This document shows, one piece after another, positions 1 through 47,954 of a DNA stretch of 47,954 nucleotides (the first letter of the stretch is position 1; each line of letters starts with the position of its first letter). Both the position numbers and the translations under genes were made by a program. This DNA is from Thermoanaerobaculia bacterium (GTDB lineage: Bacteria; Acidobacteriota; Thermoanaerobaculia; Multivoradales; JAHZIX01): positions 1 through 47,954 of the forward strand of contig JALXFE010000399.1 in NCBI GenBank assembly GCA_027069135.1. The letters run 5' to 3'. The notes beneath the pieces were generated by a model, which did not search any database, was not told the origin of the DNA, and was given only the letters and a program-made list of their open reading frames with translations.

Positions 1-2
1 GT

Positions 3-566
3 TTTCTCTCAGTCCACCTTTCCGATGAGAACGCCGATGCCCTGCGTATCTTCGGGCGGTTGCTCTACGACAAAGTCGTCACCAGCCTTGAGGAACAGCG
101 TACGGAAGTCTCAGACCAAATCTATTTCCTGGATTTGAAGGCGTCGGTCTTGGATCTGATCAATGCCCGCGGGGTCCTGCAGATGCTCGCCCTGGCGGCC
201 GAGGAATTCAAGGTGGGGGCGCCGGTGGAGGAATTTAGTGCGGTGGCCCAGAAGGTCCAGAAGGTCTTGGGTGAGCTCATCGAGGAGATGGAAGCCGTGC
301 TCGCGGCGCACGCTTTCCTGGAGGATCCGGAGCTGCCGGCGGGATATTTGGAAGAAATGAACCGGAGAGACAATCTGAAGTTCGTGGGGAACATCCGGAC
401 CTACGCCGAGAACACCGAGGATGAGGAGGAGAAGAAGATCATGTTCGGGGTGCTCAAAAAGATCATGGCGGCGGAGTCGCAGAAGAACCCGAGCGGCGGG
501 AACGGGGCCGGGAAGAAGGCGAGCAGGGCCGGGCAGGAGGCCCGGAAGGGGACGAACGGGACATGA
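3..566 (+). CDS. Unrecognised protein, 3' part only (5' end outside window)
   Basis: The open frame runs in from the left edge without an in-frame stop, so only the last 187 codons are visible and the start lies outside the window. I do not recognise the family. The visible part is mostly predicted helix, rich in Glu and Leu, with no membrane segment, followed by a low-complexity basic tail of Gly, Lys, Arg and Ala over the last 30 or so residues. Such a tail could bind nucleic acid, but that is only a guess. It is convergent with nhaA, 154 bases away. A 7-bp inverted repeat (655-661 with 675-681) in the gap has no T-tract. Confidence reflects coding potential, not function. Confidence 0.7.
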   Translation, partial: FLSVHLSDENADALRIFGRLLYDKVVTSLEEQRTEVSDQIYFLDLKASVLDLINARGVLQMLALAAEEFKVGAPVEEFSAVAQKVQKVLGELIEEMEAVLAAHAFLEDPELPAGYLEEMNRRDNLKFVGNIRTYAENTEDEEEKKIMFGVLKKIMAAESQKNPSGGNGAGKKASRAGQEARKGTNGT

Positions 567-720
567 GGGAGGCGGCGCGATCCGATACCCTCGCGTCGGT
601 CCGTCGCTGACGGATCACCTACCCAAGAAAGGCATGGCGGGTACTGGTCCCGGCGCTACATCTGATAGCTACCCATGTAGCCGCAGACCCCTTATGGCCG
701 CCGTCTCGATCCCCAGTCCT

Positions 721-2004
721 TCAGTCTTCCGGGACCTTCGGCAGGCTACGGGAAAGAAAGATCAGGCCCACGATGGCCGAGAATACGGAAGCGGAGAGAA
801 CGCCCATCTTCGCCTGGTCCAAGCCCGAGCCGCCGCCGAAGGCCAGCGTCGCGATAAAGAGGGACATCGTGAAACCGATACCCGCCAACAGGCCGGTGCC
901 GGAGATCGCCGCCCAACCCACGCCCTTCGGTAAAGCAGCCCAGCCCATCCGAACCCCGATCCGGCAAGCCCCGACCACGCCGACCGCCTTGCCGACGACC
1001 AGGCCCAGGAAGGCGCCGAAGGAAACAGGAGCGAAGAGGGAGGCCTCCGGGCTCACAGTGAACCCCGCGTTGAAGAAAGCGAAAACCGGCATGATCGCAA
1101 AGGCAACCCAGGGTTCCAGGGAGTGCTCCAATTCATGGAGGGGGCTCTGGGCCTTGTCGATGAGCTTCTCCAAATGATCCAGCTCGACCTCCTCGTGCTC
1201 AAACTCATCGTCCTGGAACATCTTGGCGATGGCTTCCTTGACCTCCCGCGGCCGCATGGCGCGGCGCATGGGAACGGTGAACGCAAGGAGCACCCCGGCC
1301 ACTGTGGCGTGGATGCCGGACTCATGCATGAAGAACCACAGGACTCCGCCGATCACCAGATAGAACCAGAGGCTACGGCCGACGTAACGGCCATAAAGAT
1401 AAGCCACCACGAGGCAGGCGAGAGCGGCGAGCAGAGCGCCCACATGAATGTCCCCCGAGTAAAAGAGGGCGATGACCAAGACGGCGCCGAGATCATCGAC
1501 GATGGCCAAAGCCGTCAGGAAGACCTTGAGCCCGAGGGGAACCCGTTTCCCCAACAGGGCCATCACTCCGAGGGCAAAGGCGATATCCGTCGCCATGGGG
1601 ATCGCCCAGCCGTGAACTGATTCTCGCCCCCAATTGACCGCCACGAAGATCAGGGCCGGAACCACCATGCCACCGAGGGCAGCCAGAATTGGCAGGGCCG
1701 CCGCCCGGCGATCCTTGAGCTCTCCGGTGATCAGCTCCCGCTTGATCTCCAGCCCGACCAACAGGAAGAACAATCCCATGAGGCCATCGTTGACCCAATG
1801 CAGCAGGTCTTGGTCGAGACTCACCCAGTTGCCCACTTTCACGGCGATCTCTACCGATTTCCAGCTCTGGTAGAGATCCGCCCAACGGGAGTTGGCGATC
1901 ACGAAGGCAGAGACCGCGATAAACACGAGGAGTAGGCCGCTGAAGCTCTCCTTGCGAACGAAGCTCTCGAATAGACTCTTTTGCTGCGGGTTCTTGACGG
2001 ACAT
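721..2004 (-). CDS. nhaA: Na+/H+ antiporter NhaA
   Basis: This is an inner-membrane antiporter that exchanges Na+ (or Li+) for H+ and supports pH and sodium homeostasis. The 427-residue product is hydrophobic throughout. It has the NhaA signature around ATDIAFALGVMALLG (Asp140) and the tandem aspartates of AIVDDLGAVLVIALF (Asp170/Asp171), matching the ion-binding Asp133 and Asp163/164 of the E. coli protein in spacing. Length is near the family norm, with an acidic loop of about 35 residues in the middle. The frame could start earlier, but GGAGAGGAGAGGG lies just before the ATG at 2004, so that start is preferred. The gene reads in the same direction as moaB upstream, 117 bases away, and may share its transcript. 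Confidence 0.96.
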   Translation of the reverse strand: MSVKNPQQKSLFESFVRKESFSGLLLVFIAVSAFVIANSRWADLYQSWKSVEIAVKVGNWVSLDQDLLHWVNDGLMGLFFLLVGLEIKRELITGELKDRRAAALPILAALGGMVVPALIFVAVNWGRESVHGWAIPMATDIAFALGVMALLGKRVPLGLKVFLTALAIVDDLGAVLVIALFYSGDIHVGALLAALACLVVAYLYGRYVGRSLWFYLVIGGVLWFFMHESGIHATVAGVLLAFTVPMRRAMRPREVKEAIAKMFQDDEFEHEEVELDHLEKLIDKAQSPLHELEHSLEPWVAFAIMPVFAFFNAGFTVSPEASLFAPVSFGAFLGLVVGKAVGVVGACRIGVRMGWAALPKGVGWAAISGTGLLAGIGFTMSLFIATLAFGGGSGLDQAKMGVLSASVFSAIVGLIFLSRSLPKVPED

Positions 2005-2121
2005 CCCTCTCCTCTCCTTCATCACAGGCCGACGAGGTCTTGAGGCCCCGCCAAACCAAGTCTCTCTTGAAGCACCCCAGAAGGTTGCGCGGATTCTAGC
2101 AGCCTCCGCCAAGGACTTCTC

Positions 2122-2634
2122 TCAGCGGGCTCGCTCCCAAAGCAGATGGGGCAGCTCCGGCAAGATGAGACGCTCGAGAGCCAGGGAAACGGCATTGGGA
2201 GAACCGGGCATGGAGAAAACGAAGGTCTCGCCGATGAGACCTGCGACCGCTCGGCTGAGCATGGCGGGGCTGCCGATCTCCTCCCAGCTCAACATTCGAA
2301 AGAGCTCCCCGAAGCCGTCGAGGCGCTTGTCCAGGAGGCGACCGACCACCTCGATGGTCGTGTCCCGACGGGAAATACCCGTCCCACCGGTGGTCAGAAT
2401 CACCTCGATCTCCGGTGATGCCAACCAGGCGAGCAGCTGTCCCTCGATCTCGGTGGGCTCGTCGCGAACGATCTCGTAGGCGACGGCTCGATGCCCCGAG
2501 ACTTCCAAGCCCCGAAGGATCCGCCGCCCTCCGGTATCCGTGTCCGCAGTTCTGCTGTCGCTGATCGTCAATACCGCACAGCCGGCGGAGCGACCGGCCG
2601 CGGACCGCTTGTGGTGAAGGGCGGATTCACTCAT
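2122..2634 (-). CDS. moaB: Molybdenum cofactor biosynthesis protein MoaB/MogA family
   Basis: This is a soluble protein of the MoaB/MogA family, which adenylylates molybdopterin before molybdate insertion. The 170-residue product is the right length and shows the substrate-binding TTGGTG loop in ILTTGGTGISRRDTT, the TISDSR motif near the N-terminus, and FSMPGSP near the C-terminus. MoaB and MogA are hard to separate by sequence; MoaB is the better guess because of length. The start at 2634 is chosen because GGAGGT lies six bases upstream; a longer frame upstream has no such support. It is divergent from topA across 216 bases. A 15-bp palindrome (2665-2679, ACCCTCC-C-GGAGGGT) lies in that gap close to the likely moaB promoter. 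Confidence 0.92.
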   Translation of the reverse strand: MSESALHHKRSAAGRSAGCAVLTISDSRTADTDTGGRRILRGLEVSGHRAVAYEIVRDEPTEIEGQLLAWLASPEIEVILTTGGTGISRRDTTIEVVGRLLDKRLDGFGELFRMLSWEEIGSPAMLSRAVAGLIGETFVFSMPGSPNAVSLALERLILPELPHLLWERAR

Positions 2635-2850
2635 GATTAGACCTCCGAGAATATCGTAGCAAGGACCCTCCCGGAGGGTGGCCGGGGCGGATGTGGTTGA
2701 CCTCGCGAGCGTTTTTGACCACACTCTTGAGTCTCGTGGGACCGGAGGGGCTTTCTGACTCGCACCTCACGGCCCGAAAGAATAGGCCCAATAGCGCACC
2801 TCGCTGCCCCCCCGGCGAGGTCGACAAAACCTCATTGGAATTGAAAGTTT

Positions 2851-5502
2851 ATGACTTCACTCGTCGTCGTTGAGTCCCCCGCAAAAGCCAAGACCATCTC
2901 CCGTATCCTGGGGAAAGGCTACACCGTCGAAGCGAGTTACGGACATATCCGGGACCTTCCGGAAAAGGCCAACCAGATCCCGGAAAAGGTCAAGAAGGAA
3001 GCCTGGGCTCGCCTGGGGGTGAACGTCTCTCAAGACTTTGAGCCCCTCTACGTCATTCCTCAGGACAAGAAGAAGCACATCAAGAAGCTCAAGGACGCCC
3101 TCAAAGGTGCGGACGAGCTCCTTCTGGCGACGGACGAAGACCGGGAGGGAGAGAGCATCAGCTGGCATGTGGTCGAGGTGCTGAAGCCGAAAGTGCCGGT
3201 CCGGCGCATCGCCTTCCACGAAATCACCGACTCCGCCATCCACGAGGCCATCGCCAACCCTCGGGAGATCGACGAAAACCTCGTCCGAGCCCAGGAGAGC
3301 CGCCGCATCCTGGATCGCCTCTTCGGCTATCAGCTCTCTCCCCTGCTGTGGAAAAAGGTGCGCACCGGCCTATCTGCGGGCCGGGTTCAAAGCGTCGCCG
3401 TAAGGCTCTGCGTTCTGCGGGAACAAGACCGGAAGCGTTTTCGCTCCGCGGCCTATTGGGACGTAGAAGCCCAACTCGTCCACGATGGAAAACGATTCAC
3501 GGCAAAGCTGGTTCGCCTCCGCGGCGAGCGTCTGGCCACGGGCCAGGATTTCGACCCCGACACAGGAAAGCTCAAGGACGGGGCCAAGGGGCTTTGGCTC
3601 GAGAACCGCGAAGCGGCGGAAAAGGCCATCGCCGGGTGGTCGAGCCCGTGGAAGATCACCCGGGTGGAGGAAAAACCCTTCACCCGCCGCCCGGCCCCCC
3701 CGTTTACGACCTCCTCCCTGCAACAGGAAGCCAATCGCAAGCTTCGTTTCTCAGCCCGCCAGACCATGCGCGTCGCCCAACGCCTCTACGAAGGTGTTGA
3801 CATGGGCCAGGAAGACCGCGTCGGCCTCATCACCTATATGCGTACCGACTCCGTCACCCTGTCCAAGAAAGCCTTGGCGGATGCCCAGGACGTCATCAAG
3901 AAGCGCTACGGCAAGGAATACACGGAGGGTCCGCGGCAATACAAGACCTCTGCCAAAGGAGCCCAGGAGGCCCATGAAGCGATTCGCCCCTCCGAGCTTT
4001 CGCGGACACCGGATCAGCTGAAGGGAATCCTGGATCGCGACGAGCTGCGCCTCTACGAGCTGATCTGGAAACGTACCGTCGCCAGCCAGATGGCCCAAGC
4101 GCGGCTGCGTCGAACCGCCGTCGATATCACCGCGCCGGAGACTAGCCCGAGAAGCGGCCAAGGGAGTGGCGAAGGGACCTTCTCCGCTGCCGGGAAGAGC
4201 ATCGAATTTCCCGGGTTCCTGAGAGCCTACGTCGAAGGCTCGGACGATCCGACGGCAGAAATCGCCGATCAGGAGGTCCTGCTTCCGAACCTGACCCAAG
4301 GCCAGGAGATCTCCCCGGACCGAGCGGAGCCGTCCGGCCATGAGACCACCCCGCCGGCTCGCTTTACCGAGGCCAGCCTGGTCAAAAAGTTGGAGAGTGA
4401 AGGCATCGGTCGCCCCTCCACCTATGCCTCGATCATCGACACCATCCTGCGTCGGGGCTATGTCAACAAGCAGAACAACGCTCTGGTTCCCACCTTTACC
4501 GCCTTTGCCGTCACTTCCCTTCTAGAGGGTCATTTCCGCGATTACGTCGACACCCGCTTCACCGCCCGCATGGAGCAGCAGTTGGACGACATCGCCGATG
4601 GGGATCTCGACTGGAAGAAACACCTCCACAACTTCTACTTCGGCAGCGGCTCGCAGCGCTTAGGCCTCGAGCAGCAAATCGGCGTCGAGCAGGACCGCAT
4701 CGAGTATCCGGTCATCGAGGTCGGAGACCATCCGAGCACCGGGGTTCCCATCGTCGTCCGCGTGGGCCGCTACGGCCCCTACCTCCAGATGGAGCCCGAA
4801 GGCGGGGACCGGATCGTCGCCTCCATTCCGGAAGACACCGCTCCGGCGGACTTCACGGTGGAGGACGCCGTCAAGATCTTGGACCAGGCGCAGCAGGGAG
4901 CCCAGCCCCTGGGCCGGGATCCCGAGACGGGACTGGAGGTTCTACTGGCCCACGGTCGCTTCGGCGCCTACGTCCAATTGGGACCGACGCCGGAAAAGGG
5001 CTCCAAGGCTGCCAAACCGAAGCGAGCTTCCCTTCCCAAGGGGACGGCGGAGGAATCCGTCACCCTGGAGCAGGCCTTGCTCTGGCTGTCCCTGCCCCGG
5101 ACCCTGGGTGCTCATCCAGAGAGCGGCGACGAAGTCATCGCTACCTCGGGCCGGTTCGGTCCCTTCATCAAATGCGGCTCCGAAACCCGATCTCTCCCGG
5201 CGACAGACGATGTCTACTCTGTCCCCCTTAAACGAGCTTTGGAGCTTCTGGCCCAGCCCAAGCAAAGAGGCCGCGGCGCCAGCCGCACGGTGCTCAAAGA
5301 GTTCGGGAAGGATCCAAAGGGTGCCGCGGTGCAGCTCATCGACGGGCGCTACGGGCCCTACCTGACCAACGGCGAGCTCAACGCCTCGATCCCCAAGGGA
5401 ACGGATCCGGAGAGCCTGGATCTGGCGGCCGCCGTCAACATGCTGGCCGAGCGAGGCAAGGCTCCTAAACGAGGCCGCCGCAAAACGAAGCGGAAGAGCT
5501 GA
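2851..5502 (+). CDS. topA: DNA topoisomerase I (type IA)
   Basis: This type IA enzyme relaxes negative supercoils by cutting one strand through a 5'-phosphotyrosine link. The Toprim domain starts at the N-terminus (SLVVVESPAKAKTI) and carries the acidic motif TDEDREGE. The catalytic tyrosine is Tyr329 in GLITYMRTDS. The C-terminal third has no Cys4 zinc ribbons. Instead it has four GR(Y/F)GP/A(Y/F)-type repeats (GRYGPYLQ, GRFGAYVQ, GRFGPFIK, GRYGPYLT), the Topo_C arrangement used by many non-proteobacterial enzymes, and it ends in a Lys/Arg-rich tail. At 883 residues it is of normal size. The Shine-Dalgarno is weak. The stop is 28 bases before the M14 peptidase gene, so the two may be co-transcribed. 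Confidence 0.97.
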   Translation: MTSLVVVESPAKAKTISRILGKGYTVEASYGHIRDLPEKANQIPEKVKKEAWARLGVNVSQDFEPLYVIPQDKKKHIKKLKDALKGADELLLATDEDREGESISWHVVEVLKPKVPVRRIAFHEITDSAIHEAIANPREIDENLVRAQESRRILDRLFGYQLSPLLWKKVRTGLSAGRVQSVAVRLCVLREQDRKRFRSAAYWDVEAQLVHDGKRFTAKLVRLRGERLATGQDFDPDTGKLKDGAKGLWLENREAAEKAIAGWSSPWKITRVEEKPFTRRPAPPFTTSSLQQEANRKLRFSARQTMRVAQRLYEGVDMGQEDRVGLITYMRTDSVTLSKKALADAQDVIKKRYGKEYTEGPRQYKTSAKGAQEAHEAIRPSELSRTPDQLKGILDRDELRLYELIWKRTVASQMAQARLRRTAVDITAPETSPRSGQGSGEGTFSAAGKSIEFPGFLRAYVEGSDDPTAEIADQEVLLPNLTQGQEISPDRAEPSGHETTPPARFTEASLVKKLESEGIGRPSTYASIIDTILRRGYVNKQNNALVPTFTAFAVTSLLEGHFRDYVDTRFTARMEQQLDDIADGDLDWKKHLHNFYFGSGSQRLGLEQQIGVEQDRIEYPVIEVGDHPSTGVPIVVRVGRYGPYLQMEPEGGDRIVASIPEDTAPADFTVEDAVKILDQAQQGAQPLGRDPETGLEVLLAHGRFGAYVQLGPTPEKGSKAAKPKRASLPKGTAEESVTLEQALLWLSLPRTLGAHPESGDEVIATSGRFGPFIKCGSETRSLPATDDVYSVPLKRALELLAQPKQRGRGASRTVLKEFGKDPKGAAVQLIDGRYGPYLTNGELNASIPKGTDPESLDLAAAVNMLAERGKAPKRGRRKTKRKS

Positions 5503-5530
5503 AACGAAGCGATCCGGGAGACGGCGCCTC

Positions 5531-8227
5531 ATGGTTGGAATTCGAACGCTCTTTGCCGTCGGTGGGATGGCCCTCTGGCTATCCTCCGCAACCCTGTCTT
5601 ACGCGGCCCAGGATCGACCGCCGGCCTTGAGCGGTTACTTACCGCGCATCGCCTACGACCCGGCGGTCCCGACCCCACGCACCCTCCTGGGCCATGAAGT
5701 CGGCGAGTGGCACGTGCGCCACGATCAGCTGGTTCGCTATATGGAGGTCCTCGCGAGTGCCTCGTCCCGGGTCCGCCTCGAAGTTCAAGGCACCACCCAC
5801 GAAGGCCGTCCGTTGGTCCTCCTGACGATCACCTCCCCGGAAAACCAAGACCGTCTCGAAGATATCCGCCGAGCTCATCTGGAACGCTTGGAGCGCCGGC
5901 TACCGCCTCCCCCGGGAGAGGGCGCTCCGGCGGTGGTCTGGCTCGGCTACAGCATCCATGGGGATGAAGCCAGCGGCTCCAACGCGGCTCTCCTGGTGGC
6001 CTATCACCTGGCGGCAGCGCAAGATCCAGCGGTAGAGAGGCTCCTAGAAGAGACCGTAGTGCTCCTCGATCCGAGCCTCAATCCGGACGGCCTCGGCCGC
6101 TTCGCTCAATGGGCCAACAGTCATCGGGGGGCCCAACCGGCAGCCTCGGTGGAACACCGGGAACATCATCAAGTCTGGCCCGGAGGCCGCACCAACCACT
6201 ATTGGTTCGATCTCAATCGGGATTGGCTCCTCTTGCAGCATCCGGAGTCCCAGGCCCGCATGAAGACCTTTCAATCCTGGCGACCTCATCTTTCCGGTGA
6301 TTTTCATGAAATGGGCGGCGACGCCACCTACTTCTTTCAGCCCGGCGTTCCCCGGCGCATGAATCCCCTGATTCCTGCCGAGAATCTGGAGCTCACCCGC
6401 CGCGTCGCCGCCTTCCACGCCCGGAGCTTCGACCGTCGAGGCGTCGCCTACTTCACCGAGGAGCAATTCGACGATTTCTATCCCGGTAAGGGCTCCACCT
6501 ATCCGGACCTCAATGGCACCATCGGCATCCTCTTCGAGCAGGCCAGCGCCCGCGGCCATCGCCAAGACACAGCCCACGGCCTCCTGACCTTCGAGCAGGC
6601 CATCCACCACCACTTCCTGACCTCCCTTTCGATGCTTGAAGCCGCCCAGGAGCTTCGAAGGGACCTTGAGACCTACCAAGAGGGCTTTGCCACCGATGCC
6701 CTCGCAGCGGCGAAGCAGGATCCCGTCGCCGGATGGGTCTTCCGCTTCCCCGGCGATCACCACCGCCGGTACGTGCTCCTCGATCTCCTCCTGCGCCACC
6801 ACCTGGTGGTCCGTCCGCTGACAGCGGACCTGACCCTCGGAGCTCGACGATTCGGAGCCCTGGACTCCTACTTCGTCCCCTCGGATCAGCCCGGCTACCG
6901 TCTCGCAAAAACGATCTTCGAGACCCGCACGGACTTCGCCGTCTCGACTTTCTACGACGTCTCCACTTGGAATTTCGGCTACGCCTTCGGCGCCCAATGG
7001 GCTCCGGTGCCCCGCAAACAGGCTCCAAGAACCGGCCCTAAGGTCGAGACCGCAGTCCCCTACCGCGGCAGAGTGCTCGGCCGGGGGAGCTATGCCTTCG
7101 CTGTCCAAGGTAGCGCCTACTACTCCCACCGACTGCTCGATCGGGCTCTCGAAGCCGGCTACCCGGCACGGGTGGCCACCCGGCCCTTCGAGGCGAAGGT
7201 CGGAGGAGAGAGTGTGCGTTTCGAGCCCGGCAGCCTGGTCTTTCCGACCGGCTCGGGTATTTCTCCGGACCCGTTGAAGACGCTGCTCCGGCAACTCGCA
7301 GCCGAGACCGGGATGGATGTTTTCGCCCTCTCCTCAGGTCTGACGCCCCGGGGGAGCGACCTCGGCAGCCCCCATCTCAAGCCGGTGAAGCGGCCCCGGC
7401 CGCTCTTGGTCGTGGGAGACGGAATTTCTCCCTATGACGTGGGGAGCGTCTGGTATCTCCTGGACTTTCGCTTCCGACTGGAAATACCCCTGGTGGAAAA
7501 ACGGCGGCTTCCCAAGATGGATCTGCGCACCTTTACCCACCTGATCCTGGTACCCGGAGACTACAAATCCCTCGAAGGCAAACCGGCCGAGGCCCTGCGG
7601 CGGTGGATTCAAGACGGAGGTACCGTCATCGCCACCCAGGGAGCCGCGGATTGGGCGGCAAAACATCTTCTTCGGGATCCGGAGGAAGCAGAAGTCGCCG
7701 ACCCCGGGCGCTCCGCTGCCGTCCTGGCCGTCTCGAAATCCGTGCCCTCTCCGGGAGACGAAGTTTCCACCAAACCCGAGGTGCCCCGGCGGGTTTACGG
7801 TGAGTTCGAAAAAGAAAAACAGGCCCAGAGGATCAGCGGTGCGATCTTCGAGGCGGAGTTGGACCGCACCCACCCTCTAGCCTTCGGCTTTACCGAGGAC
7901 CGCGTCGCCCTCTTCCGCAATACCGCGAAGGTCCTCGAAGCGAGCTCCAACCCCTACGAGAATCCCATCGTCTTCACCGACAAGCCCCTCTTAGCCGGCT
8001 ACGCTTCCCCGGAAAATCTGAAAAAACTCGCTGGCAGCGCCGCCGTCGTCACGACCCGCATGGGCCGCGGATCGATCATCCGCATCGGCTGCGATCCGAG
8101 CTTTCGCGGCTTCTGGTACGGCACGGACCGATTGCTCCTCAACGCCCTCTTCTTCTCCTCCGCCATTGAGGAGACCCCTCCACCGGAGAAGTGGAATGGA
8201 GAACGAGGCTCCTCGGTCGTGGATTGA
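5531..8227 (+). CDS. Secreted M14-family zinc carboxypeptidase-like protein
   Basis: An 898-residue exported protein with a Sec signal (hydrophobic residues 5-24, cleavage likely near TLSYAAQ). The M14 metallopeptidase domain follows at about 50-380. Zinc ligands visible are His143 and Glu146 in SIHGDEASG and His259 in GDFHEMGG; NPDGLGR fits the substrate-binding loop. The second half (about 400-890) resembles the extra C-terminal region of large M14-like proteins of soil and marine bacteria, with a Rossmann-like stretch near RPLLVVGDGISPYDVGS. It probably degrades peptides outside the cytoplasm to feed the cell; the exact substrate is unknown. GGGAG lies 11 bases before the ATG. It follows topA closely, but the functions are unrelated. 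Confidence 0.9.
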   Translation: MVGIRTLFAVGGMALWLSSATLSYAAQDRPPALSGYLPRIAYDPAVPTPRTLLGHEVGEWHVRHDQLVRYMEVLASASSRVRLEVQGTTHEGRPLVLLTITSPENQDRLEDIRRAHLERLERRLPPPPGEGAPAVVWLGYSIHGDEASGSNAALLVAYHLAAAQDPAVERLLEETVVLLDPSLNPDGLGRFAQWANSHRGAQPAASVEHREHHQVWPGGRTNHYWFDLNRDWLLLQHPESQARMKTFQSWRPHLSGDFHEMGGDATYFFQPGVPRRMNPLIPAENLELTRRVAAFHARSFDRRGVAYFTEEQFDDFYPGKGSTYPDLNGTIGILFEQASARGHRQDTAHGLLTFEQAIHHHFLTSLSMLEAAQELRRDLETYQEGFATDALAAAKQDPVAGWVFRFPGDHHRRYVLLDLLLRHHLVVRPLTADLTLGARRFGALDSYFVPSDQPGYRLAKTIFETRTDFAVSTFYDVSTWNFGYAFGAQWAPVPRKQAPRTGPKVETAVPYRGRVLGRGSYAFAVQGSAYYSHRLLDRALEAGYPARVATRPFEAKVGGESVRFEPGSLVFPTGSGISPDPLKTLLRQLAAETGMDVFALSSGLTPRGSDLGSPHLKPVKRPRPLLVVGDGISPYDVGSVWYLLDFRFRLEIPLVEKRRLPKMDLRTFTHLILVPGDYKSLEGKPAEALRRWIQDGGTVIATQGAADWAAKHLLRDPEEAEVADPGRSAAVLAVSKSVPSPGDEVSTKPEVPRRVYGEFEKEKQAQRISGAIFEAELDRTHPLAFGFTEDRVALFRNTAKVLEASSNPYENPIVFTDKPLLAGYASPENLKKLAGSAAVVTTRMGRGSIIRIGCDPSFRGFWYGTDRLLLNALFFSSAIEETPPPEKWNGERGSSVVD

Positions 8228-8397
8228 GAACAAGCCTCCAGCTGGACGAAGTCCGGCAAGCCGATCTCCCTTCGCCGTTCGATTTTCTACTTCAGACCTG
8301 AATCCTTGCGTCTGCTTCTCCGACGATTCTCAGCCGTGGCATACTGTCTTCTCTACGATCCTGAATCCACAGTGATTGCTTCTTTGGAAGACGGAGC

Positions 8398-11274
8398 ATG
8401 ATGTCGTCCATGATTTGCAAAGCTCTCCCGGCCTGGTCTCTTACCCTTATCCTTCTCGGGCTGTCCGCGATCCCATCTCACGGCGCCGGGCTTACCCGGC
8501 TGGATTTTCTCGGCTCTGCCACAGTGCCTACCGGTACGTCGATCGACGGCAGTACCTTCGGTGGCATCTCGAGCCTTGCCTATTACCCATCGGGGGACCT
8601 CTTTTTCGCCATCAGCGACGACCAGGGGCAGTACGGCCCCATCCGCTTCTACACTCTGAAGGTGGATCTGACCGGCGGCCGGCTCTCGGAAGGGGGGGTC
8701 TCCGTCACCGCCATGACCCCCCTGTTCGAGACCCCGGACCGCCCCATCGGCCGATTCGAATCCGATGCCGAAGGAATGGCCTTGGCGCCGGGAGGCCTTC
8801 TGTACATCTCTTCGGAAGGCAATGTACGCCGCGGCGTCGACCCGTTCCTTCGAGCCTTCAATCTCAGCGGAATGCCCGAGCGGAACTTGACGGTCCCCCG
8901 GCGATTTCGGCCAAAATCCGACGGCAGCAGTGGAATTCGCCACAACCTCGGCTTCGAGGGAATCGCCCTTTCCCCGGACTTCAATTTTCTTTACGTTGCC
9001 ACCGAGAACGCGCTGGCTCAGGACGGACCCCAAGCCGACGTAGCGGTCCGCAGCCCATCGCGAATCATGAAAATCGACCTTGCCCGGGACAAGGTCGTCG
9101 AGGAATACATCCTCTGGGTAGACGCGGTGACTCGCTCCCCGAAGCCGGCGGGCGAGCTGCGAACCCGGGGCTTGGTGGAGATCCGGGCTCTGGACGACAC
9201 CACCCTCCTGGCCCTGGAGCGGGAATTCGTCCGCGGCCGAGGGCACGACATCGTCCTCTACGAGCTCTCCCTCGAAGGAGCTGACAACGTCGTCGGCCGA
9301 AATCGGGTCGATCCGACGACCGTCCGCCCGGTGTCGAAGAACTTGCTCTTCAATTTCTCGGACTTAGAGCTCCCCCTGGACAACCTGGAGGCCATGGCCT
9401 TCGGCCCGGATCTTCCCGACGGACGCCGGACCCTCCTGGTGGCCAGTGACGACAACTTCAGCCAGCAGCAGCAGAGCCTGTTCCTCGCCTTCGCGACGGA
9501 TACACGTCGTCAGACGCCGGCCACCATTCAGGGCCGCGGACATCGATCACCGATGACCGGCAGCTTCGTCCTCGGCCTGGAAGGCGTCGTCACGGCGGTC
9601 GAGCGCTCCGACCAAGCCCGGCGATTCTGGTTCCAAAACCAACGCGGGGACGCCGACGATCGGACCTCCGAGGCACTAGAGATCTCGGTGGATCCGAAAC
9701 AACCTCTCCCCCGAGCCGGCGACGCGGTACGCATCAGCGGCCTGGTCCAGGAGCTTGGTCGTGAAGGACAGCTGTCGACGACGACCCTCCGGGCTTCGTC
9801 TGTTTCGCTCATCTCCCACGGCGTCACCCCACCCCGGGCCGTCGTTCTCGGCGATGGGGGCCGCAGAGTCCCCACGGAGAGCATCGATAGCGACGGCCTC
9901 CGCGAATTCCGCCCGAACCGGGATGCTCTCGATTTCTTCGAGAGCCTGGAAGGGATGCGGGTGGAGATTCGCGACCCGGTGGTCATCGGACCCACCACCG
10001 GCTACGGAACCCTCGTAGTCCTTGCCGACGGGGGGTCCGGTTCGGCCCTGCGAACCCATCGGGGCGGCCTCGTGCTCGGCGAGAAGGATCTCAACCCGGA
10101 GAGAATCTTGATCGATGCCCGGCTGGTCGGCAACGCTCCGAAAGCCCAGGTCGGTGACCGATTCAGCGGCCCCATCTCGGGAGTCCTGGGATACGACCGG
10201 GGAAGCTTCAAAGTCCTGGTGACGGGAAGCTTCCCGCGAATCTCCCCCTTTTCGTCCACCCAAGATGTGACCTCCCTGGTGGGGGACGACACCCATCTGA
10301 CCCTCGCGACCTACAATGTCCTCAACCTCAGCCCGGCAACGTCCGCGGCACGCTTTTCCCGGCTCGCCCAAAGCATCGTTCGCAACCTTAGAAGCCCGGA
10401 TATCCTGGCCCTTCAAGAGGTTCAGGACGATTCAGGGCCTACCGACGACGGCGTCGTGGGGGCTACTCAATGCCTGCGTCAACTGGTGGCCGCCATCCAG
10501 GCGGCCGGTGGCCCGACCTATAGCGCGCGACAGATCGATCCGGTGAATGGAGCGGACGGAGGCCAGCCCGGAGGCAACATCCGGGTGGCCTATCTCTTCA
10601 ATCCAAATCGGGTGGTCTTCGTCGATCGGGGAAACGGTGGAGCCCTAACCCCCACGGCGGTGGAAAACTCCGAGGAGTTGGGAGAGCCCCGTCTGACCCT
10701 CAGCCCGGGACGCATTTCCCCGACGGAGGCGGCATTTCGGGGGGATTCCGGGCAGGGCTTCGAAGGCGGCCGGAAATCCTTGGCCGCCGAGGTGTTCTTC
10801 CAGGGACAACGGATCTTTCTCGTCAACAACCATCTCAAGTCCAAACGGGGGGACGACCGGCTCTTTGGGAGCGTTCAACCGCCGGTGGCGAGAACCGAGC
10901 TTCAACGCCGAGCCCAGACCCTCTTGTTGCGAAGATTCGCCGATCAGATTCTGGCCCAGGCGCCCCTATCGAATATCGTGATCCTCGGCGATATGAACGA
11001 GCACGAATTTCGCAGCCCCATGAAGATGCTGACGGACAACCAGATCACCCCCTTGCCCCTGAGCAACCTGATGGAGTGGATCCCAGCGGAAGAGCGCTAC
11101 ACCTTCAACTATCTGGGGAATTCCCAGGTTCTGGACCACGTCTTCGTCAGTCCCAATCTGGTGGTCAACGGCGCACCGCAAATCGACATCGTCCACGTCA
11201 ACGCCGACTTCGCCGCCGCCGACGCCGCGAGCGATCACGACCCCGTCGTCGTACGGCTGCGCATCGCGCCCTAG
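8398..11274 (+). CDS. Secreted phytase-like / endonuclease-exonuclease-phosphatase fusion
   Basis: A 958-residue exported protein. After a signal peptide (residues 1-29) comes an esterase-like phytase domain (about 30-370: LDFLGSATVPTG, FGGISSLAYYP, ESDAEGMAL, GFEGIALSPD). A middle region of about 380-630 resembles the OB-fold part of ExeM/NucH-type secreted nucleases. The C-terminal 320 residues form an EEP nuclease domain with LATYNVLNLSP, ILALQEVQD, NNHLKSK, ILGDMNE, LDHVFVS and SDHDPVVV, so all the usual catalytic motifs are present. The combination suggests scavenging of phosphate from phytate-like compounds and DNA, though that pairing is inference. Two adjacent ATG codons follow GGAAGACGGAGC; either could start. 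The TAG stop lies inside the CTAG that begins the palindromic element at 11271. Confidence 0.9.
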   Translation: MMSSMICKALPAWSLTLILLGLSAIPSHGAGLTRLDFLGSATVPTGTSIDGSTFGGISSLAYYPSGDLFFAISDDQGQYGPIRFYTLKVDLTGGRLSEGGVSVTAMTPLFETPDRPIGRFESDAEGMALAPGGLLYISSEGNVRRGVDPFLRAFNLSGMPERNLTVPRRFRPKSDGSSGIRHNLGFEGIALSPDFNFLYVATENALAQDGPQADVAVRSPSRIMKIDLARDKVVEEYILWVDAVTRSPKPAGELRTRGLVEIRALDDTTLLALEREFVRGRGHDIVLYELSLEGADNVVGRNRVDPTTVRPVSKNLLFNFSDLELPLDNLEAMAFGPDLPDGRRTLLVASDDNFSQQQQSLFLAFATDTRRQTPATIQGRGHRSPMTGSFVLGLEGVVTAVERSDQARRFWFQNQRGDADDRTSEALEISVDPKQPLPRAGDAVRISGLVQELGREGQLSTTTLRASSVSLISHGVTPPRAVVLGDGGRRVPTESIDSDGLREFRPNRDALDFFESLEGMRVEIRDPVVIGPTTGYGTLVVLADGGSGSALRTHRGGLVLGEKDLNPERILIDARLVGNAPKAQVGDRFSGPISGVLGYDRGSFKVLVTGSFPRISPFSSTQDVTSLVGDDTHLTLATYNVLNLSPATSAARFSRLAQSIVRNLRSPDILALQEVQDDSGPTDDGVVGATQCLRQLVAAIQAAGGPTYSARQIDPVNGADGGQPGGNIRVAYLFNPNRVVFVDRGNGGALTPTAVENSEELGEPRLTLSPGRISPTEAAFRGDSGQGFEGGRKSLAAEVFFQGQRIFLVNNHLKSKRGDDRLFGSVQPPVARTELQRRAQTLLLRRFADQILAQAPLSNIVILGDMNEHEFRSPMKMLTDNQITPLPLSNLMEWIPAEERYTFNYLGNSQVLDHVFVSPNLVVNGAPQIDIVHVNADFAAADAASDHDPVVVRLRIAP

Positions 11275-11437
11275 CAGCCCGTGGCAAGAGTCGAACCGCG
11301 CTCCGAGCGGTTCTATTCGGCCGGATCTTCGTTGTCAAACCTCGATGATTCTAAGAATCATCTGCGGTTTTCCGTCTTGATTCGGCTCGAATACTCCTCG
11401 CTCTCGCTAGCGCCTGACTTCTGCCACGGGCTGCTAG
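11271..11437 (+). mobile_element. Palindromic MITE-like element, copy A
   Basis: This 167-base element has perfect 16-bp terminal inverted repeats (CTAGCAGCCCGTGGCA and its complement). It contains a central 8-bp hairpin, GATGATTC-TAA-GAATCATC, and further partly self-complementary arms. Copy B (40686-40851) is the same sequence in the opposite orientation with about eight differences, mostly transitions. No transposase is encoded, so it would have to be mobilised in trans. CTAG at both ends is what insertion at TA within CTAG would leave, the known target of IS630, but a family assignment is inference. The stop codon of the preceding gene lies in the first CTAG, so this insertion would have left that protein unchanged. 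Confidence 0.85.
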
Positions 11438-11493
11438 CTGGGATAGTCGGAGGTCCAGGAAGTCGCCGTTCGAAGGAGCCACCGTCCTTCGTA

Positions 11494-11499
11494 TACAGT
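11494..11499 (+). promoter_or_regulatory. Candidate -10 box for a leaderless transcript
   Basis: TACAGT ends six bases before the ATG at 11506, and no Shine-Dalgarno sequence is present. Transcription starting about seven bases downstream would begin at the start codon itself. No good -35 hexamer is visible at the usual distance, so support comes mainly from the same spacing at two other genes in the window. Confidence 0.4.
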
Positions 11500-11505
11500 T
11501 AGAGT

Positions 11506-12567
11506 ATGAGACCTACTCTTTTCACAGCTCTGATTCTCACCTTCCTCGGTACCGTCTTCCCACGGCCTGCGGGCGCGGCGGTGACCGGATGGAGCCGTTT
11601 CGATTCGCCGGGATCCCGGACCTACTCGCTGCGCTACGTTCCTCCCTCCCTCGATCTAGGAGAAGCAGTGCCCTTCATCGTATTTCTTCATGGCTCTGGC
11701 TCCACCCCGGAAGCTTGGCAGTCCATTCTGGCGCCCCTGGCGGATCAGTTGGGATTCGTCGCCTTGGTGCCCCGCTCCCGACATTTCCTGGGCTTCGGTG
11801 TCGGTGTCGACGACGTCACGATCTTCGAGACCCTGGAGCTCGCCAGTCAGGACTTGATCCGCGACGAGCGCCGTACCGCCATCGCCGGCCATTCCGCCGG
11901 TGGTGCCTACGCCATGGTCTTGGCCTACGCGGCGCCGTCCCGCTTCAGTGGCGTCTTCTCCCTCTCCTCTCCCTTTCGCATCGTGCTCTCACTGGCGGAT
12001 CCGGCGTATACGGCCCCCCTGCGGATGTATTACGGGACAGAGGATCCGAACTTCCAAGGTGGCTCTTTCACCGCCCTGGTCGGTCAGTGGGACCGTCTGG
12101 AAGTACCGGTTGAAACCGATATTCAGCAGGGCGCCGGCCACAGCGATTGGGCACCGAGCACCCTCCCGGACGGATTCGCTTTCCTTCTGGCTCAGCGATA
12201 CGAGACGGCGAGGGGTTGCGTTCCCGGCGACCAGCGCCTCTGCCTCGGTGGTGGCCGCTTCGCCGTTGAAGGAGAGTGGCGCAACTTTCAAGGGGAGACC
12301 GGCCCCGCCCGCACGGTCCCCCGGGGCTCCGCCGACACGGGAATGTTGTGGTTCTTCCGAGATAGCAACTGGGAGGTCCTGATCAAGGTCTTGAACGGCT
12401 GCGGCGTCAACGGCCATTATTGGGTCCTGGCCTCCGCTACCACCACCGTCGAGTACTCGATCCGGGTCACGGATCTGGCCACCGGCCAAACGGAAACCTA
12501 CTCCAATCCCCTAGGCACCCGCTCCCAAGCCTTCGCCGACACCACTTCCTTCGCGACTTGCCCATGA
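11506..12567 (+). CDS. Secreted alpha/beta-hydrolase esterase with C-terminal beta domain
   Basis: A 353-residue exported protein with a signal peptide (1-24, ending PAGAAV). The catalytic domain (about 35-235) looks like a polyhydroxybutyrate depolymerase or feruloyl-esterase type alpha/beta hydrolase: oxyanion-hole motif HGSGS, nucleophile Ser130 in GHSAGG, likely acid Asp in YGTEDPN, and His in GAGHSDW. The last 110 residues form a separate domain bounded by Cys (CVPGDQRLCL to FATCP) with repeated Trp/Phe motifs. I know this domain as a recurrent tail on secreted acidobacterial proteins; its function is not known to me. Substrate is unknown, probably a polyester or acylated polysaccharide. 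No Shine-Dalgarno sequence is seen. Confidence 0.85.
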   Translation: MRPTLFTALILTFLGTVFPRPAGAAVTGWSRFDSPGSRTYSLRYVPPSLDLGEAVPFIVFLHGSGSTPEAWQSILAPLADQLGFVALVPRSRHFLGFGVGVDDVTIFETLELASQDLIRDERRTAIAGHSAGGAYAMVLAYAAPSRFSGVFSLSSPFRIVLSLADPAYTAPLRMYYGTEDPNFQGGSFTALVGQWDRLEVPVETDIQQGAGHSDWAPSTLPDGFAFLLAQRYETARGCVPGDQRLCLGGGRFAVEGEWRNFQGETGPARTVPRGSADTGMLWFFRDSNWEVLIKVLNGCGVNGHYWVLASATTTVEYSIRVTDLATGQTETYSNPLGTRSQAFADTTSFATCP

Positions 12568-12730
12568 ATCCTGTAGATCTCCTGGACGGCCTCGGCTTGG
12601 TCGACTTCGTCAAGACAGCCAGAGGCATGGGCACGGTCAAGGTTCATGAGGCGAAGAGGCCTATACCATAGCCCTCGTCTCGGCCTCTCTATGACCCCCG
12701 AAAGACCGGAGGCAGACTTCTTAGCCCTCC

Positions 12731-15700
12731 CTAACGCGGCGGCCAGACCGGCAGGCGTCCCGGGGTCCAGGGGGCTCCGGCAGCCTCCAACTTGCCCTCG
12801 AGGGCCGGCAGATCCGTCCCGATCAGCCGGCGCAGCTCGGTGAGCACCGTGGTGAAGGCCTCGCCGGCTACCCGATAGGCCTCACGCTGGGTCGCCGTCG
12901 GAGCAGAGGTCGAGGCCCAATGGCCCCCGACCACTTGCTGCACCCGGTCCGAAATTGAGGGAACCGTCGCCTCGAAATTGCCGCTGATGATCGGATCCCC
13001 TTGAAGCTCGACGAGCAGATCTTTGAGGCGATCTTCCAAGGCTTCGGCTTCTACTAAGAGAGCAAGATCCGCCCGGGGGGTATCGAGGAGGGCTTTCTGG
13101 ACCAAATCCAGACGAGCCTGCGCTTCAGCGGCGGCCCCGGAGGCTCCGAGAATCGCCCGCCATAGCTCCGCTGTCTGTTTTTGGAAGGCCAGGAGCCGTG
13201 CCCTATCCGCCTCCGGCAGGCTGGCCGTCCCCAAGGGAAGGGCCTCGAAGGTCTGACTCTCGCCGATGGAAGTGACCTCGTTCCCAACCTTCTTCGACAA
13301 GCTTACGGTGTAGCGCCCGGGCACCGCCAGGGGTCCGTGAGGCACCGAGGCGAAGGGGTTTGAGGTATCCGGGGCTTCCAATTGCGTCGGGTCCGGCGCC
13401 GGCCAGCGCAGATCCCAGGCAACGCGATGGAAGCCGGCTTCCGTCGGCCCGATCAGACGGCGAACCACGGCCCCGGTGTCGTCGGTCACCGTGAGTATGA
13501 TCGTCGGCTCCGGCTCCCGGTCCTCCTTGCGCAAGGCATCCCAGCTGGGATAGGCCACGGGCTTACCGGCTTCGGCCTTCTTCTTCTCCTCGGCCTTGCG
13601 CTGATCCTCGAGGCTCTCGAGGCCTTCTTTCAGGTAATAAGTGAAGATCGCTCCGAAGGGTGGATTGGGGGCCGTGAAGTAGGCGTCCCCTTGAAAGCTC
13701 TTTCCTGGAATTCCCAACGGCACCCGCGGAATAAACATCCAAGGATCCTTCACCGGAAATAGGATCGAAGCCGCCTCGAGATCTGCAGCCGAAAGGCCCC
13801 GCAAGGGGGTGTAGTCATCGAGGACGTAAAAGCCCCGGCCGAAGGTCCCCACGACCAGGTCGTTTTCCCGCCGTTGCAACGCCAGATCCCGAGCCGCAAC
13901 GGTGGGAATCCCCCCCTCCAATTGCAACCAACGGCCGCCGCCGTCCACCGTGAAGAAGACGCCGAATTCCGTGCCGGCAAAGAGAAGGTCCGCGACGACG
14001 TGGTCTTCCACGATGGAATATACCGAGCCTCGATCCGGAAGATTCCCGGCGATGGACTGCCAGGTCCGCCCGCGGTCCGAAGATCTCAGAAGGTAGGGCT
14101 TGAAATCGCCTTTCTTGTGATTGTTGAAGGCCGCGTAGAGGCGGTCGTCGTCGTGAAGAGAGGCCGTCAGATCGTTGACATAGGTGCCTGCCGGAACTCC
14201 GGGAAAGCTCGAGATAGCTTGCCACGAGGAACCGCCGTCTTCGGTGATTTGCACCTGTCCGTCGTCGGTGCCGGCGTAGAGAAGCCCTTCCACCCGGGGT
14301 GACTCATCCAAGGCGACGAGGTTGCCATAGACCGAAGTCGAACGATTCTTGGCCACCGCCCCGATGCTCCAGACCCTGCCCATGACTTCGAGAGAGTTGC
14401 GATCGATCCGGCGGGTGAGATCTTCGCTGACGGCCTTCCAGGTATCCCCTCGGTCATCGCTGCGAAAGAGGCGATTAGCTCCGAAGTAGAGCCGGCTCGA
14501 GGAATGGGGACTGATGATCAACGGCGAATCCCAATTCCACTTCAACGGTGCGTCGCCGGGAGCCGGTTGGGGCTGGATATCGATCTCCTGGCCAGTCCGG
14601 CGATCGAAGCGGAAGAGATTTCCGTGCTGGTATTGGGAGTAGACGATGTTGGGATCCTCCGGGTCCACCTGGGGCTGGAAACCATCCCCCCCCAAGGTGA
14701 CGAACCAATCGGAGTTGGTGATGCCCTGGGCGGTGGCCGTTCGCGCGGGCCCCCCGAGCGTGAAGTTGTCCTGGGTGCCCCCGTACACGTTGTAGAAGGG
14801 CTGGGCATTGTCGACGGCCAATTTGTAGAATTGTGTGATCGGAAGATTCCCTTTAAACAACCAGGTCGTCCCCCGGTCGAAGGTCTCGTAAAGCCCTCCG
14901 TCACAGCCGACGAGCAGATATTCCGGGTCCTGCGGGTCGATCCACAGGGCATGGTTGTCGACATGTTTGGTGACCTCGCCGACTTTGCGGAAGGTCTTGC
15001 CGCCGTCCTCGGTAACGTGCAACCAGGTGTCCATGGAATACACGCGGTCGATATCCCGGGGATCTGCCACGAGCTCCTGGTAGTACTGGGGGCTGCCGCT
15101 GACGTAGTCGCTCCGCTTGTCCCAGCTCTCCCCTCGATCTAGCGAGCGAAAAAAACCTCCGGAGTCCCCCGCTGCTTCGATCACGGCGTAGACCACGTCG
15201 GGATCGACCGGGGAAAGGGTGAGCCCGATGCGGCCGACATCGCCGTCCGGTAGGCCGCTCTCCAATTTGCGCCAGGTGGCCCCGCCATCCGTAGATTTGT
15301 GGAGGCCCCCCTCCGGGCCGCCGTCGATCAGAGTCCAGACGTGGCGGCGGCGTTGGTAGGCCGCTGCGATGAGCACATCCGGATCCCGAGGATCCATGAT
15401 CAGATCCGAGACCCCGGCGTATTGGCCGACGGTGAGCACCGCCTTCCAGGTCTCGCCTCCATCCGTGGTCTTGTAGAGGCCTCGTTCCCCGCCATCGGAC
15501 CACAGAGGCCCCTGGGCTGCTACATAGACGACGTTTGAATCCCTGGGGTCGACGACGATCTTGCCGATGTGCTCGGAGGCTTGAAGGCCCATATTTTTCC
15601 AACTCTTGCCACCGTCGAGACTCTTGTAGACGCCGTCCCCGTAGCCGACACTGCGTTGGGAATTGTTCTCTCCGGTCCCCACCCAGACCACATCCGGATT

Positions 15701-16042
15701 GTTGGGGTCGAGGGTGATGCAGCCGATCGAGTAGGACCCCTGATCGTCGAAAATGGGCGTCCACGTCGTCCCGCTGTTGATGGTTTTCCAGACCCCGCCG
15801 GAGGCGGCGGTGAGGTAGTAGATCTTGCGGTTCTTCGGATGGACCGCCAAATCGCTGACACGGCCCGAGGTGAGCGCCGGCCCGATCCCCCGAAATTCCA
15901 ATCCCTGGAAGGTCTTGCTGGAAAACGTCTCAGTTTCTGCCGGAGTTTCCATCGCCGGCTTGGAAGGCTTCTTCTTGGCGCTGGCTGTGGGGGCACCGGC
16001 GAATAACAGAATCGACATCAGGAGAGAAGAGAGCGTCTTCAT
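12731..16042 (-). CDS. Secreted BNR/Asp-box (sortilin/VPS10-like) propeller protein
   Basis: A 1103-residue exported protein. The signal peptide is MKTLSSLLMSILLFAGAPTA, and the start at 16042 is chosen because this signal and an AAGGA Shine-Dalgarno directly follow and precede it; upstream codons are poor. Residues about 35-780 hold roughly eleven Asp-box turns of the form (D/R)G-x-(S/T)-W (SGTTW, DGGKSW, DGGETW, DGGATW, RGESW, RGDTW, DGGSSW, RGRTW), expected to fold as one or two beta-propellers, as in sortilin/VPS10 and GH74-like proteins. The C-terminal region has a beta-rich part followed by a long helical part. Such proteins are usually annotated as glycosyl hydrolases, but no catalytic residues can be assigned here; binding of protein or glycan is equally possible. 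Confidence 0.85.
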   Translation of the reverse strand: MKTLSSLLMSILLFAGAPTASAKKKPSKPAMETPAETETFSSKTFQGLEFRGIGPALTSGRVSDLAVHPKNRKIYYLTAASGGVWKTINSGTTWTPIFDDQGSYSIGCITLDPNNPDVVWVGTGENNSQRSVGYGDGVYKSLDGGKSWKNMGLQASEHIGKIVVDPRDSNVVYVAAQGPLWSDGGERGLYKTTDGGETWKAVLTVGQYAGVSDLIMDPRDPDVLIAAAYQRRRHVWTLIDGGPEGGLHKSTDGGATWRKLESGLPDGDVGRIGLTLSPVDPDVVYAVIEAAGDSGGFFRSLDRGESWDKRSDYVSGSPQYYQELVADPRDIDRVYSMDTWLHVTEDGGKTFRKVGEVTKHVDNHALWIDPQDPEYLLVGCDGGLYETFDRGTTWLFKGNLPITQFYKLAVDNAQPFYNVYGGTQDNFTLGGPARTATAQGITNSDWFVTLGGDGFQPQVDPEDPNIVYSQYQHGNLFRFDRRTGQEIDIQPQPAPGDAPLKWNWDSPLIISPHSSSRLYFGANRLFRSDDRGDTWKAVSEDLTRRIDRNSLEVMGRVWSIGAVAKNRSTSVYGNLVALDESPRVEGLLYAGTDDGQVQITEDGGSSWQAISSFPGVPAGTYVNDLTASLHDDDRLYAAFNNHKKGDFKPYLLRSSDRGRTWQSIAGNLPDRGSVYSIVEDHVVADLLFAGTEFGVFFTVDGGGRWLQLEGGIPTVAARDLALQRRENDLVVGTFGRGFYVLDDYTPLRGLSAADLEAASILFPVKDPWMFIPRVPLGIPGKSFQGDAYFTAPNPPFGAIFTYYLKEGLESLEDQRKAEEKKKAEAGKPVAYPSWDALRKEDREPEPTIILTVTDDTGAVVRRLIGPTEAGFHRVAWDLRWPAPDPTQLEAPDTSNPFASVPHGPLAVPGRYTVSLSKKVGNEVTSIGESQTFEALPLGTASLPEADRARLLAFQKQTAELWRAILGASGAAAEAQARLDLVQKALLDTPRADLALLVEAEALEDRLKDLLVELQGDPIISGNFEATVPSISDRVQQVVGGHWASTSAPTATQREAYRVAGEAFTTVLTELRRLIGTDLPALEGKLEAAGAPWTPGRLPVWPPR

Positions 16043-16138
16043 GGAAGGTTTCCTTTCGGGAATGGGCTGTGGAGTCCTTGGGAACCCTCGGATCATATGG
16101 GAGGCCGAAGGCGGCAGCAATCTTCAAGCCTCGGAGAC

Positions 16139-16167
16139 TTGACATGAATGTTACCCAGGTACATAAT
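16139..16167 (+). promoter_or_regulatory. Near-consensus sigma-70 promoter with TTACC repeats
   Basis: TTGACA (16139-16144) and CATAAT (16162-16167) are separated by exactly 17 bases, one mismatch from the housekeeping consensus. Transcription should start near 16174, between the ATG at 16144 and the ATG at 16198, so the latter must be the real start of the next gene. TTACC occurs three times around the promoter (16151, 16167, 16179), and TACC-CA-GGTA forms an inverted pair between the -35 and -10 boxes. These are candidate operator sites, perhaps for the downstream ribbon-helix-helix-like protein itself. Confidence 0.75.
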
Positions 16168-16197
16168 TACCGAAATAATTACCACGGGAGACCTGTC

Positions 16198-16482
16198 ATG
16201 CCATCCTCAGCATCCAAAATCCACCGCAACTACAAGATCGAACGCGTCCAGACCGGAGTCCGCATGGAAAAGAGGATCGTCAAAGTCCTCAAAGCCTTGG
16301 CCGAGCTCTTGGAGATGTCTTTGGGAGATCTTCTGGAGGGCATCGTCCTCCACGCTTTCGACAACAAGACTCCCTTTGGCGAAGAAACCCTCGGCCGCAT
16401 CGAGAAGCTCAAAGCCGTCTACGGCCTGGATCTGGACTCAGAAGCCAGCCACCGCTTGCAGGAAGAGCCCGAGGGCGCCTGA
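16198..16482 (+). CDS. Small ribbon-helix-helix-like DNA-binding protein
   Basis: A 94-residue soluble protein. After a basic N-terminus, residues about 10-22 (NYKIERVQTGVRM) could form the DNA-contacting strand. Two helices follow (KRIVKVLKALAELLE and SLGDLLEGIVLHAF), the order of a MetJ/Arc or CopG-like fold. I infer the fold from pattern, not from a family match. The start at 16198 is preferred over ATG 16144 because the promoter -10 box lies at 16162-16167 and GGGAGA sits seven bases upstream of 16198. It is divergent from the Asp-box gene. Autoregulation through the TTACC repeats is possible but untested. Confidence 0.65.
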   Translation: MPSSASKIHRNYKIERVQTGVRMEKRIVKVLKALAELLEMSLGDLLEGIVLHAFDNKTPFGEETLGRIEKLKAVYGLDLDSEASHRLQEEPEGA

Positions 16483-16490
16483 GGGTACCT

Positions 16491-16522
16491 CCCCGCAGTG
16501 AGCCGAAGGGCCTACTGCGGGG
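16491..16522 (+). terminator. Strong stem-loop after the small RHH-like gene
   Basis: CCCCGCAGT (16491-16499) pairs perfectly with ACTGCGGGG (16514-16522) around a 14-base loop, eight bases after the stop codon. There is no T-tract, so it may act as a Rho-dependent stop, an mRNA-stabilising hairpin, or an attenuator for the following gene. A second, bulged stem-loop (16574-16611) lies just before the next Shine-Dalgarno. Confidence 0.4.
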
Positions 16523-16636
16523 CTTACGAATCAGCGAAATTCTCCAAGACCCGGCGAGCCTTGTCCGGGGCCGGGGACTCTGAGAGCATGCAAACGTTCC
16601 CCAGAGTTCCCGGTGATTTCACAGGAGGATTTCGCT

Positions 16637-18556
16637 TTGTTTCCATGGAAAGTCGCAGTCTGCTCGTTACTCGCCATAGCTCTGATTCCTTCCTCCTCAG
16701 AGGCTCAGCCGCCTCGTGACGAGGAACGGGCAGAATACATCCGCTCCAACTACTCGAAATTCGAGTACCGGATCCCCATGCGGGACGGCACCAAGCTCTT
16801 CACCGCCGTCTACACCCCCAACACCCGGAAGGCGAAGCTCCCCATTCTGCTCTTCCGCACTCCCTACAGCGTCGGCCCGTACGGCTTGGACCAATACAAG
16901 GACCGCCTCGGTCCCACAAAGGAGTATGAGGAGGACCGCTTCATCTTCGTCTTCCAGGATGTGCGGGGGCGGTACCTATCCGAAGGGGAGTTCGTCAACA
17001 TGCGGCCCCACATCGCCAAGAAGAAGGCCCGGACTGATTTCGACGAGAGCACGGATACCTACGACACCATCGAGTGGCTACTCGAGAACTTGGAAGGGCA
17101 CAACGGCAAAGTCGGCCAATGGGGCATCTCCTATCCGGGTTTTTTCACCGCCGCCGGCGCCATCGACTCCCACCCGGCCCTCAAAGCCATCTCCCCTCAG
17201 GCCCCCATCGCCGACTGGTTCTGGGACGATATGCACCACAACGGAGCCTTTATTCTCCCCCTGGCCTTCAATTTCTTTTCCTCTTTTGGAAGAGCTCGAC
17301 CGGAACCGACGACGGAAAAAGAGGAGAGGTTCGACCACGGCACCCCGGACGGCTACCAATTTTTCTTGGATCTGGGGCCCTTGAAGAACGCTAACGAGCG
17401 CCACTTCGAAGGGGAGATCGCTTTCTGGAACGAGATCACCCGGCACCCGAACTACGACGACTTCTGGCAATCCCGGAACCTCATCCCTCACCTCAAGAAC
17501 ATTTCAGCCGCCGTGATGACCGTGGGCGGATGGTTCGATACGGAAGACCTCTACGGACCGTTAAACATCTACCGGTCGATCGAGGAAAAAAACCCCGGAG
17601 CCTTCAATATGTTGGTCATGGGGCCGTGGATTCACGGAGGTTGGATCCGTACCGACGGGGACTCTTTAGGCCTTGCCGACTTTGGCTTTAAGACGTCGAA
17701 GTGGTACCAGCAGAACATCGATCTGGCCTTTTTCCGCCACTTCCTCAAGGGGGCCGAGGCCCCGGACCTTCCGGAAGCGCTCGTTTTCGAGACCGGTGCC
17801 AACCGTTGGCGGCGCTTCGACGCCTGGCCGCCCAAGGGGACCGAGCCGGCAAGCCTGTATCTTCGGGAGGATGGCGCCCTGGCCTTCGAGGCGGGGACGG
17901 CGGAGGAAAGCCCGGAAACCAGCGACAGCTACATCTCGGATCCGTCCAAACCGGTCCCCTACACCCAGGAGATCACCGCCAAATGGGCGAAGAAATATAT
18001 GACGGAAGATCAGCGCTTCGCGGCCTGGAGGCCCGATGTGCTGGTCTACCAAACGGAAGTGCTGGAGGAGGACCTGACTCTCGCCGGTCCGGCAAAAGCC
18101 GACCTGTGGGTGAGCACGACGGGCACCGACTCCGATTGGGTCGTCAAGGTGATCGATGTCTTCCCGGGACGCCTACCGGGAGAGGAAGACCCGGCAGAAC
18201 ACCGTTCGGACGACGAGACGCCGCAGCTCGGCGGCACCCAGCGCCTGGTGCGAGCAGAGGTCTTTCGCGGGCGGTTCCGGGAGAGCTACGAGCACCCGTT
18301 GGCTTTCGTTCCCGGGGAGCCGACCCGGGTCCGCTTCACCCTCCATGACTTCCTGCACACATTTCAAAAAGGTCATCGGTTGATGGTGCAGATCCAGAGC
18401 ACCTGGTTCCCCTTTGTTGATCGCAATCCCCAGACTTTCGTCGAAAATATCTTCGAGGCCCAGGAGAAGGATTTCGTCGCCGTCACCAACCGGGTGCATC
18501 GATCCAAAGAGCATCCGAGCCGGGTGGAAATCGGAATCCTCCCCGGGGCTCCCTAG
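16637..18556 (+). CDS. Secreted CocE/NonD (peptidase S15-like) hydrolase
   Basis: A 639-residue exported alpha/beta hydrolase of the CocE/NonD family, which contains acylases, esterases and X-Pro dipeptidyl peptidases. The nucleophile is Ser165 in GQWGISYPGFF (G-x-S-Y-x-G). The N-terminal domain starts RIPMRDGTKLFTAVY, a standard family opening, and MGPWIHGGW provides the likely catalytic His. A beta-jelly-roll C-terminal domain (about 400-630) follows, as in the family. A perfect AGGAGG (16623-16628) is eight bases before TTG 16637, directly followed by a signal peptide (FPWKVAVCSLLAIALIPSSS), so the TTG start is preferred over the in-frame GTG at 16613. The natural substrate cannot be told from sequence. 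Confidence 0.9.
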   Translation: MFPWKVAVCSLLAIALIPSSSEAQPPRDEERAEYIRSNYSKFEYRIPMRDGTKLFTAVYTPNTRKAKLPILLFRTPYSVGPYGLDQYKDRLGPTKEYEEDRFIFVFQDVRGRYLSEGEFVNMRPHIAKKKARTDFDESTDTYDTIEWLLENLEGHNGKVGQWGISYPGFFTAAGAIDSHPALKAISPQAPIADWFWDDMHHNGAFILPLAFNFFSSFGRARPEPTTEKEERFDHGTPDGYQFFLDLGPLKNANERHFEGEIAFWNEITRHPNYDDFWQSRNLIPHLKNISAAVMTVGGWFDTEDLYGPLNIYRSIEEKNPGAFNMLVMGPWIHGGWIRTDGDSLGLADFGFKTSKWYQQNIDLAFFRHFLKGAEAPDLPEALVFETGANRWRRFDAWPPKGTEPASLYLREDGALAFEAGTAEESPETSDSYISDPSKPVPYTQEITAKWAKKYMTEDQRFAAWRPDVLVYQTEVLEEDLTLAGPAKADLWVSTTGTDSDWVVKVIDVFPGRLPGEEDPAEHRSDDETPQLGGTQRLVRAEVFRGRFRESYEHPLAFVPGEPTRVRFTLHDFLHTFQKGHRLMVQIQSTWFPFVDRNPQTFVENIFEAQEKDFVAVTNRVHRSKEHPSRVEIGILPGAP

Positions 18557-18576
18557 GGCACGGGTCGGCGACGGCG

Positions 18577-20076
18577 TCATGTGTACCCCAGAGCTTTCAA
18601 GGCCGCCTCGTCTTCCGCCGAGAGCTCGGCGGGGCGGCCTCGGCCGGTGCTCTCCGGGGTTCTATCCCCACCGTTGACCCGTAGCCAATAGGCTCGCAGC
18701 CTTCGTGCGGCGTCGTAAATCGAGGCCTCATCCTCAATCGGGATCGAACCTCCCGTGGCCGGCCAGCTCCAAGCGGTCATGGACGGCTCTGTGCCCGCCG
18801 CCCCGCTCAAGACCGGCACCGCGGACCATCGACGGGCCAGGCGATCGAAGATCTCCCCAGGCTCCTCCGTCAAGGGTTGGCGGACCGCCGCCCCCAGCTC
18901 CTGCGCCCGGGCGGCGAAGTACAGAGGCTCCGAGGGGGCGAAGCGGCTCTCCCAAAGAAGCTGCCGATTCCCCCGTACCCAGGAGAAGGTATTGATCCCG
19001 TTGCCCTGGTATAGCTCGGAGAGAACTCCTTCCGAGGCCTCCTGCGAGAAGAGACTCGGCGCTACCGAGGCCGGGACGGAGCCTCCCGCCGCTTCGACCA
19101 AGGTCGCCCAAAGGCGCTGGTTCGCGACCGGTGGACCGTCTGAGAGCGAGATCCGTCGCTGCGAGGCCCGGGGCAACTTGACGATCATCGGCACCTCCAG
19201 GAGGGATCTCCCCAGGTTGCCGCCATGAAGAATCTGGCCCTGCTCGCCGAATTCTTCGCCGTGGTCGGAAGTCACCGCCAAGAGGGTGTTCTCCCACTGC
19301 CCACTGGACTTCAACGCCTCGATGAGGCGGCCGAAAATCGCATCCGCCGCAGCCACATTGAGGCAATACATGTTCCAGGCTCGGATCTTCTCGGCGGGTG
19401 GTAAAGGGACCGCCGGATCGTAATAGGCCTCCAGATCTACCGGGCGTATTCTCGCCGGCAAGGGCCCCGGAGGCTCCGGTAGCTGCGATACGAATTCCTG
19501 TCGAAACACGTAGGGAGCGTGGGGTGGAAGGATATGGATCCATACGAACTCGGGCCCGCCGTCCAGGGCCGCCAGATGTTTCTCCGCCCGACGCCCTCCT
19601 CCCAGGGCTCGAAAAGCATCAAATCCTTGGCCGTATCCGAAGCTCGCTTTCAACCAATGATTGGATCTGAAGGCCGTGGTCCGGAAGCCCAGCTCTTGCA
19701 AGGCCTCGGGAAGTGTCTGAAGCTCCTCTGCCAATACCGTAGCTTTGCCGTGCCAGTTGCCGTGCAGCCAGGGCTGGAGGCCGGTGAAAATCGACGCCAT
19801 GGAGGGCACCGTCCAGCTCGAAGCGGCGATGGCCGACCCACTCCAATCGGCCTGGGCACCGACGGCGTCCAGATGGGGAGTCAAACCGCCGGGACCGCCG
19901 AGGACCCCCAGCGTATCCGCCCGCAGAGCATCGAGGGTGATGAGGACGATAGGACCTCGATGGGGCGGTGGTAGTGGCGGCTCCGGCTCGGGAACGCAGG
20001 AGGAGGCGAGGCCGAGACATAAGAGCCCGACCAAGATCCACCGAACCTGCCCGGCAGATGTCCGCTTCGAAACCAC
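18577..20076 (-). CDS. Sulfatase-like lipoprotein (alkaline phosphatase superfamily)
   Basis: A 499-residue exported protein whose N-terminal signal ends in ASSC (Cys27), a plausible though imperfect lipobox. It belongs to the sulfatase-like group of the alkaline phosphatase superfamily: metal-binding VLITLDALRADTLG near residue 45 and TSDHGEEFGEQG in the second half. The canonical formylglycine motif C/S-x-P-S-R is absent. The equivalent site reads S-W-T-V-P-S-M (Thr89), so Thr may be the nucleophile, and the enzyme may be a phosphatase or phosphotransferase rather than a sulfatase. The C-terminus ends in LKALGYT, common in this group. It starts at GTG with GGAG nine bases upstream and follows the TPR gene by 20 bases, so they likely form an operon. 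Confidence 0.85.
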   Translation of the reverse strand: MVSKRTSAGQVRWILVGLLCLGLASSCVPEPEPPLPPPHRGPIVLITLDALRADTLGVLGGPGGLTPHLDAVGAQADWSGSAIAASSWTVPSMASIFTGLQPWLHGNWHGKATVLAEELQTLPEALQELGFRTTAFRSNHWLKASFGYGQGFDAFRALGGGRRAEKHLAALDGGPEFVWIHILPPHAPYVFRQEFVSQLPEPPGPLPARIRPVDLEAYYDPAVPLPPAEKIRAWNMYCLNVAAADAIFGRLIEALKSSGQWENTLLAVTSDHGEEFGEQGQILHGGNLGRSLLEVPMIVKLPRASQRRISLSDGPPVANQRLWATLVEAAGGSVPASVAPSLFSQEASEGVLSELYQGNGINTFSWVRGNRQLLWESRFAPSEPLYFAARAQELGAAVRQPLTEEPGEIFDRLARRWSAVPVLSGAAGTEPSMTAWSWPATGGSIPIEDEASIYDAARRLRAYWLRVNGGDRTPESTGRGRPAELSAEDEAALKALGYT

Positions 20077-20096
20077 TCGCTATGTCTCCGAAGTGT

Positions 20097-21677
20097 TCAG
20101 CTCACGCCCCGGCCGTGAGCCGGAGGTTCCCCGCAGGCGGCCGGCCAGACGTGCTCCCTATTCTTTGAAGCCCTACCGACCTCTGCCAGCTCCTCGAGAA
20201 CTTCCTCGGCCGCTTCCTTGCCCCCGGTCGAACAAAGGGCTGCCGCAAGGCCTCGGAGAGACCGAGCCCTCTGGGGGGAACGCTTCAAGGCCGACTCGAA
20301 GTGCTCACCAGCTGCGGCAAACTGTTCCATCTCGGCGAGAACCTCCCCCAAGAGCTCATGAGCTGGTTTCACCGGCAGAGGCGGCCCGAACCCGAAAGGA
20401 GTTTCTTGCTCGAGCTTCACGGCCTGCCGGAGCTCTTCCAAGCCTTCTTCCGGCCTCCCCTCGGACACGGCGATGAGGCCGGCCAGCTGCAGCCGCGGCA
20501 CGACGACCACGGCGTCGGAGGTTTCCAGAGCCATGAGGGCCCCGAGGGAATCTCGGGCCGCTTCCCGCTGACCTTGACGCAGGGCGGCATAACCGTTGAC
20601 AAAATGATCTGCAGCGATGACTCCGACCGACAGACCCTCGAGGTTCGGCGACGGCGGTGAGGAGCCCCACCGCTCAGTCTCTACGATGTTGTGGGCACGC
20701 ATCAGGGCATAGTGCCGTCGGGTTCTAGCCGCACCGCCAGCCTTGAGATCCGCCTGAATATCCCGCAACAGCCCATCGGCTTCCTCGAGACGCCCCTGCT
20801 GAAGATAGGAGTAATGCAGCCACCACATCGCGTGGTACCCCCGGCGCTCAGGAGGCTGCTTGCGCCGTTTCACCCGCGCCTCGGCGGCGTTGAAGGAGTC
20901 GATATTGGAAGCTGTGGTCTCTTCCCACATACCCAGAGCGAGAAAGATATGGGAGGGCATGTGGAGAGCGTGCTCCGCTGCGGGAGCGATCCCCGCATAG
21001 ACCCGAGCGGCGCGCAGCCCCAGCGGGGCGTGGACCGGGTCGTCGTAGGAGTGAATGAGGTAGTGGGCCGCCCCGGGATGCCGCGGGTTCTTCGCGAAAA
21101 CCTCTTCGACCACCGCGGCGGCGCGCATATAGGTCGCGACATCCCGACCTTCGTGACAGGTGCCCAACAAGGACAGAGCGTAGAAGCTCGCGGCCTCCAA
21201 ATCTCCGGGATAGTCCCTGTGGAGAGACTCCATGGCCCGAGAGTACGCAAAATCCCGTTCCGCCTTATCCCCCTCTCCGAAGAGGATCTCTACGGCCTCC
21301 AGGTAGCGGCGTTCGCGGGCTGTTCCTGCCAGCTTCAAGCGTTCCTCTCGGGTCGGAGCCAGGCGCGCCAGGGCCTCCCGGGCCGGATCCTGGTCCTGGC
21401 GCATCCAAACCGGGTAGTTGTAGGTCATGGCCTCGCCCCAGGCTGCCATGACGAAGGCCGGATCCAATTCCCGGGCCCTTTGGAAATGCTCCCGGGCGTC
21501 CTCGTACTCAAAACTATGAAGCCAAAGGACCCCTTCCAAAAAAGCTTCCTGAGCCTCCGGGGATCCCGAGGTCGGAAAATCGACCCGCCCCAACTCCGAG
21601 GCAAACACTGACCCTACGAAGAAAAAGGCAAGAAGAAAAAAGCTCCGCCTCCGAGCCGGTGAGATGATCTTGTGCAC
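20097..21677 (-). CDS. Exported tetratricopeptide-repeat protein
   Basis: A 526-residue protein with a signal sequence (RRRSFFLLAFFFVGSVFA) and helical pairs of TPR type throughout: EAQEAFLEGVLWLHSFEYEDAREHF-like units at the start, HMPSHIFLALGMWEE in the middle, and three more near the C-terminus. It belongs to a family of large secreted TPR proteins of unknown role that share the HMPSHIF motif. The start is assigned to GTG 21677 because AAGGAG lies eight bases upstream and a signal peptide follows directly; the ATG at 21713 would place 12 extra residues ahead of it. It is the first gene of a likely pair with the sulfatase-like lipoprotein, whose assembly or substrate it might help. Confidence 0.85.
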   Translation of the reverse strand: MHKIISPARRRSFFLLAFFFVGSVFASELGRVDFPTSGSPEAQEAFLEGVLWLHSFEYEDAREHFQRARELDPAFVMAAWGEAMTYNYPVWMRQDQDPAREALARLAPTREERLKLAGTARERRYLEAVEILFGEGDKAERDFAYSRAMESLHRDYPGDLEAASFYALSLLGTCHEGRDVATYMRAAAVVEEVFAKNPRHPGAAHYLIHSYDDPVHAPLGLRAARVYAGIAPAAEHALHMPSHIFLALGMWEETTASNIDSFNAAEARVKRRKQPPERRGYHAMWWLHYSYLQQGRLEEADGLLRDIQADLKAGGAARTRRHYALMRAHNIVETERWGSSPPSPNLEGLSVGVIAADHFVNGYAALRQGQREAARDSLGALMALETSDAVVVVPRLQLAGLIAVSEGRPEEGLEELRQAVKLEQETPFGFGPPLPVKPAHELLGEVLAEMEQFAAAGEHFESALKRSPQRARSLRGLAAALCSTGGKEAAEEVLEELAEVGRASKNREHVWPAACGEPPAHGRGVS

Positions 21678-21764
21678 GATGGGTTCTCCTTTGCGGTCAT
21701 AGAACCCGTCCATGCTACCGCAGGAAGAAAAGAATCCGGGGGATCCGCTCCATCGGCTTCGAGG

Positions 21765-22289
21765 CTATCGACGACGGGAGAGAGCACCGGAGGCGGGCCT
21801 GGCCGCCCTGGGGCCGTCTCGGCGCTCCGAAAGATGAATCGGCAGGGTATCGGAAGCTCCCTTGCGAGCCTCTCGACGCTGCCGGGCCCAGATACGCTGC
21901 AACCAGGAGAGGGAAAGTCCTTGAGTGGCAAGTTCTGCCGGACCGGAGAGGAGGTGGAGATCGTCCGCCGCTGTGGCTTCGCGCATCTCGGGTACCAACG
22001 CCATCTCGCGGTACACGAAGGTGGATTTCCCCAGGTGGATCACATCCCCGGGCCGCAAGCAATGCTCTTCCAGCCGCTCCTCTCCCATGAAGGTCCCATT
22101 CGTGCTCGAGAGGTCACCGATCCAGAAATGGCCGTCGGCTCTTCGCAGAATCAACGCGTGCCGACGGGAAACGGCTTGCTCCATGAGCTGAATATCGGCC
22201 TCACCGGCACGACCGACTAAAGTCCGCCCGCCGAGACGAAATTCACTTCCCGTGAGGGGACCACTTGTAGCCCGCAATAGACCCACCAT
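21765..22289 (-). CDS. FHA-domain protein
   Basis: A 174-residue soluble protein with one forkhead-associated domain at about 5-95. The phosphothreonine-binding residues are visible: Arg in LVGRAGEADI, Ser and His in AVSRRHALI, and Asn in SSTNGTFMGEE. The remaining 75 residues are basic, probably partly disordered, and contain a stretch rich in Trp/Arg. FHA proteins bind targets phosphorylated by Ser/Thr kinases; such a kinase is encoded 8 kb away at 30507-33170, but a link is only inferred. GGGAGGT lies six bases before the ATG. A 6-bp inverted repeat (CGTTAC at 22320 with GTAACG at 22336) lies upstream in the likely promoter region. Confidence 0.9.
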   Translation of the reverse strand: MVGLLRATSGPLTGSEFRLGGRTLVGRAGEADIQLMEQAVSRRHALILRRADGHFWIGDLSSTNGTFMGEERLEEHCLRPGDVIHLGKSTFVYREMALVPEMREATAADDLHLLSGPAELATQGLSLSWLQRIWARQRREARKGASDTLPIHLSERRDGPRAARPASGALSRRR

Positions 22290-22419
22290 CGAGTACCTCC
22301 CGCTGCCAGAAGCAGCCTGCGTTACAACAGCTTTCGTAACGGGAATCTACCCATTCCGGAGAACACCTTCCATCGGCCTCCGGCGGAAATCGATGTCGGG
22401 GGAACCGTCAAGCGGCTTG

Positions 22420-23412
22420 TCAGCGTTTGTCCTGGGCTCGGGCAGCCTCGGCGAAGCGCCGGACGACCTCGCCAGCCGGTTCTACCGAACGGACCCCGGC
22501 AACGCTCTTCCCCGCTTGCAGGAAATCGCGATAGCTGAAGGGCCTTAGAGAGGAACGCCTGAGCTTGAAGGCGGATTGGAGGGAGTAGATCATCCGCATC
22601 CAATGCTTGGTCTTTCGCCCTTTCAACAGGAAGCGGGCGATGGGGCCTGCCTTGGTCCCGATCTCTTCGATATAGGGAGTGCGGATCACCGAGACCGGAA
22701 CACCGGTCATACGCTCGGTCAGAACGATGTCTTTCTCCTCAGCTTCGACGACCGCCTGCTTGTAGTCGTCGTGGGCGGTACACTCCTCGGTGGCGATGAA
22801 CCGGGTTCCCATCTGGACCCCCGCGTAGCCCAATTGGAGAGCCCCTACGAAATCGGATTCGCTGCCGATGCCCCCGGCGCAGACGACGGGAACGCCCAGA
22901 TCTTGGAGCTCTTTGAGCAGCCCCGCCGCGGCCCCGTCGCCGGCATGTCCGCCGGCCCGATCATTGACGGCGATCAGGCCGTCGGCACCAGCTTCCAGCC
23001 CCTTCAAGGCCCATTTGCGATTCGTCACGTCATGGTAGACCTTGCCGCCCACCGCGTGAGCCTTTTCAACGACCCACCGTGGATTCCCTAGCGAGGTCAC
23101 GAAGAAGCGAACGCCGGCCTCCAAGGCCTGATCCGTGTAGCGCTTCATACGATCCTCATACACCTTCGAGGATTTCTCGACGATGACGTTCATCCCCACG
23201 GGACGGTCCGTAATCTCTCGGATCCGCTGCATACCCGATTCGAAAGTGTAGCCATGCACATACACCAGGGAGAGAGGCTGGATCACCCCGATCCCCCCCG
23301 CTGCCGACACCGCTGCCACCAGCTCCGGATTGCTGCAGGGATACATGGCACCGCAAATCAAAGGTACCTCGATACCGAGGTCACTCGTCAAAGGAGTCTC
23401 AAGTCGGGACAT
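22420..23412 (-). CDS. Nitronate monooxygenase (FMN-dependent)
   Basis: A 330-residue TIM-barrel flavoprotein of the nitronate monooxygenase/2-nitropropane dioxygenase family, which oxidises toxic nitronates. Visible are the N-terminal phosphate/flavin region (PLICGAMYPCSNPELVAAVS), the catalytic His156 in AVNDRAGGHAGD, the FMN-binding VCAGGIGSESD, and GVQMGTRFIATEEC. The same family includes enoyl-ACP reductase FabK-like proteins, but the absence of fatty-acid genes and the NDRAGGHAG motif favour nitronate monooxygenase. GGAGA lies about a dozen bases before the ATG. A truncated second copy of residues 18-40 of this protein lies 340 bases upstream at 23633-23701. Confidence 0.88.
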   Translation of the reverse strand: MSRLETPLTSDLGIEVPLICGAMYPCSNPELVAAVSAAGGIGVIQPLSLVYVHGYTFESGMQRIREITDRPVGMNVIVEKSSKVYEDRMKRYTDQALEAGVRFFVTSLGNPRWVVEKAHAVGGKVYHDVTNRKWALKGLEAGADGLIAVNDRAGGHAGDGAAAGLLKELQDLGVPVVCAGGIGSESDFVGALQLGYAGVQMGTRFIATEECTAHDDYKQAVVEAEEKDIVLTERMTGVPVSVIRTPYIEEIGTKAGPIARFLLKGRKTKHWMRMIYSLQSAFKLRRSSLRPFSYRDFLQAGKSVAGVRSVEPAGEVVRRFAEAARAQDKR

Positions 23413-23632
23413 ATCAGGGGTCTCCAGAGTAGGGAAGGCAGGCTACCATGGGCCTTCATCCCGAGCCGCTCTTATTTATCATGCGCTTTGGAGCGCCTCG
23501 ATCGTCTGGCCAAGAGCGGCGACAGCGGTCTCGCCGTGGTCTACGGGGAGATTCCGGAACCACCACGTGATCCGGGCCCTATTCGTTCCGGAATTGAGCA
23601 GCGAGGCTCGGGAAAGCCTGGCAGCCCTTAGA

Positions 23633-23701
23633 TCCCCCCGCCGCTGAGACCGCGGCCACCAATTCCGGATTGCTGCAGGGATACATGGCACCGCAGATCA
23701 A
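23633..23701 (-). pseudogene. Fragment of a second nitronate monooxygenase gene
   Basis: Reading the minus strand from 23701, the 23 codons match residues 18-40 of the intact nitronate monooxygenase at 22420-23412. The bases 23664-23695 are identical to 23324-23355 (32 bases), exactly 340 bases away, with some differences on either side. The similarity begins at the stop codon of the vapC-like gene and ends at the C-rich run near 23633; beyond it the frame is unrelated. This is a remnant of duplication or recombination, with a breakpoint at the end of the toxin gene. The rest of the interval 23413-23632 shows no recognisable gene. Confidence 0.75.
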
Positions 23702-24075
23702 CCCCAAAGGGCATGGTCTTCGTGGTCCCGCAGGGCTTCATCTTTGGTCAACAACTTGACCCCGGCAATCTCCGCTTGGCTGGCGATGATGCGATCGATT
23801 GGATCTCGGGTCCAACGCCTCGCAAGAGCCGCGAAGATGATTTCCTGGAGAGGCTCTTGGCAAAGCTTCAATCCGATCCGAGGCTCCAAGTCACGGAGCA
23901 CAGCCTCTCCGCCGACGGAAATTCGACCGATCTCGAATAGATATTCCAATTCGAGGACGACCATCGGGGAAATCTCAAGATCCTCGGCTTCCAACCTCTC
24001 TAACACCGGAGGCGGGAAGTGCCCAAGATCTCCAGCGAAGAGCCAGACGACGACGTGAGTGTCCAGATGGATCAT
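23698..24075 (-). CDS. PIN-domain toxin, VapC type
   Basis: A 125-residue PIN-domain ribonuclease, expected to cut RNA and stop growth when its antitoxin is lost. Acidic active-site residues are Asp5 (MIHLDTHVVVW), Glu42 (VVLELEYLF), Asp91/Asp94 (RDPIDRIIASQA) and Asp112 (LLTKDEALRD), the full set for the family. The start at 24075 is chosen because its ATG overlaps the antitoxin stop (ATGA), the usual coupling in such pairs. Its target RNA cannot be told. The stop codon abuts the monooxygenase fragment, so the pair may sit at a recombination junction. Confidence 0.9.
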   Translation of the reverse strand: MIHLDTHVVVWLFAGDLGHFPPPVLERLEAEDLEISPMVVLELEYLFEIGRISVGGEAVLRDLEPRIGLKLCQEPLQEIIFAALARRWTRDPIDRIIASQAEIAGVKLLTKDEALRDHEDHALWG

Positions 24076-24341
24076 TTCCGGCGGCTCCCGCTTCCCGGGG
24101 CAAGAATATCCGTGAGCTCCTCGGACCACTCGGCGGACCAATCGAGATGCACGATGTCCTCCGGATCCCCTTTGAGAAACTCCGGTCTGAGCTCGAGATT
24201 GGCCAGCTTGCTCGGTGCGCCGACGGCGATGATTTTGAGCATTTTCCCTCTCCTCAAGATTTCCACCGGGATCCCCGTGGTGGCGACCCGGTCGAGAATG
24301 TTGTAAATGTCTTCCCTTAACTTGGACGCACTCAGAGCCAT
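24072..24341 (-). CDS. Antitoxin of Phd/YefM (VapB-like) type
   Basis: An 89-residue protein upstream of, and overlapping by four bases, the PIN toxin. The N-terminal half (MALSASKLREDIYNILDRV..TGIPVEILRRGKMLKII) matches the Phd/YefM DNA-binding and dimerisation fold. The acidic, Trp-containing C-terminus (HLDWSAEWSEEL) is of the kind that wraps around the toxin. The start at 24341 has a perfect GGAGGT nine bases upstream; the frame extends further upstream but without support. It probably binds the inverted repeat at 24378-24413 with the toxin and represses the pair. Confidence 0.88.
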   Translation of the reverse strand: MALSASKLREDIYNILDRVATTGIPVEILRRGKMLKIIAVGAPSKLANLELRPEFLKGDPEDIVHLDWSAEWSEELTDILAPGSGSRRK

Positions 24342-24377
24342 CGATCTTGCACCTCCTGTCAGAGAATCTACCACAGT

Positions 24378-24413
24378 ATCGTACGTGACTAGAATCATAA
24401 ACGTACGTACGAT
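24378..24413 (-). promoter_or_regulatory. Inverted-repeat operator of the toxin-antitoxin pair
   Basis: ATCGTACGT (24378-24386) and its exact complement ACGTACGAT (24405-24413) flank an 18-base spacer. On the minus strand a -10-like TATGAT (24394-24399) sits between the two half-sites. The centre-to-centre distance of 27 bases places the sites on nearly the same DNA face. Binding of a dimeric antitoxin here would block the promoter; this is the standard autoregulation of such pairs, inferred for this case. Confidence 0.75.
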
Positions 24414-24550
24414 CTTGAACCGGAAATCCCCTGGATGTGGATGCGCCGCTACAGTATGCCGTGGCGCATCCACAGGATCTTCCCCGACCGCATCGGAGAA
24501 TTGAAGCGCAGTGGGGGTTCCTTTGCGCGAGGAAAAGAAAGGATCCACCC

Positions 24551-24580
24551 TTGACATTTTCTAGACGACCGGTCTAATCT
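24551..24580 (+). promoter_or_regulatory. TetR-gene promoter with embedded operator
   Basis: TTGACA (24551-24556) and TAATCT (24575-24580) are 18 bases apart. The palindrome GACCGGTC (24567-24574) fills the end of the spacer, inside a longer TAGAC-N5-GTCTA. It shares the 12-base core GACCGGTCTAAT with the site before the SDR gene at 25206. The -10 box ends six bases before the ATG at 24587, and no Shine-Dalgarno is present, so the mRNA is probably leaderless. Confidence 0.7.
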
Positions 24581-24586
24581 GCAGCC

Positions 24587-25171
24587 ATGGAAGACGCCAG
24601 CACCCGCGATCGCTTGATCGACACCGGTATCCAATCGATGCTCTCCAAGAGTTATCACGGAGTGGGTATCGCCGAGGTATTAGCGCAGGCGGGAGTTCCC
24701 AAGGGGTCCTTCTACCACTACTTCCGTTCCAAGGAAGACTTTGGTGCGGCGGTGATCCGCCGATACTGGACCACAGCTCGGGAAGCCATGGGAGAGATTC
24801 TCGCAGACCCTTCGAAGACCCCTATGCAAAGGCTCAGAGCCTATTTTCATTGGGCCCTGGAACAGCAAGTACTCAGCGATTGTCGGGAGGGTTGTTTGCT
24901 GGCCAAGTTGGGCACTGAAGTCTCCCATGGCAGCTCTGTCTTGCGCCAGGAGCTCAAGAGGAGCACGGATCAGTGGCTGGAGCTGCTGGCCGACGGCATC
25001 CGGGAGGCACAGGAATCCGGTGAGTTGAATCCGGTCTACGACCCTGACAAGCTCGCTCTATTCCTCTTCGCAGCCTGGGAGGGTGCTGGCCTGCGCATGG
25101 TGATTCTCCAGGATCGAGCACCCCTCGACAACTTCATCGAGCTCGTCTTCGGGGGCATGTTGGCATCGTGA
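24587..25171 (+). CDS. TetR/AcrR-family transcriptional repressor
   Basis: A 194-residue TetR-family regulator. The helix-turn-helix is at about 8-55 (RDRLIDTGIQSMLSKSYHGV, then IAEVLAQAGVPKGSFYHYFRSKEDFG). The C-terminal ligand domain includes a Cys in VLSDCREGCLLAKLGTE; paired Cys at such a place suggests the AcuR/NemR-like group that senses electrophiles or aldehydes, which is inference. It lies in front of an SDR dehydrogenase in the same direction, and the two have matching operators, so it likely represses both. The start is fixed by the domain boundary and the promoter position. Confidence 0.93.
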   Translation: MEDASTRDRLIDTGIQSMLSKSYHGVGIAEVLAQAGVPKGSFYHYFRSKEDFGAAVIRRYWTTAREAMGEILADPSKTPMQRLRAYFHWALEQQVLSDCREGCLLAKLGTEVSHGSSVLRQELKRSTDQWLELLADGIREAQESGELNPVYDPDKLALFLFAAWEGAGLRMVILQDRAPLDNFIELVFGGMLAS

Positions 25172-25205
25172 GCCACCTTATCTCTTCTTCTTTCAAGGGA
25201 ACTAA

Positions 25206-25221
25206 TAGACCGGTCTAATAT
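25206..25221 (+). promoter_or_regulatory. TetR operator and -10 region before the SDR gene
   Basis: TAGACCGGTCTA (25206-25217) is a perfect 12-bp palindrome that overlaps a -10-like TAATAT (25216-25221). Its right half matches the site in the TetR promoter. Binding should stop RNA polymerase. The leader to the ATG at 25345 is about 115 bases. No convincing -35 hexamer is seen. Confidence 0.7.
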
Positions 25222-25344
25222 ATGGCATTATCCGACCTTTCCTGCCTCGGTCGAGGTAGGGGAGATTCCACCCCATCGACAAGACAACCACACACCACTC
25301 TCAAGATCTAAGAATCCTCGGATTCGATCGAAAGGAAGCTAGCT

Positions 25345-26094
25345 ATGTCGAAACTTGCATCAAAAGTCGCCGTCATCACCGGAGGAAATAGCGGTATCGG
25401 CCTGGCCACCGCCAAGGCGTTCCTTGCCGAAGGCGCCAAGGTCGCCATTTTCGGCCGCAACCAGAAAACCTTGGATAAAGCTGTTGCCGACTTGGGCAAC
25501 GGCACCATCGGAGTCCAAGGAGATGTCACCCAAGGAGCCGACCTGGAGCGCCTTTTCTCTACCGTGAAGGACTCCTTCGGGAGAATTGACGTCCTCTTCA
25601 TCAACGCCGGGATCGCTCGTTTCGTTCCCTTCGAGCAAACCACCGAGGAAGTCTTCGACGCCAACTTCGGAGTCAACGTCCGGGGTGCGTACTTCACTCT
25701 TCAAAAGGCCGTTCCGCTGTTGGCGGAAGGTGCCTCGGTAATCCTCAACACTTCGATTACCAACGAGATCGGAATGCCCGCCTCAAGTTCCTACGCCGCG
25801 AGCAAGGCGGCTCTACGATCCCTGGCCCGGACCCTCTCCGCCGAGCTGCTGCCAAAAGGCATCCGAGTCAACGCGGTGAGCCCCGGCCCCATCGCAACCC
25901 CGATCTACGACCGTATGAGCCTGCCGCAGGAAGAGGCCGATGCCCTCGGTCAGCACATCATCTCCCAGGTTCCTCTCGGTCGTTTCGGTACCTCGGAGGA
26001 GCTCGCCAACGTCGTCACCTTCCTCGCCAGTGCTGAGTCCTCCTACGTGGTCGGAGCGGAATGGGTCGTCGACGGGGGCATGTCTCAACTCTGA
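25345..26094 (+). CDS. Short-chain dehydrogenase/reductase (SDR)
   Basis: A 249-residue classical SDR oxidoreductase. The cofactor motif TGGNSGIG is at residues 12-19, NAG at 87-89, and the catalytic Ser137, Tyr150 and Lys154 in NTSITN and SYAASK; SPGPIATPI follows. GRNQ after the second strand, with no acidic residue there, favours NADP(H) over NAD(H). The substrate is unknown; these TetR-linked SDRs often reduce reactive carbonyls or quinones. AAAGGAAG precedes the ATG. It is under the palindrome at 25206 and followed by a terminator. Confidence 0.93.
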   Translation: MSKLASKVAVITGGNSGIGLATAKAFLAEGAKVAIFGRNQKTLDKAVADLGNGTIGVQGDVTQGADLERLFSTVKDSFGRIDVLFINAGIARFVPFEQTTEEVFDANFGVNVRGAYFTLQKAVPLLAEGASVILNTSITNEIGMPASSSYAASKAALRSLARTLSAELLPKGIRVNAVSPGPIATPIYDRMSLPQEEADALGQHIISQVPLGRFGTSEELANVVTFLASAESSYVVGAEWVVDGGMSQL

Positions 26095-26126
26095 TCCATC
26101 TTCACCCACGTACTTCAACCACATCG

Positions 26127-26158
26127 CGGGCGGCAAGTCGACTTGCCGCCCGTTGTTT
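26127..26158 (+). terminator. Terminator after the SDR gene
   Basis: CGGGCGGCAAGTC (26127-26139) and GACTTGCCGCCCG (26140-26152) form a perfect 26-bp palindrome followed by TTGTTTCT. It stops SDR transcription. The TTGTTT tail (26153-26158) lies 19 bases before the TATACT of the next gene and might double as its -35 box. Confidence 0.7.
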
Positions 26159-26177
26159 CTCCTCCCGGGCCTTCCCC

Positions 26178-26183
26178 TATACT
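26178..26183 (+). promoter_or_regulatory. Candidate -10 box for leaderless nuclease-helicase mRNA
   Basis: TATACT ends six bases before the ATG at 26190, with no Shine-Dalgarno sequence between. It is the best of three such boxes in the window. Confidence 0.5.
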
Positions 26184-26189
26184 CCGCCC

Positions 26190-28616
26190 ATGGCGCCCCG
26201 CATCGACCCGGAAGCAAAGACGATTGATTTGGCCGTCGCCGACCTCTTGGAAGTGCGCCTGCTGCGCAGCCTCGGCTTCTCCAACCGCGGCGGCTACGAA
26301 CGGATGTGGCTCGGCCAGGCCATCCACAGCCGCTATCAGGAGCAGGCTCTCGAGCTGGACCCGACCTATCGCCGGGAAGTCTCCCTCCTCTTGGAGCTCG
26401 AGCACAAGGGCTGGACCGTGCGCTTGCGAGGACGTCTCGACGGGCTCCGCCGAGACGCCCAGGGCCTGCGAATCGTCGAGGAAATCAAGTCGGTGCGCCG
26501 GGGCGGCCAGCTGCCCCCCACCACCAAGGAGCTCTACCAACGCCAGGCCTTGCTCTACGCCTGGATGCTCCATCGGCTGGAAGACGTGGAGGTCCGAGCC
26601 GAGCTGATCCTGATCGAGATCGGTAGCGACGCGATGGATCGCCAGGAGGTCCCGGGGGATCTGCGCGGCATCGAGGTCTCTGTGCTGCGCAAGATCGACG
26701 AGATCTTGCGAGCTCTCGAAGCGAAACAGGAAGCCCTCGAATCCCGCCGTGCAGCGGCTCGGATCATGAGCTTTCCGTTCCCAGAAACCCGGCCCGGGCA
26801 AGACGAAATCCTGGCCGCCGTCGAGACCGCCCTCGACCACCGGGAGCACCTCTTGTTGGAGGCCACCACCGGCATCGGCAAGACCGTAGCGACCCTCTAC
26901 CCCGCCCTCAAGTACTGCCTGACGCACGGCAAGCGCCTCTTCGTCCTCACCGCCAAGACCCTGCAGCAGGAGATGGTGACCACCGTCCTCGAAATGCTCG
27001 ACCAGCACCGAGCCTTCCATGCGCTGCGCCTCAAGGCGAAGGCGAAGATGTGCGCCAACGACCAGATCATCTGCCACGAAGAATATTGTCCCTACGCCAA
27101 GGACTATTACTCCAAGCTCCAGGCTTCGGCGATCATCGACAGCCTCCTCGATGCCCATTCGACTCTCGACCCGCAGGCGATTTTCACGGCGGCTCGGGAG
27201 GTGGAGGTCTGCCCCTTCGAGGTCAGCCTCGAGCTGGGAGAGCACGTCCAGGTCACCGTTTGCGACTACAACTATGTTTTCGATCCCTATGTCGCTCTGT
27301 CGGACTTCGGCCCGGACACGGACCTGCATGATGTCGTCCTCGTCATCGACGAGATCCACAATCTCGTCGGCCGCGGGCGTGGGTACTACAGCCCGGAGCT
27401 GGGCGCCGCCACTGCCCGCCAGACTGCTGAGCTCCTCGCTCGGGGGGGAGACCCTATCCATCTGGACATCGAGAATCTCTGCCTTTCCTTGGCGGCCCTC
27501 ATCGAAGAAATCGTCGCCGACACCCTGGGAGACGAGGAATCCCGAGACGGTGCCGAAGAAGTACGATTGCCGGAAGACCGGCTCTCCCGCCTGCGCCCGG
27601 ACTTCGATGCCTGTTTCATCGACTATCTGGAGTACCGCCGCGAGACCAAGACCATGCGAGCCGAGGATCCCTTCGTGGATCTTTATTTCTCCTTCCTGCG
27701 CTTCCTCAACTGTTTGGCGCTCTACGACGAGACCTTCAGCCATTGCGTGGAACGGCGGGGCGGGAGCGGTTGGTTTCGAATCCTATGCAAGGATCCGAGC
27801 CGCTTCCTCGGGGCTGTGATTCGCCGAGCTCACTCCGTCATCGGCCTCTCGGCGACCCTCTCACCCCCGGATTTCTACCGCGACCTCTTGGGATTCGAGG
27901 CCGGTCGTACGGCGGCCGTCGCCATCTCGAACCCCTTCCCCAAAGAGAGACGACGCCTGGTCATCGACGCCAGCATCGCTACGACCTGGCGGGAACGGCC
28001 GCAGAATTATCCGAAGATCGCTCTACGGCTCGCGGACTTCGCCGAGTCCGTTCCGGGCAACTGCCTGGCTCTCTTCCCCAGCTACGCCTTCCTCGCCCAG
28101 GTAGCGGGCATGTTGCAGCTGGACTCCAAGCGGGTCCTCCTGCAACAGCGGGCCGACGGAGACCGGGAGCGGGACGAGATTCTGGAAACTCTTCGCTCAG
28201 CGCTCTTCGGGGACATCTTGCTCCTGGCGGTCGCTGGCGGGGTCTTTGCCGAAGGGGTGGACTACCCGGGGGATATGCTGAAGGCGGTCGCCGTCGTCGG
28301 TCCGTGCCTGCCGGCGGTGAGCCTCGAGCAGCACCTCCTCAAGGAGTATTACGACGAACGATTCGAGAAAGGCTTCGAGTATTCTTTTGTCGTTCCCGGC
28401 ATGACCCGGGTCGTACAGGCAGCCGGGCGATTGATCCGCTCGCCGCAGGATCAGGGGGTCATCGCTCTCTTCGACCGGCGCTTCCTCCATCGCCCCTACA
28501 AGACTCACCTGCCGGCGGATTGGCTGCCTAAAGAGGGCATCAAGGCCATGGTCGGTACTCCTGCGACGGTAGCTCGGGAGTTCTTCGCCACGCTCGAAGA
28601 GCCGGAGCCTTCCTGA
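26190..28616 (+). CDS. RecB-like nuclease fused to XPD/DinG-like helicase
   Basis: An 808-residue protein with two enzymes in one chain. Residues about 1-150 look like a RecB/Cas4-type PD-(D/E)xK nuclease: His46 (GQAIH), Asp84 (GRLDGL), Glu98-x-Lys100 (VEEIKS) and QALLY (119-123), all in the right order. Residues about 195-800 form a superfamily 2 helicase of the XPD/DinG kind: Walker A ATTGIGKT (Lys231), DEIH box (387-390), GLSATLSPPDFY, and a late TRVVQAAGRLIRS motif VI. Cys288, Cys295, Cys300 and Cys341 lie between the Walker motifs, as the iron-sulfur ligands do in XPD. It probably processes damaged or recombining DNA. The start at 26190 follows from the -10 box and the domain edge; longer frames reach into the terminator. 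Confidence 0.88.
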   Translation: MAPRIDPEAKTIDLAVADLLEVRLLRSLGFSNRGGYERMWLGQAIHSRYQEQALELDPTYRREVSLLLELEHKGWTVRLRGRLDGLRRDAQGLRIVEEIKSVRRGGQLPPTTKELYQRQALLYAWMLHRLEDVEVRAELILIEIGSDAMDRQEVPGDLRGIEVSVLRKIDEILRALEAKQEALESRRAAARIMSFPFPETRPGQDEILAAVETALDHREHLLLEATTGIGKTVATLYPALKYCLTHGKRLFVLTAKTLQQEMVTTVLEMLDQHRAFHALRLKAKAKMCANDQIICHEEYCPYAKDYYSKLQASAIIDSLLDAHSTLDPQAIFTAAREVEVCPFEVSLELGEHVQVTVCDYNYVFDPYVALSDFGPDTDLHDVVLVIDEIHNLVGRGRGYYSPELGAATARQTAELLARGGDPIHLDIENLCLSLAALIEEIVADTLGDEESRDGAEEVRLPEDRLSRLRPDFDACFIDYLEYRRETKTMRAEDPFVDLYFSFLRFLNCLALYDETFSHCVERRGGSGWFRILCKDPSRFLGAVIRRAHSVIGLSATLSPPDFYRDLLGFEAGRTAAVAISNPFPKERRRLVIDASIATTWRERPQNYPKIALRLADFAESVPGNCLALFPSYAFLAQVAGMLQLDSKRVLLQQRADGDRERDEILETLRSALFGDILLLAVAGGVFAEGVDYPGDMLKAVAVVGPCLPAVSLEQHLLKEYYDERFEKGFEYSFVVPGMTRVVQAAGRLIRSPQDQGVIALFDRRFLHRPYKTHLPADWLPKEGIKAMVGTPATVAREFFATLEEPEPS

Positions 28617-28713
28617 CCTGTCAGCGCATCCCCCCCTAAACCGATCTTGCGCGGCCTACGTAAAGACTATTGAGCGCGGCAAGACCGATAATCTCCTCGC
28701 TTCTCCTCCTCGA

Positions 28714-28743
28714 CGGCCCTGGCCCTTCCAGGGCCGTTTTTCT
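28714..28743 (+). terminator. Intrinsic terminator after the nuclease-helicase gene
   Basis: CGGCCCTGG (28714-28722) pairs with CCAGGGCCG (28728-28736) around a five-base loop, followed by TTTTTCTT. This is a textbook plus-strand terminator, about 100 bases after the stop. Before it, a bulged stem (TCTTGCGCG with CGCGGCAAGA, about 28647-28684) may extend the 3' end structure. Confidence 0.9.
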
Positions 28744-28836
28744 TGCGCACCAGCGGTGCATCTCGAAGAACCTTTCACACCCCGCGCCGTATAGAGCCCA
28801 TGAGAGACGGAAACGGACTCTCTCTCCCTCCTCCAT

Positions 28837-28866
28837 GACCCCGCTTTCGAGCGGGGTCCCTTTTTT
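28837..28866 (+). terminator. Second intrinsic terminator, UUCG-type loop
   Basis: GACCCCGCT (28837-28845) pairs with AGCGGGGTC (28850-28858) around a TTCG tetraloop, followed by CC and six T (28861-28866). It lies about 120 bases beyond the first plus-strand terminator with no plus-strand gene between, so it either backs up the first one or ends a short untranslated RNA. TATAGA at 28790-28795 could be a -10 box for such an RNA, but no -35 is seen. Confidence 0.9.
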
Positions 28867-28899
28867 AAAAGAGACTTCCATCGCGCGTAGCCTGAAAAC

Positions 28900-29364
28900 C
28901 TACCGACGGTTCGGTGCCTGCGAGCTCAAACGCCGGCTCGCCCGGCTCAAGAATCGGCGGTAGAGGTGCAGCTGCCGGCGGTCTAGGATCTCGCGGGTCT
29001 CGAGGACGACGCGAGCCAGGAGCTCGACGCGCTGGGCTTGAATACGCCCGGATCTTTCGACCAGGTCACGAATCTCCTGCTCGTCGGGACGTCTCGCGCC
29101 GAGCTTCTTCCACAATGCGGATTGGACCCGACGGCCCTCCCGTTGGTTCTTCCGGACCTCGCCGAGGAACCGCCTCTGGATCGCAATAAATCGAGATTTC
29201 TCAGATCCTTCGAGCTGCAATCGACGAGCCAGCTCTTCCAAGGTACCCGGTACGTGCCGAGCGGCGCGAGCCGGGGCTTTTTGGTGTAATGCGAGGGTCG
29301 AGAGGATCCCGACATTGATCCCCAGAGAAAGAACGAGAGCTACGACCAAGACCCAACGCTTCAT
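28900..29364 (-). CDS. Periplasmic Spy/CpxP/CnrX-like helical protein
   Basis: A 154-residue protein with one N-terminal hydrophobic segment (VLVVALVLSLGINVGILSTL, about 5-25) and a long, Arg/Glu-rich helical remainder of about 125 residues. Size, topology and context match the periplasmic heavy-metal sensor or chaperone group (Spy, CpxP, CnrX/RskA-associated). The LTxxQ motif of Spy is not seen, so the match is structural only. It overlaps the anti-sigma-like gene by four bases (ATGA), which fixes the start at 29364. As the last gene of the sigma operon, it may sense envelope or metal stress and act on the anti-sigma protein. Confidence 0.75.
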   Translation of the reverse strand: MKRWVLVVALVLSLGINVGILSTLALHQKAPARAARHVPGTLEELARRLQLEGSEKSRFIAIQRRFLGEVRKNQREGRRVQSALWKKLGARRPDEQEIRDLVERSGRIQAQRVELLARVVLETREILDRRQLHLYRRFLSRASRRLSSQAPNRR

Positions 29365-29819
29365 GGGAAGATCTGCCCTTCTGTTTCCATGGTTGCGGGG
29401 TCTCCGGCCAAGGCCTCGACGTACCCTTCGACCAGGGAGAGCTCCTCGCCGGCCTCGGTCCAGGAATCTTCGAAAAGATCGTCCGCCAGTACCAAGGAAG
29501 CCGCACCCGACCCGACCAGGATCCCCGCCAAGGCCGCGGCGGCGGTGATCGCTCGAACCCAGGACGGAGCCATCCGCCAGGAAACCTCTTCGCGGACCCC
29601 TTCCCCTCGGAGCTTGGCCACGACGGCGTTCGAGAAACCCCGTGGGACCGCCGGGCTGGGCGGCATCTCCAAACCGTCCCACAGGCGACTCAGGTCATCG
29701 AAGAACCTGCGGGCTTGGGGATCCCTTGCCAGCCGCCCCTTGAGGGCTTGCTCCTCCGGGGCTGCGACCTCACCGTGTAGCAGCCTCATCAAACTTCGTT
29801 TCAGCTCAGCGTCCACCAC
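29361..29819 (-). CDS. Anti-sigma-factor-like membrane protein without zinc site
   Basis: A 152-residue protein directly after an ECF sigma gene. Residues 1-50 are helical and acidic, like the sigma-binding domain of anti-sigma factors, but the usual H-x3-C-x2-C zinc site is missing. One membrane helix lies at about 87-112 (WVRAITAAAALAGILVGSGA), with an acidic outer tail. Function is inferred mainly from order and topology. Two adjacent GTG codons can start it; GAGGAA lies a few bases upstream. It is coupled to the Spy-like gene downstream. Confidence 0.75.
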   Translation of the reverse strand: MVDAELKRSLMRLLHGEVAAPEEQALKGRLARDPQARRFFDDLSRLWDGLEMPPSPAVPRGFSNAVVAKLRGEGVREEVSWRMAPSWVRAITAAAALAGILVGSGAASLVLADDLFEDSWTEAGEELSLVEGYVEALAGDPATMETEGQIFP

Positions 29820-29867
29820 GTTTCCTCACTTCCATCCCGGGGCTTGAACCCTCGTCCTTGGAACCCT

Positions 29868-30461
29868 TCAAGAGTACTTTTCCTGCGCTCGCTCAAGATT
29901 TCGCATGGCGCGAAAGAGCCGGCTTTCGACGGCGCTCTCGCTGATCTGCATCACTTCAGCGATCTGGCGGTAGGACAGGCCCTCAAACTTCGCCAACACG
30001 AGGACGCCTCTTTGCCCCGGTGGCAGGCTCCGAATCGCTCGCCGGGTCCAACGCCAACGGGCGCGGGCCTCGAGCTGTCGTTCCGGATCCGGAGCCAGAT
30101 CCTCCGGTTTCCACTCGCGGGACTCCTCGCCCTCCGGGGGGCCGAGACCGACAAATTGAACAATTTTCCGCCGTCGCAACTTATTCAAGCAGTGGTTGGT
30201 GGCGATGCGGTAGATCCAGGTGAAGACCTGGCCCCGGGGTCGAAAGGTCCCGGCCTTGCGGAAGACTTTGAGAAACACTTCCTGCGCCGCGTCGCGGGCA
30301 TCTTCCGAGCTCCCCAGGAGTCGTTCGCAAAGATGGAGCAGGCGGCGCTGGTGCTTCTCGACCAATAGGGTGAAGGCATCCTCATCGCCTTCGGCAACCC
30401 TCGCTAAGATCGCCCGATCCGGATCTGTGAGCTCTTCGCCCTCCCGCTGCACGTGCACCAC
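29868..30461 (-). CDS. ECF RNA polymerase sigma factor
   Basis: A 197-residue sigma factor of the RpoE/ECF type. Region 2 is at about 25-95 (DAFTLLVEKHQRRLLHLCERLL, DAAQEVFLKVFRKA, TWIYRIATNHCLNKLRRRK) and region 4 near the C-terminus (SLPPGQRGVLVLAKFEGLSYRQIAEVMQISESAVESRLFRAMRNL). The linker between them is acidic and somewhat long. The frame opens with TTG at 30470, but GAGGG nine bases upstream favours GTG 30461. It sits 45 bases after the Ser/Thr kinase gene and 48 before the anti-sigma-like gene, so the kinase may well control sigma activity. Confidence 0.93.
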   Translation of the reverse strand: MVHVQREGEELTDPDRAILARVAEGDEDAFTLLVEKHQRRLLHLCERLLGSSEDARDAAQEVFLKVFRKAGTFRPRGQVFTWIYRIATNHCLNKLRRRKIVQFVGLGPPEGEESREWKPEDLAPDPERQLEARARWRWTRRAIRSLPPGQRGVLVLAKFEGLSYRQIAEVMQISESAVESRLFRAMRNLERAQEKYS

Positions 30462-30506
30462 CCTATGCAACCCTCGGCCGGGCAGAATCTTGCGGCAGGC
30501 TCCGGA

Positions 30507-33170
30507 TCAAGCCCGCTGGGCCTCCAGCTGCCGAAGCACGTCCTCCATGGCCGCCGGCCGATCCTCCGGTTCTTTCTCCAGGCAATGAAGAATCAGGCGC
30601 TCCAGGGACGGCGGGATCTCCGGCCAGACTTCCGAGGGTGCCAGCGGCGGTTCCCGCAAATGGGCGGTGATGATCTCCAGCGGGCTGCTTCCCCCGAAGG
30701 GTAGACCGCCGGTGAAGATCTCGAAGAAAACCACTCCGCAGGCATAGATATCGGCCCTGGCATCGACCGGCTTGCCCTTGAGTTGCTCCGGAGCCAGATA
30801 ATGCGGCGTGCCGACGATGGAACCCGCGACGGTCTGCCCCTCTTGAAGCCGGTCGAGGGGTCGAGCGATGCCAAAGTCCATGAGCTTCAAATTGCCGGCG
30901 GGATCGATGATCAGGTTCTCCGGCTTGATGTCGCGGTGCAGGACGCCGACCGCATGGGCCGCCGCTAAACCCTCGCAAAGCTGCCGCCCGAGGCGCAGGG
31001 CGGCGGAGAACGGAAGCCTCTCGGTCTGCTCCAGGAGAAACCGGACGGTCATCCCCCGGACGTACTCCATCGAGATGAAGGGAACCTGGTCCACCTGGCC
31101 GAAGTCGTAGGTTCTCAAGACGTTCGGATGGGTGATCCGGCGGGCCAGCTTGAGCTCATCTTTGAGGCGATCCAAGAACTGGCTATCACCCCAAAAATCC
31201 GCCCGCAGAGTCTTTAAGGCCACGAGGTCATCGAGTTCCCGATCCCTCGCTTTGTACACCACCCCCATGCCTCCCGCCCCCAACACCGAGAGAATCTCGA
31301 AACGCTCCCCCAGAGTCGACCCGGGGCCGATCGCCGAAAGGGTCATCTCCTTCTTGGAAGGTGCTACGGATTGAAGCACCGAGGTCCGGGCGCCGGGCAT
31401 GGTGATCTTCGAAGCATCTTCCGGATCCAGGGCGAAAATCGGCTGGGGAGTGAGCAGAGAGGGGCGATTGGAGAGCTCCACGCCGAGTTCCGAGAGCTGA
31501 CCTACGAGCTCCCTTTGAGCTTGGCGAGATACGAGCAAATCCCCCGGTGCAGCTTCTCGCAACAGGCTCTCCAGCTGCTGGACCGGCAGGCCCAGGACCG
31601 CCGCCTCCGGCTGGTCTCCCCAGACCGCGGAGCCCGTCGCCGCTCGTCCGACGGTGATCGCAAAGACCGGTGGCTCGGCTTGATCGAAGGCGTTCTCCGG
31701 CGTTCCCAGCAGCTTATGAAGCTCGCCCGCCGCAGCCAGTGCCCGCAATGCACCTTGGTCACCCTCGAAGCGCAGAAGAACCCGGTGCCCGGCAGCGGCC
31801 TCCACCTTGCCCTGATGGGAGAAGGTCACCGACGTGATCCGGCGCAGATCCTGACTCAGGCGATCCATGGCTTCCGTCGGATCCTTCGCCGTGCGCGGAT
31901 GGGCGTAGCGCCGCATCTCCAAGGCGACCAAAGCCATGTCTTGGGCCGATGCCGGCTTCGCCGTGCCCTTTCGCGAGGGTTCCGGCAGGTGGCGGCTGAG
32001 GTCCGAAACATAGACCTCCAATTCTTTCTTCTCCCGCAGATCGCTCAGCAGGGAATCGAAAGCTTCGCTGAGGCGCCCGACTTCGTCCCCCCGGCCGATG
32101 GAAATCGAGGTGTCGTAGTCTCCCTTCGCCGCATTCTCCGCCGCCGCCGTGAGGTCCCTCAAGGGCTTCAGCGTTCGTCGGGACAATCCATAGGACAGAG
32201 CCAGCGCTGTCAAGAGAGCCCCGAGACCGGCGAGGAGCAAGCCGCGCTGGATCTGCCGGTAGCCGCTCAGCTGCTCGTCCAAGGAGCTGACCCCCAGGAT
32301 GGCGGCCACCGCCGTATCATCCAGATCCTTGAGCGGTGCCAGATAGGCTCGATAGCGAGAGCTCAGCAACTCCAAATCGACTTGGGGGACCGAGGTGCCC
32401 TCATCGAGAACCCGGGTCACCATGCCGCTTCGGTCTTGAAGGACACCCAGGAGCTCATCGGAGTGGGAAGCGTCAAACGTCGAGGCCACGAGGATCAACC
32501 GGCCCTCGGAGCGCAGCAGGAACGAAAGATCTGTGCCGGTGACCTGGCGAAGCTCGTTGGCCAACGCCCCGTCCACAGCGAAGCCCAACACCAGGGTGCC
32601 GTAGACCTCGAAGCCCTGGATCAGCGAAACCGCCGCCACCTGGTAGAGACCGTCCCGCTCGACCCAATAGTCGGCGGCTCCTTCCGGGGAGGGATTCTCC
32701 GTCACCTGCCCGATCAAGGGGACCGCAGAGAGATCTTCGCCGAAGGCGTCCGGACGATTGGTACGAGCGAGAACGACGCCCCAGGAATCGAGCAGGATGG
32801 CGAAATCGAAGCCGTTGTTTCCCAGCTTATCTCGCTGCTCGAAGAGTTGATCCCGAAGCGAGGCCCGGTCGACCTCCAGCTCATCGCCTAAGCCGCCGCC
32901 GGTGGCCTCGGCCACGTAGCTGACGAACACCGGATCCCGGGCCAGGGACTCCGCCATCAGGCGTAGGCGCTCGAGGTCCCGCTCCATGATGGCGCTTTGG
33001 ACCGACGAGCTGCGGCGCAAGGATCGCTCGACCGACTCCTGGGCGACCTTCTCACCCAGGAAGTAGGTCAAGGCCACCGCCGCTCCCACTGCCAACGCGA
33101 CGGCCAACGCTGTGACGAGGAAGATTCGGGCCCCCAACGAAAGCCCCTTGGGGCTCCTAGCGGTAGTCAT
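30507..33170 (-). CDS. Membrane sensor Ser/Thr kinase with degenerate cyclase domain
   Basis: An 887-residue inner-membrane protein. Order: membrane helix 15-38; an extracytoplasmic sensor of Cache type at 39-308; membrane helix 310-330; HAMP at 331-383; a class III cyclase-like domain at about 400-580; and a Ser/Thr kinase at 623-887. The kinase has GAGGMG, Lys653 in VALK, HRDIKPEN (Asp747), DFG (Asp765) and APEQ, so it should be active. The cyclase-like part keeps the fold pattern (VEAAAGHRVLLRFEG, GSAVWGDQPEAAVLG) but lacks the metal-binding aspartates, so it probably serves as a regulator. The start at 33170 follows GAGGAG; it overlaps the cupredoxin gene by 14 bases. It probably signals an envelope stimulus to the sigma factor encoded next. 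Confidence 0.9.
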   Translation of the reverse strand: MTTARSPKGLSLGARIFLVTALAVALAVGAAVALTYFLGEKVAQESVERSLRRSSSVQSAIMERDLERLRLMAESLARDPVFVSYVAEATGGGLGDELEVDRASLRDQLFEQRDKLGNNGFDFAILLDSWGVVLARTNRPDAFGEDLSAVPLIGQVTENPSPEGAADYWVERDGLYQVAAVSLIQGFEVYGTLVLGFAVDGALANELRQVTGTDLSFLLRSEGRLILVASTFDASHSDELLGVLQDRSGMVTRVLDEGTSVPQVDLELLSSRYRAYLAPLKDLDDTAVAAILGVSSLDEQLSGYRQIQRGLLLAGLGALLTALALSYGLSRRTLKPLRDLTAAAENAAKGDYDTSISIGRGDEVGRLSEAFDSLLSDLREKKELEVYVSDLSRHLPEPSRKGTAKPASAQDMALVALEMRRYAHPRTAKDPTEAMDRLSQDLRRITSVTFSHQGKVEAAAGHRVLLRFEGDQGALRALAAAGELHKLLGTPENAFDQAEPPVFAITVGRAATGSAVWGDQPEAAVLGLPVQQLESLLREAAPGDLLVSRQAQRELVGQLSELGVELSNRPSLLTPQPIFALDPEDASKITMPGARTSVLQSVAPSKKEMTLSAIGPGSTLGERFEILSVLGAGGMGVVYKARDRELDDLVALKTLRADFWGDSQFLDRLKDELKLARRITHPNVLRTYDFGQVDQVPFISMEYVRGMTVRFLLEQTERLPFSAALRLGRQLCEGLAAAHAVGVLHRDIKPENLIIDPAGNLKLMDFGIARPLDRLQEGQTVAGSIVGTPHYLAPEQLKGKPVDARADIYACGVVFFEIFTGGLPFGGSSPLEIITAHLREPPLAPSEVWPEIPPSLERLILHCLEKEPEDRPAAMEDVLRQLEAQRA

Positions 33171-33828
33171 TCCTGCCTCTCCTCTTATAGGGCTTACCAA
33201 ACTTATTGGTATGGGGTACGACCCGCCGTCGACGTACTTGGAGCCGGATCACGGTCGGCGACGCCGCGGGCACCTGAATCTCCTGACTCCAAGGACGAGC
33301 GCTAGTGTGCCAGACCCGCAGCTTCCCACCGCCCGCCGGCAGACCCTCCAGACGGAAGTTTCCATCCTTATCCGGAGTGGTGAAGAACGGGGTATCGAGA
33401 ACGACGATCTGCGCTGCCATGGAGTAGTGGACGTTGCAGAACACCCGCACGAGGCCAGCGCTTTCGAAGGTCCAGGTCTTGCTATCGCCGTTTCGATAGA
33501 ACCCGAGATCGAAACGGTTCTTCGGGGAAACCGAGAAGACATTGTGGAGAATCGGATCGTGGTTCGGAAAACTCACCGTAGACCCCCGGGTCACCACCAA
33601 CACCCGCGGCTCGAAGGCTTTGCCTCGGGTGGCCATGGTCATGACCTTCTTCTGGGGCTTCACCGGCACCGATCGGGCGGGCTCGAAGTAGACCACAGAC
33701 TCCGAGGGAGAGGTTCTGCCGGTCTTTCCGAGAAGCTCCAGACGGCCGGTGAGGTCCGCTGCAGAACCCGGGCTCGCCCAGGTCAGGCAAACCAGGAGAA
33801 ATGGAATAATGACGGTCCGGCGTGGCAT
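33157..33828 (-). CDS. Periplasmic cupredoxin (plastocyanin-like)
   Basis: A 223-residue exported protein with a signal sequence (IIPFLLVCLTWASPGSAA). A type 1 copper site is visible: His95 in DPILHNVF, then Cys131, His134 and Met137 in FCNVHYSM, all expected ligands. The pattern matches the methylamine-utilisation (MauL-like) group of cupredoxins rather than azurin. The C-terminal 85 residues add a carboxypeptidase-regulatory-like beta domain (PDKDGNFRLEGLPAGGGKLRVW). It could carry electrons or sense copper. No Shine-Dalgarno sequence is evident at 33828. It is the first gene of the kinase/sigma operon and divergent from the LuxE-like gene 52 bases away. Confidence 0.88.
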   Translation of the reverse strand: MPRRTVIIPFLLVCLTWASPGSAADLTGRLELLGKTGRTSPSESVVYFEPARSVPVKPQKKVMTMATRGKAFEPRVLVVTRGSTVSFPNHDPILHNVFSVSPKNRFDLGFYRNGDSKTWTFESAGLVRVFCNVHYSMAAQIVVLDTPFFTTPDKDGNFRLEGLPAGGGKLRVWHTSARPWSQEIQVPAASPTVIRLQVRRRRVVPHTNKFGKPYKRRGRNDYR

Positions 33829-33880
33829 CGTTTCGTTGTTGGATTGTCTTACCAGGGGCTCAGCATAGCAAAGAGCCGGC

Positions 33881-35056
33881 GTGACGGGCCCCACCCAAGA
33901 GGATTTGATGCTCTACGAGAGAGTTCTCCGCTTTCTACGAGACCCCGCACCCGACGCATTCGGGGCCCTGGCCCTCGAAGCTTTCGCGTTCCAATTCGAA
34001 CGGATACCGGCCTACCGCCGACTGTGCGAGCGACGCGGGCTCCACCCGGGTTCGGTGATCTCCTGGAGGGATATACCGGCAGTCCCGGCCATCGCCTTCA
34101 AGACCCTCGACCTGTCGGCAGCACCCGGCGGCCCGGTGTTTCGAAGCAGCGGCACCACCTCCGGTAGCGAGCAGCGCAGCGTCCACCGTAATCCCTACCC
34201 GGAGCTCTACCGGGAGGCCGTCGATCGCTCCTTTCCTGCAGCCTGCCTTCCGGCCGAGCCACCGGTGCCCATCCTCTCCCTGATCCCGTCTTCAAAGATC
34301 CTAGGAGATTCCAGCCTGTCCTTCATGGTGGACCATATTTTGGACCGCTGGTCGGCACCGCACTCCGCCTCCGCCATGACCCGCCAGGGGCTCGACACCG
34401 AGACCGCCGACTCCTGGATCACGACCCAAATCGAGGAACACCCCTCTGAGCCGGACCTGATCCTGACCACCGCACTGGCCCTATGGCAGTGGATGGAACA
34501 TCTCGAGCGCCGGGGGCGGACCTATCGGCTACCGCCCGGCAGCGCCCTTTTCGAAACCGGAGGTTTCAAGGGCCGTCGGCGGCAGATCGCAAGGCAGGAG
34601 CTGCTCCTCAAAGTCGAAGAGAGACTTGGACTCCCGGCCCATCGCGTCGTGCGGGAGTACGGCATGACCGAGCTTTCGAGCCAGTTCTACACCGACGCTC
34701 TCTCCGGCGGGGATCCGGATCTCTTCAGAGCCCCCCCGTGGACGCGAGCTCGCATTCTCGATCCGCGGGACCTCTGCGAAGTGGAGACCGGTCGACCCGG
34801 CCTGGTGGCGATTCTCGACCTGGCGAACTTGGGTTCCGCGATCCATGTATTGACGGAAGATCTGGGTCTGGCCGAGCGAGGGGGCTTCCGATTGTTGGGA
34901 CGGGCGTCCGGCGCGGAGCTCCGGGGCTGCTCTCTCGCGGCTGAGGAGCTCGCGGCTGAGGAGCTCGCGGCCGAGGGGATCGCAGCGGAAGGATCCGCGA
35001 AGGTTTCTGCCGGCAAATCAGCCAAGAAACAACTAGATTCTATTGTAGAAGACTGA
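33881..35056 (+). CDS. luxE: LuxE-like acyl-protein synthetase
   Basis: A 391-residue protein of the LuxE family, which activates a fatty acid with ATP and passes it, through a C-terminal Cys, to the LuxC reductase. Motifs are SSGTTSGS (89-96), FETGGFKGR, REYGMTELSSQFY and ELRGCSL; Cys350 in the last is the likely acyl carrier by analogy with LuxE. Just after it, four 15-base repeats encode LAAEE-type pentapeptides, and the tail ends in a Lys/Ser-rich stretch, which is unusual. GTG 33881 is the longest start; ATG 33908, preceded by AGAGGA, is an equal candidate. A LuxC-like gene lies 1.2 kb downstream in the same direction, but no luxAB or luxD genes are present. Confidence 0.88.
   Translation: MTGPTQEDLMLYERVLRFLRDPAPDAFGALALEAFAFQFERIPAYRRLCERRGLHPGSVISWRDIPAVPAIAFKTLDLSAAPGGPVFRSSGTTSGSEQRSVHRNPYPELYREAVDRSFPAACLPAEPPVPILSLIPSSKILGDSSLSFMVDHILDRWSAPHSASAMTRQGLDTETADSWITTQIEEHPSEPDLILTTALALWQWMEHLERRGRTYRLPPGSALFETGGFKGRRRQIARQELLLKVEERLGLPAHRVVREYGMTELSSQFYTDALSGGDPDLFRAPPWTRARILDPRDLCEVETGRPGLVAILDLANLGSAIHVLTEDLGLAERGGFRLLGRASGAELRGCSLAAEELAAEELAAEGIAAEGSAKVSAGKSAKKQLDSIVED
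34934..34993 (+). repeat. Four 15-base tandem repeats in the LuxE-like gene
   Basis: Units at 34934, 34949, 34964 and 34979 follow the pattern CTCGCGGCTGAGGAG; the first two are identical, the third differs at two places and the fourth at several. They stay in frame and add LAAEE, LAAEE, LAAEG, IAAEG directly after the likely acyl-carrier Cys. Decay from first to last unit suggests recent expansion at the 5' side. Confidence 0.9.
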
Positions 35057-35145
35057 TAGAGTTTTTCCGGTCCTGAGTTCTGACGGGTGTCGAGCCCCGG
35101 GCCTCCCCCCACTCTCCTTCCGCCAACATCTCAGAGGTAGACCTC

Positions 35146-36000
35146 ATGAGCTCAAAGGTGTCCCTAAAGACCAACCCTCTTCTCGCGATTCTGGCGGTGC
35201 TCTCGCTCTTAGGTTGCGGTTCCGCCACCGAGAGCCACCTCGCCACCAGCCACCTCGCCAAGATCAAGGAGCGAGGGAAGATCACCATGCTCTGCGTCCC
35301 GCACCAGGAGAGTGCCTTCGTCAAGACCAACCTCGAGAGGGGACCGATGAAACGCATCGGCATAGCGGAAGATTTCCAAGGGGTCGATATCGACATCCTC
35401 AAGGCCTTTGCAGACCATCTCGGCTTGGAGCTGGAAGTCCGCCCGGCGGTCGCCGACGACGGTTTGCCGAGCTACGGCGAATTGATCCCGGCTCTTCTTC
35501 GAGGGGAAGGGGACATCATTGCCAGCTCTGTGACGATCACTGCGGAGCGAGACGAACAAATTGACTTCTCCATTCCCTATTTCACGGTTTATCCGGCGGT
35601 CGTGGTCCACCGAGACAGCTCGATCCAAAGCATCGAGGATCTCGCCGGGAAGAAAGCTAGTGCCCTGCCCGGGTCCAGCCAGGAGCACCATCTCAGAGCC
35701 GCGGGGATAGAAGAAGACAATATCGTCTTCTACGACTTCCAGCTCGAAAACTTCACCGCCATCCTGGAGGGAGAGGTCGACTTTTCGGTCCAGGACTCCC
35801 ACCCGGCGGAACGTATCGTCCGCGAGTACGACGAGTTGAAAATCATCGGTCCGATTTCCGACGTACGAGACCACTACGGGCTCGGTGTGCCCAACGGCAG
35901 CGATCTCGTCGGTGCCCTCGATCTTTTCCTCGAGGACCTCAAAGAGAGCGGTGAATTGGAGCGCATCCTCGCCCGATACGAGCTATCTCTCTCGGACTAG
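35146..36000 (+). CDS. Orphan solute-binding lipoprotein (family 3)
   Basis: A 284-residue lipoprotein: signal LLAILAVLSLLGCGS ends in a good lipobox (LLGC). The rest is a type II periplasmic binding fold of family 3: KERGKITMLCVPHQ at the start, GVDIDILKAFADHLGLELEV, SYGELIPALLRGEGDIIASS, RDEQIDFSIPYF and a closing helix. These proteins bind amino acids or other small polar ligands. No permease or ATPase gene is near, so it may feed another transporter or a sensor. It lies between the LuxE- and LuxC-like genes, in the same direction, 89 bases after the first. Whether they share a transcript is unclear. Confidence 0.88.
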   Translation: MSSKVSLKTNPLLAILAVLSLLGCGSATESHLATSHLAKIKERGKITMLCVPHQESAFVKTNLERGPMKRIGIAEDFQGVDIDILKAFADHLGLELEVRPAVADDGLPSYGELIPALLRGEGDIIASSVTITAERDEQIDFSIPYFTVYPAVVVHRDSSIQSIEDLAGKKASALPGSSQEHHLRAAGIEEDNIVFYDFQLENFTAILEGEVDFSVQDSHPAERIVREYDELKIIGPISDVRDHYGLGVPNGSDLVGALDLFLEDLKESGELERILARYELSLSD

Positions 36001-36115
36001 CATCCCCAGCTTTCATGGACGACGGAAGGAGGCTGCGGCCAGGCTCCGGGCTCAAGGCTCATGGGGTAGACTGAACCCGCCTCGAGGTCACCTTTCTCTA
36101 CTGAAAGCTCTCGGA

Positions 36116-36298
36116 ATGAACCGATCCCCTTTCCCCAGGCACCTGGCGTCCGTCGCTGCGAAGCATGGCGGCTACGGAAGCGGAGTCCCTCAGGGTCGTG
36201 ATCTCAGACTCCTGCTCCGGGCCTTCCTAGAGAAGCTCCGTCGGGAGGGGATCCCAGGGGAAATCCTGACCCGATGGCAGATGCCCGTTGCTCCCTGA
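36116..36298 (+). CDS. Possible small unrecognised protein before the LuxC-like gene
   Basis: An open frame of 60 codons from ATG 36116. The product is basic, begins MNRSPFPRHLASVAAKHGG, and has an amphipathic helical part (RDLRLLLRAFLEKLRREGIP). It overlaps the TTG start of the LuxC-like gene by 11 bases, which would allow coupled translation. I recognise no family. No clear Shine-Dalgarno precedes it, so it may be noise. The 115 bases before it (36001-36115) show nothing else. Confidence 0.35.
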   Translation: MNRSPFPRHLASVAAKHGGYGSGVPQGRDLRLLLRAFLEKLRREGIPGEILTRWQMPVAP

Positions 36299-37493
36299 GA
36301 CCTACCTCCCGCCAGGTACCGAATCCTGGCCGGCAGCTCCTGGGGCCCTCATGGCTTTTCTCGGATCCCAGAGCACAGCCCTCCGAAGAATCCCTGACCA
36401 CGAGCTCCTGGACTCCTGGGTTGCGACGGTGGAGGCCTTCAGCGATCCAAGATCCCCCGAGAGCCGTGCCCTACGACCCGCCCTCGGACCCTCCATTGGG
36501 CTCTCCCCGGGAGGCCTAGAAGCGGCCTTGGGGGCGATTCTAGGAGGCGTGGGAAAGCTCCCCGCAAGAGACATGATCCGGCGAGCCGGCGCCTTCCCCA
36601 AAGACCCGCGCAAGCCCGCCCTGGTATTCCTTGCCGGCAACTTGCCCGCCCTGGCTGTGCAGCCCCTGCTACCGGCCCTGGCTTTGCGGCGACCGGTACT
36701 TTTGAAATCCCCCTCCTCGGAGCCGAGGTTTACCCCGGCCTTCGTCGCGGCCCTGGCCCGACGGCTCCCCGCCGCCGCCAACGCCATGGCGGTCCTGCGC
36801 TGGGAAGGTGGCGACGTCCGCATCGAGGCCCCCCTCCTCGCCGGAGCCGGTAAAGTCCTGGCCTACGGCGATAGCGATTCCATCGCGGACCTGCGGAGCC
36901 GATCCCCCGCTCCGGTCTTAGGGTACGGACCACGGATCAGCCTGGCCGTCCTCGGTGCGGGTATCGACCCTGAGACCGTAGCCGAAGGTCTGGCTCGGGA
37001 CATCGCTCTCTTCGACCAGCGAGGCTGTCTCTCGATCCATGGAATCTTCACTCTGGGGGATCCGGAAGCTCTGGCACGAGCTCTCGAAGTGGCTTTGGAG
37101 GAATTGGCCGCCCGCTGGCCCCCGGGCCCGGCTCGCCTGGAAGACCAAGCCGCCGCCCGGCAGGAGATCGAAACGGCCCACCTACAAGGGCTGAGAGTCT
37201 TTGAGTTGCCCCTCGGGCACGGAGCGGTCCTCATCGATCCGGAAGCCCGGTTGAAGATTTCTCCAGGCCTGCGCATCGTGCGCATCTTCCCCGTCGCAGA
37301 TCTCGAGACCCTCCCGCAGCGCCTCGCTCCCTGGCAGGATCGCCTCCAAGGAGTGGCGATGGCAAATGCAGACAGCCTTCTCAGCGCCCTCAAAGCCTTG
37401 GGAGCCTCCCGCATCGCCCCCCCCGGAAAGCTCCAACACCCCGACGCCGCCTGGCACAACGGCGGCATCTCCCCTCTGGAAGCGTTGGGCTAG
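36288..37493 (+). CDS. luxC: LuxC-like acyl-CoA/fatty-acid reductase
   Basis: A 401-residue protein of the acyl-CoA reductase (LuxC) family, an aldehyde dehydrogenase relative that reduces an activated fatty acid to aldehyde with NADPH. The active-site Cys247 is in LFDQRGCLSIHG; FLAGNLPALAVQP forms the cofactor loop. It is somewhat short for LuxC (usually about 480), trimmed mainly in the second half. TTG 36288 overlaps the small upstream frame; ATG 36351 is the alternative start. With the LuxE-like protein it could make fatty aldehydes, but for a use other than light. Its TAG stop shares the bases CTAG with the stop of the convergent beta-barrel gene. Confidence 0.85.
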   Translation: MLPETYLPPGTESWPAAPGALMAFLGSQSTALRRIPDHELLDSWVATVEAFSDPRSPESRALRPALGPSIGLSPGGLEAALGAILGGVGKLPARDMIRRAGAFPKDPRKPALVFLAGNLPALAVQPLLPALALRRPVLLKSPSSEPRFTPAFVAALARRLPAAANAMAVLRWEGGDVRIEAPLLAGAGKVLAYGDSDSIADLRSRSPAPVLGYGPRISLAVLGAGIDPETVAEGLARDIALFDQRGCLSIHGIFTLGDPEALARALEVALEELAARWPPGPARLEDQAAARQEIETAHLQGLRVFELPLGHGAVLIDPEARLKISPGLRIVRIFPVADLETLPQRLAPWQDRLQGVAMANADSLLSALKALGASRIAPPGKLQHPDAAWHNGGISPLEALG

Positions 37494-38851
37494 AGCCGCC
37501 AGCGCAGGGTGGTGAGAAACTCGTTGTTTTCAGCTTCGACGCCGGTGCCTAGGATGAAGGAGTTATCGGCGTATTCGAGGGTGAGATCCAGGCCGGAGAT
37601 GAGCTCCAGACGGACACCGAGGTCGAGCTTTTCCCACTTCCACCGGACGCTCACCGCCGGGAACTCCCGGCTGCCGCCGTCAAAATCCGGATCGAGCTTC
37701 GAGAATCGGATCACCGGTTGAATCGTCGGAAAGATCTGGTGCCCCCGGACGGCTCCGAGGAGGGGAAGATCGAATCGCCAGGCCGCCTCGAGCTCGAAGC
37801 CGCTGCGATCGAGACCGGCGACTTCCTGGTCCACGACCTGGCTGAAGAGGGAAAAGCCTCCCGCGTAGAGCCAGAGGTTGAAGCCTACCTCCCGCTTGTT
37901 GGTGTCCGTAATGGGCAAGGAGGCAGAATTGAAAGGGCCTCGTAGCAGGTCCAGGTCCCCGCCATAGAAACTGCCTCTGATATCGAGGTCCTCCGCTAAG
38001 CCGCGATCGTAGCCCCAGAGCATCACCTCGCCTTCGAGGGTTTCGCTCGCGTTGGCAAAGCGGGCTCCGACGGCCACGCCCACCTCCAGATTTTCGGCGT
38101 CGAAACCCTCGACCTCGGCGTCGTAGAGGATCACGATGCCGCTCTTGAGGTCCGGATCGGGATTCTGACTCAGCAACTCCGGGATCCCGTTGTCCCCGGC
38201 CAGGGCGTTGGGGTCGCGAATGAAGAGTGGATTGCCCTGGGTGATGGAGGTCTTCAGATATACATGACGGCCCAGATCCACTCCGGCTTCCAGTCCGAGG
38301 TCTTCGAAACGGTTGAAGGCCGTGGACACCAAACCGTAGCTCTCGAGATGGCGGTCATCCTGGCGCTCGAAATGGGGCATCTTTCCCAGCTTGACGTAGA
38401 AACCCGGAGACACCGGAAGGCGAGCGGTCTCGGTTTCCTGCCCGAAGCGGATCCACGCTTCGTCGACATCCACCTTGCTGTCTTCGGAAGTGGGATTTCG
38501 GTCGTAGAGATCGAGGATGTCCACCCGAAGCCCGGCTGAAAACCACCCGGCGTAGGAGGTATCCAGGGCCAAGCGGACGACGGAGACCTCGGCGTGCTGT
38601 CCCTCGTCAACGGTCTCGAGAAAGCCCGTTTCCTGGCCCACAGGACGCATATCCGGGGAGAAGGGGAAGAAGATGGGGAAACGGTTGAGATCGCTGTCCC
38701 GATAATTGGCTCGGGCCTCGATGTCCCAATCCCAAGACCAGCTGGTCTGCGGATCCGGATCCGAACCGGAAACATCCTCAGCTGCAAGGGAGACCACCGC
38801 GCTGAAGAGAAATCCTGCCACGACCCCAACGATCCGGAACTTCGCCTTCAT
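37490..38851 (-). CDS. Outer-membrane beta-barrel protein (porin-like)
   Basis: A 453-residue exported protein: signal (FRIVGVVAGFLFSAVVSLAA), then many amphipathic strands alternating with turns (WSWDWDIEARANYRD, GWFSAGLRVDILDLYD, VNL-type strands), ending in FLTTLRWRL. The aromatic, polar alternation and the final strand suit an outer-membrane barrel of 16-18 strands, similar in style to phosphate-selective or alginate-export porins; the substrate is unknown. GGAGG six bases before ATG 38851 sets the start. It is the last gene of a minus-strand set with the thioredoxin and MauE-like genes, and converges with the LuxC-like gene with a four-base overlap. Confidence 0.85.
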   Translation of the reverse strand: MKAKFRIVGVVAGFLFSAVVSLAAEDVSGSDPDPQTSWSWDWDIEARANYRDSDLNRFPIFFPFSPDMRPVGQETGFLETVDEGQHAEVSVVRLALDTSYAGWFSAGLRVDILDLYDRNPTSEDSKVDVDEAWIRFGQETETARLPVSPGFYVKLGKMPHFERQDDRHLESYGLVSTAFNRFEDLGLEAGVDLGRHVYLKTSITQGNPLFIRDPNALAGDNGIPELLSQNPDPDLKSGIVILYDAEVEGFDAENLEVGVAVGARFANASETLEGEVMLWGYDRGLAEDLDIRGSFYGGDLDLLRGPFNSASLPITDTNKREVGFNLWLYAGGFSLFSQVVDQEVAGLDRSGFELEAAWRFDLPLLGAVRGHQIFPTIQPVIRFSKLDPDFDGGSREFPAVSVRWKWEKLDLGVRLELISGLDLTLEYADNSFILGTGVEAENNEFLTTLRWRL

Positions 38852-38889
38852 CGTAGTCCTCCCCATGGGTCGAGAAGCCGCACAGGACA

Positions 38890-39717
38890 CTAGGAACCGC
38901 TGAGGATCTTCTGTAGAGCCTTCTCCGGGCTCGACCATTGATCGCCCTGAATCCGCCCCACTTCCCGGCCACCCGAATAGACGATTCCTGTCGGCACACC
39001 GTCGATCTTCTCAGCCTTGGCGGCGGGGTCATCCGTGAAGGGAGGTTTCGGAAGCCCGTAGTACTCCACCTCGATCTTGGAACCCTGAAGCAACTCGGCA
39101 ACCTTGATCATCCGAGGGACGTAGTTGCTGCAGAACGGGCACCAGGACCCGAAAAATACTTTGACACGCGCCGGTGAGGTCACGTTGCGCAGCCCCTCGA
39201 CGACTGCTAAATCCGGGGAGTAGGCTTCTGCCTTCGTGGCGTAGGAAGGGCTGTGAGCCACCATGTCGGTGCTCTTCTGGGGTCCGGTGAGGGCTGGCTT
39301 TGGCCTGAGCCGAGCCGAGTGGCCATCCACGGCGAAGACCACTTCCTCTCCATCGACCTTGAACCTTCCCTGAGGGATCAACTGGGCGTTGGCAAGAATG
39401 TCGATGGTCCCCGTCGCCTGCATGTTGAGGCTCATGATGCTCACCGTCTGCACGGAACCCGCCCGCGGGCTCAAGAGCACCGGGGAATCCAAAGCTCCCG
39501 CCCGTATGAGAAATGCGGCGGCGGATTGGGACCGGTAGATCTTCGCCTTCGGGTACTCCTGGCCATCGACCTCCAGGATGTAATCCCCGGTAGGCTGGAA
39601 ATTGCGGAGTACCGAGTCGGCGGGGATTCTCTGCGCTGCTGCGCTCAAGGGAAAGGCTAACAGGGCCAATAAGGCCACCGAGGCAACGAGTGTGATTCGA
39701 CGAAATTCCAAGTTCAT
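38890..39717 (-). CDS. Periplasmic thioredoxin-like protein
   Basis: A 275-residue exported protein with a signal sequence (LVASVALLALLAFPLSAAA). The N-terminal 150 residues are beta-rich and unrecognised. A thioredoxin domain follows at about 165-275 with the redox motif GSWCPFCSNYVPRM and the cis-Pro loop DGVPTGIV. C-P-F-C is unusual; DsbA has C-P-H-C, and thioredoxin C-G-P-C. It may reduce or oxidise periplasmic thiols. It overlaps the MauE-like gene by four bases (ATGA), which supports co-translation and a shared electron route. Confidence 0.9.
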   Translation of the reverse strand: MNLEFRRITLVASVALLALLAFPLSAAAQRIPADSVLRNFQPTGDYILEVDGQEYPKAKIYRSQSAAAFLIRAGALDSPVLLSPRAGSVQTVSIMSLNMQATGTIDILANAQLIPQGRFKVDGEEVVFAVDGHSARLRPKPALTGPQKSTDMVAHSPSYATKAEAYSPDLAVVEGLRNVTSPARVKVFFGSWCPFCSNYVPRMIKVAELLQGSKIEVEYYGLPKPPFTDDPAAKAEKIDGVPTGIVYSGGREVGRIQGDQWSSPEKALQKILSGS

Positions 39718-40673
39718 GATTGCTCCTGATCTTGCCCGAGGGGCGGCAGGCCGGAGTAGGTCTCGGTCACCCTGCCATCTACGACAAAAAAACTACGGGG
39801 AAGCTGCCGATACAAGGATCTGAGGATCGCTTCCGGGCCCTCGCGAATCTCGAAACTCGGCCCCCAACGCCAAAAAAACGAGCTCACGACCTCCGGCTCT
39901 ACGGAGGTCACGACCCACAACCGAGGTCCCACGCCAGAAAGAACGTAGGCATTGAAAGCCTCGACCGCATCTGCGAAGGCGGGGTCTTCGAGATCTGCCA
40001 ACACCACGTAATGACTCCCGGTGGCAAGCTCCGGAACGATGGTGCTGAAACAGGTCCGCTGGCCTCCGGCGCCGCTGCATAAGTCCGCGATCTCTACCTC
40101 CGGCCGAAGGCGAGTGGCGAGATTGTCGAGGGGCAGATCCGGAGCCTTGAAGGCCACCACCAACGCCGCGACGGCAACCAAGGCAGCCGTGACGACCCTC
40201 GGCCGAAACCACCGCCGACTACCCCACCTCCAAGCCACGAAAGCCAGGAGGAGCGGAGGTACCAAGAGAAATATATCCTGCCAAAATGCCTCAGCGGGAG
40301 TGCGATCGACCAGATTCCCGAAACATCCGCAGGAAGCTCCTTCGTCCCTCAACCCTCTCGCCGTCAGCCAGTAATTTCTACCGGTGAGCCAGAGGAAAAA
40401 GGCGACCAACAAAGTGCTGGGGATCAAAATCCACAGCCGCCTCAGGCCAAGCACCAGGGCGGTTCCCAAACCGACCTCCAGCGCCAAGGCGAGGAAGGCC
40501 ACGGCGGCAGCGGGAAGCAGAAAGTCCAGGCCTTCCAGGCGAATTTGTTCGATGAAGGCGTTGGGATCCAGAATCTTGGCCCAGGCGGCGACCAGGAGCA
40601 CGGCTCCCAAGGCCGCCCCTCCCAAGTATCCGAGAGAACGGCGCCAAAATGCGGGTGGATCCAGATCACTCAT
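39714..40673 (-). CDS. MauE/DoxX-like membrane protein with extra C-terminal domain
   Basis: A 319-residue inner-membrane protein. Four to five membrane helices span about 15-175. The MauE motif SCGCFGNLVDR is present: MauE-like proteins pass electrons between quinones or thioredoxin-like partners and the periplasm. The last 130 residues form a soluble domain that looks like a degenerate thioredoxin fold (YVVLADLEDPAF, RSFFVVDGRVTETY), with Cys pairs at DLCSGAGGQRTCF. It overlaps the thioredoxin gene by four bases. Upstream, copy B of the palindromic element separates it from the helical lipoprotein gene, from which it was probably once seven bases away. Confidence 0.85.
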   Translation of the reverse strand: MSDLDPPAFWRRSLGYLGGAALGAVLLVAAWAKILDPNAFIEQIRLEGLDFLLPAAAVAFLALALEVGLGTALVLGLRRLWILIPSTLLVAFFLWLTGRNYWLTARGLRDEGASCGCFGNLVDRTPAEAFWQDIFLLVPPLLLAFVAWRWGSRRWFRPRVVTAALVAVAALVVAFKAPDLPLDNLATRLRPEVEIADLCSGAGGQRTCFSTIVPELATGSHYVVLADLEDPAFADAVEAFNAYVLSGVGPRLWVVTSVEPEVVSSFFWRWGPSFEIREGPEAILRSLYRQLPRSFFVVDGRVTETYSGLPPLGQDQEQS

Positions 40674-40685
40674 AGGGCGCTCATT

Positions 40686-40851
40686 CTAGCAGCCCGTGGC
40701 AGAAGTCAGGCGCTAGCGAGAGCGAGGAATATTCGAGCCGAATCAAGGCGGAAAACCGCAGATGATTCGGGAATCATCGAGGTTTGACAACGAAGATTCG
40801 GCCGGATAGAACCGCTCGGAGCGCGGTTCGACTTTTGCCACGGGCTGCTAG
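40686..40851 (-). mobile_element. Palindromic MITE-like element, copy B (inverted)
   Basis: This 166-base copy is the reverse complement of copy A (11271-11437) with about 95 percent identity. It has the same 16-bp terminal inverted repeats and a central hairpin with a CC loop in place of TAA. It lies between the MauE-like gene and the helical lipoprotein gene. Its minus strand reads in frame with the latter and provides its final 24 codons and stop (40774-40776). Confidence 0.88.
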
Positions 40852-42126
40852 CAGGTCCTTAGAGGTTACCGGGGAGGGCCGGGAGGTCTTGAGAAGCCAA
40901 TATTTAAGCCAGGCATCCAGCGAGTGCAGGACCGTCCTCGTCGTGATGTCCCGATCCTTCAAGCGGTCCGGAACTCCGCTGCCCAGCACCGGTTCGCTCG
41001 AGTCTCGGGAGGGTACTTCCGCCGCGGTCAGCCGGTAGCGCAGAAGCAGAGACGAGGTCCTCTCCAGGGCTTCGACGGTGGACCGTTCTTCCTGCCCGGC
41101 TTCCCGGGCCATCCTCACCATGGATGCCAGGGCACTACAACGGCGGGCGGTGTCGAAGGCCCGACCGGATAAGAAGAAAGCCTCCTGCGAATCAGGAGTT
41201 TCCCCGAGCGGATCGAGGGCCCGGCGAATCCCGGCAGCCATCCGCCGACCGTGAAGATAGTAGGTTCTACCGCCACCGGAAGCCTCGTAGAGCTGCGTCA
41301 ACGCTTCTAGGAACCACGGGTCGTGGCGAAGCCGCTCATAGGTCTTCCCCAGATCTCGGACCCCCATGATCCAACCGGCGAAACGTTCTCCGCCTTGGCG
41401 CCAAAGATCCTCGTTGTCGGGATCGATGCGACTCAGCCGGACCAGCGCCAGGGAGGCCTGGGCCGGAGCCGTCTGGCTCTCGACGATCGGGGCCCGGGCC
41501 TCGCCGTAGAAGTAATGGAAGGTCGGGGTTCCCTCCTCGGTCTGTTGGAACAGCAGGAAGCGAGCCAGTCGACGCATGCGGGGGAGCTCCTCTATGTTTC
41601 CCCGAGCTCGCGCCTGTTCGACCAAGGCCAGGAGCGTCAAAGCCGTCGCCCCCAGATCCCCTCGGTCCCCGTCGGCTCCGTCGGCTCCGTCGGTGATGAC
41701 CTCGAAGGCCTCGTCCCGATGTTCGGCTCTCGGTCCTCGCACCCCGGCGAGAAGGGGCAGGAGACAGCGGTCTCCGGCGAGCTCGAAACGTGGGTCGTCC
41801 AACGCTTTGGACAGTCGGAACAAAGTGCCACAAGCAGCGGCTTGAACTCGGTGATTCTTCCTCGAGCCTCCCTCCGGGGCCTCATCCAGAGGCTCGTGGA
41901 GCCGAAGCATCGAACCGTCCTCTCGCTGCTGGTGAAGAAGGTACTCGCCGCCGGAACGCAGAGCCTCGAGGAGAGAGCTGGACGTCACCGGTCGAGGCGG
42001 AGCTCGTAGCGCGGAATCTGCCGTCGCCTTTTCCCGATCTTCGGCGCTGGGAGCGCTGCAGGCCGTCCAACCCCAGGTCAGACCTATGAGAAAGAAAGAG
42101 ATCGATAGGCGGTATGCAAAGCTCAA
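40774..42126 (-). CDS. Helical (alpha/alpha-toroid-like) lipoprotein, tail from element
   Basis: A 450-residue exported protein. The signal sequence (LSISFFLIGLTWGWTACS) carries a plausible lipobox (WTAC). The rest is helical repeat, likely an alpha/alpha toroid as in terpene-cyclase- or glycosidase-like proteins, with motifs such as AAACGTLFRLSKAL, LGATALTLLALVEQ and QTAPAQASLALVRLS; no catalytic residue can be named. GAD repeats (ITDGADGADGDRGD) lie in a loop. TTG 42126 with GGGGA upstream is the start. The last 25 or so residues come from the palindromic element. If the element is removed at CTAG, the frame would end DLLE with TGA at 40681-40683, seven bases before the MauE-like ATG. Confidence 0.8.
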   Translation of the reverse strand: MSFAYRLSISFFLIGLTWGWTACSAPSAEDREKATADSALRAPPRPVTSSSLLEALRSGGEYLLHQQREDGSMLRLHEPLDEAPEGGSRKNHRVQAAACGTLFRLSKALDDPRFELAGDRCLLPLLAGVRGPRAEHRDEAFEVITDGADGADGDRGDLGATALTLLALVEQARARGNIEELPRMRRLARFLLFQQTEEGTPTFHYFYGEARAPIVESQTAPAQASLALVRLSRIDPDNEDLWRQGGERFAGWIMGVRDLGKTYERLRHDPWFLEALTQLYEASGGGRTYYLHGRRMAAGIRRALDPLGETPDSQEAFFLSGRAFDTARRCSALASMVRMAREAGQEERSTVEALERTSSLLLRYRLTAAEVPSRDSSEPVLGSGVPDRLKDRDITTRTVLHSLDAWLKYWLLKTSRPSPVTSKDLLAARGKSRTALRAVLSGRIFVVKPR

Positions 42127-42172
42127 AATCGTCCCCGGGAACCCAGGGCCTCCCCGCCCTCGCGGTGGAGTC

Positions 42173-43654
42173 CTACTCTTTCCGCCCTACGTAGGTCCCC
42201 GCAAGAACATCGTGCAGACCCCGGCGGCTTCTCGTAAAGAGGATCATGAGAAATCCGAACCCCAGAGAAAGCCCGCTCAGCAGGTACCCTCCAAATCGGG
42301 CCAGGGCCTTTCCGACGCTGAGGGTGGGATCCCCAGCTTCGTCGAAAACGTAGAGCCCCAACATGCGCTTTCCCGGCGTGGTCCCCCAAAGATTGAGGCC
42401 GAAGACCTGAATCAGCAGAGCGACCCCGAAAAGGGCGGTATAGAAGATGGCTCCGCCCTCGGGCTCCCCGGGGCCGCCTCCGGCTAAGGAGGCCAGGAAC
42501 GCCAAGACGGCGACCAAGATCGCATCCAACAACCCAGCACCGAGGCGGGCTCCGAGGCCTACGGGTTCCCCCATCGGCGCCGGGCGACGCACTCTCGGCA
42601 CGCGATCAAGCTCCGCCGCCGTGCGTAGCCCAGCCCCCGTGGGCGACGGGGCCGCCGGGATATCTGCTCTCGCCTCCGGCTGGGTCGGAGGCATCATGAG
42701 GGCGTCCAACTCATCGAGGGAGGGTAGAAGCTCACCGTCTCCAGAGCCCGTGGCAGGAGCGGGAGGCTTGGCTTCTGGCCTTTGCCGTAGCGCCGCTGGT
42801 TCCGCCGTCGGTCCCTTCTCTTCCGCCAAGCGCCGCACCGCTTCCTGCACCGTGTCACTCCCGAGAGTGCTCTCCAGGGTTCCCGCGGCAGTGCCGGTCT
42901 TGGGAACCCCGACTGGGGAGGCCCCGGATAAAAAGGTCCGAGGTGGAGAGATCGGAGCAGCAGGGGGAACAGGCGGAACAGGCGGAACAGGCGGAGCCTC
43001 ATCCCGAGGTGGGGAGGGCTCGTCCTCGAACGTAATCTCCGCTTCGACAACCGGTGTTCCCACACTGGCGGTTTCGAAGCTCTCCTGCCCTTCTCGAGCG
43101 GCGGACTCGGCATCCTGAGCCGCATTCAAGTCCGAAAAAGTGGACCCTGGATCCTCCGGTGATTGGAGGGTTTCCATGATCGGATCCACGACGGCCCGGA
43201 TCCCGTCCTCCCCTTGAGCTTCTACTTCAGCGATCAGCCCGGCGAAGGAATAATCGCTCGAGCCCGGGGATTCTCCCTCGATCCTCTCCAGGTCGAAGTG
43301 CGTCTCACCGAGGGTCAACCGGTCTCCGGGGACCAGGGCTCTCTCACTCTGGAGACGTTCCCCGTTGACGTAGGTCCCGTTGCTGGAAGAAAGATCCTTG
43401 ATCGTGAGAGCCTTGTCGCGGAGCGTAAAAAGGGCATGGCTCCGGCTGACGCTGGGATCCTTGACCACCATCTGGCAACTACGGCTTCGACCGGCCAGGG
43501 ACTCCCCTTCAGAAAGCTCGAAGGAGCCCTGCTCGGATCGAAGGATAAATCTGAGAAGGTCAGAAATCTCGAGGCCCTCCCCGCAAATGCCAAGGCAGGC
43601 TCTTCTTTCCACCTCGAAGAGCCTCAATCTCGAATGGAATCCGGCGGACGTCAT
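42173..43654 (-). CDS. FHA-RDD membrane protein
   Basis: A 493-residue protein. An FHA domain lies near the N-terminus at about 45-125 (SLAGRSRSC, PSVSRSHALF, SSSNGTYVNGE), with all usual phosphothreonine-binding residues. A 220-residue acidic, Pro-rich linker follows, including three PPV repeats. The C-terminal 130 residues form an RDD membrane domain with three helices (LGARLGAGLLDAILVAVLAFLA, FYTALFGVALLIQVF, GKALARFGGYLLSGLSL) and WGTTPGKRMLGL. It may tether a phosphorylated partner at the membrane. The exact start is uncertain; CCAGG before ATG 43652 is weak. The helical lipoprotein gene follows after 46 bases. Confidence 0.88.
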   Translation of the reverse strand: MTSAGFHSRLRLFEVERRACLGICGEGLEISDLLRFILRSEQGSFELSEGESLAGRSRSCQMVVKDPSVSRSHALFTLRDKALTIKDLSSSNGTYVNGERLQSERALVPGDRLTLGETHFDLERIEGESPGSSDYSFAGLIAEVEAQGEDGIRAVVDPIMETLQSPEDPGSTFSDLNAAQDAESAAREGQESFETASVGTPVVEAEITFEDEPSPPRDEAPPVPPVPPVPPAAPISPPRTFLSGASPVGVPKTGTAAGTLESTLGSDTVQEAVRRLAEEKGPTAEPAALRQRPEAKPPAPATGSGDGELLPSLDELDALMMPPTQPEARADIPAAPSPTGAGLRTAAELDRVPRVRRPAPMGEPVGLGARLGAGLLDAILVAVLAFLASLAGGGPGEPEGGAIFYTALFGVALLIQVFGLNLWGTTPGKRMLGLYVFDEAGDPTLSVGKALARFGGYLLSGLSLGFGFLMILFTRSRRGLHDVLAGTYVGRKE

Positions 43655-43734
43655 CCTGGCCCGCCGTCGCTGATCCCAAGGGGCCCACGCTTCCGCGGTT
43701 GCAGATCATCCGCGCAGTCCCTTGAAATTATGTT

Positions 43735-46617
43735 TCAGGATACCACGCAAGGCTCTCTCCGGCTCCCTTCGGCTACCTCTCTAAGAACCCCCATAGAACG
43801 CAGCACTTCCGCCGTTGGTCCGCCGAGATCATACGGCATAGACCGCAGGGGGCCTGAAAACAGCAATTCCCCTCCCTGCGTTCCACCTCCCGGCCCCAGG
43901 TCGATGATCCAATCGAGGCGAGCGATCAGCTCCGGACTATGCTCCACCACCAGGACCGAGTCGCCGGCATCCACCAGCCGTCGTAGGGTCTTGTAGAGAA
44001 GATCGATATCGCAGAGGTGGAGGCCCGTCGTCGGCTCATCGAAGAGGTAGAGACGCGGCGCAGTCCGTTTCCGGCGGCCCAAAAAACTCGCCAACTTGAG
44101 GCGCTGAGCCTCGCCCCCGGAAAGGGTCGCCGTCGACTGCCCCAATCGCAGGTAGCCCAACCCGACGGCAGCCAGCACCGAAAGCTTGCGGCACAGAGCA
44201 CGCTGGCCGGCGAACACATCAAACGCCTGATCAACGGTGATCTCCAGCAGCTCGGCGATCGTGTAGCCTCGCCAGCGTACGGCGAGTACCTGCGGCTGAA
44301 ATCGGTGCCCCTGGCATCGATCGCAGACCACCGAAACCGGTGCCATGAACTGCATATCTACTTCCGTAGCCCCGGTTCCTCGGCATTCCGGACAACGACC
44401 ACGATCCGTATTGAAAGAAAAATGCCCGGCCAAAATTCCTGCCTCCCGGGCCGAGGAGGTCGCGGCAAAGAGCTTTCGGATCTCATCGTAAGCTTTGACG
44501 TAGGTGACCGGATTGGAACGGCTCGATCGGCCGAGCGGTCGTTGGTCAACCAAGATGACGTCTTCGAGACCTTCGACCCCCTCGAGGGCGTCACAAGCGC
44601 CCGGCTCGACGTTGACCACCCCCCGGGAGCGCTTAAAGGTTCCGTAGAGAACATTCTCCACCAGGGTCGACTTTCCGGACCCGGACACCCCGCTGACCGC
44701 CACCAGGCAACCCAAGGGAAAGTCGACGTCGATACCTTTGAGATTGTTCTCCCGGGCACCGTGGATCCGTACTCGCGGTGGGTCCGGTAGGTCTCCCTCC
44801 AGACTCAGATGGCCCCGCTCCCGGAGGTGACGATCCGGAGGCTCCGCTGCCGCAGCGGGCTTCTTCGGCTTCAAATATCGACCGGTCACCGAACGCCGAT
44901 CCGCGAGAACCTTGTCGGGAGCTCCCTCCACGAGGAGCTCACCGCCCCGCTCCCCCGCTTCCGGGCCGAGATCGATCAAGTGGTCGGCACCTCGAATCAA
45001 GACGCTGTCATGCTCCACGACCAAGACGGTATTTCCCCGCCCCGCCAAGTCTCTCAGGAGATCCAACAAGCGGCGGCTGTCGATAGGATGCAGACCTATG
45101 GTCGGCTCATCGAGGACGTAGAGGGTGCTGGTCAGCCCGGAGCCCAGGGCCGCGGCGAGGTGAATGCGCTGGACCTCCCCTCCCGAGAGGGTCCGGGCCT
45201 GCCGGTCCAGGGTGAGATATCCCAAACCCACTCTATCCAGAACTTCCAACCGCTCGGCTCCCTGCTCGAGGAGATGCCCGGCACGGCTCTTCTGGTGATC
45301 GGTCCATCGCCGCTGGGCAAACCAATCGCGCAGATCTTCGAGGCTCATGGCGCAAAGCTCCGGCAGCGTCTTGCCGGCCAGGCGAACCGCCAGCGTCGCC
45401 GGTTGGAAGCGCTGCCCCCGGCATTGGGGGCAGGGCGTGTAGGCCCGGTAGCGGGCCAGGAGAACCCGCACGTGGACGCGATAGCTGCGCCGCTCCAACC
45501 ACCGAAAAAAGGCGTCGAGGGTACTAAACCCCGCTTTCCCCCGGCTGGGCCCGCTCCAGACCCACTGCCGATCTTCCTCCGGGAGATCCTCCCAGGGCAC
45601 ATCCAAGGAGACCCCCCTCACCTCGCAGGCGGCGAAGAGCTTTGCGTAGCGACCTTCATAGGCAGGGGTATTCCAAGGTGCGAAGGGCCGTTGGCGCAGA
45701 GTCCGCCGGGGATCCGGAATCACCCGCTGCGCATCGACCCCGACGATGCGACCGAAACCCTGGCACATCTCACAAGCCCCGAGGGGCGAGTTGAACGAGA
45801 AGAGAGGGGGGGTCGGTCGCTGGAATCGGCGGCCACAGGCTCGGCAGCCGAGGTGGGGAGATAGATAGAGGGTCGTTTCCTCCCCCACCGCCTCGAAGTG
45901 GCTCTGCCCCAACCGATAGGCTTCCTCCACCGCCGCCACCAGTTGGCTGCTCGCCTCGCCCTTGGCCTGGAAACGCCCCAAGACCAGGGGGAGAGGATCC
46001 AGATCCTTGGCCCAGACCTGCCCGGGTTCCAGGCGTAGGATCTCCCCGTCTCGCAGCTGCCGGCCGAATCCCTGACGGATGAGCTCGTCCAGAGTCTTTC
46101 GAGAGCCCCGTTTCGGCCGTGGCAGGCGGACGACCAGGAAGAAGCGATCCCCGACGGCTCCGGAGGCCAGGAGATTCGCCGCGTCGTCGGCCGTCGAACG
46201 GGTCGCCGGGCCGTGACCTTCGGGGCAGTGGACCTCTCCCAGGTGGGTGAAGAGAAGCCGCAAGACATCGTGAGCTTCACTCAAGGTCCCCACCGTAGAA
46301 CGGGCATTCTTCACGTGGTTGACGGCCTTGAGCGCCACCGGCGGCAGGATGTTCTCGATGGAATCCACCGGCGGCCGCTCCATCTTCTCGAGAAATTGCC
46401 GGGCGTAGGTCGACATCGACTCGACGAAGCGCCGCTGCCCCTCCGCGTACACGGTATCGAAGGCAAGAGAGGACTTTCCCGCTCCGGACGGTCCGGTCAC
46501 CACCGTCACTTTGCCGTGGGGAATCCGACAAGAAACCCCCTTGAGGTTGTGCGTCCGCGCCCCCTCTACCTCGATCGCCATCGGTGCCTTACGGGCCTGT
46601 CGCTTGCTCTTCGCCAT
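43735..46617 (-). CDS. uvrA: UvrA-type excinuclease ATPase
   Basis: A 960-residue tandem ABC ATPase of the UvrA family, a DNA damage sensor in nucleotide-excision repair. First Walker A TGPSGAGKSS near residue 40, and second GVSGSGKST near 640. Signature motifs TLSGGEVQRIHLA and TLSGGEAQRLKLA are each followed by a Walker B (YVLDEPTIGLH, YLFDEPTTGLH). Zinc modules: CRACGRRF with CEMCQGFG, CPQCRG, and CPECRG with CDRCQG. A UvrB-contact region at about 130-250 looks present. It may be the main UvrA or a paralogue; no uvrB or uvrC is here to decide. AAAGAG precedes the ATG. It is divergent from phenylalanine hydroxylase, with 216 bases between. Confidence 0.9.
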   Translation of the reverse strand: MAKSKRQARKAPMAIEVEGARTHNLKGVSCRIPHGKVTVVTGPSGAGKSSLAFDTVYAEGQRRFVESMSTYARQFLEKMERPPVDSIENILPPVALKAVNHVKNARSTVGTLSEAHDVLRLLFTHLGEVHCPEGHGPATRSTADDAANLLASGAVGDRFFLVVRLPRPKRGSRKTLDELIRQGFGRQLRDGEILRLEPGQVWAKDLDPLPLVLGRFQAKGEASSQLVAAVEEAYRLGQSHFEAVGEETTLYLSPHLGCRACGRRFQRPTPPLFSFNSPLGACEMCQGFGRIVGVDAQRVIPDPRRTLRQRPFAPWNTPAYEGRYAKLFAACEVRGVSLDVPWEDLPEEDRQWVWSGPSRGKAGFSTLDAFFRWLERRSYRVHVRVLLARYRAYTPCPQCRGQRFQPATLAVRLAGKTLPELCAMSLEDLRDWFAQRRWTDHQKSRAGHLLEQGAERLEVLDRVGLGYLTLDRQARTLSGGEVQRIHLAAALGSGLTSTLYVLDEPTIGLHPIDSRRLLDLLRDLAGRGNTVLVVEHDSVLIRGADHLIDLGPEAGERGGELLVEGAPDKVLADRRSVTGRYLKPKKPAAAAEPPDRHLRERGHLSLEGDLPDPPRVRIHGARENNLKGIDVDFPLGCLVAVSGVSGSGKSTLVENVLYGTFKRSRGVVNVEPGACDALEGVEGLEDVILVDQRPLGRSSRSNPVTYVKAYDEIRKLFAATSSAREAGILAGHFSFNTDRGRCPECRGTGATEVDMQFMAPVSVVCDRCQGHRFQPQVLAVRWRGYTIAELLEITVDQAFDVFAGQRALCRKLSVLAAVGLGYLRLGQSTATLSGGEAQRLKLASFLGRRKRTAPRLYLFDEPTTGLHLCDIDLLYKTLRRLVDAGDSVLVVEHSPELIARLDWIIDLGPGGGTQGGELLFSGPLRSMPYDLGGPTAEVLRSMGVLREVAEGSRREPCVVS

Positions 46618-46726
46618 CTCTTTTCAATCGCTCACCCGGGACAAGATTTCTTCCACGCTACGGCGCCTCCTGCGAAGGAAGATCTCAAGCTAGCACAGGA
46701 AGGATGGGCTCGGTTGCCACAGAACG

Positions 46727-46739
46727 TTTACCTGGTAAA
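46727..46739. promoter_or_regulatory. TTTACC-T-GGTAAA palindrome before phhA
   Basis: This perfect 13-base palindrome lies between the UvrA-type gene and phhA, 95 bases before the phhA ATG. It resembles the TTACC-CA-GGTA pair in the promoter at 16139-16167. It is a candidate operator for either divergent gene. No clear -10 box lies near it. Confidence 0.45.
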
Positions 46740-46833
46740 TCAACTCACGATCCGATAGAGTCCTATGTGCCGTAGCTCCGACCCCACGGCGATCCCTTCG
46801 AACATTCAAGGAGTGCCCGAGAGTGATCCTACG

Positions 46834-47784
46834 ATGAGAGAAAATGACCTCACGACGACCCAGGCTCCCTTCATCGAACAGGCCAAGGGAAGGGGCGAGT
46901 CTTCGATCCGCCAGCCCTATGAGCTCTACAGCGAGCGCAATCACGAAGCTTGGCGGCGCCTCTACCAGCAGATGACGCCCCGCTGGCGCCAATATGCCAA
47001 CGAGCGTTTTCTCGAAGGTATCGACTTGCTCGCCATGGATCCGGACAAGGTCCCGCGCCTCGAGGACATCAACCGGTTCCTGGATCCGCTGACGGGATTC
47101 AAGGCCGTCGCCGTGGCCGGATACATCCCCGCCTACCTCTTTTTCGACAGCTTGCGGCGCCGGGAATTTCCTACCACGATCACCATCCGTGACGGGGGGC
47201 GCCTCGACTATCTACCGGAACCGGACATCTTCCACGATGTCTCCGGCCACGTACCCATGCACACCGACAAGGCCTTTGCCGACGCTCTGGTTCGTTTCGG
47301 TGATGTGGCCCACGGCGTGGCCAAGAAGTACGCCGGCTGCATCGGCGAGAAGAAAGCCATGGATGAGCTCACCAGCATCATCAAGGCGATGGCCCGCTTC
47401 TTCTGGTTTACCGTCGAATTCGGCCTCATGCAGCCGCCGGGGCAAGACCTCAAAGTCTACGGAAGTGGGCTGCTGAGCTCCTATGGCGAGATCCGACACG
47501 CGGTGGAAGCACCGGAGGTGCAGCGTTATCCCTTCCAATTGGAGTGGGTGGTCAACCAATATTTCGAAATCGACCACTACCAACCCCTTCTATTCGTCGT
47601 CGAATCCTTCGACCACCTCTTCAGCGAGGTCAAGCGCCTGGAAGAATGGGTCCTCTCTGGCAAGCTCAACAACGTGAGCCCGGGAGAGCCCCACGTCAAC
47701 GAAGAGGATCTGCGATCTTTCGCCGAGGCGTTGGTGGAAGAACCTTCCTCGCCTAAAGGTTCCGAGGAGCTTGTGCTGGCCTGA
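46834..47784 (+). CDS. phhA: Phenylalanine 4-hydroxylase
   Basis: A 316-residue non-haem iron, pterin-dependent aromatic amino-acid hydroxylase; it turns phenylalanine to tyrosine using O2. Iron ligands are His134 and His139 in DIFHDVSGHVPMHTD, and Glu195 in FWFTVEFGL. The spacing from the first His to Glu is about 15 residues longer than in the Chromobacterium enzyme; extra residues lie near AKKYAGCIGEKKAMD. ATG 46834 gives a product beginning at the normal family edge, but ATG 46765 is also open and would add 23 residues. AAGGAG (46808-46813) is too far from either. No pterin recycling gene is nearby. Confidence 0.92.
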   Translation: MRENDLTTTQAPFIEQAKGRGESSIRQPYELYSERNHEAWRRLYQQMTPRWRQYANERFLEGIDLLAMDPDKVPRLEDINRFLDPLTGFKAVAVAGYIPAYLFFDSLRRREFPTTITIRDGGRLDYLPEPDIFHDVSGHVPMHTDKAFADALVRFGDVAHGVAKKYAGCIGEKKAMDELTSIIKAMARFFWFTVEFGLMQPPGQDLKVYGSGLLSSYGEIRHAVEAPEVQRYPFQLEWVVNQYFEIDHYQPLLFVVESFDHLFSEVKRLEEWVLSGKLNNVSPGEPHVNEEDLRSFAEALVEEPSSPKGSEELVLA

Positions 47785-47798
47785 GATCTCTTCACGAA

Positions 47799-47829
47799 CG
47801 TAGGGGCAGGTTTGAAACCTGCCCCTACG
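47799..47829. repeat. Perfect palindromic repeat, GTAGGGGCAGG type
   Basis: A 31-base perfect palindrome with 15-base arms (GTAGGGGCAGGTTT and complement) just after phhA. It belongs to a widespread class of short palindromic repeats in GC-rich genomes whose frames read GAGFKPAPT; I know these from other genomes. It could also help end phhA transcription, though no T-tract follows. Confidence 0.85.
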
Positions 47830-47856
47830 GTTAGAGCTACCACCGTGAGCTCTGTT

Positions 47857-47913
47857 GTAGGGGCAGGTCTTGTGCCTGCCCTCGACCAGGGCGACCACAA
47901 GGGTCGCCCCTAC
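47857..47913. repeat. Compound palindromic repeat, GTAGGGGC...GCCCCTAC
   Basis: The outer ends GTAGGGGC and GCCCCTAC enclose two hairpins: GGGCAGG with CCTGCCC, and GGGCGACC with GGTCGCCC. It looks like a fusion of halves of two related repeat types. It starts 27 bases after the repeat at 47799. The rest of the window to 47954 shows no gene. Confidence 0.8.
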
Positions 47914-47954
47914 GCCTGGTAGTTAGGAAACTTGACCGGAAAGAGAGTATCTAC

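Follow-up and report, generated by a model that had tools for sequence, protein, structure and literature searches.

The window analysed here, a stretch of 47,954 nucleotides, makes up contig C399 in a draft genome of 7.17 Mb from the Thermoanaerobaculia (Acidobacteriota; labelled G000), and in it a short repeat lies across the end of a putative lipoprotein gene and just ahead of a MauE-like gene, raising the question of what this repeat is and what its arrival did to the two genes. The lipoprotein ORF, a degenerate member of its family (42126-40774, minus strand; 450 residues including the tail described below), lies downstream of a gene combining FHA and RDD domains (42173..43654, minus strand), which serves as a synteny anchor, and is followed by the MauE-like gene (PF07291; 39714..40673, minus strand; 319 residues) and then by a redoxin-like gene with a weak match to PF08534 (38890..39717, minus strand). 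The repeat, which we call copy B, has a 158-bp core with terminal inverted repeats (40690..40847, minus strand; ends CAGCCCGTGGCAAAAGTC and CAGCCCGTGGCAGAAGTC) and stands between two CTAG tetranucleotides, at 40848..40851 on the lipoprotein side and at 40686..40689 on the MauE side; its minus-strand RNA folds stably (z = -8.35). Copy A, with a core of 159 bp (11275..11433, plus strand), is likewise bounded by CTAG at 11271..11274 and 11434..11437, and the left of these holds the TAG stop of an adjoining ORF of 958 residues (8398-11274), in line with the claim of the first-pass annotation that this copy had left its host's stop codon intact. The window also contains a 68-nt direct repeat, 90% identical, whose two units (23294-23361 and 23634-23701) are 340 nt apart.

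The identity of the repeat emerges from the rest of the genome, in which BLAST recovers 52 matches, and no fewer than 37 distinct copies have both of their ends present. The core is 158-159 bp long, yields only short peptides and no transposase gene when translated in all frames, and carries the terminal inverted repeats CAGCCCGTGGCA(A/G)AAGTC on both ends. Around most of the 37 copies the four-base flanks are identical to each other and read CTAG, TTAG, CTAA or TTAA, that is YTAR, which places CTAG outside the element as its duplicated target. The repeat thereby combines a short body lacking a transposase, terminal inverted repeats, target duplication, a high copy number and ends common to an autonomous element, all hallmarks of a MITE. 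Individual copies depart from a 159-base consensus by only 0-7 changes, two exceptions apart, and the expansion is therefore recent. Given the 52 matches and 37 paired-end copies, chance is excluded as the source of the copy B/CTAG arrangement, and the earlier proposal of a mobile element insertion holds: the element is a non-autonomous MITE of IS1182-like type that takes the four bases YTAR as its target and duplicates them on insertion, and copy B is one of its young copies. Duplication of YTAR is also known for IS5 (PMC10359306). Several relatives have related elements (85% in G002), whereas G001 is essentially without them. At one shared internal CTAG, several MITE copies carry another element, about 160 bp long, which starts with TGTCCCGATTG; the resulting 320-bp composite (L150, L151, L153 and L183, on contigs C460, C456, C252 and C334 of this genome) may have spread as a unit.

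The autonomous element in question is found in another relative, G047, which has two intact 1,491-bp elements coding for a transposase with DUF772 and DDE_Tnp_1 domains. Their ends, CAGCCCGTGGTGAAAGTC and CAGCCCGTGGCAGAAGTC, are those of the MITE terminal repeats, and they are flanked by the duplications CTAT and CTAC. The best NCBIfam name for the transposase is IS1182 (NF033551), whose insertion sequences share the combination of DUF772 and DDE_Tnp_1, with a score of 175 bits that falls below the curated cut-off of 270. On these sequence features the G047 element is the likely parent of the MITE, and is better described as IS1182-like than as a confirmed member of IS1182. A 56% relative is present in G002. 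In the window's own draft genome no intact parent was found, the best match reaching 31%, an absence that loss of the element or a fragmented assembly might explain. Two other transposon types were considered as parents and rejected: an IS701 copy in this genome, also at CTAG, ends in TACTACTGTGTCATAA and has different terminal repeats, and DUF4372-containing IS4-like elements have ends (CACTGCTGTCCCAC) that differ from those of the MITE. IS701-like elements with these TACTACTGTGTCATAA ends lie at CTAG at L200 and L203 (contig C53 of this genome) and at L201 (contig C381 of G018), and at the last of these a relative of the MITE abuts the IS701-like element at the same CTAG. On contig C396 of the window's genome (L191, 4171-4541) a DUF4372 IS4-like element starts inside one end of a MITE and extends to the edge of the contig, and this proximity looks like a nested insertion.

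What copy B did to the lipoprotein gene can be read from its two flanks. Keeping one CTAG and removing the element gives an expected empty site, ...CCTGCTAGAATGAGCGCCCTATG, in which the lipoprotein would have ended ...SKDLLE with a TGA stop at 40681..40683 (minus strand), followed by GCGCCCT and the MauE ATG at 40673. This reconstruction and its 7-nt gap had been put forward in the first-pass annotation, and its coordinates proved exact on re-reading. At the occupied site the frame instead reads ...TSKDLL-AARGKSRTALRAVLSGRIFVVKPR-TGA, so that a predicted tail of 24 element-derived residues with its stop (40774..40848, minus strand; TGA at 40776-40774) takes the place of the terminal E, for a net gain of 23 residues; the roughly 25 foreign residues ending at 40774 of the earlier account are thus counted more precisely as 24. 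Measured from a conserved motif position, 16 homologues extend for another 21-36 residues, as against 33 in the empty site and 56 in the occupied one (both manual counts along the motif alignment), and therefore the tail is extra. Homologues free of the element show no long tail and end where the joined flanks predict, which bears out the proposal that a mobile repeat rewrote this C-terminus.

Might the basic 24-residue extension have been selected because it usefully alters the protein? All 450 codons are open and codon use resembles that of the neighbouring genes. Against this, the residues are simply those encoded by that frame of the element, whose consensus gives LAARGKSRTALRAVLFGRIFVVKPR, the tail has a codon score just below zero, and the host protein is short of half its invariant residues, all of which makes a selected function very improbable. 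No family name was obtained for the lipoprotein in sequence searches of Pfam, NCBIfam or PDB. Its identity to the nearest relative is 40% (63% for MauE), the N-terminal domain found in its homologues is missing, and it keeps 48 of 99 near-invariant residues, having lost 51, where every other homologue retains at least 94 of about 100. It is a strongly diverged and perhaps decaying copy, and a tail added to an already degenerate protein would for that reason be tolerable. The missing domain, the lost residues and the want of a Pfam match would also suit a pseudogene whose C-terminus is of no consequence; the ORF nonetheless runs open for 425 codons before the tail with a coding-like GC3 of 0.70 (0.69-0.75 in its neighbours) and has kept a signal-peptide-like start, and so we take the pseudogene seriously as a possibility while leaning against it.

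On the other side of the element, the insertion widened the lipoprotein-MauE gap from 7 nt in the reconstructed empty site to 100 nt, and the first-pass annotation saw in this the splitting of a once tight operon junction; on such a model, expression of MauE would have been lowered or uncoupled. The short reconstructed gap, the common direction of all the genes and the very stable fold of the element RNA speak for such an effect. Comparison with relatives points the other way. The order UvrA - FHA/RDD - lipoprotein, common to G001, G002 and G003, provides the basis for orthology. G001, the sole compared genome of the same GTDB genus, has FHA/RDD - lipoprotein - MauE - redoxin-like - porin with no element; it alone among the relatives shares the lipoprotein-MauE pair, and its two genes are separated by 74 nt, a wide gap where one of 5-10 bases had been expected. 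In G002 and G003, two other members of the family, the pair is not adjacent, as a convergent gene follows the lipoprotein in place of MauE. Across the class the gap upstream of MauE varies from about -26 to more than 170 nt, with gene ends called by a simple codon score, and the upstream gene differs. Given the 74 nt in G001 and the variable gaps elsewhere, the tight junction does not appear to be an ancestral operon feature. Together with a conserved -10-like box that seems to belong to MauE itself, this leaves the split operon an unlikely reading, and a putative leaderless MauE promoter is the better interpretation of the junction.

The box in question is TAGAAT (40683..40688, minus strand), at a distance of 9 nt from the MauE ATG; it overlaps the target and, together with the TGC in front of it, reads as an extended -10. 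Of 25 relatives, 16 have TANNAT within 5-13 nt ahead of the MauE start; other windows upstream give 0-1 such cases, and shuffled sequences average 0.29 with a maximum of 3. A TANNNT motif at roughly 12 nt upstream has been reported for leaderless bacterial genes (PMC3160421), a pattern which MauE matches at the level of consensus. Most genes of this genome have Shine-Dalgarno signals, which counts against a leaderless reading of MauE; the conserved box looks like a leaderless -10 element all the same. The box takes its first three bases, TAG, from the target CTAG and is preserved by the duplication on the MauE side, such that the empty and the occupied site both read TGCTAGAAT at this position. 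The core of the MauE promoter was thus probably kept after the insertion.

We therefore propose the following course of events. The target CTAG would have served two roles, as part of the last codons of the lipoprotein gene (CTG CTA GAA TGA) and as the start of the putative MauE -10 box (CTAGAAT). Through the duplication on the lipoprotein side, the frame now runs into the element, exchanging the E and stop of the reconstructed pre-insertion state for 24 predicted residues. The duplication on the MauE side restores TAGAAT, and the end of the element (...CTG plus C) the TGC before it, so that a promoter core, inferred from the conservation of the box, could survive even with all DNA upstream of it now belonging to the element. 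The insertion would have been tolerated because the upstream gene was already degenerate, with its N-terminal domain and half of the invariant residues presumably gone beforehand, and because transcription of MauE would be independent of the lipoprotein gene. We regard this account as a whole, an IS1182-like MITE arriving at CTAG, adding a tail, leaving the putative MauE -10 box in place and being tolerated, as probable. The insertion was probably harmless, and an adaptive role is unnecessary to explain it.

The position of copy B can also be set against those of the other copies. Only two of the 37 lie in called genes (copy B and one doubtful case), against about 16 expected (P about 2e-7), given that about 44% of YTAR sites in sampled sequence are within genes. 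In up to 10 of the 37 copies, as in copy A, an adjacent called gene has a stop codon that coincides with the target duplication (L003, L005, L007, L008, L013, L015, L020, L023, L026 and L154). Measured on the 35 non-genic copies, these 10 compare with 5.2 expected (P = 0.025, or 0.13 when two weak gene calls are left out), and enrichment at stop codons is only suggestive. An enrichment at -10 boxes was considered and rejected, as copy B alone qualifies and is a single case. A YTAR-targeting MITE could conceivably be largely self-healing, in that its duplication would remake a TAG or TAA stop or a TAGNNT -10 box and its CTG end would rebuild an extended -10, with the result that near-costless insertions accumulate at gene ends and leaderless starts; as a general rule we find this rather doubtful.

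C-terminal tails made by MITEs are already known, and the event at copy B is ordinary in kind; a 2007 review (PMC2229807) dealt with bacterial MITEs fused to reading frames. In the enhC gene of Coxiella burnetii Dugway, an in-frame QMITE2 at the 3' end encodes the final 33 residues together with the stop codon (PMC5896051), a tail comparable to that of copy B in a different gene and host and from a different element. Unlike the present case, a second strain with the same QMITE2 insertion has a stop just before the element (PMC5896051). In the amidase gene ECA3499 of Erwinia carotovora, RU-1 (ERIC/IRU) has removed the normal stop, and the protein continues for about 35 residues past the conserved domain (PMC2759123). 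RU-1 is an enterobacterial repeat with TA duplications, whereas copy B duplicates YTAR at a target that overlaps the -10-like box of the next gene. Copy B hence offers a clean example of a short transposon which rewrites the end of a protein and the junction behind it with the likely start signal of the next gene intact. The gene-sparing pattern, if true, would help to explain how such repeats spread without harm to their hosts.
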